Of a stretch of DNA of 64,000 nt, positions 1-64,000 are shown one piece after another. The stretch is taken from NCBI RefSeq assembly GCF_001592435.1, contig NZ_CP014750.1:1364001-1428000 (forward strand). The letters are read 5' to 3'. Numbering within the stretch: position 1 is the stretch's first letter; every line of letters starts with the position of its first letter. This stretch comes from Thermococcus peptonophilus (GTDB lineage: Archaea; Methanobacteriota_B; Thermococci; Thermococcales; Thermococcaceae). The notes below the pieces were generated by a model that was not told where the DNA came from, searched no databases, and worked only from the letters and a program-made list of their open reading frames with translations. A program made the translations under genes and the position numbers.

Positions 1-651
1 GACCTCTTTGAGGGCGGAGTTCTTCGCGAATATTATTATCTGTCCCTTTTCTGGAAGTTTGGTGTCTCCGGAGGGGATTATCAGATTGCCCTTGCTGTCG
101 TAGATGGCCACTATCAGGGCGTCCCTGGGGAGATGGAGGTCTTTTACGAGTTTCCCTGCAACCTTGCTGTTCTCATCTATGGTGAATCTGACTATTTCAG
201 CACCTTCCTTCGGAAACAGGACTCTGTCAAAGCCGGGGGTAACAATGTTCCTGCTTATGTACTCCGCCGCTATTTCCTCCGGAGATATAACGAAGTCAAA
301 GTATCTCTTTAGGTCGGTAACTTCCTCGAATATCTTTCTGTTCTTGGGATTGCTTACCCTCAAGGATGTCTTGATGTTGGGGTTGAGGCTTTTTGCCAGT
401 ATGCAAGCTAATAGGTTTGCATCGTCCCTTCCAGTTAGTGCAGCAAAAGCATCTGCCTGCTTTATGTTGGCCTCCTCCAGCGTCTTTGTGTCGGTTGCAT
501 CTCCCTCGATCACCAGGCCGTTGATCATGAGGGAGAGCTCCTTTGCCCTGTCCCGGTCCATCTCTATTATCGTTACGTCATGGCCGTCCTCTTCCAGCAT
601 TTTCGCAACAAGGTATCCGACCCTGCCCGCTCCCATTATTATGACGTACAT
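1..651 (-). CDS. TrkA-type K+ transport regulatory protein (3' end outside window)
   Basis: An N-terminal Rossmann nucleotide-binding (RCK_N/TrkA-N) domain is visible: glycine-rich loop GAGRVG at residues 7-12, an acidic residue ending beta-2 (IIEMD) and a GDATD motif near residue 50. A TrkA-C-like region follows from about residue 140, with VAGKLVKDLHLPRDALIVAI. Such proteins bind NAD(H) or ATP on the cytoplasmic side and gate K+ channels or transporters. Only 217 codons are in the window. The ATG at 651 shares one base with the secD stop (TAATG) and has a GAGGAG ribosome site inside the last secD codons, so translation is probably coupled to secD. Which transporter it serves cannot be told from here. 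Confidence 0.85.
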   Translation of the reverse strand, partial: MYVIIMGAGRVGYLVAKMLEEDGHDVTIIEMDRDRAKELSLMINGLVIEGDATDTKTLEEANIKQADAFAALTGRDDANLLACILAKSLNPNIKTSLRVSNPKNRKIFEEVTDLKRYFDFVISPEEIAAEYISRNIVTPGFDRVLFPKEGAEIVRFTIDENSKVAGKLVKDLHLPRDALIVAIYDSKGNLIIPSGDTKLPEKGQIIIFAKNSALKEV

Positions 652-2171
652 TACTCCTCACCGATGAGGTACCTAGCAACCTCTGCGTAGGCGGGTCTCG
701 TCACGAATATTCCGATGAGGACACCTATTATCGTCGTCACCGCGAAGCCCTTGAGCGTGCCAACGAAGTACACTAGGAGGAAGCTCATTGCCGCTATAGT
801 GGTTGCCGCTGAGGCGAATATGATGAAGAACGCCCTTCCAATCCTCTTAAGCGCTCCGGCGCGTCTGGTTATCCTTGCGCTCCTCTCTCCGCCGAGGAGC
901 TCGTCGGTTATGACAACCTGTTGGTCAACGCCCGTACCGATTGCCGCGATTATACCGGCTATGCTCGGCAGGTCGAGGTTCCACTTGATGAGCGCCGCTA
1001 TCCCAAGGATGATTATGACCTCAAAGAGGCTGGTGCTCGCGACGGGTATGGCTATCTTCCAGTTCCTGTAGTGGAAGTAAACGATGAGGAGGACCGCCAC
1101 CAGTGCGGCGAGGCCTGCGTAGAGGGCCTGGTTCTTAAAGTCCTGTCCGAGCTTTGGAGAGATGAACTCCATGCTGATGACCCTGAGCTTGACCGGGAGG
1201 GAGCCGCTCTTGAGCACGGTGTACACTGTCTTTGCCTCCCTCTCGGCTTTGACCCTGTTGGCCGCGTGTCCAGTTATCTGAACATCGGTCTGGGGAACGC
1301 CGTTGGCCAGCCCTTCACCAAGTGAATACGGGCCGTAGAGCCCTAGTATCTCCTTGACGAAGGTTGTGGTATCAGTACCGGCTTCGCTCTGGATGTACTT
1401 GACGCTCACGTTCATCGCCTTCAGCTGGTCGTAGAGCTCCCTTGGAACTCCTGCGAGGACGATGGTTTTGCCGTTTGCTATCTCCTTGAGTTCCCTGGCG
1501 CTCTGGTTGGTGTACATTACGGTTGTTATGTTCAAGGCCTTCTTTATCCTGAGAGCCAAAGGTGGTGCATCGGGCGCGCCCGCGTTAAAGGCCGTTCCGT
1601 TCATCGTGATGAACACATCCTGGGGGACAACGAGGAGAGAATTAACCGGGGGATCAAGGAACATGTCAACTGGCCATCCTGCCTTCCCCTTGGCCAGCTC
1701 GGCGAACTTCTCGGCGGCGCTCTTCGATATCCTGAACGGAACCGCCCAGCTGTTGTCGGGTTTTATCTCATAGGGGCCGACGTAGGTGATGTCCTTCCCT
1801 GTTCCAAAGACAACACCGTTGAACTCCATGAAGAAAACACCCTGGCTCTCAATAACCTGTTTAAGCTGGTTTGCCTCTTCTGTTGAGCTTACGTTTGCAA
1901 CCTTAACGACGACTATGCTGTTGCCCTGACCCTCAACCGAAATGTCCCTCAGGCCAAAGGTGTTGAGCCTCTTCTGGAGGGAATCTACGACGAGCTCCAT
2001 TGTCTTTGAGTCAACGGGCTCCTCAGTCTGCGCGATGAGCGCGACACCGCCCGAAATGTCTATTCCGAATGTGAGCCCCCTTGCATAGAGTGAGCCAATC
2101 GAACCTATGAGGAAGAGGATTAGCAGAAGGACTTTCCAGTTCAGGAGTATCCTCTTGAGCTTCCTGTTCAT
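651..2171 (-). CDS. secD: Protein-export membrane protein SecD
   Basis: SecD works with SecF and uses the proton gradient to complete translocation of secreted proteins through SecYEG. The 506-residue protein has a first membrane helix at about 13-30, the family motif FGIDISGG at 35-42, a large extracytoplasmic domain to about 345, and a cluster of five further helices to the C-terminus that includes the AAIGTGVDQQVVITDE stretch. Its ATG overlaps the secF stop by four bases (ATGA), so secF and secD are translationally coupled. The length and motif spacing are normal for archaeal SecD. Archaea lack SecA, so the role is inferred from the family. Confidence 0.95.
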   Translation of the reverse strand: MNRKLKRILLNWKVLLLILFLIGSIGSLYARGLTFGIDISGGVALIAQTEEPVDSKTMELVVDSLQKRLNTFGLRDISVEGQGNSIVVVKVANVSSTEEANQLKQVIESQGVFFMEFNGVVFGTGKDITYVGPYEIKPDNSWAVPFRISKSAAEKFAELAKGKAGWPVDMFLDPPVNSLLVVPQDVFITMNGTAFNAGAPDAPPLALRIKKALNITTVMYTNQSARELKEIANGKTIVLAGVPRELYDQLKAMNVSVKYIQSEAGTDTTTFVKEILGLYGPYSLGEGLANGVPQTDVQITGHAANRVKAEREAKTVYTVLKSGSLPVKLRVISMEFISPKLGQDFKNQALYAGLAALVAVLLIVYFHYRNWKIAIPVASTSLFEVIIILGIAALIKWNLDLPSIAGIIAAIGTGVDQQVVITDELLGGERSARITRRAGALKRIGRAFFIIFASAATTIAAMSFLLVYFVGTLKGFAVTTIIGVLIGIFVTRPAYAEVARYLIGEE

Positions 2172-3073
2172 AGTTCAACCCCCCTCGAGAGGTACCAGCG
2201 GAGAACACCGGCGTTGAAAATCCATGTGTTCATAAAATCCGCAAGCAGACCGAATATCAGGACTGCCGCTATGTTGTCCAGGACCGGTGAGGTTGATATT
2301 ATCCACAGCATTAAGAGTGCGCCGAGGGTTGTTGTGCTCATTGTAAAACCGGTTGAAACCGCGCTCAGGTAGGCCTCTTCGATGGTGTCCTCCTTCCTCT
2401 TCGTGAGCTTCGTGGTTAGGAGGATGTTGCTGTCAACGGTGTAACCTATGAGCATCAGGAGGGCCGCGATTGTTGCGGTCGTCAGCTGGATTCTAAATAT
2501 CCCCATAACGGCAACGGCTATGGTCATGTCGGAGAGTGCGGAGAATATTATTGCCAGAGATGACACTGGATTCCTGAAGAACAGGAACACAACAACCGCC
2601 ATTGCAATGAACGCAAAGATGATTGCCCTCATACCCTGCTTCTTTGCCATCTCACCGAAGGTTGGCTGGACCTCGCTGTGGGTGAAGTCTGCGTTTGGGT
2701 ACTTCTCCTTGAGGATGTCTATTATTTTTTGAGGATCGGTTCCTGCCGGAGCGTAGACCCTTATTCCCTTTGATCCGCTAACACTGGTGAAGCTTTCAAC
2801 GTGGACTTCGAGGCCAAGTTTGCCACTCAGCTCCTTCTCCAGCTGGTCGGGATTTGCGCTGATACCCTCTCCAGTTACCACCACACCGCCCTTGAGGTCT
2901 ATTCCAAGGGGCGGAAAGTGCACTGCCAGCAGGAGAAGTGCCACTATGAAAACAACAAGCGGGTAGGTTATCATTTTCTTGGGCTCCATTTCAGCGAGAA
3001 ACCTCAGCTTTTCCCTGCTTTTTGCCCGAACTTCGGCGGTTTGCCCGGGCTTTTGAGTTTTACCCTTGGCCAT
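2168..3073 (-). CDS. secF: Protein-export membrane protein SecF
   Basis: Partner of SecD in the SecDF translocation complex. The 301 residues contain a cytoplasmic basic N-terminus, a first membrane helix at about 36-53, the motif GIDLKGG at 57-63, a modest external domain, then five helices with the conserved LMLIGYTVDSNILLTTKLTKR segment. The ATG at 3073 follows GGGGTGA by four bases. It is the first gene of the leftward run secF-secD-trkA-like, with a TATA element just upstream at 3131-3140. Confidence 0.95.
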   Translation of the reverse strand: MAKGKTQKPGQTAEVRAKSREKLRFLAEMEPKKMITYPLVVFIVALLLLAVHFPPLGIDLKGGVVVTGEGISANPDQLEKELSGKLGLEVHVESFTSVSGSKGIRVYAPAGTDPQKIIDILKEKYPNADFTHSEVQPTFGEMAKKQGMRAIIFAFIAMAVVVFLFFRNPVSSLAIIFSALSDMTIAVAVMGIFRIQLTTATIAALLMLIGYTVDSNILLTTKLTKRKEDTIEEAYLSAVSTGFTMSTTTLGALLMLWIISTSPVLDNIAAVLIFGLLADFMNTWIFNAGVLRWYLSRGVEL

Positions 3074-3130
3074 ACGTTCACCCCTGAAAGTTTTGATTCG
3101 GCAACTTGTTGGTTAATAAAAACCCCGACG

Positions 3131-3140
3131 GTTTTAAAAT
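3131..3140 (-). promoter_or_regulatory. Probable TATA box of the secF-secD operon
   Basis: The plus-strand string GTTTTAAAAT reads ATTTTAAAAC on the coding strand, about 60 bp before the secF ATG, leaving room for a 30-35 nt leader with a GGGGTGA site. The 3074-3384 spacer is AT-rich and non-coding and serves the divergent secF and speD genes. No other structure was noticed in it. Confidence 0.5.
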
Positions 3141-3342
3141 TAGTGGTGGTTTTTGTGGATTCACTTTTTGGTGTTTGTTTTTTGGGTTCGGGCCGTTGTG
3201 GTAGACTTTGTGCCCAATTGGGCTAAAAATTGCAGTTATAATCAAAAACATCCAGAAAAAGCCGGTTTAAATCGATAGAAAACGGTAAATGTCTGCTCAG
3301 TCCAGAATCGGCCCGTTACTTTCCCTTCTATTCTGGGATTAA

Positions 3343-3352
3343 CTTTAAAAAG
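3343..3352 (+). promoter_or_regulatory. Probable TATA box of speD
   Basis: CTTTAAAAAG lies about 33-42 bp before the chosen ATG at 3385, the usual archaeal spacing with a very short leader. It is the only TATA-like element close to the gene. Confidence 0.5.
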
Positions 3353-3384
3353 GGTGCCAACAACCAAAGGTTCAGGTGAGAGCC

Positions 3385-3816
3385 ATGGCCGAGATAGAGA
3401 CGATAGGTTTTCACTACGTTGTTGAGGCAGCTGGTTGCGATCCTGAGGTTCTCGGTAACGCTGACAGGATAAGACAGATATTCCTCGAGGCGGCCAAAGT
3501 GGGCAATATGGAGGTCAAGGCAAGCTACTTCTTCAAGTTCTCTCCGACCGGGGTCAGCGGCGTCGTCATAGTCGCTGAGAGCCACATCTCAGTCCACACC
3601 TGGCCGGAGAAGGGCTATGCCGCTCTTGACGTCTACACCTGCGGCACCAAGGCCAACCCGGAGAAGGCCGTTGACTACATCCTCGAGCAGTTTAAGGCCA
3701 AGTACGCTCACGTCTCGGAGATAAAGCGCGGCATCGAGGAGGACGACGAGACCTTCACCCACATGATAATGACTTGGGAAGAAGCCTTAAGAAAGAACGG
3801 AAACGGAAGCGGCTAA
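3385..3816 (+). CDS. speD: S-adenosylmethionine decarboxylase proenzyme (pyruvoyl type)
   Basis: Decarboxylates AdoMet to supply aminopropyl groups for spermidine and longer polyamines, important in hyperthermophiles. The self-cleavage site is visible in ESHISVHTWPE (pyruvoyl-forming Ser at residue 66 from the chosen start), and the catalytic Cys lies in the following DVYTCGT. The 143-residue length fits the short prokaryotic (Thermotoga/archaeal) class. The start is the ATG at 3385, five bases after GGTGA. The in-frame GTG at 3376 is part of that ribosome site and is unlikely to be used. It stands alone, convergent with the next gene five bases away. Confidence 0.93.
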   Translation: MAEIETIGFHYVVEAAGCDPEVLGNADRIRQIFLEAAKVGNMEVKASYFFKFSPTGVSGVVIVAESHISVHTWPEKGYAALDVYTCGTKANPEKAVDYILEQFKAKYAHVSEIKRGIEEDDETFTHMIMTWEEALRKNGNGSG

Positions 3817-3821
3817 GAAGT

Positions 3822-4370
3822 TCAGAGCAGCTTTTCTATTTCCTTCACCCTCTCCAGAGCGTCGCTTAAGACCTTCCTGACGTTTTCAAGCTTTGCCTTG
3901 AGCTGGTGGTTCTCCTCCTCGAGGGCCCTGACCTTCTCTTCAAGCTCCTTCACTCTGGCCTCAAGCTCCTCCTTCTCCTTCTTGAGCTTCTCATACTCCT
4001 CCATCGCAACGAGCTGGCCGCCCTTGGCAAGGACCTCAACGTTCTTTACGAGCTCGTCGAGCTTGCCCTGCTTGATGAGTTCGTAGGTCTCCCTGACGAG
4101 CTGTCCTGCTTTTGTCTCGCCCTTGAGGTGCTTCCTTATTGTCTGCTCCGTCCTGCCGAGCTCTTCAGCGATTTCACTGACGGTCATACCAGCCTTCTCC
4201 CTGGCTATAGCCCCAGCTGCCACCGCAAGGCTGTCAACCCAGGTGAGTCTCTCCGCTGGATCTTTGATCAGTTCTATGACCTCGGGCCTGAATAGCGTCG
4301 CGAACAGGAGTACGCTCTCAAGCCTGTGTATCTCCTCCCTCCCAATCGGGTTCAGCGGAACCTCCACCAT
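3822..4370 (-). CDS. HTH/coiled-coil partner of the KaiC-like ATPase (near-KaiC regulatory domain)
   Basis: The 182-residue protein has a helical N-terminus, then a helix-turn-helix (MTVSEIAEELGRTEQTIRKHL, about residues 62-82), a short helical linker, and a strongly charged coiled coil from about residue 122 to the end. It resembles the archaeal family found next to KaiC-like ATPases (the near_KaiC domain family, TIGR03879). It follows the KaiC-like gene by 25 bp on the same strand, with an excellent ribosome site (AAGGAGGTGA) six bases before its ATG. Inference: the pair forms one signalling or regulatory unit. DNA binding is plausible but the target is unknown. Confidence 0.75.
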   Translation of the reverse strand: MVEVPLNPIGREEIHRLESVLLFATLFRPEVIELIKDPAERLTWVDSLAVAAGAIAREKAGMTVSEIAEELGRTEQTIRKHLKGETKAGQLVRETYELIKQGKLDELVKNVEVLAKGGQLVAMEEYEKLKKEKEELEARVKELEEKVRALEEENHQLKAKLENVRKVLSDALERVKEIEKLL

Positions 4371-4394
4371 TACCCATCACCTCCTTTCAGTTTT

Positions 4395-5141
4395 TCACTC
4401 AAGTTCGATGACGGCCTTCCTCTTGAGGATCTTGTCAGGATAGACAATTATTCCCTTATCGGTGATGTCGAACGGGTGCCTCCTCATGCTGTGGCTCGTT
4501 CCGCGCATCTTCCAGACAATGAGAGAGCGCTTCAGCTCGCCGTCGATCTCATCGAGGTCAAGGCGGATTATGCCGTCAACGCCGTGCTCGACACCGGGAC
4601 CACCGAAACCGCGCTCACCAACGCTTATCTGGCTGACGAAGATGCTCGTGACTCCGAGGCCTGCCAGAACGCGCTTGAGCTGCATCACAATGCTCCTCGC
4701 CATCGCTGGCTTGTTGATGTAGAGCGTTGTAACTGAGTCAACGACCAGTCTCTTGGCTCCAATATCCTTGACGGCTGTCCTGAGGACGTCTATGAACTCC
4801 CTTATGTCAGTTAAATCGTGGACGATGTACTTCTCGTACTCCTTACTCTTGCCGATTCCTGCGGTGAAGGCATCGACCATCGCGAATAGCCCTTCTTCCT
4901 CGTACTTCCTGACGTCCCATCCAAACTGGGCCATGTTCTGCCTTACCTGAACCGGGTGCTCTTCCAGAGCTACGTAGATCCCTGGCTCTCCCATCTGAAG
5001 GCCGTTCCAGAGGAACTGCTGTGAGAAGATTGACTTTCCGGTTCCTGGGCCGCCGCTGAGAAGAACGACGTTCCTCTCGGGTATTCCCCCGTGGAGTATC
5101 TCGTCCATGCCCGGGATGCCGGTCTTTACCCTCCTGATCAT
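4395..5141 (-). CDS. KaiC-like RecA-family ATPase
   Basis: A single KaiC/RadA-type domain of 248 residues. The N-terminal [18 protein letters not shown] signature is followed by Walker A GGPGTGKS (30-37), the DSVTTLY Walker B region, and a C-terminal IVVYPD strand. Archaeal single-domain KaiC proteins are thought to act in signal transduction rather than circadian timing. The ATG at 5141 is preferred: GGGGTGG lies five bases upstream, and the GTG at 5150 is inside that site. A TATA element (CTTTTTAAG on the coding strand) at about 5198-5206 suggests this is the first gene of a two-gene operon with the HTH partner. Confidence 0.9.
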
Positions 5142-5225
5142 CGTGACCACCCCTTAAACTTACCTTTAGTTACCATTATGTTTGTGTGAGGAAGGGCTTA
5201 AAAAGATTACGTTGGGTAAGAAAAG

Positions 5226-5735
5226 TCAGTGCTTTCTCCTGAGAAACTCCCCGACGTCGGTAACGTTGAGAATGAACTTGTTTCTGCTCCCCGGGTTTAT
5301 CCTGCCGATTCCGAGGATTATCCCGTTTTCATCGTAGATTACGAGCTTTTTTGTGCCCTGCCACTCGTACTTCCTCACGCCGCTCTTCGGTACGTCCTTT
5401 CCGGTAGTGAAGAGAAAGCCCGCCTTGGGGCTCAGAACTGCGTAGTTCTTCTGGATGTCAACGAAGTAGAAGAACTCTACGTTTGGGTAGAACTTCTCGA
5501 CGAAGTTTTTGTCAACCTTTATCGTGCCGACGAAGGTTCCGTAGGCGTAGGGCTTGAGCTTTAGTTCTTCTATTTCCTTCCACACCCTCTCGTTAACTGC
5601 GTAAACGTCCCGGAACTTGCCTTCCACTACCGCGAAGGTATGGTGCTTTAGCTCGCCGTATTTCTCCGCCTCACGGAGGATGAGGTCGTACTCCCATGAT
5701 GAGGCACGCCGGTAGCGGAGTTCTCCTTGGGTCAT
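5226..5735 (-). CDS. Nip7-like PUA-domain RNA-binding protein
   Basis: About 169 residues: an alpha/beta N-terminal domain and a C-terminal PUA domain from about residue 85 ([20 protein letters not shown]... to [12 protein letters not shown]). The order and the ending GEYLR-like motif match archaeal/eukaryotic Nip7, a ribosome biogenesis factor for the large subunit. The start is uncertain. A GTG at 5777 overlaps the preceding stop (GTGA), but a TATA-like ACTTAAAAAC at 5757-5766 sits about 25 bp before the ATG at 5735. A leaderless start there gives a length close to other archaeal Nip7 proteins, so 5735 is used. The Nip7 name is by remembered similarity, not search. Confidence 0.7.
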
Positions 5736-5773
5736 CGAGAAAATTTGGGAAGAGTACTTAAAAACGTGAGCGT

Positions 5774-6283
5774 TCACAGCTTCTCAAGGAGTTCAGCGAA
5801 ACCGCCCATATCGGTTTCTTCCAGCCCCTTCTCGAACTCCAGCCCGAGCTCCGCTATCTCCTCCGGCGTTATCGTCGTTTCTGGTTCTTCGGCGTTTACC
5901 CCGGGACAGCTCTCGTCGTAGTATAGCCAGAACTTTTCTCCTTTGTACTCAAACGGCTCCTCCCCTTCAACGCCGAGCGGCTTCCTTGACACCATGAAGG
6001 GATAAATCCTGCAGATTAGGGGTCTGGCCTCGTGGATCGTGCATTTTCCGGTTTCAGGGTCGTGGAGGACACAGCCCAAGTCCCACTCCCTAACTGAGAG
6101 CACAAACCTGATTTTCTCGCCTTCGATAGAAAAAGTCACAAAGTCCTGAGGGTCTTTTCCAGTCTTTGCTATCCTCTCAATGTCCTTCAGCGTCAGGTAA
6201 ACGTGCCTCCCCCTGCAACAGTCAAGACAGTAGAGACAGCGGAAGCCAACCGGTTCTGTAAAGGGCTTGGGTTGGAAGCGCAT
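5774..6283 (-). CDS. YkgJ-family cysteine-cluster (zinc/iron-chelating) protein
   Basis: 169 residues with the family cysteine pattern: [13 protein letters not shown] near the N-terminus, then a [11 protein letters not shown]...CRIYPF segment around residues 72-94 that is diagnostic for the UPF0153/YkgJ family, and a further Cys at about 129. Proteins of this kind bind a metal or cluster, but their reaction is not established. It lies ten bases after elp3 on the same strand, with GGTGG four bases before the ATG, so it is probably in the elp3 operon. The biological role is unknown. Confidence 0.75.
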
Positions 6284-6292
6284 GATCCCACC

Positions 6293-8080
6293 TCATGTGT
6301 TCAGATGTGCGTCAAACTCCCTGCTCTTTTTGTACTCCGCGTAGCTCTTGTCAAGCCTCTTCGCCACGTATGGTCCGTTCTTGCGGTAGCCGAACTTTCT
6401 GTAGTACTCCCTTACACCAACGCCGCTGATGACCAGCATTTTCTTGACATCGAACTCCTCCCTCGCTATCCTCTCGGCCTCGGCTAAAAGCTCCCTCCCA
6501 TACCCGCGATGCTGCCACTCGTACTTCGGTTTTCCACCTATTGGCACGAGAGGACCGTAGACGTGAAGCTCCCTCACTATGGCAGAAGGACAGCAGTTTA
6601 TCTCCTTCCTGTGGGCCTTTTCGCTTGGAATCCTAAGCCTCAGGAAGCCTATCAGGATGTCGTTCTTAACGTCCTCGAAACTCAGGAATATCTCCTTCCC
6701 TCCAGCGGCATCGTAGTCCTCGCGGAGGAGTTTTATGTGCTCAATCTCCGGCTGGATTCCGAACTTCTGCATCATATGGCCGACTTCCCTAAAGCGGATT
6801 TCCCTCGGCCTTATTCCCCTCTTTATCAGCTCGTTGAAGACGAGCTGGCCGAGGTTGGAGTGCTTGACTCCGGCAACGATGAGCTTGGCAGGGATGTCCC
6901 TCTGTATTCTCATCACACGAACCCACTTGGGGAAGAGCTTGTAGGCTTCAACGAGGAGCTCAAGGGCCTCTTCCGTCGTGTACGGCCTGTACTTGCCAGC
7001 CTTGTACCAGGCGTAGAGCGGAGCGTCGGCAGTAACGAGGGTTGGGTATATCTTCAGCATGTCAGGGCGGAAGCGGGGATCTTCGAATATCTTCCTGAAG
7101 GTGTACAGATCCCTCTCAAAGTTACTCCCCGGCAGGCCAGGCATTATGTGGTAGTTTATCTTTAAGCCAGCGTCTCTCAGAAGCTGGGTGGCCTTGATTA
7201 TCTCCTCAACGCCGTGACCTCTCTTCGTCCTCTCGTGGATGAAGTTGAAAACAGTCTGAACTCCAAGCTCGACCCGCGTCGTTCCCAGTTTGAGCATTCT
7301 GTCTATCTGCCTCTCGAAGGCCCAGTCGGGACGGGTCTCTATAGTAAGGCCGACCATTCTGACCTTAGCCTTCTCGTTTTTCCTCTGCTCGTCTTCGATG
7401 TAGTAGTAGGGCCTTCTGTGGGTCAGCTCCCAAGCCCTCTTGAACTCGGGGTCTTCTTCGAAAACCGACTTGTCGCCCTTCACTATGAGCCTGACGAGCT
7501 TCTCCTCAAGGTTTTCAATGTCCTTGAAGTACGGAAAGTCGTTCATTGCCTTGAAGGCGCACTTTATGTACCATTCCTGGTAGTCGAGGTCAACCGCTGG
7601 AAAGGTCCCTCCCTGGATTATGACCTCCACCTTATCAACGTTGTGGCCGATGTCGGTGAGCTGCTTTAACCTGCGCATCATGATGATGTATGGGTGGTAG
7701 GCGCTCTGGACTGCCCTCAGCGCTGAAGGCTCTTTTCCGGTGTAGCTCTGCGGCGAACCAACTGAGGGCCCTCCCGGGCAGTAAATACACCTGCCGTGCG
7801 GGCAGGGGAAGGGCTTTGTCATCATGGCTACGACGGCAACTCCGCTTATTGTCCTCGTCGGCTTTCTCTTAAGGAGCTCTCTAAATCTGTCGCGCTCCTC
7901 CTCAGGAATGGCCTTCAGAATGTCCGAGTTGCCCGGGATCTTTGAAAGGTGATACTTCCGCGACACGATAATCTTGTAGCGGTTGAGCTCGTTTCTATCC
8001 TTTATCTCGCCTGCTAACACAGCTCTCGCTATCTCCTCGACGGCTTTCCTGAATCTCTCACCGTCTTCCATCTCGCCCAT
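6293..8080 (-). CDS. elp3: Elp3-type tRNA U34 carboxymethyl-modifying radical SAM/acetyltransferase
   Basis: Archaeal Elp3 adds the carboxymethyl group to wobble uridines using acetyl-CoA and radical SAM chemistry. The 595-residue protein has the N-terminal helical region, a radical SAM cluster motif with Cys 93, 98 and 101 (CPHGRCIYC), the GVQTVFN and MPGLPG motifs, and a C-terminal GNAT domain with a YGRELLAEAERIA acetyl-CoA loop. The start is the ATG at 8080, preceded by GAGAGGTG. A longer reading to 8134 would run through the TATA box and is rejected. First gene of a probable operon with the YkgJ-family gene. Confidence 0.95.
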   Translation of the reverse strand: MGEMEDGERFRKAVEEIARAVLAGEIKDRNELNRYKIIVSRKYHLSKIPGNSDILKAIPEEERDRFRELLKRKPTRTISGVAVVAMMTKPFPCPHGRCIYCPGGPSVGSPQSYTGKEPSALRAVQSAYHPYIIMMRRLKQLTDIGHNVDKVEVIIQGGTFPAVDLDYQEWYIKCAFKAMNDFPYFKDIENLEEKLVRLIVKGDKSVFEEDPEFKRAWELTHRRPYYYIEDEQRKNEKAKVRMVGLTIETRPDWAFERQIDRMLKLGTTRVELGVQTVFNFIHERTKRGHGVEEIIKATQLLRDAGLKINYHIMPGLPGSNFERDLYTFRKIFEDPRFRPDMLKIYPTLVTADAPLYAWYKAGKYRPYTTEEALELLVEAYKLFPKWVRVMRIQRDIPAKLIVAGVKHSNLGQLVFNELIKRGIRPREIRFREVGHMMQKFGIQPEIEHIKLLREDYDAAGGKEIFLSFEDVKNDILIGFLRLRIPSEKAHRKEINCCPSAIVRELHVYGPLVPIGGKPKYEWQHRGYGRELLAEAERIAREEFDVKKMLVISGVGVREYYRKFGYRKNGPYVAKRLDKSYAEYKKSREFDAHLNT

Positions 8081-8112
8081 GCTAACACCTCTCGGCCCAA
8101 GTTGAGGCGCGG

Positions 8113-8120
8113 TTTTAAAA
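8113..8120 (-). promoter_or_regulatory. TATA box of elp3
   Basis: A perfect TTTTAAAA lies 33-40 bp before the elp3 ATG, followed by a GAGAGGTG ribosome site. Its position settles the start codon, because a longer N-terminus would place this box inside the coding region. Confidence 0.7.
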
Positions 8121-8177
8121 GGGTTGCTGGACATATTCAGTTAGTGAATACACCAAGTGAATAGGACGGTGGAAAAC

Positions 8178-8933
8178 ATGGTAAAGCGCGATGAACTCGT
8201 CTCTTTCCTCGATGAGTACCTAAACATCTCCGCCTATCCTGACAAGTCGAGCAACGGCCTTCAGGTAGAGGGGAAAGAAGAAGTTGAGAGGGTAGCGTTT
8301 ACCGTTGACACTACACTCAGAACCATAGAACGCGCAGCTAAAGCCGGTGCTGACATGATGATAGTCCATCACGGCATGATATGGGGAGGGTTGGAGTACG
8401 TAACCGGGGTACACTACAAGCGCCTTAAGGCCCTCATAGAGAAAGGCCTGAACCTCTACGTTGCCCACCTTCCCCTCGATGCCCACCCAGAGGTGGGGAA
8501 CAACGTTGAGTTGCTGAAGCTTTTGGGCTTGGAGCCGAAGGGGCCTTTTGGTGAGTACAAGGGGCTGACCATAGGTTTTTGGAGCGAGTTCAGGGAGCCG
8601 CAGCCCATAGAGAAGATCGCACAGATAATCGCGGAGAAGCTCGACACAACGGTTAGGACCTACGAGTTCGGGAAGAGGGAAATAAAGATGGTTGGAGCAG
8701 TCAGCGGGGCGGGGGCGTTTGCCCTCGAAGAGGCCTGGAGGAGGGGTATAGACCTTCTCATTACCGGCGAGTTTGGACACGCGGACTATCTGACGGCCAT
8801 CGACCTGCCGCAGAGCGTTCTTGTTGCCGGCCACTACAAGACGGAGACCCTCGGCGTTAAGGCCCTGATGCCAGTCCTCAAGGAAAAATTTGGCCTGGAC
8901 GTTTTCTTCATCGACGAGCCGACTGGGCTTTAA
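8178..8933 (+). CDS. NIF3/GTP cyclohydrolase I type 2-like dinuclear metal protein
   Basis: 251 residues of the NIF3 family (COG0327). Metal ligands are visible: MIVHHG, VAHLPLDAHPEVGNN, and a C-terminal AGHYKTE with paired His and Glu. Members form toroidal hexamers with two metal ions per subunit, and the substrate is not established. The ATG at 8178 has GGTGG five bases upstream. The short GTG-started extension to 8157 is not supported. Divergent from elp3 with a spacer of about 95 bp. Confidence 0.85.
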   Translation: MVKRDELVSFLDEYLNISAYPDKSSNGLQVEGKEEVERVAFTVDTTLRTIERAAKAGADMMIVHHGMIWGGLEYVTGVHYKRLKALIEKGLNLYVAHLPLDAHPEVGNNVELLKLLGLEPKGPFGEYKGLTIGFWSEFREPQPIEKIAQIIAEKLDTTVRTYEFGKREIKMVGAVSGAGAFALEEAWRRGIDLLITGEFGHADYLTAIDLPQSVLVAGHYKTETLGVKALMPVLKEKFGLDVFFIDEPTGL

Positions 8934-9020
8934 TTTTTGAATTTCTTTATCATAGTGCGTAACAACCTACACAAAAGGGTTAATAATGAGATAGACGTAA
9001 CTTGCTTGGAGGGGCACACT

Positions 9021-9485
9021 ATGAACAAGGCGCTCATCATCATGGCAGTCATCACAATAGCGCTGGTAGTTTATGCCTTCGAAACTGCCCAGCTTCCACC
9101 GGCCAGTATAGAGTACACCGAAGTCTTTTACGTGGATAATCAGAGTGTTACGTTTATCACCCAGGACGGCTTTGGACTGTTCACCATGAAGATCAGCCCG
9201 CACGTAGACAACTTTGAACTTAAGATTGAGTTTCCCGAGGGTACCACTTACCTCGTCCGCTACGGTTCAGAGCAGTTTAAAGGGGAGACCACGTTCAAAA
9301 TAAACGTCCACAAGGGGGACGCTCCGCAGGAAGTTTACGTTCACTTCCAGCTGCCGGAGGAGCTGACCAGGAAAGTAGTCTATGAGGGAGCAACCCCAGA
9401 AATAAGGATAATTGGGGATAAAGTTCCCTTCTGGCACAGTGAAGATGTGATCTATATCAAATACCACAAGGAAGAGAAGAGCTGA
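9021..9485 (+). CDS. Small membrane-anchored or secreted protein, unknown function
   Basis: 154 residues. The N-terminus (about residues 4-18, ALIIMAVITIALVVYA) is a signal anchor; the rest looks like beta-rich extracellular sandwich material with no cysteines and no recognised motif. GGAGGGG lies before the ATG at 9021; the upstream in-frame stretch from 8937 is AT-rich and not coding-like. Its 3' end overlaps the convergent nuclease-like gene by 34 bp. No function is assigned. Confidence 0.7.
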   Translation: MNKALIIMAVITIALVVYAFETAQLPPASIEYTEVFYVDNQSVTFITQDGFGLFTMKISPHVDNFELKIEFPEGTTYLVRYGSEQFKGETTFKINVHKGDAPQEVYVHFQLPEELTRKVVYEGATPEIRIIGDKVPFWHSEDVIYIKYHKEEKS

Positions 9486-9880
9486 AGGACTTCATTTTCT
9501 TTTATCAATTTGAGCTTTATCCCGATCTCTTCTGCGTACCCTTCAATCCAGCCGGGCTTTTGGGGCATTGAAGTTACCACCCACAGCTCTGGGAAACCTG
9601 CCCTCTGGGCCTTAACGACGTCGTAGAGGAGCCTCTGGGGAAACCACTTGAAGGAAGCCTCAAGCTCGATAGCGAGAATCTTCTCCTCTCCATTCAGAAT
9701 TGCTATGTCTATCCTGGTGCCATCTGAAGTTCTGTACTCGGAAACGGCCTGAAGACCGAGCTCTTCCGAAAGTTCGATTATCTGCTTGGTCAGGGTTTTG
9801 ACTTTGATCCTACCACTCTCCAAGTAGTAAAGGAGAAAAGGAAACGGCTTCTCAGCCGAGCCTCTTTTTAACCTCCTCAA
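9452..9880 (-). CDS. Possible PD-(D/E)XK-fold protein, unknown function
   Basis: 142 residues. The centre reads TRIDIAIL...ILAIELEAS (D58, E72, E74), the arrangement of acidic residues on neighbouring strands seen in restriction-like nucleases. The usual lysine two residues after the second acid is replaced by Glu, with a Lys at 78. It probably starts at a TTG (9880), six bases after GGAGG within the end of alaS, and overlaps alaS by 29 bp, so it is likely co-transcribed with alaS. A later TTG near 9826 would still keep the core. Nuclease activity is only a possibility. Confidence 0.6.
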
Positions 9881-12596
9881 TCGCTTCCTCCGCCTTGAGC
9901 GGATTCTTTATCCTGCCCTGCGCTAATTCTTTCCTTCCGCCGCCACCGCCGCCGGCGACGCTCGTTATAACCTTCGCCAGCTCGCCGGCCTTGAGGTCGA
10001 GGCCGTCTCCAACGGCAACCACGAAGTGGCCCTCCCTGCTTATCAGCACGACGACGCGGTTATCTTTCCTGAGCCTGTTGGCTGCTTCCCTGAGGTCGTC
10101 GATGGTTCCCTCAACCACAGCTCCGATGAACTCGACGTTGCCCACTTTCTCGACCTTTTCCCGGAGTTCGTAGACGAGGAGCTTTGCAAGCTCTTTCCTG
10201 AGCTTCTCTACTTCCTTCCTAGCCTCTTTCCACTCGTTGAAGAACCTCTCGGCAGTCTCGGGCACCTTCTCGGGCGGGACGCGGAATATCTCGGCGGTTC
10301 TCTTGAGGAGTCTCTCTGTTTCCTGCATCCAGTTGATGGCAGCCTCTCCAGCCGCGAATATAATCCTCTCAACACCGTCCTGTATCCTCTCGGTCCGGAG
10401 TATCTTAATCGGACCGATTAGCCCCGTGTTCGGTAGGTGGGTTCCACCGCAGGCCTGGACGTCCCAGTCTTCTATCTTGAGAACCCTGATGACCCTTCCA
10501 GGGACGACACCGCCCTGGTACAGGCGGAAGCCGTACTTCATCTCCGCTTCGGTCCTCGGGAGCCACTCCCATGTAACCTTCCTGTTCTCCATAACGACCC
10601 TGTTGGCGAGCCTCTCAATCTCCCTGAGCTCCTCCTCGGTTATCCTCTTGTAGTGGCTGATGTCGAGCCTGGCCCAGTCGGTGTGGAGCTGGCTTCCAGC
10701 CTGCCAGACGTGCTTTCCTAATACGCGAACAAGCGCTCCCATAAGGACGTGGGTCCCCGTGTGGTGACGCATGTGCTGTATCCTCCTGTCCCAGTCGAGC
10801 CTCCCGTGGACGGTGGCACCTTCCTTGAAGAGCTCCGGCTTCTCAACCTTATGGAGAATGACCTTTCCGACCTTCTGGACGTTCGTGACCTTGACCTCTT
10901 TGCCGTTCACCACTAAAACGCCAGTGTCGTAGGGCTGACCGCCGCCCTCCGGATAGAACGCCGTCTGGTCGAGGACAACCCAGTCGTCTATGACCTTCAG
11001 GACTTTCGCGTCGAATTCTTTCATGAACGGGTCTTCGTAGTAGAGCGTTCTCGTCTCGGGCAGGTCTTTCACAAGCTCAAAGTCCACGACGTATTCCGCT
11101 GCTTCCTTCTTCTCGGTCTGCTTTTCGGCTTCCTTCGCGACCAGGGTGTAGAAATTATCCGGGATGTGGACCTTTATGCCTTCCTTCTCAGCTACCTCTG
11201 CAACTATCTCCGGGGTGAGGCCGTGGCTCTCGTAGAACAGGATGAGCTTCTCCAGCGGGAGCTCGTCGATGCCCTTCTTCTTGAGCTTGGCTATCTCCCT
11301 CTTCACGAGGTCGCTTCCGCGCCTGAGGGTATCTGCGTAGCGCTTCTCCTCGACATTGATTATGTCGAGGATTACATCCTCCATCTCCTTGAACTCGGGG
11401 AAGGTCGGTGAGAGCTCCTTTATGTGCATCGCCACTATCTCAGCGAGCGGAATCTCAAGGCCGAGCTCGCGGAGGTGCCTTATGCTCTTCCTTATCAGCA
11501 GGCGCGCCAGGTAACCCGCTTTCACGTTGGACGGGATAACTCCGTCGGCGAGCATGAAGGTAAGGGCTTTCGTGTGGTCTGCTATAGCATAGATCAGCTC
11601 GTAGGGTCTAACGGCCTTCTCAAGCTCCTCGACGCTTATGCCGACGCGCTTGGCAACCTGCTCTCTAAGATAGCGCAGGTCTCCCATGTCCTCGATGTCG
11701 AACATTCCAGCCAGCCTGGAGTTCTCCATCAAGATGCGCTCGTCTATCTTCTCAACTCCGGCCATCTTCTTGAGCGGCTCAATGACGTAGCCAAGAACCG
11801 CATCATAAGCCGTTGGGGTTCCGTGGCTCATCCAGACGAGCCTCTCAAGGCCGTAGCCGGTGTCAACTACACGCGTCTCCATCGGGACGTAGTAATCTCC
11901 CTTTATCTCAACGACCTGGCTCGGGTCGGCGTTGGCAGGGGCCTTCTTGTACTGCATGAAGACGAGCGTTGCCACCTCAAGGCCGCGGTAGAGCACCTCG
12001 AAGGCCGGCCCGGCGTTTCCACCGCCAGCCCAGGGGTTCTCCTTGAAGGTTATGTCCTCGGGCTTCATCTTCAGCTCCTTGGTGAAGAACTCGAAGGCCA
12101 GCTCGACAGTCTCGTCCATCCAGTATACCGGCTTGCCGGGGTAGTTGAAAGCATGATGTGCCATCATCTCAAAGATGGTAAAGTGCCTTCCGGTGATTCC
12201 GACGTTGTCGATGTCGGTAAAGCGGATCGAGGGCTGGCTTATTGTGAGGGGGTTCGCCGGCGGGTCTGCCTCACCGCTTATGACCCAGGGCTGGAAGTCC
12301 ATGATCGAAGCTCCAACGAGGAGCACATCGTCCCTCCAGCGCGGTAAAACAGGGTAGCGCTTGACCCTGCCGTGGCCGTGCTTTTCGAAGAAGCTCAGAA
12401 ACTTCTCGCGCATCTCGTCGAGTGTGTACTTCTTCGGGATTCCGGGCTTTCCTATGAACTGATACTCGTCACACGGCGGGTCTCCGCAGGTTTCCCTGTC
12501 CGGGTCGAGCGTCCAGAAGTGCTTCCCGCAGACCTTACAGGTCTTCCTTATCCATCCCTCTTCCTTGAACATTCGAGTTGTCATGTCCATACTCAT
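9852..12596 (-). CDS. alaS: Alanyl-tRNA synthetase
   Basis: Charges tRNA-Ala. The 914-residue archaeal-type enzyme has an N-terminal Cys-rich zinc motif (CKVCGKHFW...CGDPPC, about residues 18-40) typical of archaeal AlaRS, the class II core, the editing domain with [11 protein letters not shown] and CGGTH zinc ligands, and a C-terminal glycine-run motif ([12 protein letters not shown]) of the C-Ala/DHHA1 domain. The ATG at 12596 follows GGTGA by five bases. Codons upstream of it (GTG ATG CTT) overlap the ribosome site. The nuclease-like gene follows with overlap. Confidence 0.96.
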
Positions 12597-12645
12597 AAGC
12601 ATCACCCGTTCATTTAGCTGAACCTAAAAAAGAGGGGGGAGTTAA

Positions 12646-12903
12646 TTAAGGTTTCCCTGAATTTTTGGATGGTAGATTACTCTCCTCTTCCTTTCCTTCA
12701 TCAACATCAAAATAGTATAGAACGCATTCATGGACAACAAAATACACGCCCTTTTCCCCGTCGTAGATAGCCCTTGCGTTCATGTCTATGGCCGCGTTAA
12801 CGAGGTCTGAGAGCGACCACATACGGACCCTCGCCGCGGGGGTGAAGTCCTCAAGTTTCCCTCTGCTTATCCATTTGGAGAACTTGGAGGCTTCCTCTTG
12901 CAC
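12646..12903 (-). CDS. Small orphan protein, unknown
   Basis: 85 residues, probably started by GTG at 12903, with no strong ribosome site. The sequence is mixed alpha/beta with a WISRGKLEDFTPAARVRMWSL segment and an acidic tail; no family was recognised. It lies on the same strand as the coiled-coil orphan upstream and alaS downstream. Codon use looks normal, so it is probably real, but confidence is limited by size. Confidence 0.5.
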   Translation of the reverse strand: MQEEASKFSKWISRGKLEDFTPAARVRMWSLSDLVNAAIDMNARAIYDGEKGVYFVVHECVLYYFDVDEGKEEESNLPSKNSGKP

Positions 12904-12974
12904 TGAATGATAGGCTGGAAAGAAGACTGAGCCTTAGGAGAAGGTGGTTTTTTGGGCAGGAAGTATCAGTGAGC

Positions 12975-13253
12975 CTATTTGGAGACGTCCACGTCCTCGA
13001 ACTCATCCTCATTAATTATCACAAACGGAATCCCAAACTTCCTTAGCAGTTCGATGAGGTACTTTTCTCTTTTCTTTATTAGGTCAAGTTTGTGTCTCAG
13101 GCTGGTGTTCTCTATCGCAAGGCTGTTGGCCTCGTCCACCTTAAGGCGGAGCTGCATCTTCAGCTCGTTTATCTGCCCCTCTAGTTCTACTATTGAGCGT
13201 TCGAGTCTCTCTATCTCCTCAATGTACTCCCTGCAGAGCTTTCTTTTTATCAT
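12975..13253 (-). CDS. Small coiled-coil protein, unknown
   Basis: 92 residues, ATG at 13253. Residues 8-70 form a heptad-rich coiled coil (IEEIERLERSIVELEGQINE and onward), followed by a short KFGIPFVII strand and an acidic tail. No cysteine-based or catalytic motif is present. Located 71 bp before the 85-residue orphan, possibly as a two-gene unit. No function is assigned. Confidence 0.5.
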   Translation of the reverse strand: MIKRKLCREYIEEIERLERSIVELEGQINELKMQLRLKVDEANSLAIENTSLRHKLDLIKKREKYLIELLRKFGIPFVIINEDEFEDVDVSK

Positions 13254-13362
13254 TCCGGTCAGCCCCGCGAAACTTCTTCACCTCTCAGGGGGCTCCAGAC
13301 TCATCATCCCGTTAACCGTTAATGGTCTAAACATTTCCATGAATAAAAACCTGGTGGTCGAG

Positions 13363-13479
13363 ATGAAGAGCAAACTTAGAGTTCTCTATCTGAAGTGGCG
13401 CTCAAAGTGTCCATTCGTGAGGAAGTTAGAGGCCTGGAGGATGAAAAGGATGGCAAATGAGTTTAGGGTGAAGCTATGA
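13363..13479 (+). CDS. Very small basic protein, unknown
   Basis: A 38-residue reading frame (MKSKLRVLYLKWRSKCPFVR...), highly basic with a single Cys, starting at ATG 13363 with GGTGG five bases before it, which is the preferred ribosome-site spacing in this window. It ends 44 bp before the PLD lipoprotein start. The good ribosome site argues that it is expressed; small size keeps confidence low. Confidence 0.4.
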   Translation: MKSKLRVLYLKWRSKCPFVRKLEAWRMKRMANEFRVKL

Positions 13480-13486
13480 CTACGAA

Positions 13487-13499
13487 AATACTTTTAAGC
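13487..13499 (+). promoter_or_regulatory. TATA box of the PLD-family lipoprotein gene
   Basis: AAATACTTTTAAG is centred about 29 bp before the ATG at 13523 and no GGTG site precedes that ATG, so the transcript is probably leaderless. Confidence 0.55.
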
Positions 13500-13522
13500 T
13501 TGCTCTCCCTCAGTGCCCCATT

Positions 13523-14479
13523 ATGAGGCGAGTAATTTCAGTTTTGATGGTGCTGATTTTGGTAGCGGCCGGATGCTTAGGTTCCCCTAGTCATGAAACT
13601 CATTCTAACTCATTTAACTATTCCCCTGCATCTGCATCCAAGACCCCGGTAGCAACCGTTTCGGAGGAAAAGTGTGTCTGCAACGTCTCAAGCGATCTTA
13701 GTAAAGAGCTCTCCGACCTCAAAACTAAGGTGGAGCTTTTGAACGCGAGCCTTGAGGAGTGCCGCAGTAGCGCTACCCTGCTGGAATACTCCCTCAACGT
13801 AACTCAGAGCAGGTTGGCCGCCCTGACTTCGGATTATAATGAATGTCTAGTTAATCTCTCAGCTTGCAACGCGACCAGTTTAAAACTTGAGGAATGCCAG
13901 AAAGGGCTTGAAAGTGCTCAAGCGGAGCTGGGTGAGTGTAGGGCAACCTCTGACCAGCTTTCCTCCGAGCTGGAAAAGTGCCGGTTGAAGCTCAATGAAG
14001 CCTATGATGTTCTCAACAGGACTTACACCGACGGAAGTGTCGAACTTCTTATAGAGCGCGATTACTATGAGGAGGCGATTGAGGCAATTGATGGCGCAAC
14101 GCAGGAAATATACGTAATGATGTTCTCCATGCTCTACGATCCAGACGACTGGTCGGACGAGGCCAACGATTTAATAAACGCACTGATCCGCGCCAGACGC
14201 CGCGGCGTTGAGGTCCACGTTCTTCTGGAGAACAGCCTAGATACCAACAGGGAAGCATATGACTACCTTAAGTCCAACGGGATTGACGTTTCATACGACT
14301 CTCCATCAAAGACTCTTCACGCCAAGATCGTTGTCATAGACGGCAGAATAGTCTTCCTGGGAAGTCACAACTGGAGCGAGTCTGCCCTTCACTGGAACCA
14401 CGAGGTTAGCGTCAAGATAATCTCCAAACAGCTCGCGGGTGAGGTGATCAACTACTTCTGGAGTGTTAGGGGTTCCTGA
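13523..14479 (+). CDS. Lipoprotein with coiled-coil stalk and single HKD phospholipase D/nuclease domain
   Basis: 318 residues. A signal peptide ends in a lipobox-like AAGCLG (Cys 18). A Thr/Ser-rich linker follows, then a coiled coil at about 55-165, then a PLD-like domain at 170-318 with one HxKxxxxD motif (His266, Lys268, Asp273) and the GSHNWS signature. Single-HKD proteins such as Nuc work as dimers sharing one active site, and the stalk could provide the dimer. Stalk cysteines 80, 108, 115 and then 125, 139, 153 keep heptad phase. Expected to act outside the cell on DNA or a phosphodiester; the substrate is unknown. Confidence 0.85.
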   Translation: MRRVISVLMVLILVAAGCLGSPSHETHSNSFNYSPASASKTPVATVSEEKCVCNVSSDLSKELSDLKTKVELLNASLEECRSSATLLEYSLNVTQSRLAALTSDYNECLVNLSACNATSLKLEECQKGLESAQAELGECRATSDQLSSELEKCRLKLNEAYDVLNRTYTDGSVELLIERDYYEEAIEAIDGATQEIYVMMFSMLYDPDDWSDEANDLINALIRARRRGVEVHVLLENSLDTNREAYDYLKSNGIDVSYDSPSKTLHAKIVVIDGRIVFLGSHNWSESALHWNHEVSVKIISKQLAGEVINYFWSVRGS

Positions 14480-14562
14480 TCTTATTTTTTCCAAAAGACA
14501 ACATTCATCCATCATAAAGGCGAGAATTTTAAAAGGTAAAATATAAAAACCGTAAGATGCCC

Positions 14563-16008
14563 TTATTCTTTGTCGGTTATGTCTGTGCTAGTTGCACAGA
14601 GGCCTGTTCTTGGATCGCAGAACCCGGGTGATTTTCCATTCGTCACTGTAACCAGGAACATCGGCACCTTCACTTTGTTGTAGTCTTCAGCAACATCTAA
14701 GTTTTGATAATAATTCAACGCATAACAACTTTCCTTGGGTGTCCCCCAGAGTGTATAGGACAGTTCTGATTCTTGGTTTGTTGTTTTGTGGAATCCGATG
14801 GTTAGTGAGATGCTGTTTAGAACTTTACTAATGCTTGGATATTTTGCTAGAACCCCTGCCTTTTCTAAAGCCTTCACGGCTCCAGGCCCAATGGGCACTG
14901 AAAAGCTCGACTCACTCGAAAATTCATACGTGTTTTTAAGCCATTTGTTAATTATGAGCTGGTTTCTGCCTATGTAGTCTATCCAAGTTCTCTCCTGGCT
15001 TGTGGACTGGGGAATAGTGAGGTAGCGGGGATCCTCGGTTATGCTTGGAGTGTAGAATGTTGATCCCGGATTGAATTCAACGTACTTCTGACCGCCGCTA
15101 GTGGTCTCGTAGATCTTATAGCTGCCAGTGGTGAGTATCTCTAGAGGATACGTGAGGGTTAGGGGCATTTCAGTGTACTTACCAGTATAACGGTCATAGG
15201 CGAGAACACCATAGACGGTAACCACATACTTGACGTCAAGGTTCACATAGCGGGACCACACTGAGCTCTGGGGAGTGATTTCGTAAGGTGTGATGTACTG
15301 CAATTTTAGACTCTTACCTTCGAACTTGTTTCCGAGTTCTGTTGTGAAGAGTGTTACTGGTCCGACGTCGATGCCGGCAGTCCAGTGTGAGTACGTGGCT
15401 TCGTTGAGGTATAATTTCATGTCAAAGATAACATCTTTTAGGACGTGGTTGTCTATTCTGAGTCCGAGGAAGGAGATTTCATCTATTACAACTTTTGAGG
15501 CAATTATTTTGATCCAGTTGCTGGTTGGGTCTTTTGGAATGCAGTAGCGGTATCCTTCGGGGATGTAGTCTTTGGGGCAGGAGTTGGTTGAGGTGGCAGT
15601 AACTTCTGAAGCCCCTAGGATTTCTAGTTCTTTGAGTTTTACCCTGCTTCCCCTGATGCTTGCTATTCCCAGTCCTTTTTCGCTCACGAATATCACTATT
15701 GGAGTCGGCGTGGCTTTTAGAGTGTTTCTTTTGTTAGCGTACTCTTTCAGCCAGGCGTTTCGGGGAACCCTGACAAAAGTGGGGAATATTCCGACTTTTC
15801 CGGTTTTCAGGAGTTTTACTGTCCCGTCTGGCATTGGGTAGAAGATGGCGTAATGACCTGAACCTTCGAATTTGTAAACGTCGTAGCCGAAGATTCGGAT
15901 GGGTTTTTCCTCATTGAGACCCCAGGTTGCTGCAGCGACTAGGGAAACGATGCTCAGGCTGAGTGTTGCTACGAGGAATAGGGCTAGAACAGTCTTCCGC
16001 CTCGGCAC
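14563..16008 (-). CDS. Large secreted protein, unknown function
   Basis: 481 residues with a clear signal peptide (about 1-27, VLALFLVATLSLSIVSLVAA). The mature part is beta-rich and Tyr/Thr/Ser-rich, with a few cysteines that could pair (NSCPKDY...RYC, one near residue 430, and GFCDPRTGLC near the end). No catalytic motif was recognised. GTG start at 16008 with GAGGTGG seven bases upstream. Base composition is somewhat more AT-rich than the neighbouring synthetase gene. Exported, possibly cell-surface; function unknown. Confidence 0.75.
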   Translation of the reverse strand: MPRRKTVLALFLVATLSLSIVSLVAAATWGLNEEKPIRIFGYDVYKFEGSGHYAIFYPMPDGTVKLLKTGKVGIFPTFVRVPRNAWLKEYANKRNTLKATPTPIVIFVSEKGLGIASIRGSRVKLKELEILGASEVTATSTNSCPKDYIPEGYRYCIPKDPTSNWIKIIASKVVIDEISFLGLRIDNHVLKDVIFDMKLYLNEATYSHWTAGIDVGPVTLFTTELGNKFEGKSLKLQYITPYEITPQSSVWSRYVNLDVKYVVTVYGVLAYDRYTGKYTEMPLTLTYPLEILTTGSYKIYETTSGGQKYVEFNPGSTFYTPSITEDPRYLTIPQSTSQERTWIDYIGRNQLIINKWLKNTYEFSSESSFSVPIGPGAVKALEKAGVLAKYPSISKVLNSISLTIGFHKTTNQESELSYTLWGTPKESCYALNYYQNLDVAEDYNKVKVPMFLVTVTNGKSPGFCDPRTGLCATSTDITDKE

Positions 16009-16311
16009 TTACTAACCACCTCAGTTATAAGATAAGTACATTTCCATAAAAGATTTACTATTAGAAAGTATGAATTGGTTATATTCTCCAGAACAATATT
16101 AAGATCACAAACTTGAGAGTAATAAACCGCTTGAGTAACTACTGCATGTGTAGCTATGAAGAGTTTTCCAGGGATAGAAGATATCATTGGGCGGCTCGTA
16201 TGGGCTCCAGATTAGAACTACCCACCTGAAATGGTGCTTTCAATGTCTCCGTGAGAAGGTTGGGGGAATGAAGATTAAAACGAAAGTCGAGGTTCAGGGC
16301 CGGGAAGTAAT
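16009..16311. other. AT-rich spacer, possible decayed coding remnant
   Basis: Non-coding between the secreted-protein start and the hisS stop. The left 140 bp are AT-rich and should hold the promoter of the secreted protein. The right half (about 16150-16311) is GC-richer and reads like short broken coding segments in two plus-strand frames separated by stops. No family could be recognised, and no tRNA or repeat was seen. Confidence 0.3.
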
Positions 16312-17622
16312 TCAGAGGCCAAGGATTTCCAGAATTTCCTCAACGGCTCTTTCCTTCTCTATGCTCTTCTGCTTGCCCGTTTCCATGTCCCTGAGGGTCA
16401 CTTTTCCAGCTTCAAGGTCCTTCCTGCCTACGATGACAACGTAGGGAACTCCAAGCCGTCCAGCGTAGTCGAGGGCTTTTCTGAGCTTTCTCCCAGTAAG
16501 CTCGATATCCGCCTTCACGGTGGCTTCCCTGAGGCCCTGGGTTATCTCTATGGCAGTCTTCTTCACTTCCCTATCATCCCCGATTGGAATGACGTAAACA
16601 TCCGGTCTTAGCTTTGCCTCAGGGAGAAGGCCCTTCCACTCGAGGATCGAGATGAGCCTCTCGATGCCTATGGCAAAGCCGGTAGCCGGGGTTGGCTTCC
16701 CGCCGAAGACCTCGATGAGGTTGTCGTACCGACCGCCACCCCCTATCGAGCCTATGCCCAGGTCGTTGGGGATTATGGCCTCGAAGACTATGCTCGTGTA
16801 GTAGTCGAAACCGCGCGCTATGCCGAGATCTATCCTTACCCACTTGGAGACCCCGTAGGCATCGAGAAGGTCAACGAGCTCGTAGAGCCTCTTTATTTCA
16901 GCTTTCGCTTCCTCGCTCGTGAAGAGCTCTTCGGCCTTTGGAAGAACTTCATCGGGGAGACCCTTAATCTCGATCAGCGAGAGGACTTTCTCAACGCCAT
17001 CATCGTCCAGCCCGAACTCCCTGAGGGCCCCAACGAACTCCTCCCTGTTCATCTTGTCCTTCTTGTCGATGAGCCTCATAAGGCCGATATCGTCCTCAAC
17101 GCCCAGCATCTTGGCGAATTCGTCCAGAAGGACCCTGTCCCCGATGTTCACTGTGAAATCCTCAAGGCCGACCGCGAGGTAGCTCTGGGTGAAGAGTGCT
17201 ATAACCTCGGCGTCGGCCTCAACCTTATCGCTCCCTATCAGCTCAACTCCAGCCTGCCAGAACTCCCTATAGCGGCCGCTCTGTGGTTCCTCATAGCGGA
17301 ACATGTTTGCTATGTAGTACCACTTTATCGGCTTCGGCGCGTTCTGGAAAGAGTTAACGTAAAGGCGGGCGACGCTCGATGTCATGTCCGGTCTTAGAGA
17401 AATGTCCCTTCCGCCCTTATCCTGAAAGGCGTATAGTTGTTTGACTACCTCTTCCCCACTCCTCAGCTTGAACAGCTCGGTATACTCAAACGTTGGCGTC
17501 AGAACTTCCTGGAAGTTAAAGCTCTCGAAAACTTCCCTTATCCTCTCAAAAACCCATCTCCTCTTTGCCATTTCCTCAGGAAGGAGATCCCTCGTTCCTT
17601 TGACCTTATCGAGTCTCGCCAT
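16312..17622 (-). CDS. hisS: Histidyl-tRNA synthetase
   Basis: Charges tRNA-His. The 436-residue class II enzyme has the N-terminal KGTRDLLPEEM, motif 2 (WYYIANMFRYEEPQSGRYRE), the HisA-type LGIARGFDYYTSIVFE and motif 3 with GIGSIGGGGRYDNLIE / FAIGIERL, and a C-terminal anticodon-binding domain ending EEILEILGL. The ATG at 17622 follows GGTG by six bases. A TTTTAA box at about 17656-17661 places the promoter correctly. Ordinary length; single gene between the secreted protein and marC. Confidence 0.96.
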   Translation of the reverse strand: MARLDKVKGTRDLLPEEMAKRRWVFERIREVFESFNFQEVLTPTFEYTELFKLRSGEEVVKQLYAFQDKGGRDISLRPDMTSSVARLYVNSFQNAPKPIKWYYIANMFRYEEPQSGRYREFWQAGVELIGSDKVEADAEVIALFTQSYLAVGLEDFTVNIGDRVLLDEFAKMLGVEDDIGLMRLIDKKDKMNREEFVGALREFGLDDDGVEKVLSLIEIKGLPDEVLPKAEELFTSEEAKAEIKRLYELVDLLDAYGVSKWVRIDLGIARGFDYYTSIVFEAIIPNDLGIGSIGGGGRYDNLIEVFGGKPTPATGFAIGIERLISILEWKGLLPEAKLRPDVYVIPIGDDREVKKTAIEITQGLREATVKADIELTGRKLRKALDYAGRLGVPYVVIVGRKDLEAGKVTLRDMETGKQKSIEKERAVEEILEILGL

Positions 17623-17685
17623 TTTCAACACCTGGCAGAAGGAGTGTTTTGGAGGTTAAAAGGGTTGCTGAATGAAAATCAGAAA

Positions 17686-18297
17686 CTATGCTCCGGTCAT
17701 CAGCAGGTATATCCCTATGACCCCTTCCACCATCATCTGGGCGCCGATTGCCATGATGAAGAGACCGATTATTCTGATGGTTATGCTGAGGAGGCTCTTG
17801 TTCACGGATTTCATCATATAAAGGGCAACGAACATTGAGATTGCCACGACTAGGATTGCTATGGCCGTTGCGGTGAGGGAGACAAAGTAACCGTACTCCG
17901 CTGTCATGGTTATAACTGCGGTTATGGCTGCCGGGCCAGCTATCAGCGGCATGGCAACAGGAACAGCAGCGAGGGCAAGGATGTCCTTCTCCCTCTTAAG
18001 GGTGAACATTCCACCGCCTTCGAGGGCCTCAAGGCCTATCTTGAAAAGGACGAAGCCGCCTGCCACCTTGAGGGCATTTATGTCGATGTGGAATATCTCC
18101 TGGAGGATTATCTGCCCGGCGACGGCAAAGCTGGCGAGGAGAATGAACCCTATGAAGTTTGCTCTGATTATGAGGGCCTTTATGTCCTCTATGTGGAAGT
18201 CCTCGCGGAGGAAGGTAACCAGGAGTATCTTATCACTAGGGTCTATCATGATGAGCATCAGGAGTGCGGAGCTGAGTATCGTCTCCACTTCGTTCAT
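17686..18297 (-). CDS. MarC-family membrane protein, probable small neutral amino acid transporter
   Basis: 203 residues with six predicted membrane helices and family signatures ([11 protein letters not shown] near the N-terminus, [20 protein letters not shown] in the middle). The MarC/UPF0056 family includes SnatA of Thermococcus sp. KS-1, described as a glycine/neutral amino acid transporter, so that role is the best guess. A TATA-like CTTTTTAAAT at about 18317-18326 lies 20-30 bp before the ATG, suggesting a leaderless message. Confidence 0.85.
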
Positions 18298-18397
18298 GTC
18301 GTCGCGTTGGAAAAGGGATTTAAAAAGCTATGCAAACTCCCGTTGCGATGATGACACCGGCACTGGCTGAACGGTGATGACCACTCGGTTGTCTGAG

Positions 18398-19155
18398 CTA
18401 CTCCACTTTTTTAAAGTCCATGTGGTGGGTGCTTCCGTCCTCGGTGGACAGTTTGAAGTTGTATGCAGTTGGTTCAAAGCTCGGACTTGGAGTCCTAAGG
18501 ATTACCATTCTCTCTTCAAGCACACCCTCCTCAAGGCTTGATCTAAACGTGATAATAGTGTCTGAGATGCTCGAGACCCAGGCGGATAATCTTTCTGATA
18601 CAACGTCCTTATTTAGAAGTAATATGGTGAAGATGTTCCAATCCATGGCCTCTCTCGCAAGTGTTGCCATATACGCGTTTATGTTTTTAATGTGGGTACT
18701 TCCCCAAACAGAGCAACGGATCCATCTACGGTATATATGAGACGGACAATGTTCCCTGTCTTTGCGAGTGGATGTATTCTTTCCTTGTTAATCTTTTCTA
18801 TTTTGGGCACTAATGTTTCTTCTGTTGGATTCGTTATTGGGATTACATAGTCTTCATTTGGATGAATATTGTACTTTGAGCCAAATATATCCACTATTAG
18901 TAGCTTTCTCCTCTTCAGTGTTTCAATGAGGTCCGGTTTGCTAGCAAATATGGCCCTCGAGATCAGCCTAGGAACTGGAAGAGAATAATTGTGAATAACG
19001 CCGAGGGAGTTGTAATGGTTAATCAGATAGTAGAATATCTTGAAACCAAAGGTCCAACCCATTGAGTATGTGTCATAGAATATAGAAAGAATCGAACCGC
19101 TCTCCATTGTGCTGACGATCTCCCCAATGATGTTTTCCTCAGCAAGTGTCATCAT
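18398..19155 (-). pseudogene. DUF257-family protein, frameshifted
   Basis: Two adjacent reading frames (18679-19155, 158 residues; 18398-18670, 90 residues) look like one protein of about 247 residues of the DUF257 family, with the KaiC-like fold expected from family knowledge. The first ends GEVPTLKT-stop. Adding one A to the run of five A at 18684-18688 would continue it as GEVPTLKNINAYMATLAREA into the second frame. The start overlaps the chemoreceptor stop (CAATGATG). It may be a true pseudogene, a sequencing error in a homopolymer, or expressed through slippage. Last gene of the DUF257-MCP-DUF257 operon. Confidence 0.75.
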
Positions 19156-20624
19156 TGCCCCACCTCTACCTTAATGAATTCCACTGCCTTACGCAGATCG
19201 CTGACTACCTGTCTAAGGGCGAGAATGTTTCTCCGAACCTCCTCAAGGGCAGATGCTTGCTCCTCTGCACTTGCACTGACCTCCTCTGCGCTGGCAGTGG
19301 TCTCCTCCGCGCTTGCTGCCAGGTTTTCAAGCGCTTTCTTGGCTTCTTCAACTTCCTGGCCCGTTCTCTCTATCTCAGACCTAAGGCCCTCAAAACGGCT
19401 CTCAACATCTCTGAGGAGTTCACCCACGTCTACCAGATAGCCGACAGTCTCTCTGAGGAAATCAACGGACTCGTCGATGATCTGAGAGCCGTTCTGAGTC
19501 TCGATGACGGCGTTCTCTATCTTGGACTGTATCTCTCTGATTATCTCTCTTATGTTCTCTGCGGCTTTCTTGCTCTCCTCGGCTAGACTCCTTATCTCAT
19601 CTGCCACTACTGCGAAGCCCCTTCCAAGCTCTCCCGCGCGGGCGGCCTCAACGGCTGCATTAAGCGCCAGGAGGTTAGTCTGCTCTGCTACAGCACTTAT
19701 GGCGTCAATTATTTCGTTGATCCTTTTGCTCCTATCCGCTACTTCTGAGACTGCATCCTTGATGGAGTGCATAGACCTCTGAATCTGTTCAATCTTGTTT
19801 ATTGCAGTTTCCCCTTTTTCTTCTCCTTCTTTTGATATTTCCAGAACTTTGTTGACAACTTCACTGAACTCTTCAACGGCATCCATGGTTTTTTGGGTAA
19901 GTTCCGCCGTGAGGTTCATGCTCTCCATGACCTCCGTTATATTAACCTGCTGCCTCTGTGCCTCGCTGCTTACCTGACTTATGGCCTCGGCGACTTGGTT
20001 TACGGCCTCTGTTATCTCGCTCGTTATGGTTGTCAGTTCATCTGCCCTCTTTTCTAGGGTCAGGGCGAGATCCTTGACTGTCAGCATGAGGTTCTTGAGG
20101 TTTGATATTGCCGAACGCATTGAATTCAGTATCTCCTCGAAGTCGCCTTTGGCATGGGTCGTTAGCTCTTCGGATATGTCTCCTTCGGCCATCTTCTGCA
20201 TTCTTTCGACGATCACATCGAGTGTTTCCAAAACATTAGTTGATATTATCCTGAATGCCTCTATAAGCTGGCCGATTTCGTCGCGTTCTCTATAGCGTAT
20301 CCTCTCGATCATTTTTTCTGCTTCTTTGAGACGGCCCTCGGAGATGACCCTAGCAACGTTGGTTACTGTAATCACTGGATCGAGTGCAGACCTTATCAGC
20401 CAGTACGCCACACCTCCTGAGGTAAGCGCTGTAAGTATCATTATCCCGATGCTCATCCACAGGACCTGCTGATGGGAGGCCAGTGCTGCCTGGACATTGG
20501 CTCCCGAACCTGCGAGTGCCTCTGTCAGTTTCTTCATCGCGTATTGCTGTACTATTACTGCACTGGCAACGACCAGGACAAGCGGAATGGTTATTGAGAG
20601 TATGAGTTTCTGTCTGAAGTTCAT
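19152..20624 (-). CDS. Methyl-accepting chemotaxis protein with minimal extracellular loop
   Basis: 490 residues: membrane helix 1 at about 7-29, an external loop of only about 24 residues, helix 2 at about 54-77, a HAMP-like region at about 77-175, then a long signalling coiled coil with the conserved hairpin tip ([20 protein letters not shown]) and potential methylation-site Glu pairs near the C-terminus. It should drive CheA/CheW kinase signalling for archaellum control. The loop is far too small for a ligand-binding domain, so the input must be membrane- or cytoplasm-derived. GAGGTG six bases before ATG; three bases after the upstream DUF257 stop. Confidence 0.93.
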
Positions 20625-20627
20625 TTC

Positions 20628-21263
20628 TCACACCTCTTCCCTTACTCCTCTCATCTCAGGAAAAACGCTCTTCTGTACGGTGTAAGATTCACCGAATCTC
20701 CCCAGCTTTAGCACTATGGGAAACATTGTCCTAAGCAACGGCAGGGCTTCGATAGATGCTTTTTCTATGGCCTCAGAGTTGACGAAAACTATATTGACAA
20801 CCCCCCTGTTCTGGATTATCTGCCGTCCAATGTCATGTATCTGCTCAAGCATTTCGTGTCTATTGAACAGGTTTATCACCATCTCTATACCAAGCTGAAT
20901 GTTGAATTGGGGCTGGGATTCTCTGTTTTCAAGTATCTTGGAAATCGCTTCATTATATCGGGCTTTATACACTGGATAGGGGGAGATTGGTATCTTGTAG
21001 AGCACTTTTCCTGTCTCTACCGTTCCGCCTACTTTGATAACTGACAGGTCCCTGACAAAGGTAGTGTCCATATTGAGGAGCTCGGCTTGGTATAGGTAAA
21101 TCGAGAGCGTGTCCAAAAAGTCCGTTATTATGATGTTTCTTGGATTATCCTGGATCTTTGTTAATCCCTGGAGTAACTTGATGAGGGTATAACCAACTAT
21201 GTCCTCAGATGTGTGCTCAATAAGCAGGCTTGTTTTATACCTCGTCGGGACCTTTGAAATCAT
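20628..21263 (-). CDS. DUF257-family protein
   Basis: 211 residues, soluble, no signal peptide. Sequence segments (HTSEDIVGYTLIKLLQGLTK, NIIITDFLDTLSIYLYQAEL, and a late NIVFVNSEAIEKASIEALPL) recall the DUF257 family found mainly in Thermococcales. No Walker A motif is visible, so ATP binding is not indicated. ATG at 21263 with GGAGGTG nine bases upstream; an in-frame GTG at 21275 overlaps that site. First gene of the operon with the chemoreceptor. Family assignment is by remembered similarity. Confidence 0.75.
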   Translation of the reverse strand: MISKVPTRYKTSLLIEHTSEDIVGYTLIKLLQGLTKIQDNPRNIIITDFLDTLSIYLYQAELLNMDTTFVRDLSVIKVGGTVETGKVLYKIPISPYPVYKARYNEAISKILENRESQPQFNIQLGIEMVINLFNRHEMLEQIHDIGRQIIQNRGVVNIVFVNSEAIEKASIEALPLLRTMFPIVLKLGRFGESYTVQKSVFPEMRGVREEV

Positions 21264-21333
21264 TCCATTGCCCACCTCCGAGGTTTGTTGAGTCTTTTAT
21301 TCCTAGTCTTTCGATGAGGTCCTTGCCAATATG

Positions 21334-21340
21334 TTATATA
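21334..21340 (-). promoter_or_regulatory. TATA box of the DUF257-chemoreceptor operon
   Basis: Coding-strand TATATAA about 71 bp upstream of the DUF257 ATG, in a very AT-rich stretch, predicting a leader of about 40 nt with GGAGGTG near its end. Confidence 0.5.
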
Positions 21341-21483
21341 CCTAATTGTTAGATTTTTAAGCTTTTTGCGTTATTTTTGTAATATTGTCATTAAAGAATC
21401 ATTATTATTGTTATAGCAACCCAGAAATATATAACTGGAAATTCGCGAAATCAAAATTTGTTTATGGAGTATGCTACCATAAC

Positions 21484-21509
21484 TAAATGTCATATTTCAA
21501 TGACATTTA
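21484..21509. repeat. Perfect 10-bp inverted repeat with 6-bp spacer
   Basis: TAAATGTCAT at 21484-21493 and its exact reverse complement ATGACATTTA at 21500-21509, separated by ATTTCA. It lies in the AT-rich spacer, 54 bp beyond the stop of the zinc-ribbon/HTH gene. It could be an operator for a dimeric regulator or a terminator hairpin (there is no clear T tract). Confidence 0.6.
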
Positions 21510-21562
21510 ACACTGAACTCGGGCATAATCGTTGTTTAGGAATTATATTATCTGGCTGTTTG

Positions 21563-22027
21563 TCAACAATATTCATTAGCGGATTTTGCTCTGTGCCAAT
21601 ATGTTTCACTATAATCGGCTGCATCCAGGAGTACTGCCAGTATGTTTTCAAAAAATCTCCGGTGCTCTATAACTTTACGTGAGATTCGCTTGACTGTTGT
21701 ATATGGCTTGCCGGTTATACGAGCTATTGTGTTCGGCTCTAATCTCAAATGCAGCATCAGATAAGCGACAAGAAGTGTTAGCTTTATATCGTGGACGCCC
21801 TTTAGAGGAGTCCCCTCCAGTTCTGTGAAAGTTCTTCCGCACATCTTGCATTTAAACCTCTGGACCTTGAGACCGTTTGATTTTGTGATGTATCCTATCC
21901 TGACGACCAAGGTTGAGCCGCAGACCGGGCACTTTGGTGTGGATAGCTCTGAGACTTTTGTTATAATGTGTTCTTCGGGCATTGAAACTATCCGTTGAAT
22001 TGTTTGAAGGTACGTTCTGAATTCCAT
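21563..22027 (-). CDS. Zinc-ribbon/helix-turn-helix DNA-binding protein, possibly transposase-derived
   Basis: 154 residues: a helical N-terminus, a zinc ribbon with two CxxC pairs (CPVCGS at 33-38, CKMCGRTF at about 60-67), then helices including a predicted HTH (NTIARITGKPYTTVKRISRK). The ribbon plus HTH layout matches the N-terminal half of IS1-type (InsA-like) transposases, but no DDE catalytic domain follows. A disrupted paralogue lies 278 bp upstream on the same strand. Surroundings are strikingly AT-rich. Function is inferred only as DNA binding. Confidence 0.65.
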   Translation of the reverse strand: MEFRTYLQTIQRIVSMPEEHIITKVSELSTPKCPVCGSTLVVRIGYITKSNGLKVQRFKCKMCGRTFTELEGTPLKGVHDIKLTLLVAYLMLHLRLEPNTIARITGKPYTTVKRISRKVIEHRRFFENILAVLLDAADYSETYWHRAKSANEYC

Positions 22028-22304
22028 AGCCCCCTACCCGAGGTAATGTGTCTTTAGGTATTATTTTTTAATTTTTTGGCTTCTTTTTGGTGTTGTTCAT
22101 GAATATAATGCCATTTTTAGTTATAATTTAGTGGCAATATTGTAACAATAAAAACATGTAGGCAAAAACTGTTTCCAGTTATTTTAGTGATATGTTAAGG
22201 TTTGCTACTCGTCTGATTTTGTTCCAAATATGGTACATACATTGCAAATCTTAAACTATATCTGGAAAAAGGTAGAAGTTTAAACAAATTTTTATCAAAT
22301 GTCT

Positions 22305-22725
22305 TTATGGCTTTTCTGATAGTAACACTTCCAGAAATTTCTCCATGAACCCCTTATGCCTCCTGGCCCGTTGGGATAGCCTCTTAACAGTTGGATATGG
22401 TATCTTCAGCATTTTGGATATGGCTGCGTCGTCTAAATTGGCCCTGAGGTGTAGATATGAAACCGCTACTAGAGCTTTCAGGTCATGGACACCTTCAAAG
22501 GGTGTCCCTTCGAGCTCCGTGAAAGTTCTTCCGCATCTTTTGCACTTAAAGCGTTGAATTTTAAGCTCGCTCTGGGTCCTCTTGATGTGCCCTATCTTAA
22601 CAACATCATGAGACCCACAAACTGGGCAGGAAACGCCGAAGGCGCACTTTGCGCAGAGTGTTGAGTATGTCCCGGTCGGATAGTTTCATTATTTTGATGA
22701 TCTCATTTATCATGATGCTCTCCAT
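22305..22725 (-). pseudogene. Frameshifted paralogue of the zinc-ribbon/HTH protein
   Basis: An ATG at 22725 with GGGGGTGG five bases upstream opens MESIMINEIIKIMKLSDRDI, aligned with the start of the neighbouring intact gene. That frame runs to a TGA soon after, while the zinc ribbon (SCPVCGSHDVVKIGH, CKRCGRTFTELEG) and the HTH part continue in the +1 frame to a TAA at 22305-22307. No start codon exists in the +1 frame between its last stop and the ribbon, so the shift, around 22650-22680, breaks the gene. The C-terminal 100 codons remain intact, so the damage looks recent. Confidence 0.65.
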
Positions 22726-22771
22726 GTACACCACCCCCTGTTCTCTCCTAGCCTATTTAGTTACTTAAAGT

Positions 22772-22783
22772 TAAATATAAATT
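22772..22783 (-). promoter_or_regulatory. TATA-rich promoter of the disrupted zinc-ribbon gene
   Basis: Coding-strand TTTATATTTAA about 47-58 bp before the ATG at 22725. The promoter and ribosome site still look functional although the gene is frameshifted. Confidence 0.4.
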
Positions 22784-22840
22784 TTTGTGTTTGATTGGGT
22801 ACTTTCTGGGGTTTTTAGTCACATCATTGCTGCTAATGAA

Positions 22841-23968
22841 TCAATCCTGAATGTACAAGACCTTCAACAACGGTGGCGTTATTACCGTGGTCGTGAACAC
22901 CATAAGGATGGCCACGGTGAGGGCGTCCCCTCCCACTATTCCGCTCGACATCGCAACCGCCAGCATCGCCAGCTCCACACCCATCCTGGGTATCATCCCG
23001 ACCCCTATCCTAAGGGAAGACTCCCACTCAAAGCCACCCAACCTGGCCCCGAGGCCGCAACCGATTACCTTGCTGACGATAGCTGCGGTTGTGTAGAGAA
23101 CCGCGAAGAGCCCCGCGTGAAGGATGTAGGACAGCTCTATCCTCATTCCTACCTCGACGAAGAAGAGTGGGATGAAGAGAGAATAGCCGAGGACGTTCAT
23201 GTGCTCCATTATCGCCTTTTTCTTTGGAATCTGGCCGAGCGCCAGGCCGGTAAGGTATGCCCCGAGGATCGAGGCGAGGCTAAGGTGCTCAGCGAGATAG
23301 GCGAAGACTATCAGAAAGACGAGGGCGAAGGCCGTCTCGCTCTCTGGCAGGTCGATCTTTGAGACGTAGCGGAAGACCCTATCGGCCATCTCAGGGCCGA
23401 AGTAGAGGAAGAAGAACAGGAGGAGGGAGACCGAGATGAGCACCTCCGCAAGGCTGGAGTAGTTAACCGAGCCGCCCCGAATCATCGAGATAGCAACCGT
23501 TAGCACGAGGATTCCAAGGACGTCATCAACGACAGCGGCCGCCAAAATAGTAGTCCCCTCGCGCGTGTTTAGCTTCCTCATCTCCATGAGAACCTTCACT
23601 GTAATGCTCACGCTCGTCGGCGTCATCATCGCACCGTAGAGAACCGCCTCGTGAAACGGGACGAAGAAGTAGGCAACGCCAAACCCAAGGATGAATGCCA
23701 CGAGGACACCGACTCCAGCCACAAAGACACTCTGCTTTCCAACGCGCCTGAACTCCTCAAGCTCGCTCTCGAGGCCCGCTATGAAGAGGAGCAGCAGAAC
23801 GCCGAGGTTGGAGAACTGGCCGATGATCGGGTTCGTGTCAAAAAAGATGCCAATCAACAGGCCGCCGAATATCTGGCCCAGAACAACCGGCTGGCCGATT
23901 TTCTCGAAGGCGTACCCCATCACCTTCGCGGTGGCGAGCATTACTGCTATCAGGAGGAGTATCTCCAT
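22841..23968 (-). CDS. Na+/H+ (cation/proton) antiporter, CPA2 family
   Basis: 375 residues, about 11-13 membrane helices. CPA2/KefB-NapA features are visible: GQIFGGLLIGIF near the N-terminus, LLLFIAGLE in helix 3, and a conserved Asp-Asp in AAAVVDDVLGILVLT. Such carriers exchange Na+ or K+ for protons. Its start follows the stop of the upstream paralogue by ten bases, so the two are one transcription unit. The two proteins are similar throughout, pointing to an old tandem duplication. Confidence 0.9.
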   Translation of the reverse strand: MEILLLIAVMLATAKVMGYAFEKIGQPVVLGQIFGGLLIGIFFDTNPIIGQFSNLGVLLLLFIAGLESELEEFRRVGKQSVFVAGVGVLVAFILGFGVAYFFVPFHEAVLYGAMMTPTSVSITVKVLMEMRKLNTREGTTILAAAVVDDVLGILVLTVAISMIRGGSVNYSSLAEVLISVSLLLFFFLYFGPEMADRVFRYVSKIDLPESETAFALVFLIVFAYLAEHLSLASILGAYLTGLALGQIPKKKAIMEHMNVLGYSLFIPLFFVEVGMRIELSYILHAGLFAVLYTTAAIVSKVIGCGLGARLGGFEWESSLRIGVGMIPRMGVELAMLAVAMSSGIVGGDALTVAILMVFTTTVITPPLLKVLYIQD

Positions 23969-23978
23969 GCTACCGCCT

Positions 23979-25121
23979 CTACTCCCTTGAGAAGGCCCAC
24001 TTCAGGAGGAAAGGCGTTACAATCGTCGTTATCACAACCATCGTGACCGGAATCGCGAAAACACCCCTATCAAAGACCCCCTCTTCAAGTGCAACGTTGG
24101 CCATGATAAGGGCAACTTCCATCCTTGGGACCATCCCCACACCGATCTGGAGGGCCTCAACGGGTCTGAACTTTGAAAAGACCGCACCGAGACCACAGCC
24201 TATTATCTTGCCGATTATCGCAAGCAGAGCATAGACGAGGGCAAAGGTTCCAGCTGTGGTAAGAATCCGCACATCGCTTTCTATTCCAATGCTCACGAGG
24301 AATACTGGAATAAAGAGGGAATACCCTATCGTCACTGTTTTATCTGTAACTTTCCTCGCCTCTTCGGTCGTTGCCACGAGGATTCCAGCCAGATATGCAC
24401 CGGTTATTCCAGCGATCTGGAACTGCTCGGCGAGATAGGCGAAGATGAGCATTATGGCTATGGCCATGGCCGTTACCGTTTCTGGAAGGGTTATCTTTTC
24501 CGAAGCCTTTAGGGCCTCTTTAACCGCTGGAGTTCCAATGAGAAGCCCGAGGAGGAAGTAAACGGCAACCTCACCGAGGATTATGAGGAGATCCTTCATA
24601 TAAACGCTCCCGCGGGTGTTTATTCCCACGAGAATCGTCAGGACGATAATGCCCAGAACGTCGTCAACTACGGCAGCAGCTAAAATCGTTGTTCCTACCC
24701 TCGTCCTGAGCTTCTTCATCTCCATCAGGATGCTGGTAGTCAATCCGACGCTCGTCGCGGTAAGGACACCGCCGAGAAAGAGAGCCTGAACGTGTGGGTA
24801 TCCCCATGCAAGTGCACCCAGATATCCGAGAATAAAGGGGACGAGGACGCCCATTGAAGCAACTATGAAGGCTGGAATTCCGACATGCTTGAACTCCTCT
24901 ATGTCAGTCTCAAGACCGGCTAAAAATAGAAGCATGACGACACCGAGCTGGGCGAGGAGCCTGACGCCCTCATCGTAAGAAACGATCCCGAGGATTGAAG
25001 GCCCTATTAGAATCCCACCAATGAGCTGACCGAGGGCCGCTGGAAAGCCGAGGCGAGCGGTGATGTATCCGAACAGCTTCGCAACTATCAGTATCAGCGC
25101 CAGTTCGAGGAATACGTCCAT
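23979..25121 (-). CDS. Na+/H+ (cation/proton) antiporter, CPA2 family, paralogue
   Basis: 380 residues from the ATG at 25121 (GGGGATGA five bases upstream; a further in-frame ATG at 25130 lies within that site). It shows the same signatures as its neighbour: GQLIGGILIGPSI, MLLFLAGLETDIEEF, and AAAVVDDVLGIIVLT with the ion-binding Asp pair. It follows the CBS-domain gene by about 30 bp, suggesting a CBS-antiporter-antiporter operon in which the CBS protein could be a soluble regulator. Confidence 0.9.
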   Translation of the reverse strand: MDVFLELALILIVAKLFGYITARLGFPAALGQLIGGILIGPSILGIVSYDEGVRLLAQLGVVMLLFLAGLETDIEEFKHVGIPAFIVASMGVLVPFILGYLGALAWGYPHVQALFLGGVLTATSVGLTTSILMEMKKLRTRVGTTILAAAVVDDVLGIIVLTILVGINTRGSVYMKDLLIILGEVAVYFLLGLLIGTPAVKEALKASEKITLPETVTAMAIAIMLIFAYLAEQFQIAGITGAYLAGILVATTEEARKVTDKTVTIGYSLFIPVFLVSIGIESDVRILTTAGTFALVYALLAIIGKIIGCGLGAVFSKFRPVEALQIGVGMVPRMEVALIMANVALEEGVFDRGVFAIPVTMVVITTIVTPFLLKWAFSRE

Positions 25122-25150
25122 TATTGTCATCCCCTGCCGGTTATTCGATC

Positions 25151-25708
25151 TCAGTACGATACTATGCGGATGAGCCGGATGATATCCTTAACCTCGAGGA
25201 CGCCGTGGACACGGTTTTCATCGTCAACGACGGGAAGGTGGTGCTTTCCAGTCTCAAGCATGATCTGAATTGCCCTTCCGAGGTTTTCATCCACGTTAAT
25301 CGTTATCGGCTTTTTCACCATTATATCTCCAACTCTGGAGGCCCTGTTGACTGAGTACTTTTTGAGAAGGTTTATCCCCACCACTGAATACCTCTTCGGT
25401 GGTTCAAAGAAGTGGAGTATGTCCTTCATGGTCACAAAGCCGAGGAGCTTTCCCTCATCGTCAACCACGACTGCGGAGCTTTCCTCTCCCCTCAACTCCT
25501 GGACGAGCTTGGATAGTGGGTCACCAGGATGGAGGGTCAGAAACTCAGTATCCATAACGAGACTTACGGGAACCTTGGAGATATAGCGGATGTTGTGGCT
25601 TAGTTCTTCTCTTCTCTGGAGCGTTAAAAGGCGTCTTTTGCTGTGGATGAGATGGACTTTTTTTGCCTTGCTGGCTTTTGTATTTGAGACACCTGAAACG
25701 TCCTCCAT
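25151..25708 (-). CDS. CBS-domain protein, possible antiporter regulator
   Basis: 185 residues with two CBS motifs: the first around 55-110 (LVQELRGEESSAVVVDDEGK, LLGFVTMKDIL), the second around 125-180 (GRAIQIMLETGKHHLPVVDD, GVLEVKDIIRLI). CBS pairs bind adenosyl nucleotides and gate transporters or enzymes. Basic N-terminal tail of about 45 residues. ATG at 25708 preceded by AGTGA; the GTG at 25717 is an alternative. Immediately upstream of the antiporters on the same strand. Confidence 0.85.
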   Translation of the reverse strand: MEDVSGVSNTKASKAKKVHLIHSKRRLLTLQRREELSHNIRYISKVPVSLVMDTEFLTLHPGDPLSKLVQELRGEESSAVVVDDEGKLLGFVTMKDILHFFEPPKRYSVVGINLLKKYSVNRASRVGDIMVKKPITINVDENLGRAIQIMLETGKHHLPVVDDENRVHGVLEVKDIIRLIRIVSY

Positions 25709-25867
25709 TGTACTCACTGATACAGGTTTATTATCTCGATGTGTTTAAATGTTTCGGGCGCTTTTTGACATAAATATGTCTAAAATTCTTGAGATATTGG
25801 AGATTTTTTGACTAATTTTAGCCAAAAACTTTTTAAGGTAATGCCCATAGACTCCGGTAAGGGAAAT

Positions 25868-27334
25868 ATGGTCTCTGGAAACGGAAGCGAAAGGGCCTAC
25901 GATGTTGTTATAATCGGTGCTGGTCCTGCTGGACTTTTTGCGGCCTATGAGCTTGCGGAAAAGAGTGATTTTAAGGTTCTCGTGATCGACGAGGGCGGCG
26001 ACGTTGACCAGAGGAAGTGCCCGATGTACGAACTCGGCTACTGCATAGGCTGCCAGCCCTGCCACATAATGAGCGGCGTCGGCGGCGCAGGCGGGTTGAG
26101 CGATGGCACGATAAACCTCCGTCCAGATATTGGCGGCGACCTCAGGGAGTTAACCAACGACGAGAACTATGCCTGGCAGCTCGTCTGGGAGGTTGACCAG
26201 ATACTTCTGAGACATAAGGCCCCGAGGAATCTCTTCAAGGGCGATCCCGAGCAGGTCAGGTACTGGGAGCAGAAGGCGGCACAGGCCGGGGTGAAGTTCA
26301 TCCCGATAATACAGAGGCACATTGGTTCAGACAGGACACCTGAAGTGATAGGGGATATCAAGAGATACCTCGAAAGCAAGGGCGTCAAGTTCATGCTCTG
26401 GACGAAGGCCCTTGAGTTCAATAGGGGATGGGTGAAGGTAAAGCGAGGAAAGGACGTTTTTGAAATCAGAACTAAGTACATCATAGTCGCCCCAGGCAGG
26501 GGAGGAGCTGACTGGTTCCACGATGTTGCCCAGAAGATCGGACTGAAGGCAAGGCACGGCCCGATTGACGTTGGAGTTCGTGTTGAGGTTCCGGCTATAG
26601 TTATGGAACCGATAACGAGCATAAACCACGATCCTAAGTTCCACATATATACCGACACATACGACGACTTTGTGAGGACTTTCTGCACCAACCCGAACGG
26701 CTTCGTGGTTGAGGAGCGCTACGATGGCTACGTTGGGGTAAACGGCCACTCCATGCACGAGAAGAAGAGCAACAACACGAACTTCGCCTTCCTGACGAGG
26801 ATAGAGCTGACCGAACCAGTTGAGGACACAACCGCCTATGGAAAGAGTATCGCCCAGCTCGCCACGACTATCGGCGGGGGAAAGACCCCTCTCCCACGCC
26901 CTGGAGACCTTAGGAGGGGCAGGAGGAGCACCTGGGCTAGAATACGGAGGAGCGACGTCGAGCCGACTCTCAAGCACGTTACCCCTGGAGACATAGCGAT
27001 GGCCCTTCCCCACCGTGTCGTCACAAACATCATAGAGGGGCTTGAGAAGCTTGATAGAGTCCTTCCGGGCGTAGCCAGTGACCACACCCTGCTCTATGCT
27101 CCCGAGATAAAGTACTACGCGATGAGAGCCGAGGTAAACGAGAACCTTGAGACGAGCATCGAGGACATCTTCGCAGCCGGGGACGGGGCCGGGCTGAGCA
27201 GGGACATAGTGAACGCTGCAGCTACTGGCATTCTCGCCGCGAGGGGGATACTCAAGAAGGAGGGCCTGTACACGGAGGAGGACTTCAGGAAACCGGGCAA
27301 CTGGAAGAGTGTGGTTGAGTCGCTCAATGAGTAG
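25868..27334 (+). CDS. FAD-dependent oxidoreductase (COG2509-type dehydrogenase)
   Basis: 488 residues. Dinucleotide-binding GAGPAG at 17-22, the acidic end of beta-2 in VLVIDEGGD, a Cys-rich segment (KCPMYELGYCIGCQPCHIMSG) that could bind a cluster or act in redox, and a C-terminal IFAAGDGAGLSRDIVNAAAT FAD motif. COG2509 proteins are predicted dehydrogenases without an established substrate. A TATA (CTTTTTAAG) at 25829-25837 requires the start near 25868 rather than the longer upstream reading from 25808. Confidence 0.85.
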   Translation: MVSGNGSERAYDVVIIGAGPAGLFAAYELAEKSDFKVLVIDEGGDVDQRKCPMYELGYCIGCQPCHIMSGVGGAGGLSDGTINLRPDIGGDLRELTNDENYAWQLVWEVDQILLRHKAPRNLFKGDPEQVRYWEQKAAQAGVKFIPIIQRHIGSDRTPEVIGDIKRYLESKGVKFMLWTKALEFNRGWVKVKRGKDVFEIRTKYIIVAPGRGGADWFHDVAQKIGLKARHGPIDVGVRVEVPAIVMEPITSINHDPKFHIYTDTYDDFVRTFCTNPNGFVVEERYDGYVGVNGHSMHEKKSNNTNFAFLTRIELTEPVEDTTAYGKSIAQLATTIGGGKTPLPRPGDLRRGRRSTWARIRRSDVEPTLKHVTPGDIAMALPHRVVTNIIEGLEKLDRVLPGVASDHTLLYAPEIKYYAMRAEVNENLETSIEDIFAAGDGAGLSRDIVNAAATGILAARGILKKEGLYTEEDFRKPGNWKSVVESLNE

Positions 27335-27375
27335 CTTTTTTAAACTCCCATTCTCTTTCTCTGCTGGTGGAAAAA

Positions 27376-28296
27376 ATGCCCGTAAAATGTAAGTTCTGCG
27401 AGAGACCTGCCTTCATCAAGCTTCACTACCCAAAAATGTACCTCTGCGAGGAGCACTTTAAGGAGTATTTTGAGAGGAAGGTCAGGAGGACGATAGAGCG
27501 CTACAAGATGCTGAAGCCAGAGGAGAAGGTTCTGGTCGTCGTCAGCGGCGGCAAGGACTCGGCGGTTACAGCCTACGTCCTCAAAAAGCTCGGCTACAAC
27601 ATCGAGTGCCTTCATATAAACCTCGGCATCGGCGAGTACTCGGAGAAGGGTGAGAGATACGCGAAGATGCAGTGCGAGAAGATAGGTGCTCCCCTCCACA
27701 TAGTCAGGCTCAAAGAGCTCCTCGGCTACGGCATCGGCGAGGTGAGAACGAGGAGGCCGACGTGCTCCTACTGCGGCTTAACCAAGCGCTATATCTTCAA
27801 CAAGTTCGCCTACGACAACGGCTTTGATGCAGTCGCCACAGGCCACAACCTCGATGATGAGGCCAGCTTCATCTTTAACAACCTAATGAACTGGAACACG
27901 CAGTATTTAGCGAAGCAGGGGCCGGTAACACCAGCGCAGTTCAACGGCAAGCTCGTGAAGAAGGTAAAACCCCTCTACGAGGTGACCGAGAGAGAAGTCG
28001 TTGCATACGCTTTGGCTAACGGCATAGAGTACGAGATAGACGAGTGCCCCTATGCGAGGGGGGCGACAACCCTCGAGTGGAAGGCAATCCTCAACGAGAT
28101 GGAAGAAAAAAGACCGGGAACGAAGATAAACTTCGTCAAGGGCTACCTGAGGAAGAAGCACCTCTTCGAGGCTGAACTGGAGGAGACAGAGCTTAGGGAG
28201 TGTAAGGTCTGCGGGATGCCGTCGAGCGGGGAAGTGTGTTCCTTCTGCCGCTTCTGGAAGCTGGAGAAGCCGATTGACTTCAGGGTGGAAAAATGA
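27376..28296 (+). CDS. TtuA-like tRNA 2-thiolation enzyme (tRNA U54 thiolase)
   Basis: 306 residues. N-terminal zinc finger (CKFCERP...LCEEH, residues 4-26), PP-loop ATP-binding SGGKDS (about 56-61), the pair PTCSYC that with a later Cys (DECPYA) holds a [4Fe-4S] cluster, and a C-terminal zinc finger (CKVCGMP...CSFC). This is the architecture of TtuA, which makes 2-thio-ribothymidine at tRNA position 54, a thermal-stability modification. GGTGG lies five bases before the ATG. The related Ncs6/TtcA families differ in their Cys layout; the Cys order here favours TtuA. Confidence 0.85.
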   Translation: MPVKCKFCERPAFIKLHYPKMYLCEEHFKEYFERKVRRTIERYKMLKPEEKVLVVVSGGKDSAVTAYVLKKLGYNIECLHINLGIGEYSEKGERYAKMQCEKIGAPLHIVRLKELLGYGIGEVRTRRPTCSYCGLTKRYIFNKFAYDNGFDAVATGHNLDDEASFIFNNLMNWNTQYLAKQGPVTPAQFNGKLVKKVKPLYEVTEREVVAYALANGIEYEIDECPYARGATTLEWKAILNEMEEKRPGTKINFVKGYLRKKHLFEAELEETELRECKVCGMPSSGEVCSFCRFWKLEKPIDFRVEK

Positions 28297-28790
28297 GAAT
28301 CGTGGTAAGGTTTCCCGGAGAAAGAAGGCATGTGTTGATCCTTTTAAAATTTTATATGGTTGCCCTACTTGTGAGTGCAGCTCTCTGTGCAGTTTTTACC
28401 GCAGTCTGGGTTATGGAGGCCAGTCTGTCTCACGCCTTGGTTTACCTAGTGGCGTCAATGTTTTTCTTTGCTTCATTCCTGATGTATCGGGAGATGTACA
28501 TCTCTCTAAGGAAAATCAGGTTTATCCGCTACTTCCATGCCCTTGAGGAATACGTGAATCCTCCTCTGGGTGCTTACGCTTCGGTTCATGTCCTCGCCGC
28601 CGTGATCTTTTACACTGCTGATGTGCTTAAGGGTGGATATGCGTTCGTTGCTACCCTTCTGCTCTTTAAAGGTATAGGTGAGTACGTTCTTGGTCTCTTC
28701 AGGGACGATCTGAAAGTTGCATCTGTGCTCTATGACTCACTCATTGGCGGTGAGCTTGATAGGCTCTCGATCAAGGATCCCTTCAAGTGA
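28293..28790 (+). CDS. Small multi-pass membrane protein, unknown
   Basis: 165 residues with about four membrane helices (roughly 20-40, 48-63, 92-112, 117-133) and a basic N-terminus. The ATG overlaps the TtuA stop (ATGA) and is preceded by GGTGG four bases away, so it is translated with ttuA. It converges with the glycosyltransferase gene, overlapping 8 bp. No family was recognised. Confidence 0.65.
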   Translation: MRIVVRFPGERRHVLILLKFYMVALLVSAALCAVFTAVWVMEASLSHALVYLVASMFFFASFLMYREMYISLRKIRFIRYFHALEEYVNPPLGAYASVHVLAAVIFYTADVLKGGYAFVATLLLFKGIGEYVLGLFRDDLKVASVLYDSLIGGELDRLSIKDPFK

Positions 28791-30126
28791 ACCGCTTGGT
28801 CTTTTCCCATGTAAGCTTTCCTATCAGTAGTTTTATGAGGCCCCTCATAGTGTATACAACTCCCGCAAGGACGAAGATCATAAAGTACAGAGGGTATGCC
28901 GCGACGAAACTCCATGGTACGTAGTAGTTGTGTCTCTTCATCTCCACCCAGTTGGAATACGCCACGGAGGCCCAGAACACCAAAAACGCTGTTATTGAGA
29001 CTGCAAGGAACAACCTCGGTCTTGCCAGTGCAAGGGGTATGTTACCTGAGAGGATGATGTAACCATTCAAGACAACTGAGAGGAACCAGAACACGGGAAC
29101 GAGGTAGCTTATGAGGTAGAAGTGCTCTATAAATCCTTCTGCAATTCCGGAGCAGCTTCTCAGGACGTTCCAATAGTAATCGAGCATTACCTGGAAGTGG
29201 CCCTGTGCCCACCGCGACCTCTGCTTTATGTAGTCTTTCATGGTTTCAACTGCTTCCTCCCAGCCGATGACTCCATGGTAGTACCAGAAGCGGTAGCCCG
29301 AGATTATGGCCCTAGCCCACAGGTCCGTGTCCTCTGTGACCGAGTCCTCCCTGAACATGCCGAGCCGGAGGAGGTGTGAAAACCTGAGGAGGGCAACGGT
29401 TCCTCCATACTTCCCGTTTTCGTTTAGCTTCATGTCTCCTTCTATGGCGACGTTGAAACCCACAAGCCGCTCGAGAGTTATGAATTTCGTTACGAAGTTC
29501 CTGCTCCAGTTCCTCGGCCTCACGTTTCCTTGAATTCCCACGACGTACTCGGGTGCCTTTTCCATTATCCCTACAAGGGTGGTGAGTGCATTGGGATGTA
29601 GAAGGTAGTCAGCGTCTAGGATGAAGACATAATCCGGGTGCTCCCTTGACTGCTCTATCACTTCGAGGGTGTAGTTGAGGGCTCTTGGCTTGCTCCTGCC
29701 CCTCTCAGGAGGGACATCAATTACGGTGATCTTCTTTGGATTTTCTGAAGCTATTCTCTCCATAATCTCTCTCGTTGAGTCCGTGGAGTTGTCGTTTATC
29801 AAAAACAGCTTAAAGTTGTGGTAGTCTTGATTGAGCACAGTCCTGGCGGTTATCTCTATGACGCTCTCCTCGTTGTGGGCTGGAATCAGAACGTAAACGA
29901 GCGGTTCAAAGAAGGGGCTTCTCTCCTGGACCTCGACCTTGAAGGGATAGCTTCTTCTTGATGCAACGATCAGTAGAGAGTAGAATATTGTGCCAGAGAA
30001 CACTAGTAGGAACAGAAATATTAGAACTGCTTCGAGTGCATAGGCTGGGGGCACCAAGAGTGCTAGCCCGATAGTTATCAGGATGTACAGATAGAGGGCT
30101 GATTGGAACTTCAGTGCTGGTTTCAT
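28783..30126 (-). CDS. Membrane glycosyltransferase family 2 (processive type)
   Basis: 447 residues: two N-terminal membrane helices, a GT-A catalytic domain with VLIPAHNEE (79-87), NDNST, the DAD metal motif at 171-173, TED at 264-266 and QRSRW at 302-306, then three or four C-terminal helices. The D, DxD, TED, QxxRW set is that of processive synthases (cellulose/hyaluronan/poly-GlcNAc type). It probably polymerises a surface polysaccharide. The start is the ATG at 30126, about 25 bp from an ATTTTAA box; the longer N-terminus would cross that promoter. Confidence 0.88.
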   Translation of the reverse strand: MKPALKFQSALYLYILITIGLALLVPPAYALEAVLIFLFLLVFSGTIFYSLLIVASRRSYPFKVEVQERSPFFEPLVYVLIPAHNEESVIEITARTVLNQDYHNFKLFLINDNSTDSTREIMERIASENPKKITVIDVPPERGRSKPRALNYTLEVIEQSREHPDYVFILDADYLLHPNALTTLVGIMEKAPEYVVGIQGNVRPRNWSRNFVTKFITLERLVGFNVAIEGDMKLNENGKYGGTVALLRFSHLLRLGMFREDSVTEDTDLWARAIISGYRFWYYHGVIGWEEAVETMKDYIKQRSRWAQGHFQVMLDYYWNVLRSCSGIAEGFIEHFYLISYLVPVFWFLSVVLNGYIILSGNIPLALARPRLFLAVSITAFLVFWASVAYSNWVEMKRHNYYVPWSFVAAYPLYFMIFVLAGVVYTMRGLIKLLIGKLTWEKTKRFT

Positions 30127-30133
30127 GATAAGG

Positions 30134-30157
30134 GTTTTATTTAAAGTGCTTAAAATA
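30134..30157. promoter_or_regulatory. Interleaved divergent TATA boxes
   Basis: TTTTATTTAAA (30135-30145) lies about 26 bp before the plus-strand ATG at 30171. ATTTTAA on the minus strand (30150-30156) lies 24-30 bp before the minus-strand ATG at 30126. Each promoter therefore sits inside the start region of the other, and both genes look leaderless. Confidence 0.55.
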
Positions 30158-30170
30158 CATGATGGTTCAA

Positions 30171-30608
30171 ATGGCGGTAGTGCAGATAAAAAACATTGCA
30201 TATATGATTAAGTTCCTTGATAGGTTTATTGGGGAGAGTCGAGTCGCCTCATGGTATGGTAGGGATAGATACGTTGCTGAGTATATGATTGCGGGTAGAA
30301 GTGCCCGCCTTGTCGCGGAGTACTCTGGGAACACTGTTACCATATGGTTTGAGCCCGAGCTGTTTGCCCCCATCCTTAAAGCCTTCCTCTCCCATGAGGG
30401 ACACCTTCGAAAGGCAGTGTTTATAGGCGCTGTCGACCTTTCCCTTAAAGGCCGGTTTGAGGGCTTTATAGTGGCTCCATGGGGGAGGGTAAAAATCTTA
30501 AAGCTTGCCCGGGGACTTTGGCTGGGCACCGATGGGCACTCGACGTTCTTCGCCTCAAACCTGGAGGGGCTTGCCGAACTTGTTGAATTCCTGGAGGGAT
30601 CATCTTGA
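30171..30608 (+). CDS. Conserved-looking small protein next to polysaccharide genes, unknown
   Basis: About 145 residues, soluble mixed alpha/beta (WYGRDRYVAEYMIAGRSARL, VTIWFEPELFAPILKAFL). No motif recognised. ATGs at 30159, 30162 and 30171 are all in frame; 30171 fits a leaderless start from the TATA at 30135-30145. Its last codons hold a GGAGG that serves the TTG start of the next gene, so the two are coupled. Confidence 0.6.
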   Translation: MAVVQIKNIAYMIKFLDRFIGESRVASWYGRDRYVAEYMIAGRSARLVAEYSGNTVTIWFEPELFAPILKAFLSHEGHLRKAVFIGAVDLSLKGRFEGFIVAPWGRVKILKLARGLWLGTDGHSTFFASNLEGLAELVEFLEGSS

Positions 30609-32848
30609 GGAGGGCTTACTTTGCCCTGCTGGCGGCCATTGCAGTGCTGTTATATCTCCCCCTCTTCACAGCTCCGTCTCCTCCCGCTCTTCCCACGGAT
30701 GGGGATGGTCATCTTTTCAAAATACACAAGCTCATGAGCAATGGGTGGGAACCATGGATTGAAGACTGGTACTCTGGCTTCCCGTTCCTTAGGTTTTATC
30801 CACCTTTATCGTACCTCATAGGGGCTTTTCTTGGACTTGTACTCGGAAGCGACATCAGGGGTTATGCTGCCACCCTGATGCTGACCTCGTTCGTAGGTGC
30901 GGTTGCCCTCCACTATTACCTGAGAAGGACTGGACGCGAGCCATACGTTGCACCCCTTGTTTTTCTCCTCTTCCCCTGGCATCTGGGAGTAGCTTATATG
31001 GAGGCTAACTTTCCAAGGGCCAATTCAATAAACTTGTTTCCCCTCTTTCTTCTCGCTCTTCTCTGGGCCTTTGAGGTGCGTGAGAGGTACTTAGTGGCAT
31101 CTGCTGTGGCGATCTCCGTTATATCCTTAGTGCACCACTCCGCAATGGTGCCTCTCGTTATTACAGGTTTCGTGCTCTTCGTTGAGGACTTTAGAAGACC
31201 CCGCGTTCTCTCGAACTTTTTTAAGGTCGGCGGACTCGTCGTGGCACTCACGGCCTTTTGGTACGTACCATTCTTCATGGAGAGTAAATGGCTGAACTTC
31301 TGGAATATATATCGACATCCGTGGCTTTTTAAGGGAGGTAGCTTGTCTCCTTCACTCTTCCTTGAGCCTGCAGGGATTTCGTCCATAGCGATCTTTTTAA
31401 CGTTCCTCTTGGTTGCGTACTTCCGGGGTACACTCTGGCGCCGCACTCTTGGTCTTGCCGTGCTTTACCTCTACCTCGCGCTTGGATACTACTCACCGAC
31501 CCCTTGGATTCACTCACTACCTGTTCTCTCGATGATACCACCCTACAGATGGGTGGATATGATCAACCTGCTTGTTCCCCTCATCGTTGCCGACGCCTTG
31601 ACTGGTGTGGAATGTAGATGGAAGCTCGTTGCTGGAGCCTTGGCTACGGCCCTTTTGATCCTTGGCACTTTGCCCTATGCCAGATCAGTCCCGTCGTATC
31701 CTCAGGACTTGATGGAGGTCGCCAAGTTTCTCCGTGAACAGCCCGGAGATGACTGGCGGTTTGTGGTGCATCCCGCTGTTTCGCCCCATAGCTACCTGCC
31801 CGTTCTTACAGGTAAGGCCACCCTGAACGGATGGTACCATGAGGGAGATCCGGCAGAGGAGGGCCACATTAGGATGTGGTATCTCCTATCAACCGGTCAT
31901 GACGCTTCCCTTTACCTCAACTCCTACGCAGTGAAGTTTTTGATAGCCTCTACCAACGTCACTGTGGGGAACTATTCAAAGATTGTGAAAATAGGTCGCT
32001 ACTGGGTGTACACTGGCAACGTCAGCTTTGTTGAACCCGTGGGAGCGGTGCTCGTCGGGAACTTCTACGATCTCCCAGTAGACTATGCCTACTTTGAAGA
32101 TTCGTCCAAACTCGCTACGATCCCCCCTGGCGCTGTGGGTGTTGTTTACGCTGGAAACCCCTCAAAAGAAGAAGAGAGCCTTCTTTGGGACTTCTTGCAG
32201 AGGGGCGGTACAGTCGTGTGGGTGCCCGAGAGGGGCGGGTGTTTGTTCGGGGTATGTGGCGTGATGGAGCGCATTGACGGTTCCAGTCTCAGCTCTAAGG
32301 TCTTCAACGTCTCTGTCTTCGCACCTTTTGATTATGATGGCATGCCCTGGTACGGCCCGGTCTTTGAGAACGTTACTTCTCTGCTTTCCGTCGGGAATAA
32401 ATCTATGATCGGCGTTGTGAAGCTTGGGAAAGGCACCCTTTACCTTGTTGGTGGCAACATCCTCTACCACAGCATCTACTGGGACTCAAAGAAAGAGGCG
32501 GAGTTGGTCTTTGGTCTTGCCAGAATTGATGGAAGCCTTAACTACACACTCCTTTCCCGATCGGACGGGAAGTACTCACTTATAGTCTCACCTTCAAAAC
32601 CAATGCTTATAAGGGTCTCTGAGAGCTACTATCCCCACTGGGAAATTAGAGTGAACGGAGAGCTTGTAGAACCCATCAGAGACGACCGCACGGGGCTTAC
32701 GCTAATTACTGTATCGAAGGCATCCACAGTAAACGCCGAGTTCCACGACCCGTTTATGCGCCTGAGGGTGTACTCTGCGATTGGATGGGCTGTTGTCCTT
32801 GCTTATGTCCTGCTCGAGTTCTCTTGGGGGCGTGCATCAAGGCGGTAA
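30605..32848 (+). CDS. Large multi-pass membrane protein, PTPS-related/GT-C-like
   Basis: 747 residues; ten or more membrane helices in the first 370 residues and one near the C-terminus, separated by a large extracytoplasmic domain (about 380-715). The early DGDGHLFKIHKLMSNGW and EDWYSGFPFLRFYPPLSYL motifs resemble the acidic first loop of GT-C glycosyltransferases and the membrane proteins labelled 6-pyruvoyl-tetrahydropterin synthase-related (PF10131). TTG start overlapping the previous stop, with GGAGG seven bases upstream. Likely works with the divergent GT2 enzyme on a surface glycan; the exact reaction is unknown. Confidence 0.75.
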   Translation: MRRAYFALLAAIAVLLYLPLFTAPSPPALPTDGDGHLFKIHKLMSNGWEPWIEDWYSGFPFLRFYPPLSYLIGAFLGLVLGSDIRGYAATLMLTSFVGAVALHYYLRRTGREPYVAPLVFLLFPWHLGVAYMEANFPRANSINLFPLFLLALLWAFEVRERYLVASAVAISVISLVHHSAMVPLVITGFVLFVEDFRRPRVLSNFFKVGGLVVALTAFWYVPFFMESKWLNFWNIYRHPWLFKGGSLSPSLFLEPAGISSIAIFLTFLLVAYFRGTLWRRTLGLAVLYLYLALGYYSPTPWIHSLPVLSMIPPYRWVDMINLLVPLIVADALTGVECRWKLVAGALATALLILGTLPYARSVPSYPQDLMEVAKFLREQPGDDWRFVVHPAVSPHSYLPVLTGKATLNGWYHEGDPAEEGHIRMWYLLSTGHDASLYLNSYAVKFLIASTNVTVGNYSKIVKIGRYWVYTGNVSFVEPVGAVLVGNFYDLPVDYAYFEDSSKLATIPPGAVGVVYAGNPSKEEESLLWDFLQRGGTVVWVPERGGCLFGVCGVMERIDGSSLSSKVFNVSVFAPFDYDGMPWYGPVFENVTSLLSVGNKSMIGVVKLGKGTLYLVGGNILYHSIYWDSKKEAELVFGLARIDGSLNYTLLSRSDGKYSLIVSPSKPMLIRVSESYYPHWEIRVNGELVEPIRDDRTGLTLITVSKASTVNAEFHDPFMRLRVYSAIGWAVVLAYVLLEFSWGRASRR

Positions 32849-32919
32849 TAAAAGAATCTGGCAAGTAGAGATAGAATTGTTTTTAAGAGTCCTTCTGTGA
32901 TCCAGATTGGGGGTTGGTA

Positions 32920-33750
32920 GTGCTGAAGTGCTCAATCTGCATCCACGACGAGAGAACTGCAAAGATAGACATAATAGACGGAAAGCCAATATGTCGGGAG
33001 TGTCAGGTCTACCTGAAGCACCCCTTCGACCGGGAAAAAATTAGAAGAGAACTTGATGAGCTGATGAAGAAAGTTGATAGGGCCATCGTGGCTTACTCTG
33101 GGGGGAAGGACAGCGTCGTTGCCCTCTACCTTGCGAAGGAAGTCTACAAAGTCCCGGAGCTTGAGGCGGTGATGATAGACCACGGGTTAATGGCAGAGGA
33201 AGCCATCGAGAACGCCCGGAGGATGGCCGAGGCTCTTGGAGTCCCCTTCAAAATCCTCCGCTATGACTACTCGGACATCTTCAGGGAGGCCCTGCTGAAG
33301 GCCCAAAGTCCCTGCAGGGCCTGTTCGAAGAGGACGATGGAGAAACTCCGAAAGTACGCCCTGAAAAACGGCTACCGCTACATCATCACTGGCCATGAGC
33401 TCCCCTTTGGCCACAAGCCATACAGACTCATGAGCGGCGGTGTTATCCAGATAAGGCTCCTCTCCTTGATGACGGAGTGCGAGAGGTTTGAAATCCTTGA
33501 AAAGCTCCCCTTTGAGTTCCCCGAGCTCCCAGGCTACACGACCAACTGTCTCGTCCTTGGCCCTGCTCTTGAGCGCTACTACAAGGTTCACGGGCACTCC
33601 TTTGAGCACAGAAGGATAGCGGCCCTCGTGAGGTACGGCTTAATGGACAGGGAGAGGGCTGAGAAGCTTACCTCTCCACCCAGAGTCCCCGAGGAGCAGT
33701 GGGAAATCGTCCTGAAAAAGCTGAACCTTGAAGGAAAAATTAAACGGTAG
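32920..33750 (+). CDS. PP-loop ATP pyrophosphatase, RNA-thiolation-like
   Basis: 276 residues. Two CxxC-type pairs near the N-terminus (CSICIHDE...ICREC) form a probable zinc site, then the PP-loop YSGGKDSVVA, a DHGLM strand end, and SPCRACSKRTM with two Cys that could hold a cluster or persulfide. Related to TtuA/TtcA-like enzymes but with a different C-terminal half (LPGYTTNCLV). GTG at 32920 with GGGGG upstream; a TATA-like GTTTTTAAG at about 32878-32886. Substrate not assigned; tRNA sulfur transfer is the leading guess. Confidence 0.75.
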   Translation: MLKCSICIHDERTAKIDIIDGKPICRECQVYLKHPFDREKIRRELDELMKKVDRAIVAYSGGKDSVVALYLAKEVYKVPELEAVMIDHGLMAEEAIENARRMAEALGVPFKILRYDYSDIFREALLKAQSPCRACSKRTMEKLRKYALKNGYRYIITGHELPFGHKPYRLMSGGVIQIRLLSLMTECERFEILEKLPFEFPELPGYTTNCLVLGPALERYYKVHGHSFEHRRIAALVRYGLMDRERAEKLTSPPRVPEEQWEIVLKKLNLEGKIKR

Positions 33751-33753
33751 CGG

Positions 33754-34653
33754 TCATATCACCGCCGGAATTCCTGGAACCCTTGGAAACGGCTGGACTT
33801 CAGCGATGTGCTTCGCTCCGACTATGTACCTGACTAGTCTCTCTATGCCAATCCCGGCCCCCGCACTCGGTTTGAGCATTCCTGCCCTGGCAACTTCGAG
33901 GTAGGGCCTGAAGGACTCTTCGCTTAGCCCCGCCTCTTTGATCTTTCTCAGTATCTTCTCGTACTCCCACTCTCTCTCCCCGCCGCTGGACACCTCGCCG
34001 TAGCCCTCCGGGAGGTAAAGGTCGTAGTTTCTCCAGTGGCCATCGACTTCCCTGTCGTAGAACTCCCTCGGTATGTCAGTTATCCAGAAGGGCTCGTCCA
34101 TCTCTCTGCTGGCTTTGTCTTCACTGCCAAACTTCTCGATAACCTCTTCAAGGGTAAAGCGTTTGAATGGCCGCTTTACCCTCGGAAGTTCTCTCTCAAA
34201 GGTCTCCCATACAGGCCCTCTGAGCTCCCTGAACAGGCCCACGATTAATTCTTCTATCAGCCTCATAACGTCGTCCATGCTGGCGTGGGCTATTTCAAAG
34301 TCGAGCTGGGTGAACTCGTAGGCGTGTCTTCCGTCGTCGCTTTCTCTCTCCTCAAGCCTGATGTTTGGCGAAAGGACGAATATCTTTTCCAGCCCCATCG
34401 CTACCGCAAACTGCTTATGGAGAATCATGCTATGCATGAGCTTCAGCTTACTGCCATAGGCTTCAATCTCCGGCGCCATCATCTTGCTCGCCGCTGGGTC
34501 GGGCCAGAGCGGGTCGGTTATAGAGCTGAGCATGACTGGAAGTAGCCACCTAAACCCCCGGGAAGTCAGCTCCCCGGTGAGGTATCTTATGGCCTCGGTC
34601 TGCACTCTAACAACGGGTTCTATGCTCCTGCTTACCATCTGGACTGCGTTCAT
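33754..34653 (-). CDS. AsnRS-like asparagine synthetase (AS-AR type)
   Basis: 299 residues with a class II synthetase core (motif 2-like IRLEERESDDGRHAYEFTQ, motif 3 GAGIGIERLVRYI) but no N-terminal anticodon-binding domain. This matches the archaeal asparagine synthetase related to AsnRS described in Pyrococcus abyssi, which amidates aspartate with ammonia rather than charging tRNA. The ATG at 34653 follows GGTGA by five bases; this start gives about the known family length. It converges with the PP-loop gene, four bases apart. Confidence 0.8.
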   Translation of the reverse strand: MNAVQMVSRSIEPVVRVQTEAIRYLTGELTSRGFRWLLPVMLSSITDPLWPDPAASKMMAPEIEAYGSKLKLMHSMILHKQFAVAMGLEKIFVLSPNIRLEERESDDGRHAYEFTQLDFEIAHASMDDVMRLIEELIVGLFRELRGPVWETFERELPRVKRPFKRFTLEEVIEKFGSEDKASREMDEPFWITDIPREFYDREVDGHWRNYDLYLPEGYGEVSSGGEREWEYEKILRKIKEAGLSEESFRPYLEVARAGMLKPSAGAGIGIERLVRYIVGAKHIAEVQPFPRVPGIPAVI

Positions 34654-34830
34654 GAGCATCACCGATAGGTAGTTTGGCACTTCTTCTTTATGTCTTTTAT
34701 TCAAAAATTAGTGTCATTTGGACAGATTTTAACAGATTATTTCTTGGATTTTTGATATAAAGACAAAGCAAGATACCAATAAGGACACTGGATGTCTAAA
34801 TTGTTTCCGGGTTTTGGAGACTCGATATCG

Positions 34831-34836
34831 TTATAA
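34831..34836 (+). promoter_or_regulatory. Probable TATA box of the orphan secretion-type ATPase
   Basis: TTATAA (with flanking GTTATAACC) about 32 bp before the ATG at 34868. The remainder of the 34654-34867 spacer is AT-rich and shows no other structure. Confidence 0.45.
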
Positions 34837-34867
34837 CCACTGGCAAGGAAACTAAATTGGTGGTATT

Positions 34868-35449
34868 ATGGGAGTCTACATCTTTACCCCCGAAGACCTC
34901 GTCAGGTACGGTTCCGCAAGGCCCGAACAGCTGGAAATTCTCAGGGAGGCAATTCTTGAGAAAAAGGACATCCTCATAGTTGGAACGAGCAGGAGCGGAA
35001 AAACAAAGCTCGTTGAGGCTCTGCTTCACTACGTCCCCGACGAATGGAAGATCGCCGTCATCACGGCCTACGGCGAGTTCAAGCCCTTCAGACCCCACAT
35101 CGAGGTCGTTGACACGGAGTTCGACAGGCGCTCTACGGATGTTAGAACTTCTGAAGTCATAGAGAAAATAAGACGCATCAACCCGGATTACGTTGTCATC
35201 GATACGGTTCACACAGTTGACGTTGCTGCGATACTCAAGATCCTAATAGACGACTATGCGTTTATTGTGACGTCACTCGCGCTGACTGATGACATCAAAG
35301 GTGAGGTTATGCACTGGCTCAGGATAGACGAGGACACTTTCAACAGGTTCGACGTAGTGGTTGAGCTGGCGAGGGATTGGAGAACCGGGCTCAGGAAGAT
35401 AAACAGGATTTACAAGGTCAAGGACGGAGAGCTTATCCAGATTCTTTAA
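34868..35449 (+). CDS. Orphan short ATPase of the VirB11/PilT (T2SS/T4P) type
   Basis: 193 residues. Walker A GTSRSGKTK at about 39-47, a PDYVVIDTVHTVDVAAIL Walker B-like strand and a VTSLA strand resemble secretion/pilus ATPases (GspE, VirB11, FlaI), but the N-terminal domain and most of the C-terminal half are absent. GGTGG lies before the ATG. No pilin, membrane platform or partner gene is adjacent, so it is a stand-alone small ATPase. Function unknown. Confidence 0.7.
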   Translation: MGVYIFTPEDLVRYGSARPEQLEILREAILEKKDILIVGTSRSGKTKLVEALLHYVPDEWKIAVITAYGEFKPFRPHIEVVDTEFDRRSTDVRTSEVIEKIRRINPDYVVIDTVHTVDVAAILKILIDDYAFIVTSLALTDDIKGEVMHWLRIDEDTFNRFDVVVELARDWRTGLRKINRIYKVKDGELIQIL

Positions 35450-35527
35450 CTCTAGTCTTTGTCTTAATTATTTCCAGCCAAAATTCATCTGGTAGATGAT
35501 GGGAGTAGAAAAGAGGGGAAAGTAGAA

Positions 35528-36685
35528 TCACTTCTTCTTGAGTTCCTCTATGGCTTCCCTGAGGTTGTCGAGCATCTCCCTTATGTCGTCGAAGGTCATG
35601 TAGCCCATGTTTCCAATGCGGAAGGTCTTTTCAGCGACGCTTCCGTAGCCCTTGGCCAGTTCAAAGCCCCTCTCACGCATCGCGTTGTAAACGTCAACGC
35701 CCTTCATTCCCTCCGGGACAACGACAGCTGTAATAGTCGGGCTCTCGTAGCCCGGCTCGGCGAGAATTCCGAGGCCCATCTCCTTTACGCCCTCCCTTAT
35801 CATCTCGCTTCTCTTCCTGTACATGTCAAGCCAGGCTTCCTTGCCGCCCATCTTCTCAACTATCCTGAGAACGACGTTGAGGCCGAATATCTGCGGGAGC
35901 GGTGGGGTTGAGGGTGTCCCCTGTTTCTTCTCGTTGAACTTCTTGTAGAGGGGCAAGTCAAAGTACCAGCCGCGCTCCGGCATCTTCTCGGCTATCTCGA
36001 AAACTCTCTCGCTGACAGCCGCTACAGCCAGTCCCGGCGGGACGCCGAAGGCCTTCTGGCTGCTCGCGAAGACGAGGTCGATTCCCCACTTGTCGAACTT
36101 AATCTCCGCTCCGCCCATGGCCGAAACAGCGTCGACGAAGAGGAGCTTGTCGTGCTCCTTAACGACCTTGGCCAGCTCTGGGAGCGGGTTGAGGACACCG
36201 GTTGAGGTCTCGTTGTAGGTTATGGTCACCGCGTGGACGTCGGGGTTCTTCTTTAGGACTTCGTCAAGCTCCTCCGGCTTTATCGCCTGTCCGGGTTCCT
36301 TCTCGAAGACCACTGCTTTTCTCCCGTTGGCGTTCACGACATCCGCAAAGCGCTTTCCAAACGCTCCAATAACCGTTACTAGGACTTTCCCGCCGCGCGG
36401 AATCGTATTCCTGACGGCAGCCTCCATGAAGCCCGTTCCGGAGCTCGGGAAGAGTATTATCTCTCCTTTGTCGGCCTCAAGGAAGGCCTTGAGCCTGTTG
36501 AGCGTGTCAACGTGAACGGCCTTCGCCTCGGCTGAGCGGTGGCTGAACATCTGGACGCTCATAATAGCAAGAACCTCGGGGAAGCAGGCAACCGGGCCGG
36601 CGGTGAAGAGCTTGTACTTCGGCTTCACCATTTCGTAAACTTCCCTGTAGGCGTCCTCGTAGGTCATGTCAAAGCGGAGCTCCAT
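35528..36685 (-). CDS. Class V aminotransferase (alanine/serine-glyoxylate type)
   Basis: 385 residues, PLP-dependent fold type I. It has the N-terminal FTAGPVACFPEVL, SSGTGFMEAAV phosphate-binding region, FVDAVSAMGGAEI with the PLP-contacting Asp, and SSQKAFGVPPG with the Schiff-base Lys. The family includes serine:glyoxylate and alanine:glyoxylate aminotransferases; archaeal members often have broad specificity. ATG at 36685 follows GAGGTG. Monocistronic. Confidence 0.88.
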   Translation of the reverse strand: MELRFDMTYEDAYREVYEMVKPKYKLFTAGPVACFPEVLAIMSVQMFSHRSAEAKAVHVDTLNRLKAFLEADKGEIILFPSSGTGFMEAAVRNTIPRGGKVLVTVIGAFGKRFADVVNANGRKAVVFEKEPGQAIKPEELDEVLKKNPDVHAVTITYNETSTGVLNPLPELAKVVKEHDKLLFVDAVSAMGGAEIKFDKWGIDLVFASSQKAFGVPPGLAVAAVSERVFEIAEKMPERGWYFDLPLYKKFNEKKQGTPSTPPLPQIFGLNVVLRIVEKMGGKEAWLDMYRKRSEMIREGVKEMGLGILAEPGYESPTITAVVVPEGMKGVDVYNAMRERGFELAKGYGSVAEKTFRIGNMGYMTFDDIREMLDNLREAIEELKKK

Positions 36686-36848
36686 ATTTATCACCTCGCC
36701 TTTAGTTGCCTGTGGGGGTAAAAAGGGTTTGCTCTAGGTCGGTCAAAGGCTCTCCGAAAGTTAATCGGAAATTTTATCTTAAATGAGAATTTCGTTCAGT
36801 TCGCTCAAGACTTTTAAACAGATGCACTAACGTTCAGCCGGTGGTCTG

Positions 36849-38012
36849 ATGGAAGGACAAAGACTCATTGGCATCGCCCTGCTCGTGGTCTCTGCTTTCA
36901 CCGGTACTCTCGCCTTTCGTCTCGCCACACCCGCCGTAGCCTTCTACACTAGGGACACGCTCAGCGCGAGTATGCTGGCGGTTTCAATAGTTTCCATGTC
37001 CTTTGTTCTGGCCAGGGCATTTTCCTCTGTCTTTGGCGGTCTCCTCCTTGAGAAGAGGAAGTCCCTCCTCTACATCGGCGGAATCGCCATGATGGGGAAC
37101 GCCCTGGCCGTTCACCTCTATCCCCTCACCTCGAACTGGATTCAGGTCGCTGGAATAAAGCTCCTCAACGGCTTTCTCAACGGCCTTAGCTGGCCCATGG
37201 CCCAGTTCGTCGTTGCCGTGGCGACTCCACGGGAGATAAGGGCCCGGGTTACGGCCGTTTACTTCTTTTTCGGCAGCATCGCTTCTCTCCTCGGCAACTA
37301 CGTTTATGCTTACACAATAGATTTGGGACTTTCTGGCCAGATGTGGATATCTTCTCTCTTCTTTGTGCTGACCGGGCTGATAATGATAATTGCCTACATC
37401 CTTCTCACTGACTGGATAGTACCGAGAAGGGAGAAAAAGAGGTCTCAAAGGCCTTCCCTTGATCCCAGGAAGGTTCTCGTTATAGCCTCCCTTATGGCGG
37501 TCATAGTGGCGTTTACCTCCGGAGAGATAACGTACGTCTACGTCTCCGAGGCCCTTGGGCTGGAAAAGGCAACTACCGCAACCCTGTTGGGGTGGGTTGG
37601 CTTCTTCGCTTCCCTTCTCAGCTACTTCTCATCTTGGTTCGCAGACAAGGTCAGCGAGGTTGGGATGGTAAAGCTGACGGCCGTACTTGCCGGGATTTCG
37701 CCGATCCTTGCGGCTGTTAAAACATCGTTCACCGTTTTCCTCGGGATATTCCTCGCGCTCTTCGCCTTTCAGAGCTTCAGGCCCATATCCAGAAAGGTGC
37801 TCGCCAGCTACCACCGCTCTTCCCTGGCCATAGGCGGGGTTAACGGTGTCCAGAACCTATCGACTTTCATCGGAGGGGTTTTCTTTGGCCTTGCGTATTC
37901 AATAGGAGAAATCCACATTGGGGTTACATTAAACGGGGCGCTTTTGGCATTTACGCCGGTCTCGCTGGCCCTGCTAATTCAGGCCGTTAAGCTTAAAGGT
38001 GGGAGGGAGTAA
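36849..38012 (+). CDS. Major facilitator superfamily transporter
   Basis: 387 residues with about 12 membrane helices in two halves and a basic central loop ([19 protein letters not shown]). The motif after helix 2 ([16 protein letters not shown]) is a variant of the MFS motif A. ATG at 36849 with GGTGG upstream. Substrate unknown. It ends about 95 bp before rpl10e, which has its own promoter. Confidence 0.85.
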
Positions 38013-38042
38013 GAATTCTGTTGGAGATTTCACTATCCAAAA

Positions 38043-38054
38043 CTTTTATAAAAG
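38043..38054 (+). promoter_or_regulatory. TATA box of rpl10e
   Basis: CTTTTATAAAAG, a symmetric TATA element about 55-64 bp before the ATG at 38107, with GGAGGTGA immediately before the start codon. Confidence 0.6.
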
Positions 38055-38106
38055 CGATGGCCAGCTAAGTTTAGGCTTTAACTTACGCTCATTTGGAGGT
38101 GAGAGT

Positions 38107-38655
38107 ATGGGACTTAGGCCAGCTAAGATTGATAGGGACGTTGACAAGCCCGCTTACACGAGGAGGGAATACATACGCGGTGCCCCCGGTCCAAAGATAA
38201 CGATCTTCGACATGGGCAACCTCTCCGCCGAGTTCGAGTACGAGGTGAGCCTTCACGCCGAGCAGGCCATGCAGATCAGGCAGAACGCCCTTGAGGCCAT
38301 CCGTATCCAGGTCAACAGGTACCTCCAGAAGAACGTCGGTAGGAGCAACTATCACTTCAAGATAAGGGTTTACCCGTTTCAGGTTCTCAGGGAAAATCCG
38401 ATGGCCACCGGAAGGAAGGCTGACCGTTACGGAAACGGTATGCGCAGGCCCTTCGGAAAGCCGATAGGACTCGCCGCCAGGGTCAAGAAGGACCAGAAGA
38501 TACTCACCGTCTGGGTGAACGGCCAGCACCTCAAGTTTGCCCTCGGTGCCATGCACAGGGCCAAGATGAAGCTTCCGTACAGCGCTTACTACAGAATCTA
38601 CGACAAGGAAGGTAACGACGTCACCACAAAGGTTCTCTCCACGATGAAGCGCTGA
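38107..38655 (+). CDS. rpl10e: Large subunit ribosomal protein L10e (uL16)
   Basis: 182 residues, [20 protein letters not shown] start and [20 protein letters not shown] loop as in archaeal L10e (homologue of bacterial L16), which contacts the A/P-site tRNA elbow region of 23S rRNA. GGAGGTGA precedes the ATG at 38107. A T-rich stretch follows the gene. Confidence 0.95.
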
Positions 38656-38656
38656 A

Positions 38657-38686
38657 GTGCCTTTCTTGATTTTCCTTTCTCTTCTG
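38657..38686 (+). terminator. T-rich terminator after rpl10e
   Basis: Repeated T runs (CTTTCTTGATTTTCCTTTCT) directly after the stop, the usual archaeal oligo-T type of intrinsic terminator, with no hairpin. Confidence 0.4.
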
Positions 38687-38788
38687 GTGGAGTTTGGATG
38701 ACTTTAAGCTACTGTGTTTTTGGATTGAGTTTGGCATGAATTCATAATAATTATTAACGATGCTGCCCTAACTTCTGTTGGTGAGAGA

Positions 38789-39931
38789 ATGGTAAGCTCG
38801 TACTTCAAGAACCTGCTCCTCAAGCTGGGTCTTCCAGAGGAGAGGCTAGAGATCCTTGAAGGAAAGGGAGCCTTAGCCGAGGACGAGTTCGAGGGAATCA
38901 GGTACGTCCGCTTCAGGGATTCAGCGAGGAACTTCCGGAGGGGAACCGTGGTATTCGAAACTGGGGAGGCTGTTCTCGGGTTTCCGCACATAAAGCGCGT
39001 TGTTCAGCTCGAGAACGGGATAAGGCGCGTTTTCAAGAACAAACCCTTCTACGTGGAGGAGAAGGTTGACGGCTACAACGTTCGTGTCGTCAAGGTAAAT
39101 GATAAGATTCTTGCGATAACGAGGGGTGGCTTCCTCTGTCCCTTCACGACTGAGAGAATTGAAGATTTTGTAAACTTCGATTTCTTCAAGGACTATCCAA
39201 ACCTCGTCTTGGTCGGTGAGATGGCCGGGCCTGAGAGTCCCTACCTAGTTGAGGGGCCGCCCTACGTCAAGAAGGACATAGAGTTCTTTCTCTTCGACAT
39301 CCAGGAGAAGGGAAGTGGGAGGAGCCTCCCAGTTGAGGAAAGATACAGGCTGGCTGAAGAGTACGGAATCCCGCAGGTGGAGCGCTTCGGCCTCTACGAC
39401 TCTTCCAAGGTTGGGGAGCTGAAAGAGCTTATCGAGCGGCTCAGCGAGGAGAAAAGAGAGGGCATAGTTATGAAGAGCCCGGACATGAAGAGAATAGCAA
39501 AGTACGTCACTCCCTACGCCAACATCAACGACATAAAGATAGGCTCGCACATCTTCTTTGACCTGCCCCACGGCTACTTCATGCAGAGGATAAAGAGGCT
39601 CGCCTTCTATCTCGCTGAGAACCACGTCAAGGGAGAGGAGTTCGAGAATTATGCAAAAGCCCTTGGCATTGCCCTCCTGAGGCCCTTCGTCGAGAGCATT
39701 CATGAAGTTGCCAACGGCGGCGAGGTTGACGAGACCTTCACCGTCCGCGTCAAGAACATCACAACGGCACACAAAATGGTAACACACTTCGAGAGGCTCG
39801 GAGTTGAGATACATATCGAGGACATTGAAGACCTCGGCAACGGCTACTGGGGGATAACATTCAAGCGGGTCTATCCGGACGCGACGAGGGAAATCCGAGA
39901 GCTGTGGAATGGGCTGGCGTTCGTAGACTGA
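38789..39931 (+). CDS. ATP-dependent RNA ligase (archaeal Rnl3 type)
   Basis: 380 residues. Adenylation motif EKVDGYN with nucleotidyl Lys 92, followed by motifs around FLFDI (IIIa) and EGIVMKSPD (IV), and a C-terminal helical dimerisation domain. This is the layout of the Pyrococcus/Thermococcus RNA ligases (Pab1020 family), thought to circularise or join RNA ends. GGTGA precedes the ATG. It stands alone between L10e and the ATPase insertion. Confidence 0.88.
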   Translation: MVSSYFKNLLLKLGLPEERLEILEGKGALAEDEFEGIRYVRFRDSARNFRRGTVVFETGEAVLGFPHIKRVVQLENGIRRVFKNKPFYVEEKVDGYNVRVVKVNDKILAITRGGFLCPFTTERIEDFVNFDFFKDYPNLVLVGEMAGPESPYLVEGPPYVKKDIEFFLFDIQEKGSGRSLPVEERYRLAEEYGIPQVERFGLYDSSKVGELKELIERLSEEKREGIVMKSPDMKRIAKYVTPYANINDIKIGSHIFFDLPHGYFMQRIKRLAFYLAENHVKGEEFENYAKALGIALLRPFVESIHEVANGGEVDETFTVRVKNITTAHKMVTHFERLGVEIHIEDIEDLGNGYWGITFKRVYPDATREIRELWNGLAFVD

Positions 39932-39963
39932 AGGATTTCCATTTATTTCCAAGCTGGGAAAGG

Positions 39964-39971
39964 TTTAAATA
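39964..39971 (+). promoter_or_regulatory. TATA box of the archaeal ATPase gene
   Basis: TTTAAATA lies about 24-31 bp before the ATG at 39995 and directly before the palindrome at 39977-39999, implying a leaderless transcript. Confidence 0.55.
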
Positions 39972-39976
39972 TTCGA

Positions 39977-39999
39977 ATCATGATTATTATAATCATGAT
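39977..39999. promoter_or_regulatory. Perfect 11-bp palindrome across the start codon of the archaeal ATPase
   Basis: ATCATGATTAT (39977-39987), one central T, then the exact complement ATAATCATGAT (39989-39999). It contains the ATG at 39995 and lies where transcription should start, directly downstream of the TATA box. A dimeric repressor bound here would block initiation, so an operator (perhaps autoregulatory) is the most natural reading. Confidence 0.65.
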
Positions 40000-41371
40000 C
40001 CGTAAATTCGTGAACAGAAAACGGGAGCTTGAGGTGCTGGAGGAGCTCTACAGCAGAGGGGCGAACATGATTGTAGTGTATGGGCGGAGGAGAGTTGGTA
40101 AAACAACACTCCTGAGAAAGTTCCTTGAGGGCAAGAGGGGGATTTACTTCCTCTGCTCTCAGAGGGGGTATGAAAAAGACCTCGAACGGTTCTCGGAGGA
40201 AGTGAGTGAGTTCCTTGGCATGCCGGTGAGGTTCGGGAGCTTTGAGGACGCTTTTAGATTCCTTGCAAAGCAGGAAAAGCTCGTAGTGGTAATCGATGAG
40301 TTCCCCTATCTCATAGAGGCCTACAAGCCCATAGTTTCAGTGTTCCAGGAGATAGTAGACCTCATAATCAAGGACTCCCAGGTCACCCTCATCCTCTCGG
40401 GCTCAAGTGTGGGGATGATGGAGCGGGAGGTTCTGGGCTACAAGGCCCCCCTCTACGGCAGGGTTAGGGGTATAATGAAGCTGAAGCCCTTCAGGTTCTT
40501 TGACATGGTGGAGTGGTACGGGAGCGATTTTGAGAGGCTCGTTCGTCTCTACGGCGTCACCTGGGGAGTTCCGAGGTACATGGAGCTTTTAAAGGACGGG
40601 AGCGACGAGGAGATAATCGCGAACTTCTTCGAGCCAACGGCTTTCCTCTTCAACGAGGCGAGGCTTCTGCTGATGGAGGAGCTTAGAAATCCGACGACCT
40701 ACGCCCAGATCATCGAGGCCATAGCCCTGGGGAAGACGAAGCTCACTGAGATCGCCCAGTACGCGATGATGGAGGCGAAGGACGTCCCGGCCTACCTTCG
40801 GGTTCTCCAGGAGCTTGGAATAGTCAAGCGCGAGGTTCCGGTCACCAAAAAGGTCTCGAAGAGGGGGATCTACACAATCGAGGACGAGTACTTCCGCTTC
40901 TACTACCGCTTCGTCAGCCCGCACTACGAGGACATAGAGGCCCTCAATCCTGAGCCCGCCATAGAGGACTTCAGGAAGAACTTCAACACCTATCTGGGGA
41001 CTACCTTCGAAAAGGTCGCGAGGGAGTTCCTGATAATGCTCTCAGCCAAGGGGCACCTTCCCAGCAGGTACCACCGCTTCGGCCGTTGGTGGCACAAAGG
41101 GGAAGAGATTGACCTTGTTGCCTTGAACGAGCGTGAAAAGAAGGCGCTGTTCGTTGAAGTCAAGTGGAAGGATTTGAGCGAGAGGGAAGCGAGAGGGGTT
41201 TTGAAGGACTTGGAGAGGAAGGCTGTGCTTACAGGTCTCGATGGATGGGAGAAGAGCTATGGGCTTGTGGCTAAAAGCGTCGAGGGAAAGGAAGAGCTTA
41301 GAGAAGAGGGCTGGCTGGTTTGGGATTTATGGGACTTCGAAAGGCTTATTTCCTCAAAGACTCAAGTTTAG
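39995..41371 (+). CDS. Archaeal ATPase (AAA P-loop with DUF234-type nuclease-like C-terminus)
   Basis: 458 residues. It starts with the family signature FVNRKRELEVLEELY, Walker A YGRRRVGKTTLL and Walker B VVVIDEFPYLIE. A winged-helix segment follows (TKLTEIAQYAMMEAKDVPAY), and a C-terminal domain holds EIDLVALNEREKKALFVEVK, which fits a PD-(D/E)XK-like motif (D, ExK). These proteins are common in hyperthermophilic archaea, often in variable regions; the role is unsettled. The start codon lies in a 23-bp palindrome. Longer readings upstream would also lie in that palindrome. Confidence 0.88.
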   Translation: MIRKFVNRKRELEVLEELYSRGANMIVVYGRRRVGKTTLLRKFLEGKRGIYFLCSQRGYEKDLERFSEEVSEFLGMPVRFGSFEDAFRFLAKQEKLVVVIDEFPYLIEAYKPIVSVFQEIVDLIIKDSQVTLILSGSSVGMMEREVLGYKAPLYGRVRGIMKLKPFRFFDMVEWYGSDFERLVRLYGVTWGVPRYMELLKDGSDEEIIANFFEPTAFLFNEARLLLMEELRNPTTYAQIIEAIALGKTKLTEIAQYAMMEAKDVPAYLRVLQELGIVKREVPVTKKVSKRGIYTIEDEYFRFYYRFVSPHYEDIEALNPEPAIEDFRKNFNTYLGTTFEKVAREFLIMLSAKGHLPSRYHRFGRWWHKGEEIDLVALNEREKKALFVEVKWKDLSEREARGVLKDLERKAVLTGLDGWEKSYGLVAKSVEGKEELREEGWLVWDLWDFERLISSKTQV

Positions 41372-41406
41372 AGGGTGGTGTCCTTGTCGCTCCTGCCGCT
41401 TACTGG

Positions 41407-42465
41407 ATGCCCATCTTCGGGAAGAAGGAGAGGAAAAAGAAGACGTACGCGGAAATTATAAGGGAACTTTCAGAGAAGTATAGGTTGCCAGAAGATGTCA
41501 TACGAGCAATAGGGAAAGCCCACCTCGCTTTAGACGGATTATGTATTATTTCTGAAGCAGATAGACCGGAAAATAACATAGAGAGGGTAAAAAAGCTATA
41601 GGTGCAAAAAATAGGAAGTGTCATATCAACAACTACAGTTGAAGACCACAAATACCACGAATATATTGTTAGAAATAAGGATCCAAAAGCAAGGGGATAC
41701 CACATACTTCACGGAGTTCTTGCGGTGCTGTTAGCAAACCACACCGGAAAGGCAAGTGAGGAAATAGGATGGGCGGTTGGAGACGCAATATATGAGTACC
41801 TTGTAAACAGGGGCAAGACCATAGAAGACATACAGAAGAATCCGGACGAGTTCGAAAAGACAGTAGTAGAAAAGCTAAAATCATATGAGATAATAAACGA
41901 CACCATGGCAAGAAGCACAAAAAAGGCAATAAAGGATGTGTTGCCCCCCATGATAAAACTCATTGACAAAATGTGGCCAAAGGATCACAACCCCAAGCAT
42001 CTTAACGCAATGGGTGAAGCATTCTCGTCAGATGCTCAAGATCCCATTCGTGTGCTGAAGGCAGCAGGAATAGATGTCACAAAGGAAATAGAAGAGGTGC
42101 GCAACACAATCGCAGAAATCACGGGCAAAAAGCCAAAGGATGAGCGTAAGAAGTCCTCCACTTCAAGATCGAAGAAAACAAAGGCAAAGAGCAAAAAGAA
42201 AGAACCTGCTGCGGAGAAAGTAAACCTCCCCTCCGACGCCCTCCTTGAAGTCCTCTCCATCCTTCAAGCCTTCGAGTTCGCGGACTACTCCGAGAAGGCC
42301 AAGGAGAAGGCCCTCCAGAAGCTCTCCTCAATGATTGAAGGTCTGCTAAAGGACAAACCAACGCCGGAGAACCTCCTGAAGCTCGGCCTCTACGCCTACG
42401 CGGTGGAGCTGATAAGGCGTGGTGAGTTTGAGAAGGTCGAGGAGCTCAAAAAGCTTCAGAACTAG
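41407..42465 (+). pseudogene. Unknown gene interrupted by an in-frame TAG codon
   Basis: One continuous frame is broken only by TAG at 41599-41601: 64 codons before it (MPIFGKKERKKKTYAEIIRE onward) and 287 after (ending VEELKKLQN). The GTG after the TAG has no properly spaced ribosome site, so one original protein of about 352 residues is likely. It is helical, with a Lys/Ser-rich linker (about residues 250-275 of the whole) and no recognised domain. Codons from about 41450 to 42200 are AT-rich while both ends match the genome, suggesting a replaced or foreign middle. It could still be two proteins or a readthrough gene. Confidence 0.55.
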
Positions 42466-42950
42466 ACCAGCTTGGTGCGTTGTAAAGTAGTTGCTTCCAT
42501 TTTTCTCCGTTGCTCGGATGGAATGACAATTCTTCTGGGGGCGTGGGGCGAAGCTCCCCAGCAACCTTTGCTTGCGCAAAGCTTGACCAAAGAAACTTTT
42601 CTGGCAAAAAGTTTCATCAAAAGGTTTTTACTACTACTGAAAAGTTCGGAAATGCTTCGTGCACTCCTTTAATTGTGGCTCCGACTGCGGGTTTGCTTCT
42701 TGAATATTCCTGTTTGGAATGTTTCGACATTATTTTTGGCGTCCGAAGGACGCCGTTTGGGGGCTGAAACACTATAAAACTTGGATTTTCGTGTAAACCC
42801 GCTTCCAACTCGCTGATTTTAAAGTGCACGACTCTAAATCTCTTTCCTATTGAACAGTTTGGCGCTTTTGATGAAACTTTGCTCTGCAAAGTTTCCTTTG
42901 CAAAAAAATTTCACACTCCACAGCCCAAAAGAGGGTGGAAGGGTTCGAAA
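42466..42950. repeat. Hairpin-rich spacer with inverted repeat copies
   Basis: No gene. Perfect hairpins: CTTTGC/GCAAAG (42566-42581), GAAACTTTT/AAAAGTTTC (42592-42615), GGCGTCC/GGACGCC with loop GAA (42738-42754), GAAACTTTGC/GCAAAGTTTC (42873-42895), plus a short TGGGG/CCCCA (42544-42560). The second and fourth share their arms and the flank GTTTCATCAAAAG in opposite orientation, so the spacer is bracketed by inverted copies about 280 bp apart. Possibly a MITE-like element or stacked terminators before the ribosomal cluster. Confidence 0.6.
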
Positions 42951-42952
42951 GC

Positions 42953-42962
42953 CTTTTAAATA
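42953..42962 (+). promoter_or_regulatory. TATA box for the SPOUT-L3-L4 ribosomal operon
   Basis: CTTTTAAATA about 57-66 bp before the ATG at 43019; predicted transcription start near 42985. The genes downstream follow with short gaps or overlaps, so this may drive the first part of the superoperon. Confidence 0.55.
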
Positions 42963-43018
42963 GTCTCCATAGACCCCACTTCAGCATTGGAGCTATCACA
43001 TCAAAGGATGACGGAAAA

Positions 43019-43789
43019 ATGGCCTGGCACGTCTTTATTCCCGATTCGCTCCTTGAAGAGACGGATGATCCAAAGATCAGAACGTACAAGGTCGGACAGA
43101 TAGCCAGGGCCTGCTCAATCTTCGGCGTCGAGCACATCTGGATTTACAGGGCCGGCGGTAGGGACGGAAAGTTCATCAAGACTGTCTTCGAGTACGCGGA
43201 AACCCCCCAGTACCTCAGGAAGAGGCTGTTCCCGCTGATGCCCGAGCTCAAGTACGTGGGAGTGATACCGCCGCTGAGGACTCCCCACCACAAGCTCAAG
43301 GGAAGACCGAGGATCGGCGAAATCCGCGAGGGCTTTGCCTTCAGGAAGGGAAGAAGGATCTACGCGGACATAGGCCTCGACGAGCTGGCGGTCGTTGAAG
43401 GGAACGTCGAAGGGCGCGCAACGTTCAAAATCGTCTCGACAAGACCTCTGAGGGTCGTCCCGACAAAACCAGAGGAATACTGGGGCTACAGGGTTCACCT
43501 CACGAGGAAGTCGCTGGCGAAAACACTTAAAAAGGCCGGGCTTGATCTGGTCATCGCGACCTCGAGGAAGGGTCGCGACATAAGAGAGGTTGAGGTTCCC
43601 CCGCTCGAGGGGGAAGTTGGTTTCGTGTTCGGCTCACCGAGGAAAGGCGTGATGGAGCTCCTCGGCGAGGAGAAGTTTGAGTTCCATCTAATCCTCAACA
43701 CCATTCCAAATCAGCGGACTGAAACGGTCCGCACCGAGGAGGCATTGCTTGCAACCCTCGCGATATTTAATCTCATAAGGAGGGATTGA
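43019..43789 (+). CDS. SPOUT-superfamily RNA methyltransferase-like protein (DUF171 type)
   Basis: 256 residues. The N-terminal [19 protein letters not shown] and C-terminal [17 protein letters not shown] followed by [19 protein letters not shown] match the putative RNA methylase family (PF02598) with a trefoil-knotted AdoMet site; the inserted middle looks like an OB-fold. It is found at the head of the L3 operon in Thermococcales, two bases before rpl3, so a role in rRNA or L3 modification is suggested. The start is the ATG at 43019; longer in-frame readings would contain the TATA box. Confidence 0.8.
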
Positions 43790-43790
43790 G

Positions 43791-44831
43791 ATGGGAAAAA
43801 TACACAGGCCAAGGAGAGGTTCACTGGCATATTCCCCGAGAAAGAGGGCGAAGAGTATAGTGCCCAGGATTAGGAGCTGGCCAAAGGACAGTGAAGTCAG
43901 GATGCTCGGTTTCGCTGGCTACAAGGCTGGCATGACCCACATCCTCATGATCGACGACAGCCCAGGGCTCACTAAGGGCAAGGAGATATTCGTGCCGGTA
44001 ACCATAGTCGAGGTTCCGCCGCTTTTCGTCTACGGCATAAGGGCCTACAAACAGGGCTACCTCGGCCTTGAAACGGCCACCGAGGTCTGGTTCCACGATC
44101 TCCACAAGAACGTGGCCAGGAGGATAAAGACCCTGCCGAAGAACTACAACGAAGATGCTTTCCAGGCGAAGCTCGGCCAGCTTGAGGACCTCGTCAACGA
44201 CGGCGAGATAGCCGACATCAGGCTTCTCGTTCACACCCAGCCCTGGCTCATCGGCCTCAAGAAGAAGCCGGAAGTTATGGAGTACGCCATCGGTGGCGAC
44301 GACGTCAAGGCCAAGTTCGACTACGCCAAGGAGAAGATAGGCAAGGAGCTCCGCGCTGGAGAGGTTCTCCACGAGGGCGAGCTCCTCGACGTCATAGCGG
44401 TCACCAAGGGCAAGGGAACCCAGGGCCCGGTCAAGAGGTGGGGCGTCAAGGTCCAGTTCCACAAGGCCCAGAGGGCTGGCAAGGGCAGGCACATCGGTAA
44501 CCTCGGTCCGTGGCACCCGGCCAGGGTCATGTGGACCGTTCCGCAGGCCGGTCAGATGGGCTTCCACCACAGGACCGAGTTCAACAAGAGGCTCATCGCT
44601 ATAGGCGAGAACGGCAAGCTTGTTCTCGACGGAAACGAGATCGAGATCACCCCGAAGGGCGGCTTCCCGCACTACGGCATCGTTAGGAGCGACTTCCTCA
44701 TGATCGAGGGTACGATTCCGGGTTCGTTCAAGAGGATAATAAGGGTCAGGCCGGCTATAAGGCCGCCGAAGAAGAGGCCGCCTGTTGAGAGGCCGCAGAT
44801 AACCTACGTCAGTAGAGAGTCCAAGCAGTGA
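43791..44831 (+). CDS. rpl3: Ribosomal protein L3 (uL3)
   Basis: 346 residues, archaeal length. N-terminal [20 protein letters not shown] and the central [20 protein letters not shown] loop that reaches the peptidyl transferase centre are visible. GGAGGG lies just before the ATG, within the end of the SPOUT gene. First ribosomal protein of the cluster. Confidence 0.97.
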
Positions 44832-44841
44832 GGTGAGATAG

Positions 44842-45609
44842 ATGAAGGTCAAGGTTTTCAATCTCGAAGGCGAGCCCGTTGAGGAGATCGAGCTTCCCAA
44901 GGTGTTCAGCACTCCCTTCAGGCCGGATCTCATAAGGAGGGCTGTCATCGCTTCCTGGACTCACAGGCTTCAGCCGCAGGGTAGGGATCCGCAGGCAGGT
45001 AAGAGGCGCGTCACCGAGAACATTGGAAAGGGCCACGGAATGGCAAGGGTTGAGAGGATAAAGACCTCACCGAGGTTCGCCGCCTTCGTTCCGTTCGCCG
45101 TTGGCGGTAGAAGAACCCACCCGCCCAAGGTCGAGAAGATAATCTGGGAGGACATCAACAAGAAAGAGAGAAGGCTCGCCATAATGAGTGCCATAGCTGC
45201 AACAGCGAACTACGACCTCGTCAGGGCCAGGGGTCACGTGGTTGACAACATCCCGCAGATCCCGCTCGTCGTTACCGACGACCTGCAGAAGGTCTTCAAG
45301 ACCGCCCAGACCAGGGAAATATTCAAGAAGCTCGGCGTCTGGGACGACATCGAGAGGGCCAAAAAGAACACCAAGATTCGCGCTGGAAAGGGCAAGATGC
45401 GCGGAAGGAGGTACAAGAAGGCCAAGGGCCCGCTCATCGTCGTTGCCAAGAACGAGGGCATTGTCCAGGGGGCGAGGAACCACCCGGGCGTTGACGTTGT
45501 AACCGTTGACAACCTCGGCGTTGAGTACCTCGCACCGGGTACCCACCCGGGAAGGCTTACGATCTGGACCAAGGGTGCCATAGAGAGGCTTAGGGAGATT
45601 TACGGGTGA
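44842..45609 (+). CDS. rpl4: Ribosomal protein L4 (uL4)
   Basis: 255 residues. The extended loop ([20 protein letters not shown]...GMARVERIK) that lines the exit tunnel is clear, as is the C-terminal globular end. Start ATG after GAGGTGA, ten bases beyond the L3 stop. Confidence 0.97.
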
Positions 45610-45615
45610 TGAGAG

Positions 45616-45876
45616 ATGGATCCGTATAAGGTCATCATAAGGCCGCTCGTTACCGAAAAGGCCGTCTCCCTCATAGAGAGGGAGAACAAGCTCACCTTCA
45701 TAGTTGACAAGAGGGCCACCAAGCAGGACATTAAGAGGGCTGTGGAAGAGATGTTCAACGTCAAGGTCGCGAAGGTCAACACCCTCATAACGATGAAGGG
45801 AGAGAAGAAGGCCTACGTGAAGCTCAAGCCCGAGTACGACGCAAGTGAGATAGCTGCCAGGTTGGGATTGTTCTGA
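45616..45876 (+). CDS. rpl23: Ribosomal protein L23 (uL23)
   Basis: 86 residues, [20 protein letters not shown] start, compact archaeal form. Sits at the tunnel exit where SRP docks. Six bases after L4. Confidence 0.96.
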
Positions 45877-45889
45877 AGGGGTGAGTGAG

Positions 45890-46609
45890 ATGGGAAAGAG
45901 TCTGATCCAGCAGAGGAGAGGTAAGGGAACCACCACCTTTAGAGCCCCTTCACACAGGTACAGGGGCGCTGTCAGGTACGTCCCGCTCAACATAACGATG
46001 GAGAAGACCCTCAGGGGCGTTGTTGAGGAGATCCTCCACGACCCTGGGAGGACTGCCCCGGTCGCGAGGGTCAAGTTTGAGGACGGAACGAAGAAACTCA
46101 TCATAGCCCCCGAGGGAATCCTCGTGGGACAGGAAGTCTACATCGGTCCAGAGGCCCCGATAGCAATCGGCAACACCCTCCCGCTAGCAAAGATCCCGGA
46201 GGGTACTTACGTTTACGACATCGAGGGAGTTCCGGGCGACGGTGGAAAGTACGTCAGAGCTGGAGGAACCTACGCGCTCGTCGTCAGCAGGGAGAAGGAC
46301 AAGGTTATAGTCCAGCTCCCAAGCGGTGAGCTCAAGGCCTTCAACCCAATGTGCAGGGCCACCATCGGTGTCGTCGCCGGCGGTGGAAGGCTTGAGAAGC
46401 CAATTGTCAAGGCAGGTAAGGCCTACTACATAGCCAAGGCCAGGAACAGGTTCTGGCCGAAGCCGAGAGGTGTCAAGATGAACGCCGTCAACCACCCGCA
46501 CGGTGGTAAGGAGCACCACATCGGAAGGCCCTCGACCGTTTCAAGGCGCGCTCCGCCCGGAAGGAAGGTTGGTCACATAGCCGCGAGAAGAACTGGTAGG
46601 AGGAAGTGA
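45890..46609 (+). CDS. rpl2: Ribosomal protein L2 (uL2)
   Basis: 239 residues. [20 protein letters not shown] start and the conserved C-terminal [20 protein letters not shown] loop near the peptidyl transferase centre. The ATG at 45890 follows GGGGTGA by five bases; the GTG at 45881 belongs to that site. Confidence 0.97.
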
Positions 46610-46614
46610 TGAAG

Positions 46615-47016
46615 ATGGCGAGAAAGAAGGAGTTTAGGTATAGGGGCTACACCCTTGATGAGCTTCTCAACATGTCACTTGAGGAATTCGCAAAGCTCCT
46701 CCCGAGCAGGCAGAGGAGGAGCCTCAAGAGGGGCCTTTCACCAGAGCAGAAGAAGCTCCTTAGGAAGATAAGGCTCGCTAAGAAGGGCAAGTACAACAAG
46801 CCGATAAGGACCCACAGCAGGGACATGGTCATCCTTCCCGAGATGGTCGGCATGACCATCCACGTTCACAACGGGAAGGAGTTCGTTCCGGTTGAGATAA
46901 AGGAGGAGATGATCGGCCACTACCTCGGCGAGTTCGCCATGACTAGGAAGGTTGTCCAGCACGGCTCACCTGGTGTCGGTGCTACGAGGTCATCGATGTT
47001 CGTTGCAGTCAAGTGA
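46615..47016 (+). CDS. rps19: Ribosomal protein S19 (uS19)
   Basis: 133 residues, [20 protein letters not shown] start as in Pyrococcus. [20 protein letters not shown] and the C-terminal [11 protein letters not shown] are typical. Three in-frame starts lie at 46606, 46609 and 46615; the last gives the family length. Confidence 0.96.
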
Positions 47017-47026
47017 GGTGGTTTAG

Positions 47027-47497
47027 ATGAGCAGGGGCAGGTTTTCCTACTCATTCCAAAATTTTGACCCCGAGAGGATGGCGAGGGCAAGCGGAAGGGA
47101 TCTCAGGATTTCGCCCAAGCACAGCGTCGAGCTCCTCAGGGAGATAAGGGGGATGATGCTCAACGACGCCCTCCGCTACCTCGACGACGTCATAGCCAAG
47201 AAGAGACCCGTTCCGATGAAGCGCTTTAACGACAGCCAGGGCCACAAGCCGGGTAAGGGCTTCGGTCCCGGAAGGTACCCGGTCAAGGTTGCCAAGGCAG
47301 TCAAGAAGATACTCCTTAACGCCAAGAACAACGCCGAGCAGAAGGGCCTCGACGTGGACAGGCTCAAGATAATCCACGCTGCTGCCCACAGGGGCCCCGC
47401 CCTCAGGGGATACATACCGAGGGCCTTTGGTAGGGCCACACCGTTCAACGAGCAGACCACCCATATAGAGATAGTCGTCGAGGAGATTAGGAGGTGA
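47027..47497 (+). CDS. rpl22: Ribosomal protein L22 (uL22)
   Basis: 156 residues. [20 protein letters not shown] forms part of the tunnel-lining hairpin; [15 protein letters not shown] and the C-terminal THIEIVVEE complete the family pattern. Ten bases after S19 with GGTGG before the ATG. Confidence 0.96.
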
Positions 47498-47502
47498 GAT
47501 CT

Positions 47503-48132
47503 TTGGCGATCGAGAGGTACTTCATCAAGGAAGGCGTTAAGGAGATGCTCATCGACGAGTTCCTTGAGAAGGAGCTCAGGAGGGCCGGCTACGGCGGCCT
47601 CGACATAAAGAAGACCCCCCTCGGAACCAAGGTCACCATCTTCGCCGCCAACCCAGGTTACGTTATCGGAAGGGGCGGTAGAAGGATAAGAGAGCTCACC
47701 AGGATACTTGAGAAGCAGTTCGGCCTCGAGAACCCTCAGATCGAGGTCGAGGAGATTAAGAACCCCTACCTCAACGCCAAGGTTCAGGCTGTGAGGCTTG
47801 CCCAGGCCCTTGAGAGGGGCATCCACTTCAGGAGGGCAGCTTACTCCGCCATAAGGGCCATCATGAGGAACGGAGCTAGGGGTGTCGAGATAAGGCTCAG
47901 CGGAAAGCTTACAGGTGAGAGGGCCAAGAGCGTCAGGTTCTACCAGGGCTACCTCGCTAAGGTCGGAAACCCGGCCGAGACCCTCGTCAGCAGGGGCTAC
48001 GCCCAGGCCCAGCTCAAGCTCGGTGTCATCGGTGTTAAGGTCTCAATCATGCCGCCCGACGCCAAGCTTCCGGACGAGATCGAGATTAAGGAGATCGTTG
48101 AGGAAGAGGTGAGCGCCAATGAAGCCCAGTGA
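47503..48132 (+). CDS. rps3: Ribosomal protein S3 (uS3)
   Basis: 209 residues. The KH domain with [14 protein letters not shown] is clear, followed by the C-terminal S3 domain with [18 protein letters not shown]. Start is a TTG at 47503, five bases after GAGGTGA; the site overlaps the L22 stop. The GTG at 47494 would add three residues. Confidence 0.96.
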
Positions 48133-48319
48133 GATTAGGGAGATGAGCATCGAGGAGATCGACAAGAAGATAAGGGAGCTCCGCCTTGAACTGGCCAAGG
48201 AGCGTGGCGTGCTCACCATGGGGGCCTCCATGGAGAACCCCATGGTCATCCGCAACCTCAGGCGCGACATTGCGCGCCTGCTTACTATAAAGAGGGAGAA
48301 GCTTAGGGAGAAAAGGTGA
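48119..48319 (+). CDS. rpl29: Ribosomal protein L29 (uL29)
   Basis: 66 residues, two-helix protein ([20 protein letters not shown]). Its ATG overlaps the S3 end by 14 bp; located at the tunnel exit beside L23 in the ribosome. Confidence 0.95.
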
Positions 48320-48325
48320 GGCTAA

Positions 48326-48622
48326 GTGCCAAGGATTGTGAACCCTCTGGATGAGATGCTCTTTAAGGAGGTCCTGAAGGAGCAGCAGAGGATAAGGGTC
48401 TACATTGAGAGGGCCCGCTACGGCAAGCTCAAGACCATAATCGAGGGCATAGACGAGAAGGAGTTCGACCTTGAGGATATAGCAAAGAAACTGAAGGCGA
48501 AGCTGGCATGCGGGGGAACGGCAAAGAACGGAAGGATAGAGCTGCAGGGAGACCACAGAGACAGGGTCAAGAAATTGCTGGCAGAGCTTGGATTTTCAGA
48601 GGAGCTCATAGAGGTCGAGTGA
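48326..48622 (+). CDS. Translation initiation factor aIF1 (SUI1)
   Basis: 98 residues with the SUI1 fold signature [19 protein letters not shown] and [10 protein letters not shown]. It monitors start-codon recognition on the small subunit. GTG start at 48326. Its last base pairs overlap the Rpp29 start (GTGA), as in related archaeal clusters. Confidence 0.95.
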
Positions 48623-48885
48623 CCCGGAAAAACATAATCTGGCACGAGCTGATAGGCCTTAAAGCAAAGGTTATAAGGGCATCTCATCCAGAGCTGGTCG
48701 GCATCGAGGGCTACGTCCTTGACGAGACGAGGAACACTCTCGTCCTGGTGGGAGATAGGGCCTGGGTAGTCCCGAAGGACGTGGTCGAGATCGAGTTTGA
48801 CCTTGGCAATGAAAAGATCCGTGTCAACGGAAAGGATCTGGTGGGAAGACCCGAGATGAGACTCAAAAAGAGGTGGCGGAAATGA
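48619..48885 (+). CDS. rnp1: RNase P protein component 1 (Rpp29 homologue)
   Basis: 88 residues from a GTG that overlaps the aIF1 stop (GTGA). The Sm-like core is visible: [32 protein letters not shown] and the basic end [10 protein letters not shown]. Part of the RNase P holoenzyme that trims tRNA 5' ends. A longer reading from 48508 overlaps aIF1 by about 115 bp in another frame; similarly long versions are annotated in Pyrococcus, but the 4-bp overlap start is preferred here. Confidence 0.88.
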
Positions 48886-49226
48886 GAGAGATTGGATTGA
48901 GGGTTCAGCCTCCCGCTGAGGTTTGTAACGATCCCAAGTGCCCCTGGCATGGGAACCTCAAGATACACGGTAGATACGTTGAGGGTATAGTCGTTAGCGA
49001 CAAGGGCAAGAAGACTGTCGTCGTTGAGAGGCAGTACTACCACTACCTCAAGAAATACGAGAGGTACGAGCTCAGGAAGAGCAAGGTTCACGCCCACAAC
49101 CCCGAGTGCATCAACGCTAAGGTTGGTGACAAAGTGCTCATAGCCGAGACCAGGCCGATAAGCAAGACCAAGAGCTGGGTTGTCGTGGCCGTCCTTCAGA
49201 GGGCCGAGAGGGCTGAGGAGGTGTGA
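48882..49226 (+). CDS. rps17: Ribosomal protein S17 (uS17)
   Basis: 114 residues, OB-fold, with archaeal Cys-containing N-terminus ([17 protein letters not shown]). ATG at 48882 overlaps the Rpp29 stop (ATGA) and has GGTGG five bases upstream. Confidence 0.95.
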
Positions 49227-49229
49227 TGC

Positions 49230-49655
49230 ATGGCCAAGAAGGGTGCAGGTGCAACCAGGGGTATTAGCCCCGTCAGGCCAACGCGCGCCCTCCCGATAGG
49301 TGCCTACCTCAAGGTTGCTGACAACAGCGGTGCCAAGGTTATCCAAATCATAGGCGTCGTTGGGTACAAGGGTACAAGGAGGAGGCTTGCGGCCGCGGGC
49401 GTTGGTGACATGGTAGTCGCCACCGTTAAGAAAGGAAGACCCGACATGAGGCACCAGGTCGTCAGGGCTGTCGTTGTCAGGCAGAGGAAGGAGTACAGAA
49501 GGCTCGACGGCATGCGCGTTAAGTTCGAGGACAACGCGGCTGCGATAGTCACCCCCGAAGGTGTCCCTAGGGGAACCGAGATCAGGGGTGCGATAGCGAG
49601 GGAGGCCGCCGAGAGGTGGGTCAGGCTCGGTAGTATAGCGAGCATAGTGCTGTGA
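49230..49655 (+). CDS. rpl14: Ribosomal protein L14 (uL14)
   Basis: 141 residues, archaeal N-terminal extension then the conserved [20 protein letters not shown] and [20 protein letters not shown]. Lies at the subunit interface. Starts three bases after S17. Confidence 0.96.
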
Positions 49656-49666
49656 GGTGAGATGAG

Positions 49667-50032
49667 ATGAAGCTTGATATGAAGCAGCCGAGGAAGCAGA
49701 GGAAGTTCCTCTACAACGCTCCCCTTCACCTGAGGGGTAAGATAATGAGCGCCCCCCTCAGCAAGGAGCTTAGGGAGAAGTACGGAGTGAGAAACCTGCC
49801 CGTTAGGGTTGGCGACAAGGTCAAAGTTATGCGCGGTGACTTCAAGGGCGTCGAGGGCAAGGTCGTGGAGGTCGACCTTAAGAGGTACAGGATTCATGTT
49901 GAGGGCGTTACTCACAAGAAGACCAACGGTACCGAGGTCTTCTACCCACTTCACCCCTCGAATGTCATGATTGTTGAGCTCAACCTCGAAGACGAAAAGA
50001 GAGAGAAGATAATTGAGAGGAGGGCTGCTTGA
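49667..50032 (+). CDS. rpl24: Ribosomal protein L24 (uL24)
   Basis: 121 residues with a KOW motif ([20 protein letters not shown]). An assembly initiator of the large subunit. Stop shares bases with the S4e start region. Confidence 0.95.
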
Positions 50033-50763
50033 TGGCGAGGAAGGGTCCAAAGAGACACCTTAAGAGGCTTGCCGCTCCGACTTCCTGGTATATTCACAGG
50101 AAGGCTTACAAGTGGGCCGTCAGGCCCAGTCCGGGTCCGCACAGCATGAAGACTTCAATACCGTTAATCTACATAGTCAGGGACTACCTCGGCTATGCCA
50201 AGACCGCCAGGGAAGCCAGGAAGATCCTCAACGAGGGCAAGATCCTCGTTGACGGCAGGGTCAGGAAGGACTACAAGTTCCCCGTTGGAATCATGGACGT
50301 CGTCTCAATCCCGGAGACAGGTGAGCACTACAGGGTTCTCCCGAACAGGATAGGCAAGCTCATACTCCACCCGATAAGCGAGGAAGAGGCCAAGCTCAAG
50401 CCCTTCAGGATCAACAACAAGAGGATGGTCAAGGGCGCTAAGGTTCAGCTGAACCTCCACGACGGAAGCAACCACCTCGTCAGCCTTGCCGAGAAGGACG
50501 CCTACAAGACCTCATACACGGTCATAATGCAGGTTCCGGAGAGGCAGATAGTCAAGGTGCTCCCGTTCGAGGTCGGTGCCTACGTCTTCGTTACCCAGGG
50601 TAAGAACGTTGCCAGAAAGGGTAAGATCGTCGAGGTCAGGCAGTTCCCGATGGGCTGGCCCGACGTCGTCACCATCGAGGACGAGAACGGTGAGCTCTTC
50701 GACACCCTGAAGGAGTACGCCTTCGTCATTGGTAAAGACAAGCCTGAGATTTCCCTTCCGTGA
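50032..50763 (+). CDS. rps4e: Ribosomal protein S4e (eS4)
   Basis: 243 residues, archaeal/eukaryotic-specific. [20 protein letters not shown] start, S4-like RNA-binding region ([20 protein letters not shown]), and a C-terminal KOW region. ATG at 50032 overlaps the L24 stop by one base and is read eight bases after GGAGG. Confidence 0.95.
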
Positions 50764-50776
50764 GAGGTGAGATGAG

Positions 50777-51328
50777 ATGCAGATCAACAGAGAGGCAATC
50801 CTGGCTGACTGGGAAGCTCACCCGATGAGGAAGCCGAGGATAGCCAAGGTCACTATAAACATAGGTGTTGGTGAGAGCGGTGAGCGCTTGACTAAGGCCG
50901 AGACCATGCTGGAGCAGCTCGTCGGTCAGAAGCCGATAAGGAGGAGAGCCAAGCAGACCAACAGGGACTTCGGAATTAGAAGGGGAGAGCCGATAGCTGT
51001 CAAGGTCACCCTCCGTGGGGAGAAGGCCTACCAGATGCTCGACAGGCTTCTTGAGGCCGTTGACAGAAAGCTCAGCGTTGGCAACTTCGACGAGCACGGA
51101 AACTTCTGCTTTGGAATCCAGGAGCACATAAACATACCGGGCGTTGAATACGACCCAGAGATCGGTATCTTCGGTATGGACGTCTGCGTCACCCTTGAGA
51201 GGCCCGGGTTTAGGGTCGCCAGGAGGAAGAGGCAGAGGAGGAAGATACCGACCAAGCACAAGCTGACCAAGGAGGAGGGTATAGTCTTCGCTATGGAGGA
51301 GCTTAAGGCTAAGGTGGAGGGATTGTGA
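50777..51328 (+). CDS. rpl5: Ribosomal protein L5 (uL5)
   Basis: 183 residues. It has [40 protein letters not shown] and the C-terminal [19 protein letters not shown]. Binds 5S rRNA and the P-site tRNA. Confidence 0.96.
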
Positions 51329-51329
51329 G

Positions 51330-51500
51330 ATGGCGAAGGCCGATTACAACAAGAGGAAGCCGAGGAAGTTTGGTAAGGGTGCGAGAAGGTGCGTGCGCTG
51401 CGGCCAGTACGGGCCGATAATCAGAATACACGGCCTTATGCTCTGCAGGCACTGCTTCCGCGAGGTCGCCCCGAAGCTCGGCTTCAAGAAGTATGAGTGA
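51330..51500 (+). CDS. rps14: Ribosomal protein S14 (uS14), zinc form
   Basis: 56 residues read directly from the sequence: [20 protein letters not shown], then CVRC...[11 protein letters not shown] with two zinc-binding CxxC pairs, ending LGFKKYE. Starts two bases after the L5 stop with GGAGGG upstream. Short Zn-type S14, standard for archaea. Confidence 0.95.
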
Positions 51501-51511
51501 GGTGAGAGAAG

Positions 51512-51904
51512 ATGACTCTGCTTGACCCCCTGGCAAACGCGCTTTCACACATAACGAACAGCGAGAGAGTTGGAAAGAAGGAGGTCTACATAAAGCCCGC
51601 CTCAAAGCTCATCGGTGAGGTCCTCAGGGTTATGCTCGAGAACGGCTACATCGGCGAGTTCGAGCTCATCGACGACGGAAGGGCGGGAATATATAGGGTT
51701 CAGCTCATAGGCAAGATCAACAAGGCTGGCGCAATAAAGCCGCGCTTCCCGGTCAAGGCCAGGGACTATGAGAAGTGGGAGAAGAGGTTCCTTCCAGCCT
51801 TCGAGTTCGGTATCCTCATTGTCTCAACGTCCCAGGGTGTTATGACCCACAAGGAAGCGCTCGAAAAGGGAATCGGCGGCAGGCTGATAGCCTACGTCTA
51901 CTGA
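51512..51904 (+). CDS. rps8: Ribosomal protein S8 (uS8)
   Basis: 130 residues. Starts [20 protein letters not shown], ends with [20 protein letters not shown]. Primary 16S rRNA binder. GGTGAGAG precedes the ATG. Confidence 0.96.
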
Positions 51905-51914
51905 GGTGAGAAAA

Positions 51915-52469
51915 ATGCCGGTGGACGCTTGGATTCGTGAGGAGATTGAGATACCAGAGGGAGTCGAGGTCACCGTTGAGGGCAACACCGTCAAGGTCAA
52001 GGGGCCGAAGGGAGAGCTTCAGAGGGAGCTCAAGTACCCTGGCGTTCAAATCTTCACCGAGGACGGTAAGGTTGTCATCTACAAGGAGTTTCCAAGGAAG
52101 AAGGACGTGGCGATAGCGAGGACTTTCAAGGCCCATGTCAACAACATGATCAAGGGCGTTACCGAGGGCTTCAAGTACAGGCTCAAGGTCGTCTACAGCC
52201 ACTTCCCGATGACAGTTAAGGTTCAGGGCGATGAAGTGGTCATCGAGAACTTCCTCGGTGAGAAGAACCCGAGGAGGGCCAGGATCCTTCCGGGCGTTAC
52301 CGTCAAGGTCAAGGGAAGCGAGATCGAGGTTGAGGGTATTGACAAAGAAGCCGTAGGCCAGACCGCTGCTAACATCGAGCAGGCCACGAGGATAACCAAG
52401 TGGGACAGGCGTGTCTTCCAGGACGGTATCTACATTGTTGAGAAGGCTGGCAAGCCGATAAAGTTCTGA
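51915..52469 (+). CDS. rpl6: Ribosomal protein L6 (uL6)
   Basis: 184 residues, two repeated L6 domains ([40 protein letters not shown]). ATG at 51915 five bases after GAGGTGA; the GTG at 51906 belongs to that site. Confidence 0.96.
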
Positions 52470-52485
52470 TGGTGAGGTGTGAGAG

Positions 52486-52866
52486 ATGAACGAAAAGGCG
52501 AGACTCCTGAGGATAAGGGCCAAGCTCAAGAGGAAGAAGCCGAGGTTCCTCCGCCAGGAGTGGTGGAGGTATCCGAAGTTCAAGAACGACCCGAAGTGGA
52601 GAAGGCCAAAGGGAATCGACAGCAAGATGAGGCTCAAGAAGAAGGGCAAGCCGCGCTCACCGAGCATCGGATGGAGCTCACCTAAAGCTGTCCGCGGGCT
52701 CCACCCGAGCGGCTACGAGGAGGTCCTCGTCCACAACGTCAAGGAGCTTGAGGCAATAGATCCGGCCAGGCAGGCCGCAAGGATAGCGGGAACAGTCGGC
52801 GCCAGGAAGAGAGAGATGATACTCGCCAGGGCTAAGGAGCTCGGAGTGAAGGTTCTCAACCCGTGA
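52486..52866 (+). CDS. rpl32e: Ribosomal protein L32e (eL32)
   Basis: 126 residues, basic. [20 protein letters not shown] and [20 protein letters not shown] are typical. Archaeal/eukaryotic-specific. GGTGTGAGAG before the ATG. Confidence 0.95.
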
Positions 52867-52876
52867 GGTGATGATC

Positions 52877-53323
52877 ATGCTTAAGACTCAGAGGAGAATT
52901 GCCGCCGAGCTGTTGAAGTGTGGCGAGAACAGGATATGGATTGACCCCGAGAGGATTGACGACGTTGCCGCCGCTATAACGAGGGAGGACATAAAGAGGC
53001 TCATCCACGACGGCGTCATCAAGAAGAAGCCTATCAAAGGCCAGAGCAGGGCCAGGGCTAGGGCCTTCCAGGAGGCCAGAAAGAAGGGCCGCCACCGTGG
53101 TCCTGGAAGCAAGAAGGGCAAGAAGACGGCCAGAATGGGCAAGAAGGAACGCTGGATGATGACCATAAGGGCCCTGAGGAAGGAGCTCAGGAAGCTCAAG
53201 GCCGAGGGCAAGCTCGATGCCCACACCTATAGGAGGCTCTACATCCGTGCCAAGGGCGGCCAGTTCAAGAACAAGAGGCAGCTCTACATGTTCATGCAGG
53301 AGCACGGTATTTTGAAGGAGTGA
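52877..53323 (+). CDS. rpl19e: Ribosomal protein L19e (eL19)
   Basis: 148 residues. [20 protein letters not shown] start and the RNA-bridging basic middle ([20 protein letters not shown]). ATG at 52877, five bases after GAGGTGA; two upstream in-frame starts (52868, 52871) are in the ribosome site. Confidence 0.96.
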
Positions 53324-53333
53324 GGTGAGAGAG

Positions 53334-53939
53334 ATGGCACACGGACCGAGGTATAGGGTTCCGTTCAGGAGGAGGAGAGAGGGTAAGACTAACTATCACA
53401 AGAGGCTCAAGCTCCTCAAGAGCAAGAAGCCGAGGCTCGTCGTGAGGAAGACCCTCAACCACCACATCGCTCAGATCGTGGTTTACGACCCTAAGGGAGA
53501 CAGAACTATAGTCTCAGCACACACCAGGGAGCTCATGAGGGACTTCGGCTGGAAGGGCCACGGAGGAAACACACCTTCAGCTTACCTGCTCGGTCTTCTC
53601 ATCGGCTACAAGGCCAAGCAGGCCGGTATAGAGGCGGCCATCCTCGACATAGGTCTCCACCCGCCGACCAAGGGTTCGAGCATCTTCGCGGTCCTTAAGG
53701 GTGCAGTTGATGCTGGTTTAAACGTCCCGCACAGTGAGGAGATCTATCCAGAGGACTACAGGATAAACGGCGAGCACATAGCCAACTACGCCAAGGCCCT
53801 CAAGGAAGAGGATGAGGCCCTCTACAGGAAGCAGTTTGGGGGCTACCTTGTTAAAGGCCTCGAGCCGGAGAAGCTCCCGGAGCACTTTGAAGAGGTTAAG
53901 TCCAAGATAATCGAGAAGTTTGAGGGGGCGAGAGAATGA
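53334..53939 (+). CDS. rpl18: Ribosomal protein L18 (uL18, archaeal L5-type)
   Basis: 201 residues. [20 protein letters not shown] start and a long archaeal C-terminus ([20 protein letters not shown]). Binds 5S rRNA. ATG at 53334 after GAGGTGAGA; the stop overlaps the S5 start (ATGA). Confidence 0.96.
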
Positions 53940-54643
53940 GCGACCCGAGAGAGATAGCCCAGAGGGTTCTTGAGGAGTGGGAGCCGAAGACCAAGCTCGG
54001 CAGGCTCGTTAAGGAAGGCCAGATCACTGACATTCACGAGATCTTCAGGAAGGGCTACCAGATAAAGGAGCCCGAGATAGTTGACGTCCTCCTTCCGGAG
54101 GTCAACCTCAGGGAGAACCAGGAAGTCCTCGACATATCTTTGACTGTGAGAATGACCGACAGTGGCAGGAGGATCAGGTTCAGGGTTCTCGCGGCAGTCG
54201 GCAACAGGGACGGCTACGTCGGCCTTGGAATCGGCCACGGAAGAGAAGTCGGTATAGCCATCAGGAAGGCCATCAACTATGCCAAGATGAACATCATCGA
54301 GATCAAGCGCGGCTGTGGAAGCTGGGAGTGCAGGTGCAGGAGGCCGCACTCAATTCCGTTCGCCGTCGAGGGTAAGGAAGGCAGCGTCCGCGTCAAGCTC
54401 ATGCCCGGACCGCGTGGTCTCGGCCTCGTTATCGGTGACGTGGGCAAGAAGATACTCACGCTGGCTGGTGTTCAGGACGTCTGGTCGCAGACCCTCGGTG
54501 AGACGAGGACGACCGTCAACTTCGCGAAGGCTGTTTTCAACGCCCTCTACAACACCAACCGCGTTGCCATCAAGCCGGAGGACATCGAGCGCTACGGTAT
54601 CGTCGTGGGTAGGGCGATGCCCACAACCTTCGAGGTTGAGTGA
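53936..54643 (+). CDS. rps5: Ribosomal protein S5 (uS5)
   Basis: 235 residues. Double-stranded RNA-binding N-domain ([20 protein letters not shown]) and C-domain ([20 protein letters not shown]); two Cys in [14 protein letters not shown] are normal for archaea. Starts with a 4-bp overlap with L18. Confidence 0.96.
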
Positions 54644-54654
54644 GGTGAGAGAAG

Positions 54655-55122
54655 ATGGCAAAGCTTGCGCTCATCAGGCTTAGGAGCGGGATTAGGGCGA
54701 GGGGTGAAGTGAGAGACACCCTCGCCATGCTCCGCCTCCACAGGATCAACCACCTTGTCATAGTTGACGACACCCCGAGCTACCGCGGAATGATCCAGAA
54801 GGTCAAGGACTACATAACCTGGGGCGAGATCAACAAGGAAACCCTTGTCAAGCTCCTCAGGAAGAGGGGCAGGCTCATAGGAAACAGGCCGATAACCGAC
54901 GACTACGTCCAGGAGAAGCTCGGCGTGACTATTGAGGAGTTCGCCGAGAAGGTCGTCAACGGCGAGATGAAGCTCAGGGACCTGCCGAACATCAAGCCGG
55001 TCTTCAGGCTTCACCCGCCGAGGGGCGGCCTTAAGGGAAGCAAGAAGCGCTCCTTCAAGGAGGGCGGAGCACTCGGTTACCGCGGCGAGAAGATAAACGA
55101 GCTCATTGAGAGAATGCTCTGA
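54655..55122 (+). CDS. rpl30: Ribosomal protein L30 (uL30)
   Basis: 155 residues, archaeal long form (L7e-like). [20 protein letters not shown] start, [20 protein letters not shown] loop near the C-terminus. Confidence 0.95.
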
Positions 55123-55133
55123 GGTGGCGAGAG

Positions 55134-55580
55134 ATGATTAGGAGGAGGAAGAAGGTTAGGAAGCTCCGCGGAAGTCACACTCACGGATGGGGCTGCAAGA
55201 AGAAGCACCGCGGCGGTGGAAGCAAGGGTGGCCGCGGTATGGCCGGGACAGGTAAGAGGAAAGACCAGAAGTGGACTTGGACCATCAAGTACGCCCCGGA
55301 CAGGCTCGGAAAGAGGGGCTTCCACAGGCCGAAAGCAGTTCAGTACATCCCGAAGGTCATAAACCTCAACGACATAGACGAGAACTTTGAACTGTTCAAG
55401 GATGCGGGCATAATATACGAGGAGGACGGAAAGCTCGTCTTCGACGCGACTGCCCTCGGCGTTGACAAGATACTCGGCACAGGTAAGCTCACAAGGGCCC
55501 TCGTTGTGAAGGCCTACTACGTTACCCCCAAGGCCGAGGAGAAGATCAAGGCTGCTGGCGGCGAGGTTCTCCTCGCCTGA
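55134..55580 (+). CDS. rpl15: Ribosomal protein L15 (uL15)
   Basis: 148 residues. Basic N-terminus with [20 protein letters not shown] and the C-terminal [20 protein letters not shown]. Last ribosomal protein before secY; the following 30 bp include a T-rich stretch and a TTTTAA box for secY. Confidence 0.95.
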
Positions 55581-55620
55581 TTAATTTCTTTAACTTTTAA
55601 CAATCCCACGGGTGTTGAAA

Positions 55621-57069
55621 ATGGGAGTCCGGGAAGTAGTCTACGCCATCGAGCGCTGGTTTCCAGAAGTTGAAAGGCCTAAGAGGCACGTTCCCCTAAA
55701 GGAAAAGTTCATGTGGACTGGGATCGTTCTTCTGCTGTACTTCATTCTGGCTGAGATACCCCTCTATGGAATACCCCAGCAGGTTCAGGATTATTTCGCA
55801 ACACTCCGTTTCGTGCTCGCCGGTAGGAGCGGCTCGCTCCTGACCCTCGGTATCGGTCCAATCGTTACCGCCAGTATAATCATGCAGCTTCTCGTTGGTT
55901 CTGAGATAGTCAGGCTCGACCTCTCAAATCCTGAGGATAGACGCTTTTACCAGGCCACCCAAAGGGTATTCGCCGTGTTCATGAGCTTTTTCGAGGCGTT
56001 CATCTATGTATTCGCCGGTGCCTTCGGTAAGGTGAACACCGGAATAGGTGCGTTCCAGACCGTTTCAATCCCTAACGGGCCGATCTACATTGGAATAGGC
56101 CTTGCACTCCTCATCGTGCTCCAGCTCGGTCTAGCCTCGACACTGCTCATACTCCTGGACGAGCTGGTGAGCAAGTGGGGCATCGGAAGCGGTATCAGCC
56201 TCTTCATTGCCGCGGGTGTCTCCCAGACGGTTATCTACAAATCCCTGGCTCCCGTTCAGAGCAACCAGTACATAGACCCGCTCACCGGAGAACCTGCCCT
56301 GGTTGGTGCGATTCCTGCTTTCATTCAGCACATCCTCAAAGGGGACATAAGCGGCGCAATATATCGTGGTGGAACCCTTCCAGACATCGTAAAGCTGATT
56401 GGAACGATAGTGGTCTTCCTCGTGGTCGTCTATCTGGAAAGCATGCGCGTCGAGATACCCCTCAGCTACGGAAGGGTCACCGTCCGCGGCAGGTATCCGA
56501 TAAGGTTCATGTACGTAAGCAACATTCCGATAATCCTCACCATGGCCCTCTACGCGAACATACAGCTCTGGGCCAGGCTCCTCGCCAACTACGGCCACCC
56601 AATCCTTGGTCAGTTTGACAGCAACGGCTATCCAGTGAGCGGTTTTGTCATATACCTCTATCCACCCAGGGACATCTTCCACGTTATTAACGACCCAGTG
56701 AGAGCGCTGGTGTACGCGCTTATGACTATATTCTGGTCGCTGATCTTTGGATTCCTATGGGTTGAGCTTACCGGCCTTGACGCCAGGAGCATTGCAAGAC
56801 AGCTCCAGAACGCCGGTCTCCAGATACCTGGTTTCAGGAGGGATCCAAGAATCCTCGAGAGGGTTCTCCAGAGGTACATCCCGTACGTCACCTTCTGGGG
56901 TTCCTTCACCATAGCCCTCGTGGCGGTGCTGGCGGACTTCCTCGGTGCCCTCGGTACGGGAACTGGAATCCTCCTGACGGTTGGTATCCTCTACAGGTTC
57001 TACGAGGAGATAGCTAGGGAGCAGGCAACAGAAATGTTCCCGGCCCTGAGGAAGTTCTTCGCCAAGTGA
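55621..57069 (+). CDS. secY: Preprotein translocase channel SecY
   Basis: 482 residues, ten membrane helices with the usual motifs: [15 protein letters not shown] in helix 2, [16 protein letters not shown] in helix 5 and the [14 protein letters not shown] cytoplasmic loop for ribosome binding. Forms the Sec channel with SecE and Sec61beta. ATG at 55621 is six bases after GGTG, in a ribosome site identical to that of hisS. A TTTTAA at about 55594-55600 could be a promoter. Confidence 0.96.
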
Positions 57070-57070
57070 C

Positions 57071-57082
57071 CTTTTCCTTTTT
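57071..57082 (+). terminator. T-rich stretch after secY
   Basis: CTTTTCCTTTTT directly follows the secY stop and precedes a new TATA (CCTTTTAAG, 57089-57097) for adk, so a transcription boundary is plausible here. Confidence 0.35.
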
Positions 57083-57139
57083 GCAAAACCTTTTAAGCCC
57101 GGTTTTGATTATCCTTTGAGAGACCTCTGGGTGAGAGCC

Positions 57140-57730
57140 ATGCCGTTTGTCGTTGTGATCACGGGCATTCCGGGTGTGGGTAAAAGCACCATAACGAAGC
57201 TTGCTCTCAAGAAGACTAGGGCAAAGTTTAGACTCGTCAATTTTGGTGACCTAATGTTCGAAGAGGCAGTCAATATGGGGCTTGTAAAGCACAGAGACGA
57301 GATGAGAAAGCTTGATCCACTAACTCAGAAGGAGCTTCAGCTTAAAGTCGCCCAGAGGATTGTTGAGATCGCTCGGACGGAGCCAGTTCTGCTTGACACC
57401 CATGCAACTATTCGGACCCCGGCTGGATACCTTCTTGGATTTCCGAGGGAGGTTATAGAAATCCTCAATCCCAACTTCATAGTCATTATTGAGGCCGCCC
57501 CAAGCGAGATTCTCGGGAGGCGTCTTCGTGACCTTAAGAGGGATAGAGACGTTGAGACCGAGGAGCAGATAGCAAGGCATCAGGACCTGAACAGGGCCGC
57601 TGCCGTAGCCTATGCGATGCACTCAAACGCGCTCATCAAAATCATTGAGAACCACGAGGATAAGGGCCTGGAAGAGGCCGTAAACGAGCTTGTTAAAGTA
57701 CTCGACCTGGCGGTGAGTGAGTATGCTTGA
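57140..57730 (+). CDS. adkA: Archaeal adenylate kinase
   Basis: 196 residues, archaeal trimeric AdkA type. P-loop GIPGVGKST at 8-16, [11 protein letters not shown], and the C-terminal [19 protein letters not shown]. Keeps the adenylate pool balanced. GGTGAGAG precedes the ATG. Its end overlaps the DUF106 gene by eight bases. Placement after secY is conserved in archaea. Confidence 0.93.
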
Positions 57731-58247
57731 GGGGATATACGCTTTCCTTGACAGCCTGTTTGGACCGTTCATAACGGGCTACCATCCCATGTGGGTCATT
57801 ACGGTAGCTGGAGCAATAATCGGTGGGACTTACACGTTGATTTACTACTTCTTCACAGATATTGAGAAGCAGAGACACATGCAGAAGCTTGCCAAGGAGC
57901 TTCAAAAGGAGATGCGTGAAGCCCAGAAGAGCGGGGACGAAAAGAGGATTAAAAAGGTTCAGAAGAAGCAGATGGAGCTTATGAAAATGCAGAGTGAGCT
58001 CATGCAGCAGCAGATGGTTCCAATGCTCCTGACGCTTCCCATATTCTGGATCTTCTTCGGATGGCTCAGACGCTGGTACGTCGAGGTGGGGATCGTTAAA
58101 GCTCCCTTCAACTTCTTCCTCTTTGACTGGTTCCATAAGTGGCAGCACTCGGCACTGCCGCCCGACCAGCTCGGATATGTCGGCTGGTACTTCCTGACCA
58201 GCTACGCGGTCGGTATGATACTGAGGAAGTTCCTTAATATGGGATAA
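57723..58247 (+). CDS. DUF106 membrane insertase-like protein (YidC/Oxa1/EMC3 superfamily)
   Basis: 174 residues: N-terminal helix (about 22-45), a positively charged coiled coil (about 50-95, [20 protein letters not shown]), then two hydrophobic helices (about 103-118, 150-168). This three-helix plus coiled-coil layout defines the archaeal DUF106 proteins related to Oxa1/YidC and EMC3, which help insert membrane proteins. Encoded next to secY and adk, in agreement. ATG at 57723, six bases after GGTGA. Confidence 0.85.
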
Positions 58248-58256
58248 ATTTAAAAA
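58246..58256 (+). promoter_or_regulatory. TATA box before rpl34e
   Basis: AAATTTAAAAA overlapping the DUF106 stop, 33-43 bp before the L34e ATG at 58289; GAGGTGAGAG follows. Confidence 0.5.
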
Positions 58257-58288
58257 CGCTCTGCAAAATGAGGTTGCGAGGTGAGAGC

Positions 58289-58561
58289 ATGAAGCCCATG
58301 TACAGGTCAAGGTCATGGAGGAGGAAGTACGTCAGGACTCCCGGTGGAAGGACCGTCATCCACTTTGAGAGGAAGAAGCCTAAGATAGCTCACTGCGCCA
58401 TGTGTGGCAGGCCGCTCAACGGCATCCCGCGCGGCAGGCCGAGCGAGCTCAGGAAGCTTCCGAAGACCAAGAAGAGGCCTGAGAGGCCATACCCGAACCT
58501 CTGCCCGAGCTGCATGAGGAAGGTCATGAAGGCCCAGGTTAGGGCAACTATTACAGCCTGA
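58289..58561 (+). CDS. rpl34e: Ribosomal protein L34e (eL34)
   Basis: 90 residues. [20 protein letters not shown] start, four Cys in two zinc-type pairs ([18 protein letters not shown]). ATG at 58289 after GAGGTGAGAG. Confidence 0.94.
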
Positions 58562-58571
58562 AGGTGTTCCC

Positions 58572-59153
58572 ATGCCCAAGGGCTGCCTCGTCATAACCGT
58601 CAGCGGCCTAGCAGGGTCCGGCACAACGACCCTCTGCAGGAACCTCGCCAAGCACTATGGGTTCAAGCACATCTATGCCGGCCTTATATTCCGGCAGATG
58701 GCCAAGGAAATGGGTATGACCCTCGAGGAGTTCCAGAAGTACGTGGAGCTCCACCCTGAGATAGACAGGGAAATCGACAGGAGGCAGGTCGAGGCAGCCA
58801 AGGAGTGCAACGTCGTTATTGAAGGCCGTCTAGCCGGGTGGATGGTCGAGAACGCCGACCTGAAAATCTGGCTGGACGCTCCGATAATGGAGCGTGCCAA
58901 GAGGGTTGCGCGGAGAGAGGGCATCTCCGTAGAGGAGGCCTTCGTTAAGATAGCCGAGAGGGAGAAGCAGAACAGGAAAAGGTATTTAAACCTCTACGGA
59001 ATCGACATCGAAGACAAGTCCATTTATGACCTGATAATCAACACGGCCCACTGGGGCCCCGATGGGGTCTTCGCGATTGTGAAGGCCGCCATCGACCACC
59101 TTTCCCCCGTCGGTGACGCGGGGGAGAAAGAAAAAGAAAAGGAGGTGGGATGA
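58572..59153 (+). CDS. cmk: Cytidylate kinase
   Basis: 193 residues. P-loop GLAGSGTTTL near the N-terminus, DREIDRRQVEAAKECNVVIE and EGRLAGWM nucleotide-binding segments, archaeal short form. Phosphorylates CMP/dCMP. Lies between L34e and L14e, a conserved archaeal order; stop adjoins the L14e start. Confidence 0.93.
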   Translation: MPKGCLVITVSGLAGSGTTTLCRNLAKHYGFKHIYAGLIFRQMAKEMGMTLEEFQKYVELHPEIDREIDRRQVEAAKECNVVIEGRLAGWMVENADLKIWLDAPIMERAKRVARREGISVEEAFVKIAEREKQNRKRYLNLYGIDIEDKSIYDLIINTAHWGPDGVFAIVKAAIDHLSPVGDAGEKEKEKEVG

Positions 59154-59405
59154 ATGCCAGCTATTGAGGTTGGGAGGATTGCTGTTGTTATTGCCGGAAG
59201 GAGGGCTGGACAGAAGGTCGTCGTTGCCGACATAATCGACAGGAACTTCGTCCTCGTTACCGGTGCTGGCCTCAACAAGGTCAAGCGCAGGAGGATGAAC
59301 GTCAAGCACCTCGAGCCCCTTCCGGAGAAGGTCAACATCCAGCGCGGCGCTTCCGACGAGGAGATTAAGGCCGCCCTTGAGCAGGCTGGAATCAGCCTCG
59401 AGTGA
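59154..59405 (+). CDS. rpl14e: Ribosomal protein L14e (eL14)
   Basis: 83 residues with a KOW-type fold ([33 protein letters not shown]). Directly follows cmk with GGAGGTGGGA upstream. In many archaea cbf5 follows immediately; here two foreign-looking inserts separate them. Confidence 0.94.
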
Positions 59406-59488
59406 GGGGGCTTTCCCCTCACAATTCTCATTCTCCGTTCTGGTCTCTGTTCTGTCTTCAACCCCGATGATTTGCCTTTGTATCCAAT

Positions 59489-59497
59489 ATTTTATAG
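59489..59497 (+). promoter_or_regulatory. TATA box of the SDR gene
   Basis: ATTTTATAG about 35-43 bp before the ATG at 59532, giving the inserted SDR gene its own promoter. Confidence 0.5.
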
Positions 59498-59531
59498 CCT
59501 TGTTTTATAGCAAAAACTTCGGTGAGAGTCC

Positions 59532-60242
59532 ATGAAGACTGTCCTGGTTACTGGAGCCACTGGTGGCATTGGTATGGCGTTATCAGAGAGGCTCGCTGAG
59601 CAGGGTTACCATGTAATTGGCGTTGCGAGGAGAGAGGATAAGCTCAGGGAGTTATCTAAGGCCCTGAAAAACTTTGATTACATAGCTGCCGACCTTTCCG
59701 ACTCAGGAGCTCCAGCCAAAATCAGGGAGGCTTTAACGAGTATGGGGATAACAAAGCTCGACGTGCTCATAAACAACGCTGGTTACGCCCTCAGAAAACC
59801 TCTCCTAGAGCACTCTAATGAAGAACTTGAGAAAATATTCAGAGTGAACACATTTGCTCCTACCTGGCTTACGAAGGAGCTCCTCCCATTCCTCGGGAAG
59901 GGCTCAAAGGTCGTTTTTGTAATAAGCGGTGTTGCTTTTGTCAACGTCCCTGAAATCCCCTCATACTGCGCCACCAAAGGTGCACTCCACTACCTCACGA
60001 TAAACCTAGAGAAGGAGCTGGCGGAGCGGGGAATAAGCACGATTAGGGTCTATCCCAAGCAGGTGAAAAGCGAGTTCTGGAAGGGCAAGATTCCCAAGGG
60101 GTCAATCGAACCGGAGCAGGTAGCCGATGCGGTGCTCAACGGCATTAAAAAGAACAAGCGTGAGGTCTTTGTGCCCGGCTACCTGAAGCTTATTAAATAC
60201 CTGCCCAACTGGCCCGTCTTTACGTACCGCTTCAAGTATTAG
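59532..60242 (+). CDS. Short-chain dehydrogenase/reductase
   Basis: 236 residues, classical SDR. NAD(P)-binding TGATGGIG at 7-14, NNAG at 81-84, catalytic Ser 132, Tyr 145 and Lys 149 (YCATK). An Arg after beta-2 (VARRED) favours NADP(H). Substrate unknown. Own TATA and GGTGA site. It is inserted between L14e and cbf5 in an otherwise conserved order. Confidence 0.9.
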   Translation: MKTVLVTGATGGIGMALSERLAEQGYHVIGVARREDKLRELSKALKNFDYIAADLSDSGAPAKIREALTSMGITKLDVLINNAGYALRKPLLEHSNEELEKIFRVNTFAPTWLTKELLPFLGKGSKVVFVISGVAFVNVPEIPSYCATKGALHYLTINLEKELAERGISTIRVYPKQVKSEFWKGKIPKGSIEPEQVADAVLNGIKKNKREVFVPGYLKLIKYLPNWPVFTYRFKY

Positions 60243-60285
60243 GTGGATTTATAAAGAGGGCTGCAGTAGAGAAAACGGTGGGAGC

Positions 60286-60507
60286 ATGAACCTTCATGCC
60301 GTTATCTGGGAGGAAGAGGGAGTTTACGTCGTCAAGGAAGTGTTCACGGGGGTAACTACTCAGGGCGAGACGATAGAGGAGGCACTTGAGAACCTCAGGG
60401 AGGCAGTGGAGCTTTACCTGGAAGAGTTCCCCGAGCTCAAAGAGGAACTTGGGAAGATAAAGTTCGTGGGCGATTTCAATGTCGAGATTGCCAAGGCTCT
60501 CGGGTGA
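60286..60507 (+). CDS. hicB: HicB-like antitoxin
   Basis: 73 residues of the HicB partial RNase H-like fold (HAVIWEEEGVYVVKE, TQGETIEEALENLREAVELY). Normally binds and silences HicA. ATG at 60286 is preceded by GGTGGGAG, four bases upstream. It overlaps the HicA remnant by 29 bp. Confidence 0.8.
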   Translation: MNLHAVIWEEEGVYVVKEVFTGVTTQGETIEEALENLREAVELYLEEFPELKEELGKIKFVGDFNVEIAKALG

Positions 60508-60661
60508 AGAAGTAGTCAAAGTGTTGACGTCGAAGTTCGGCTTTAGAGTCTCGCGTCAGAGGGGCAGTCACGTCGTTTTAGTTAAATATGAAAACGGGTG
60601 CTTAATCTTGCTGGAATTTCAAAGGATGAATTTGTTGAGGCTCTTAAAGATCCGTAGGTGA
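60479..60661 (+). pseudogene. hicA: Degenerate HicA toxin
   Basis: The first 40 codons are a good HicA N-terminus (SRLPRLSGEEVVKVL, then RQRGSHVVL with the active-site His). The frame then turns into an unrelated LLEFQRMNLLRLLKIRR end. In the -1 frame the expected C-terminus appears as RVLNLAGISKDEFVEALKDP and stops at 60657. About 13-16 codons carrying the usual VPLH region are gone and the frame is lost, so the toxin is probably inactive. The antitoxin gene is intact. Confidence 0.65.
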
Positions 60662-60666
60662 TGATC

Positions 60667-61683
60667 ATGGCGAGGGACGAAGTGAGGAGAATCCTTCCCG
60701 CTGATATCAAGAGGGAAGTGGTTGTTAAGGACGAGAAGGCCGAGACGAACCCGAAGTGGGGCTTTCCGCCGGAGAAGAGGCCAATCGAGATGCACATCCA
60801 GTTCGGTATCATAAACCTCGACAAGCCCCCCGGGCCGACGAGCCACGAGGTCGTTGCCTGGGTCAAGAGAATCCTGAACCTTAACAAGGCCGGACACGGT
60901 GGAACTCTCGATCCGAAGGTCAGCGGAGTCCTTCCAGTTGCCCTAGAGAGAGCAACAAGGGTTGTGCAGGCCCTTCTACCAGCCGGAAAGGAGTACGTAG
61001 CTTTAATGCACCTCCACGGTGACGTTCCCGAGGACAAGATACTTGCCGTTATGCGGGAGTTCCAGGGGGAGATAATCCAGAGGCCGCCGCTGAGGAGTGC
61101 AGTAAAGAGACGCCTCAGGACGAGGAAGGTCTACTACATAGACGTGCTTGAGATAGACGGCAGGGACGTCCTCTTCAGGGTTGGAGTTGAGGCTGGAACC
61201 TATATCCGTTCGCTCATCCACCATATTGGCCTTGCCCTCGGTGTCGGCGCCCATATGGCCGAGCTCAGGAGAACGAGGAGTGGCCCCTTCAAGGAGGACG
61301 AGACTCTCGTGACGCTCCACGACCTTGTAGACTACTACCACTTCTGGAAGGAGGACGGAATAGAGAAGTACTTCCGGAAAGCCATCCAGCCGATGGAGAA
61401 GGCCGTTGAGCATCTGCCCAAGGTGTGGATAAGGGACTCTGCAGTTGCCGCTGTTACCCACGGCGCTGATTTGGCCGTTCCAGGCATAGTCAAGCTTCAC
61501 AAGGGCATAAAGAAGGGAGACCTTGTCGCGATAATGACCCTCAAGGACGAGCTCGTTGCACTGGGCAAAGCTATGATGACGACAGGCGAGATGCTCCAGA
61601 GGAGCAAGGGCATAGCGGTCGATGTGGACAAGGTCTTTATGCCGAGGGACTGGTATCCAAAGATGTGGAAGGATAAAGATTAA
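60667..61683 (+). CDS. cbf5: Cbf5 tRNA/rRNA pseudouridine synthase
   Basis: 338 residues. Catalytic Asp 82 in GHGGTLDPKVSGVLPV, LDKPPGPTSHEV near the N-terminus, RSAVKRRLRTRKVYYI, and a C-terminal PUA domain (AVAAVTHGADLAVPGIVKLH). Catalytic subunit of H/ACA RNPs with Nop10, Gar1 and L7Ae. ATG at 60667 after GGTGA; upstream GTG and ATG codons belong to the ribosome site. Confidence 0.96.
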   Translation: MARDEVRRILPADIKREVVVKDEKAETNPKWGFPPEKRPIEMHIQFGIINLDKPPGPTSHEVVAWVKRILNLNKAGHGGTLDPKVSGVLPVALERATRVVQALLPAGKEYVALMHLHGDVPEDKILAVMREFQGEIIQRPPLRSAVKRRLRTRKVYYIDVLEIDGRDVLFRVGVEAGTYIRSLIHHIGLALGVGAHMAELRRTRSGPFKEDETLVTLHDLVDYYHFWKEDGIEKYFRKAIQPMEKAVEHLPKVWIRDSAVAAVTHGADLAVPGIVKLHKGIKKGDLVAIMTLKDELVALGKAMMTTGEMLQRSKGIAVDVDKVFMPRDWYPKMWKDKD

Positions 61684-61687
61684 GCCC

Positions 61688-61703
61688 CTCTTTTCTTTCT
61701 TCT
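61688..61703 (+). terminator. T-rich stretch after cbf5
   Basis: CTCTTTTCTTTCTTCT after the stop, an oligo-T terminator candidate before the membrane-protein gene. Confidence 0.35.
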
Positions 61704-61714
61704 AGGTGCTTCCC

Positions 61715-62557
61715 ATGCAGGGGAAGATGGGTCTCAAGCTGATAATTGAGACCGTTGTTGGTATGATTTCCGTGTTCATGGCCCTCCTATTTTTGGGAGC
61801 CCACAGTGAGGGAAAGGCCATAGATGCTGGACTGCTCGTGATGATGTTCGCCCTTCTCCCGCTCTTCGGAGTTTCTGCTGTCTTTTTCATTGGCCGATAT
61901 CTTGGGAAGCACGGCTATCGGAGGGAAGACGTTAAGCGGCTCCACCTAATCCTTGAGGAGAACTGGGACAGGGGCAGGTTCGTGAAGGACGTGCAGGAGA
62001 TAATTGGTTACCACATAATAGCTTGGTATCTGCTCTGCATGGCCTTTTTCATGACTGGAAACGTTGTGGAAGCGGCAATTTCTGTTGTCGCCATATTCAT
62101 CAAGATTTTTTCATTCACTCCCCTCTTCCTCCTCATGTGGCAGTGGATAATAGACATTCCTTTCACTTTGTACGCTCTCGCCTCTGGAAAGGAATGGACG
62201 GTGACATCGGCTAGGGACGTCGGCCTGTGGATTATAAATGCCTCCCTGTTCAGTACCGGTTTGCTGGTTAGTGTCTGCTTTCTGGGGCATAAGTTAGAAG
62301 GCTCTTCCCTTGAGATGGTCGATGAACTTTTGAGGCTGGGCAGGAACGATCACATCATCAAAAACCTTCTCCTGCTGTCCGCTCAGAGTGCCGCCTTCGG
62401 TACCGTTGAGGCGTACCTCTTCCCGAAGCGGGGGAAGCTGGGCTTTCTTTTTCTTCTTGTCGTGGCAACTTTCGGTGCAGCTATTGCATGGGACATGCTA
62501 CGGGGAGTTCAGCCTTCCTTCATCTTTATAAACCTCTCACCCAATCTCCTACCATGA
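61715..62557 (+). CDS. Multi-pass membrane protein, unknown
   Basis: 280 residues, six or seven hydrophobic helices (starting IIETVVGMISVFMALLFLGA) and a short basic loop after the second (YRREDVKRLHLILEENWDRG). No motif was recognised. ATG at 61715 six bases after GGTG. Its stop overlaps the methyltransferase ATG (ATGA). Substrate or role unknown. Confidence 0.7.
   Translation: MQGKMGLKLIIETVVGMISVFMALLFLGAHSEGKAIDAGLLVMMFALLPLFGVSAVFFIGRYLGKHGYRREDVKRLHLILEENWDRGRFVKDVQEIIGYHIIAWYLLCMAFFMTGNVVEAAISVVAIFIKIFSFTPLFLLMWQWIIDIPFTLYALASGKEWTVTSARDVGLWIINASLFSTGLLVSVCFLGHKLEGSSLEMVDELLRLGRNDHIIKNLLLLSAQSAAFGTVEAYLFPKRGKLGFLFLLVVATFGAAIAWDMLRGVQPSFIFINLSPNLLP
62524..62533 (+). promoter_or_regulatory. 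TATA box of the RsmC-like methyltransferase
   Basis: CTTTATAAAC within the end of the membrane-protein gene, 21-30 bp before the ATG at 62554, consistent with a leaderless transcript starting near 62550. Confidence 0.45.
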
Positions 62558-63141
62558 GCCACTACTACTCAGAAGAGCCAAGCACTCCCCTTAAGACGAA
62601 GACTATCGAGGTCTGCGTCAGAGGGGACTGCTTCAAGTTCATCACAGCGAGCGGGGTTTTCTCCTTCGGAAAGCTCGACAGGGGAACGGAACTCCTCATC
62701 GAGAGCATGATCCTTCAGCCCGGGTGGAGGGTTCTCGACCTTGGCTGTGGTTATGGTCCTATAGGCATCGTTGCCTCTCGCCTTGTGCATTACGTGGTCA
62801 TGACGGATGTGAACCGCAGGGCAGTCAGCATAGCGAAGAAAAACTTAAAAATCAACGGCGTTAGGAACGCAGAGGTTCGCTGGGGGAATCTCTACGAGCC
62901 CGTCGCTGGAGAAAAGTTCGACTCCATAATCACGAATCCCCCGGTGCACGCTGGGAAGGAAGTCCTGAGGGAAATAGTTATAAACGCTCCACGGCATCTG
63001 AACGATGGTGGATACCTCCAGCTGGTCATCAAGACCAAGCAGGGGGCAAAGTATATTAAGTCCCTCATGGATGAGACCTTCACCGAAGTGAGAGAGCTCG
63101 CTAAGGGGAGCGGCTATCGGGTGTATGCCGGGATCGCCTAG
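62554..63141 (+). CDS. Class I methyltransferase, RsmC-like
   Basis: 195 residues. AdoMet motif I LDLGCGYGP at 61-69, motif II TDVN, and a catalytic NPPVHAGK at 128-135, the NPP variant of the RsmC/RlmG family that methylates N2 of guanine in rRNA or tRNA. Its last five codons plus the TAG (63127-63141) lie inside the 5' end of the tRNA-Ser gene. Substrate unknown. Confidence 0.82.
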   Translation: MSHYYSEEPSTPLKTKTIEVCVRGDCFKFITASGVFSFGKLDRGTELLIESMILQPGWRVLDLGCGYGPIGIVASRLVHYVVMTDVNRRAVSIAKKNLKINGVRNAEVRWGNLYEPVAGEKFDSIITNPPVHAGKEVLREIVINAPRHLNDGGYLQLVIKTKQGAKYIKSLMDETFTEVRELAKGSGYRVYAGIA

Positions 63142-63213
63142 CCTGGGATGGCGCGGGCCTTGAGAGCCCGTGGGCGTTAGCCCACCGGGGTTCAAATCCC
63201 CGTCCCGGCGCCA
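63127..63213 (+). tRNA. tRNA-Ser (anticodon UGA)
   Basis: 87 nt with encoded CCA. Acceptor GCCGGGA/TCCCGGC is a perfect 7-bp stem, followed by a D arm, anticodon stem CGGGC/GCCCG with loop CTTGAGA (anticodon TGA), a long variable arm TGGGC-GTTA-GCCCA, T arm CGGGG-TTCAAAT-CCCCG, discriminator G and CCA. The long variable arm and G73 agree with serine. The first 15 bases overlap the methyltransferase coding end. Confidence 0.95.
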
Positions 63214-63255
63214 AAATCCCTTATCGTTTCAAAGGGATGTGGAGGTGTATTCGTA

Positions 63256-63705
63256 ATGACCGAGAACTTTAGGCACATCGTCCGTGTTGCGGGAGTGGAT
63301 ATAGACGGGCATAAGCAGGTTAGGTGGGCCCTTACGGGCATAAAGGGCATCGGCATAAACTTCGCCACAATGGTGCTCAGGGTTGCAGGGATAGACCCGT
63401 TCATGAAGGCTGGTAACCTCACCGACGAGCAGGTGAAGAAGATCGAAGAGATACTCGCTGACCCGGTCGCCCACGGAATACCCGCCTGGGCCGTGAACAG
63501 GCCGAAGGACTACGAGACTGGCAAGGACATGCACCTCATCACCGCCAAGCTCGTTATGGCCTGGCGTGAGGATGTCAACAGGCTCAGGAGGATCAGGGCT
63601 TACCGCGGTATAAGGCACGAGCTCGGTCTCCCGGTTAGGGGACAGAGGACTAGGTCCAACTTCAGACACGGTACGACCGTCGGTGTGAGCAGAAGGAAGA
63701 AGTGA
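63256..63705 (+). CDS. rps13: Ribosomal protein S13 (uS13)
   Basis: 149 residues, archaeal length. [20 protein letters not shown], helix-turn-helix region and the basic end [24 protein letters not shown] before the ATG. First gene of the S13-S4-S11 group. Confidence 0.96.
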
Positions 63706-63715
63706 GGTGGTGTAA

Positions 63716-64000
63716 ATGGGAGACCCGAAGAGGCAGAGGAAGAAGTATGAGACTCCCTCTCACCCGTGGATTAAGGAAAGGCTTGACCGCGAGAGGGTCC
63801 TGAAGAGGAACTACGCCCTCAAGAACAAGAAGGAGCTCTGGCGCCACGAGACCCAGCTCAAGGAGTTCAGGCGTAGGGCGAGAAGGCTCCTCGCGGCCCG
63901 TGGAAAGCAGGCCGAGATCGAGAGGCAGCAGCTCCTCCAGAGGCTCTACAGGCTTGGTCTCCTTCCGGCTGATGCAGTCCTCGATGACGTTCTCTCGCTC
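63716..64000 (+). CDS. rps4: Ribosomal protein S4 (uS4), 5' part
   Basis: 95 codons visible and open at the window edge: [20 protein letters not shown] start and helical N-domain typical of archaeal S4. GAGGTGG lies before the ATG; ten bases after S13. Confidence 0.94.

Follow-up and report, generated by a model that had tools for sequence, protein, structure and literature searches.

An interrupted gene downstream of an intact ATPase

A gene that is cut by an in-frame stop codon can be a relic, a pair of genes, a recoded message or a switch that is turned off. Positions 41407-42465 of the 64,000-nt stretch of Thermococcus peptonophilus DNA analysed here (the window, contig positions 1364001-1428000) raise this question. 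The original prediction described a mosaic gene with an exchanged AT-rich middle, split by a nonsense mutation and lying in an accessory insertion. The split itself is as described: a single premature stop, TAG at 41599-41601, is the only stop within the frame, and the GTG right behind it has no Shine-Dalgarno-like motif, in agreement with the predicted lack of a spaced ribosome site. The features of the gene and its surroundings are given in Table 1.

Table 1. Features of the interrupted gene and its surroundings (window coordinates)
Feature	Position	Strand	Remarks
Imperfect palindrome ahead of ATPase	39968..40008	.	20-nt arms, 85% complementary
Intact archaeal ATPase P0003 with DUF234 domain (ATPase_2/DUF234)	39980..41371	+	Upstream neighbour
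Shine-Dalgarno-like GGGTGGTG and TTG 41384-41386	41373..41386	+	Probable start of the family
Stretch without counterpart in L103	41398..42866	.	DNA match stops at 41398, resumes at 42866
N-module reading frame (MPIFGKKERKKK...)	41407..41601	+	Ends at TAG 41599-41601; N HMM match 6e-17
N-module by HMM	41407-41586
Segment with frame unlike that of relatives	41539..41567	+	Extra T at start, missing C at end; compensated
Switch stretch between N-module and core	41587..41697	+	A6 at 41589-41594 and 41606-41611, flanking TAG
Open frame downstream of TAG	41602..42465	+	287 codons
Conserved core, predicted all-helical	41698..42120	+	HMM match 1e-48; AlphaFold2 models
Lysine-rich linker	42121..42237	+	Low model confidence
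Exchangeable C-terminal module, helical	42238..42441	+	GC 0.56

The AT-rich stretch is also real, since GC values differ between modules. In the window copy, GC is 0.43 in the N-module, 0.34 between N-module and core, 0.44 in the core and 0.56 in the C-module, with 0.54 upstream; the AT-rich stretch ends between core (to 42120) and C-module (from 42238). AT-richness is a trait of the family and not specific to the window: means over 54 copies are 0.46, 0.44, 0.48 and 0.53 for the same four parts and 0.53 upstream.

The gene follows a DUF234 ATPase with a palindrome ahead of it, as anticipated. The ATPase (39980-41371) matches PF03008 (122.6 bits) and PF01637 (90.9 bits), both above the curated cut-off, and the PADLOC candidate PDC-S27 (6e-44). 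In 22 of the 54 copies the end of an ATPase gene lies no more than 120 nt upstream, with a spacing most often of 39 nt (12 of the 22). A 604-aa protein with no Pfam match (L067:3709-5520, +) lies upstream of one open copy and has relatives in four loci.

Translation of the family proteins probably begins ahead of the MFIFGG methionine. A start codon lies exactly 24 nt upstream of this methionine in 37 of the 54 copies (TTG in 33, ATG in three, GTG in one), usually preceded by a GGTGGTG-like Shine-Dalgarno sequence. The window TTG at 41384 is 23 nt ahead of ATG 41407, not 24, so the probable start of the window copy is out of frame. The protein read from the probable start begins MSLLPLAGMFIFGGKKK, where lysines come after a short hydrophobic stretch; this LSLLPLAGMFIFGGKKK start suggests that family proteins are perhaps attached to the membrane. 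The same leader (VVSLSLLALTGMLIFEGKK) is carried by a different protein of 541 aa (L044:3732-5354, +), suggesting that the 5' end itself may be a common recombination landing site.

A mosaic family of Thermococcaceae

A profile search found matches in 43 of 94 Thermococcaceae genomes, some of them to the C-module only. Searched with the core alone, 38 of 115 genomes from the class gave matches, and all those listed lie within Thermococcaceae. Judged by these matches, the gene is a member of an uncharacterised mosaic family that is restricted, among the genomes searched, to Thermococcaceae. Fifty-six regions were taken, containing 61 places including the window; 54 copies that have an N-module as well as a core were retained, representing 34 genomes and leaving out six places without an N-module and one without a core match. 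One genome per species was compared, so all tract and frame differences described below are differences between species.

The family protein has no Pfam or NCBIfam match above cut-off, and nine neighbour, head and family proteins gave nothing above the Pfam cut-off. The sole PADLOC match of the protein, to LeoC, is weak (0.021) and concerns the part downstream of the TAG. Weak sequence matches to PDB entries (Vipp1, crystallin) were discarded (E>=0.046), and plasmid and phage collections contain no match to the family. In AlphaFold2 predictions the protein is helical except for two 3-residue strands. An RNase-III-like core finds no support in the fold comparisons: no Foldseek hit in PDB reached E<=0.001 (best 0.035 for the whole model and 1.3 for the core alone), VIA gave best Z scores of 7.2 and 6.0, a range the tool calls common, and the best E value in the viral library was 0.22. 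The idea came from the VARTIG islands, which are said to recombine beside a distant RNase III homologue.

The mosaic nature of the gene is upheld, and uniform divergence along the protein is not what is seen. Core identity follows N-module identity (r=0.67) and is unrelated to C-module identity (r=-0.02; 751 pairs). In 27 pairs the core is below 45% and the C-module above 70% identical; in 23 pairs the core is above 80% and the C-module below 45%. C-modules have been exchanged between different cores, and the exchanged unit is mainly the C-module against a block of N-module plus core, rather than a middle between fixed ends as first proposed. The window C-module shares 88% identity with its counterpart in L045, a copy from another genus whose core is only 18% identical; the best core match of the window copy is L035 (70%), with a C-module identity of 43%. 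C-modules also occur on other heads with no Pfam match above cut-off (L070:5045-6292, L072:5636-6499, L055:4895-5764), and a lone 87-aa frame in the window's own genome (L002:1501-1761, -) holds a C-module that is 62% identical.

The chromosomal site lies ahead of the gene at 43019 and ribosomal protein L3, and was read in 41 stretches including the window. Some of the 41 stretches are cut by contig ends; the left marker gene (window 38789-39931) is present in 32. An ATPase is present in 12, a C-module match in 12 (partial in L114 and L127) and N-module plus core in three, which shows the site to be variable. A close relative, L103, has 94% DNA identity over 39901-41398 and has kept the ATPase; the gene is absent. 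An inverted repeat (42588-42623 and 42865-42900) has 36-nt arms that are 75% complementary, and its right arm begins where the DNA match to L103 resumes.

The reading frame changes between N-module and core

Of the 54 copies, 42 are interrupted in the stretch that separates the N match from the core match. With the N-module as reference, the core lies at -1 in 19 copies, at +1 in 19 and in the same frame in 16, which does not differ from equal thirds (p 0.85). Four of the 16 same-frame copies have a stop between the two parts: TAG in L046, L092 and the window, and TGA in L047. Twelve copies are open, a term used here for the stretch between N and core; L048, L068, L073 (3459), L090 and L098 are broken elsewhere. 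Full-length homologues without the stop thus exist, since seven of the 54 copies are open through N and core, one of which, L073 (5937), runs off its contig.

The N-to-core stretch is about 145 nt long (55-243 in single copies). The frame changes within the core in only five of 54 copies, and between core and C-module in five of 44. The N match stops short in five copies (L045, L049, L055, L094 and L099), in which the N-module itself may contain the break. In frame-aware alignments the proteins are homologous before and after the break, and the homology often ends on a repeat (e.g. ...DRGDYI / YIRSI...). In a second pass, at least one break was placed before residue 55 in 13 of the 54 copies; some of these may be artefacts because the alignment references are composites. 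On the tree of 44 cores there are 20 frame-state changes, against 21.0 (sd 1.8) in 2000 shuffles. The frame carries no phylogenetic signal, which implies that it changes faster than the core diverges. A reading of the TAG as pyrrolysine was dropped, as most copies are interrupted by frame breaks instead.

Homopolymers are error-prone on some sequencing platforms, and errors at repeats could produce breaks of this kind. Dinucleotide tracts are affected as well, however, and genomes of one or two contigs behave in the same way (4 of 22 copies open). With the same aligner, none of 30 ATPase matches (two partial) from 40 loci has an internal break; in three there is a break no more than 12 residues from an end. 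There is next to no chance that sequencing error accounts for the pattern.

Another explanation is that there are two genes, one for a small N-module protein and one for the core, coupled through an overlap of stop and start codons. In the window the TAG is directly followed by GTG, the two parts are in different frames in 38 of the 54 copies, and an ATG in the core frame lies ahead of the core in 22 of the 42 non-open copies. A start codon together with a Shine-Dalgarno-like motif is found there in 4 of the 42 only, however, and L038, L051, L092 and L096 have no start codon ahead of the core. The protein match is also continuous across the break, and seven of the 54 copies are fused and open. 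Separate genes were the outcome that the original prediction held to be contrary to a split gene; the differing frames fit them, but neither the rarity of equipped starts nor the continuous match does, and we regard two genes as very improbable.

Repeat tracts at the frame break

Tracts were defined as mononucleotide runs of at least 7 or dinucleotide repeats of at least 4 units. The switch stretches contain 58 tracts in 8148 nt (7.1 per kb), compared with 195 in the 574549 nt of the loci as a whole, where the switches are counted too (0.34 per kb). There are four in 19077 nt of core and 13 in 7845 nt of N-module. The switch tracts are (TA)n, (GA)n or A-runs; 41 of the 54 switches have one and 13, the window among them, do not. 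They are short, mostly 7-10 nt with a maximum of 18. The longest pure TA tract of the family (L067:5805-5822, 18 nt) is in frame and codes for YIYIYI.

Tract lengths differ between species in whole units. Within the subfamily of the window copy, the A-run has three lengths: A6 in the window, A7 in L034 and L035, and A8 in L036, L039 and L073. From the first GAGAGA to ACCC there are 11 nt in L035 and L036 and 13 in L039; in L034 and L073 there are 15, and GG interrupts the repeat. Both tracts are of different length in L034 and L036, even though their cores share 96% DNA identity. TA tracts differ by 2, 4 or more nt within three groups of copies: L042, L050, L059, L060, L062 and L064; L037, L056 and L065; and L066, L067 and the more distant L069. 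The A-run ahead of ATACG differs among L047, L058 and L090.

The frames could also be bridged by recoding at the tracts, either through ribosomal frameshifting or through slippage of RNA polymerase, yielding N-only and full-length proteins. What makes this the main rival explanation is the distribution of tracts: 36 of 42 non-open copies have one, compared with 5 of 12 open copies (p 0.004). The core is also constrained in out-of-frame copies, and a heptamer, A AAA AAG, stands in phase ahead of the window TAG. Programmed ribosomal frameshifting has one conserved direction and a slippery site, whereas here both directions are equally common (19 at -1, 19 at +1). The tract types differ (TA, GA, A), and TA or GA tracts are not known to act as a ribosomal slip signal. 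The tract length itself differs in the DNA, and no net shift is required in the window. Recoding is, on balance, unlikely.

Conservation of the core

In 41 of 946 pairs, those above 78% DNA identity, core dN/dS is 0.01-0.26, and pairs in which both copies are off are included; many of the lowest values come with dS above 1. Examples are 0.03 for L057 (-1) and L063 (+1), and 0.05 for L086 and L088 (both +1). The 44 one-frame cores, which were picked as one-frame matches, are free of stops in the coding frame, and the other two frames contain 448 and 287. The dN/dS values indicate that the core is kept under purifying selection. For the window copy, dS is saturated.

This bears on the possibility that the copies are ordinary pseudogenes, an accessory family in decay everywhere. 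Many breaks that look like decay are found in L068, L095, L096 and L097, N-modules are broken too, and the window copy has several lesions. General decay is nevertheless already disfavoured: interruptions are concentrated between N-module and core, the core has low dN/dS, and the one-frame cores, though selected as such, lack coding-frame stops. It is a quite improbable explanation for the family.

Probable phase variation and the state of the window copy

We consider it probable that this is a Thermococcaceae multigene family that is phase-variable at the DNA level, and that the window gene is an off copy, a decaying C-module recombinant. The enrichment of tracts, the unit steps, the signal-free frame, the constrained core and the unbroken ATPases are together the signature of repeat-driven phase variation. 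In such a mechanism, the short tract between N-module and core ((TA)n, (GA)n or an A-run) would gain or lose units by replication slippage, so that some copies have the core in frame (on) but the majority have it out of frame (off). The core would be preserved by selection acting in the on-phases, and recombination would swap the C-module between copies. The window gene would then be a C-module recombinant, now off, whose decay shows in the TAG and in several +/-1 changes in and before the switch.

We infer that slippage is the cause and that switching takes place within populations. Unit-step differences are most simply explained by replication slippage, which is plausible here because NucS is present in the window genome and MutS_I gave no match there; the NucS and MutS_I searches found matches in 7 and 11 of 14 control genomes. 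NucS is described in passages based on actinobacteria as unable to correct indels (PMC8228993; PMC5290159). Slippage in vitro by Pyrococcus abyssi polymerases is reported for a hairpin template that carries direct repeats, but PCNA inhibited it (PMC4134008). In the GeneTack survey of prokaryotic frame transitions, clusters linked to repeats were classed as phase variation.

The window copy is off and decaying and is not a clean phase-off allele, given its TAG, +/-1 changes, A6 runs and out-of-frame start. The claim that nothing but the TAG separates the two halves is mechanically true, but it understates the damage. Compared with relatives the copy has one T more near 41539-41540 and one C fewer near 41566-41567, the two cancelling out; the A-runs around the TAG have other lengths, and there is one G fewer ahead of ATG 41407. 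The switch has only two A6 runs, and so no tract by the definition used. The TAG is hence not an isolated nonsense mutation, as had been assumed. It falls in the stretch that is interrupted in 42 of 54 copies, where the family frame keeps changing, and its position is thus more than chance.

Comparison with known systems

The family resembles the contingency loci of Haemophilus and Neisseria, which vary by simple sequence repeats (SSRs), in having a repeat within the coding region, lengths that differ in unit steps, an on/off frame, preserved downstream coding and multiple family members. A repeat at the frame break is found in 41 of the 54 copies, although not in the window copy; whole-unit tract differences that change the frame are seen, between species only; and the family core downstream is under purifying selection. 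The family differs from SSR contingency loci in its hyperthermophilic archaeal host, its short tracts, the additional shuffling of C-modules and the use of three tract types at about one protein position; its tract differences are also known between species only, not within a clone.

Like the VARTIG hypervariable modules described in PMC8416519, the family forms Thermococcales-only accessory islands with C-terminal exchange and many variants. VARTIG proteins are, in the same source, large and predicted to be secreted, with Ig domains, whereas the family here is predicted to be all-helical and is shorter; the word 'frameshift' is absent from the main text of that paper. There is no Pfam Ig match, the predicted structure is helical, and the VARTIG C-terminal motif D[ND]NxxxG[GD] is absent from the window frame, which ends ...EFEKVEELKKLQN. 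Among DUF234/ATPase_2 ATPases (PADLOC PDC-S27), the upstream neighbour is a member; the switching gene belongs to a different, unnamed family and, unlike the ATPase matches, has internal frame breaks. Polymorphic toxin systems are defined by a variable toxic C-terminal domain together with an immunity gene; for the present family, what is observed is C-module exchange.

The DUF234 ATPase directly upstream hints at a conflict or defence role. We infer such a role, together with the ATPase and perhaps at the membrane, from this neighbour (PDC-S27), the module exchange and the switching. The chances are about even that this represents SSR phase variation in Thermococcaceae, possibly the first in archaea, in which a slippage-randomised, probably membrane-attached mosaic family and a DUF234 ATPase form a bet-hedged conflict or defence module.

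Repeat-slippage phase variation has been studied mainly in bacteria, and among the matches listed in a literature search none reports it in Thermococcales. Thermococcus is a genetically tractable genus. The family provides a concrete Thermococcus candidate for phase variation, with dozens of natural replicates in hosts with NucS-type mismatch repair; a 2025 review expresses the hope that loci of this kind will in future be charted across archaeal and phage phylogenies (PMC11868660). If the reading is true, genes read as split or as pseudogenes in Thermococcaceae genomes can be live switches.
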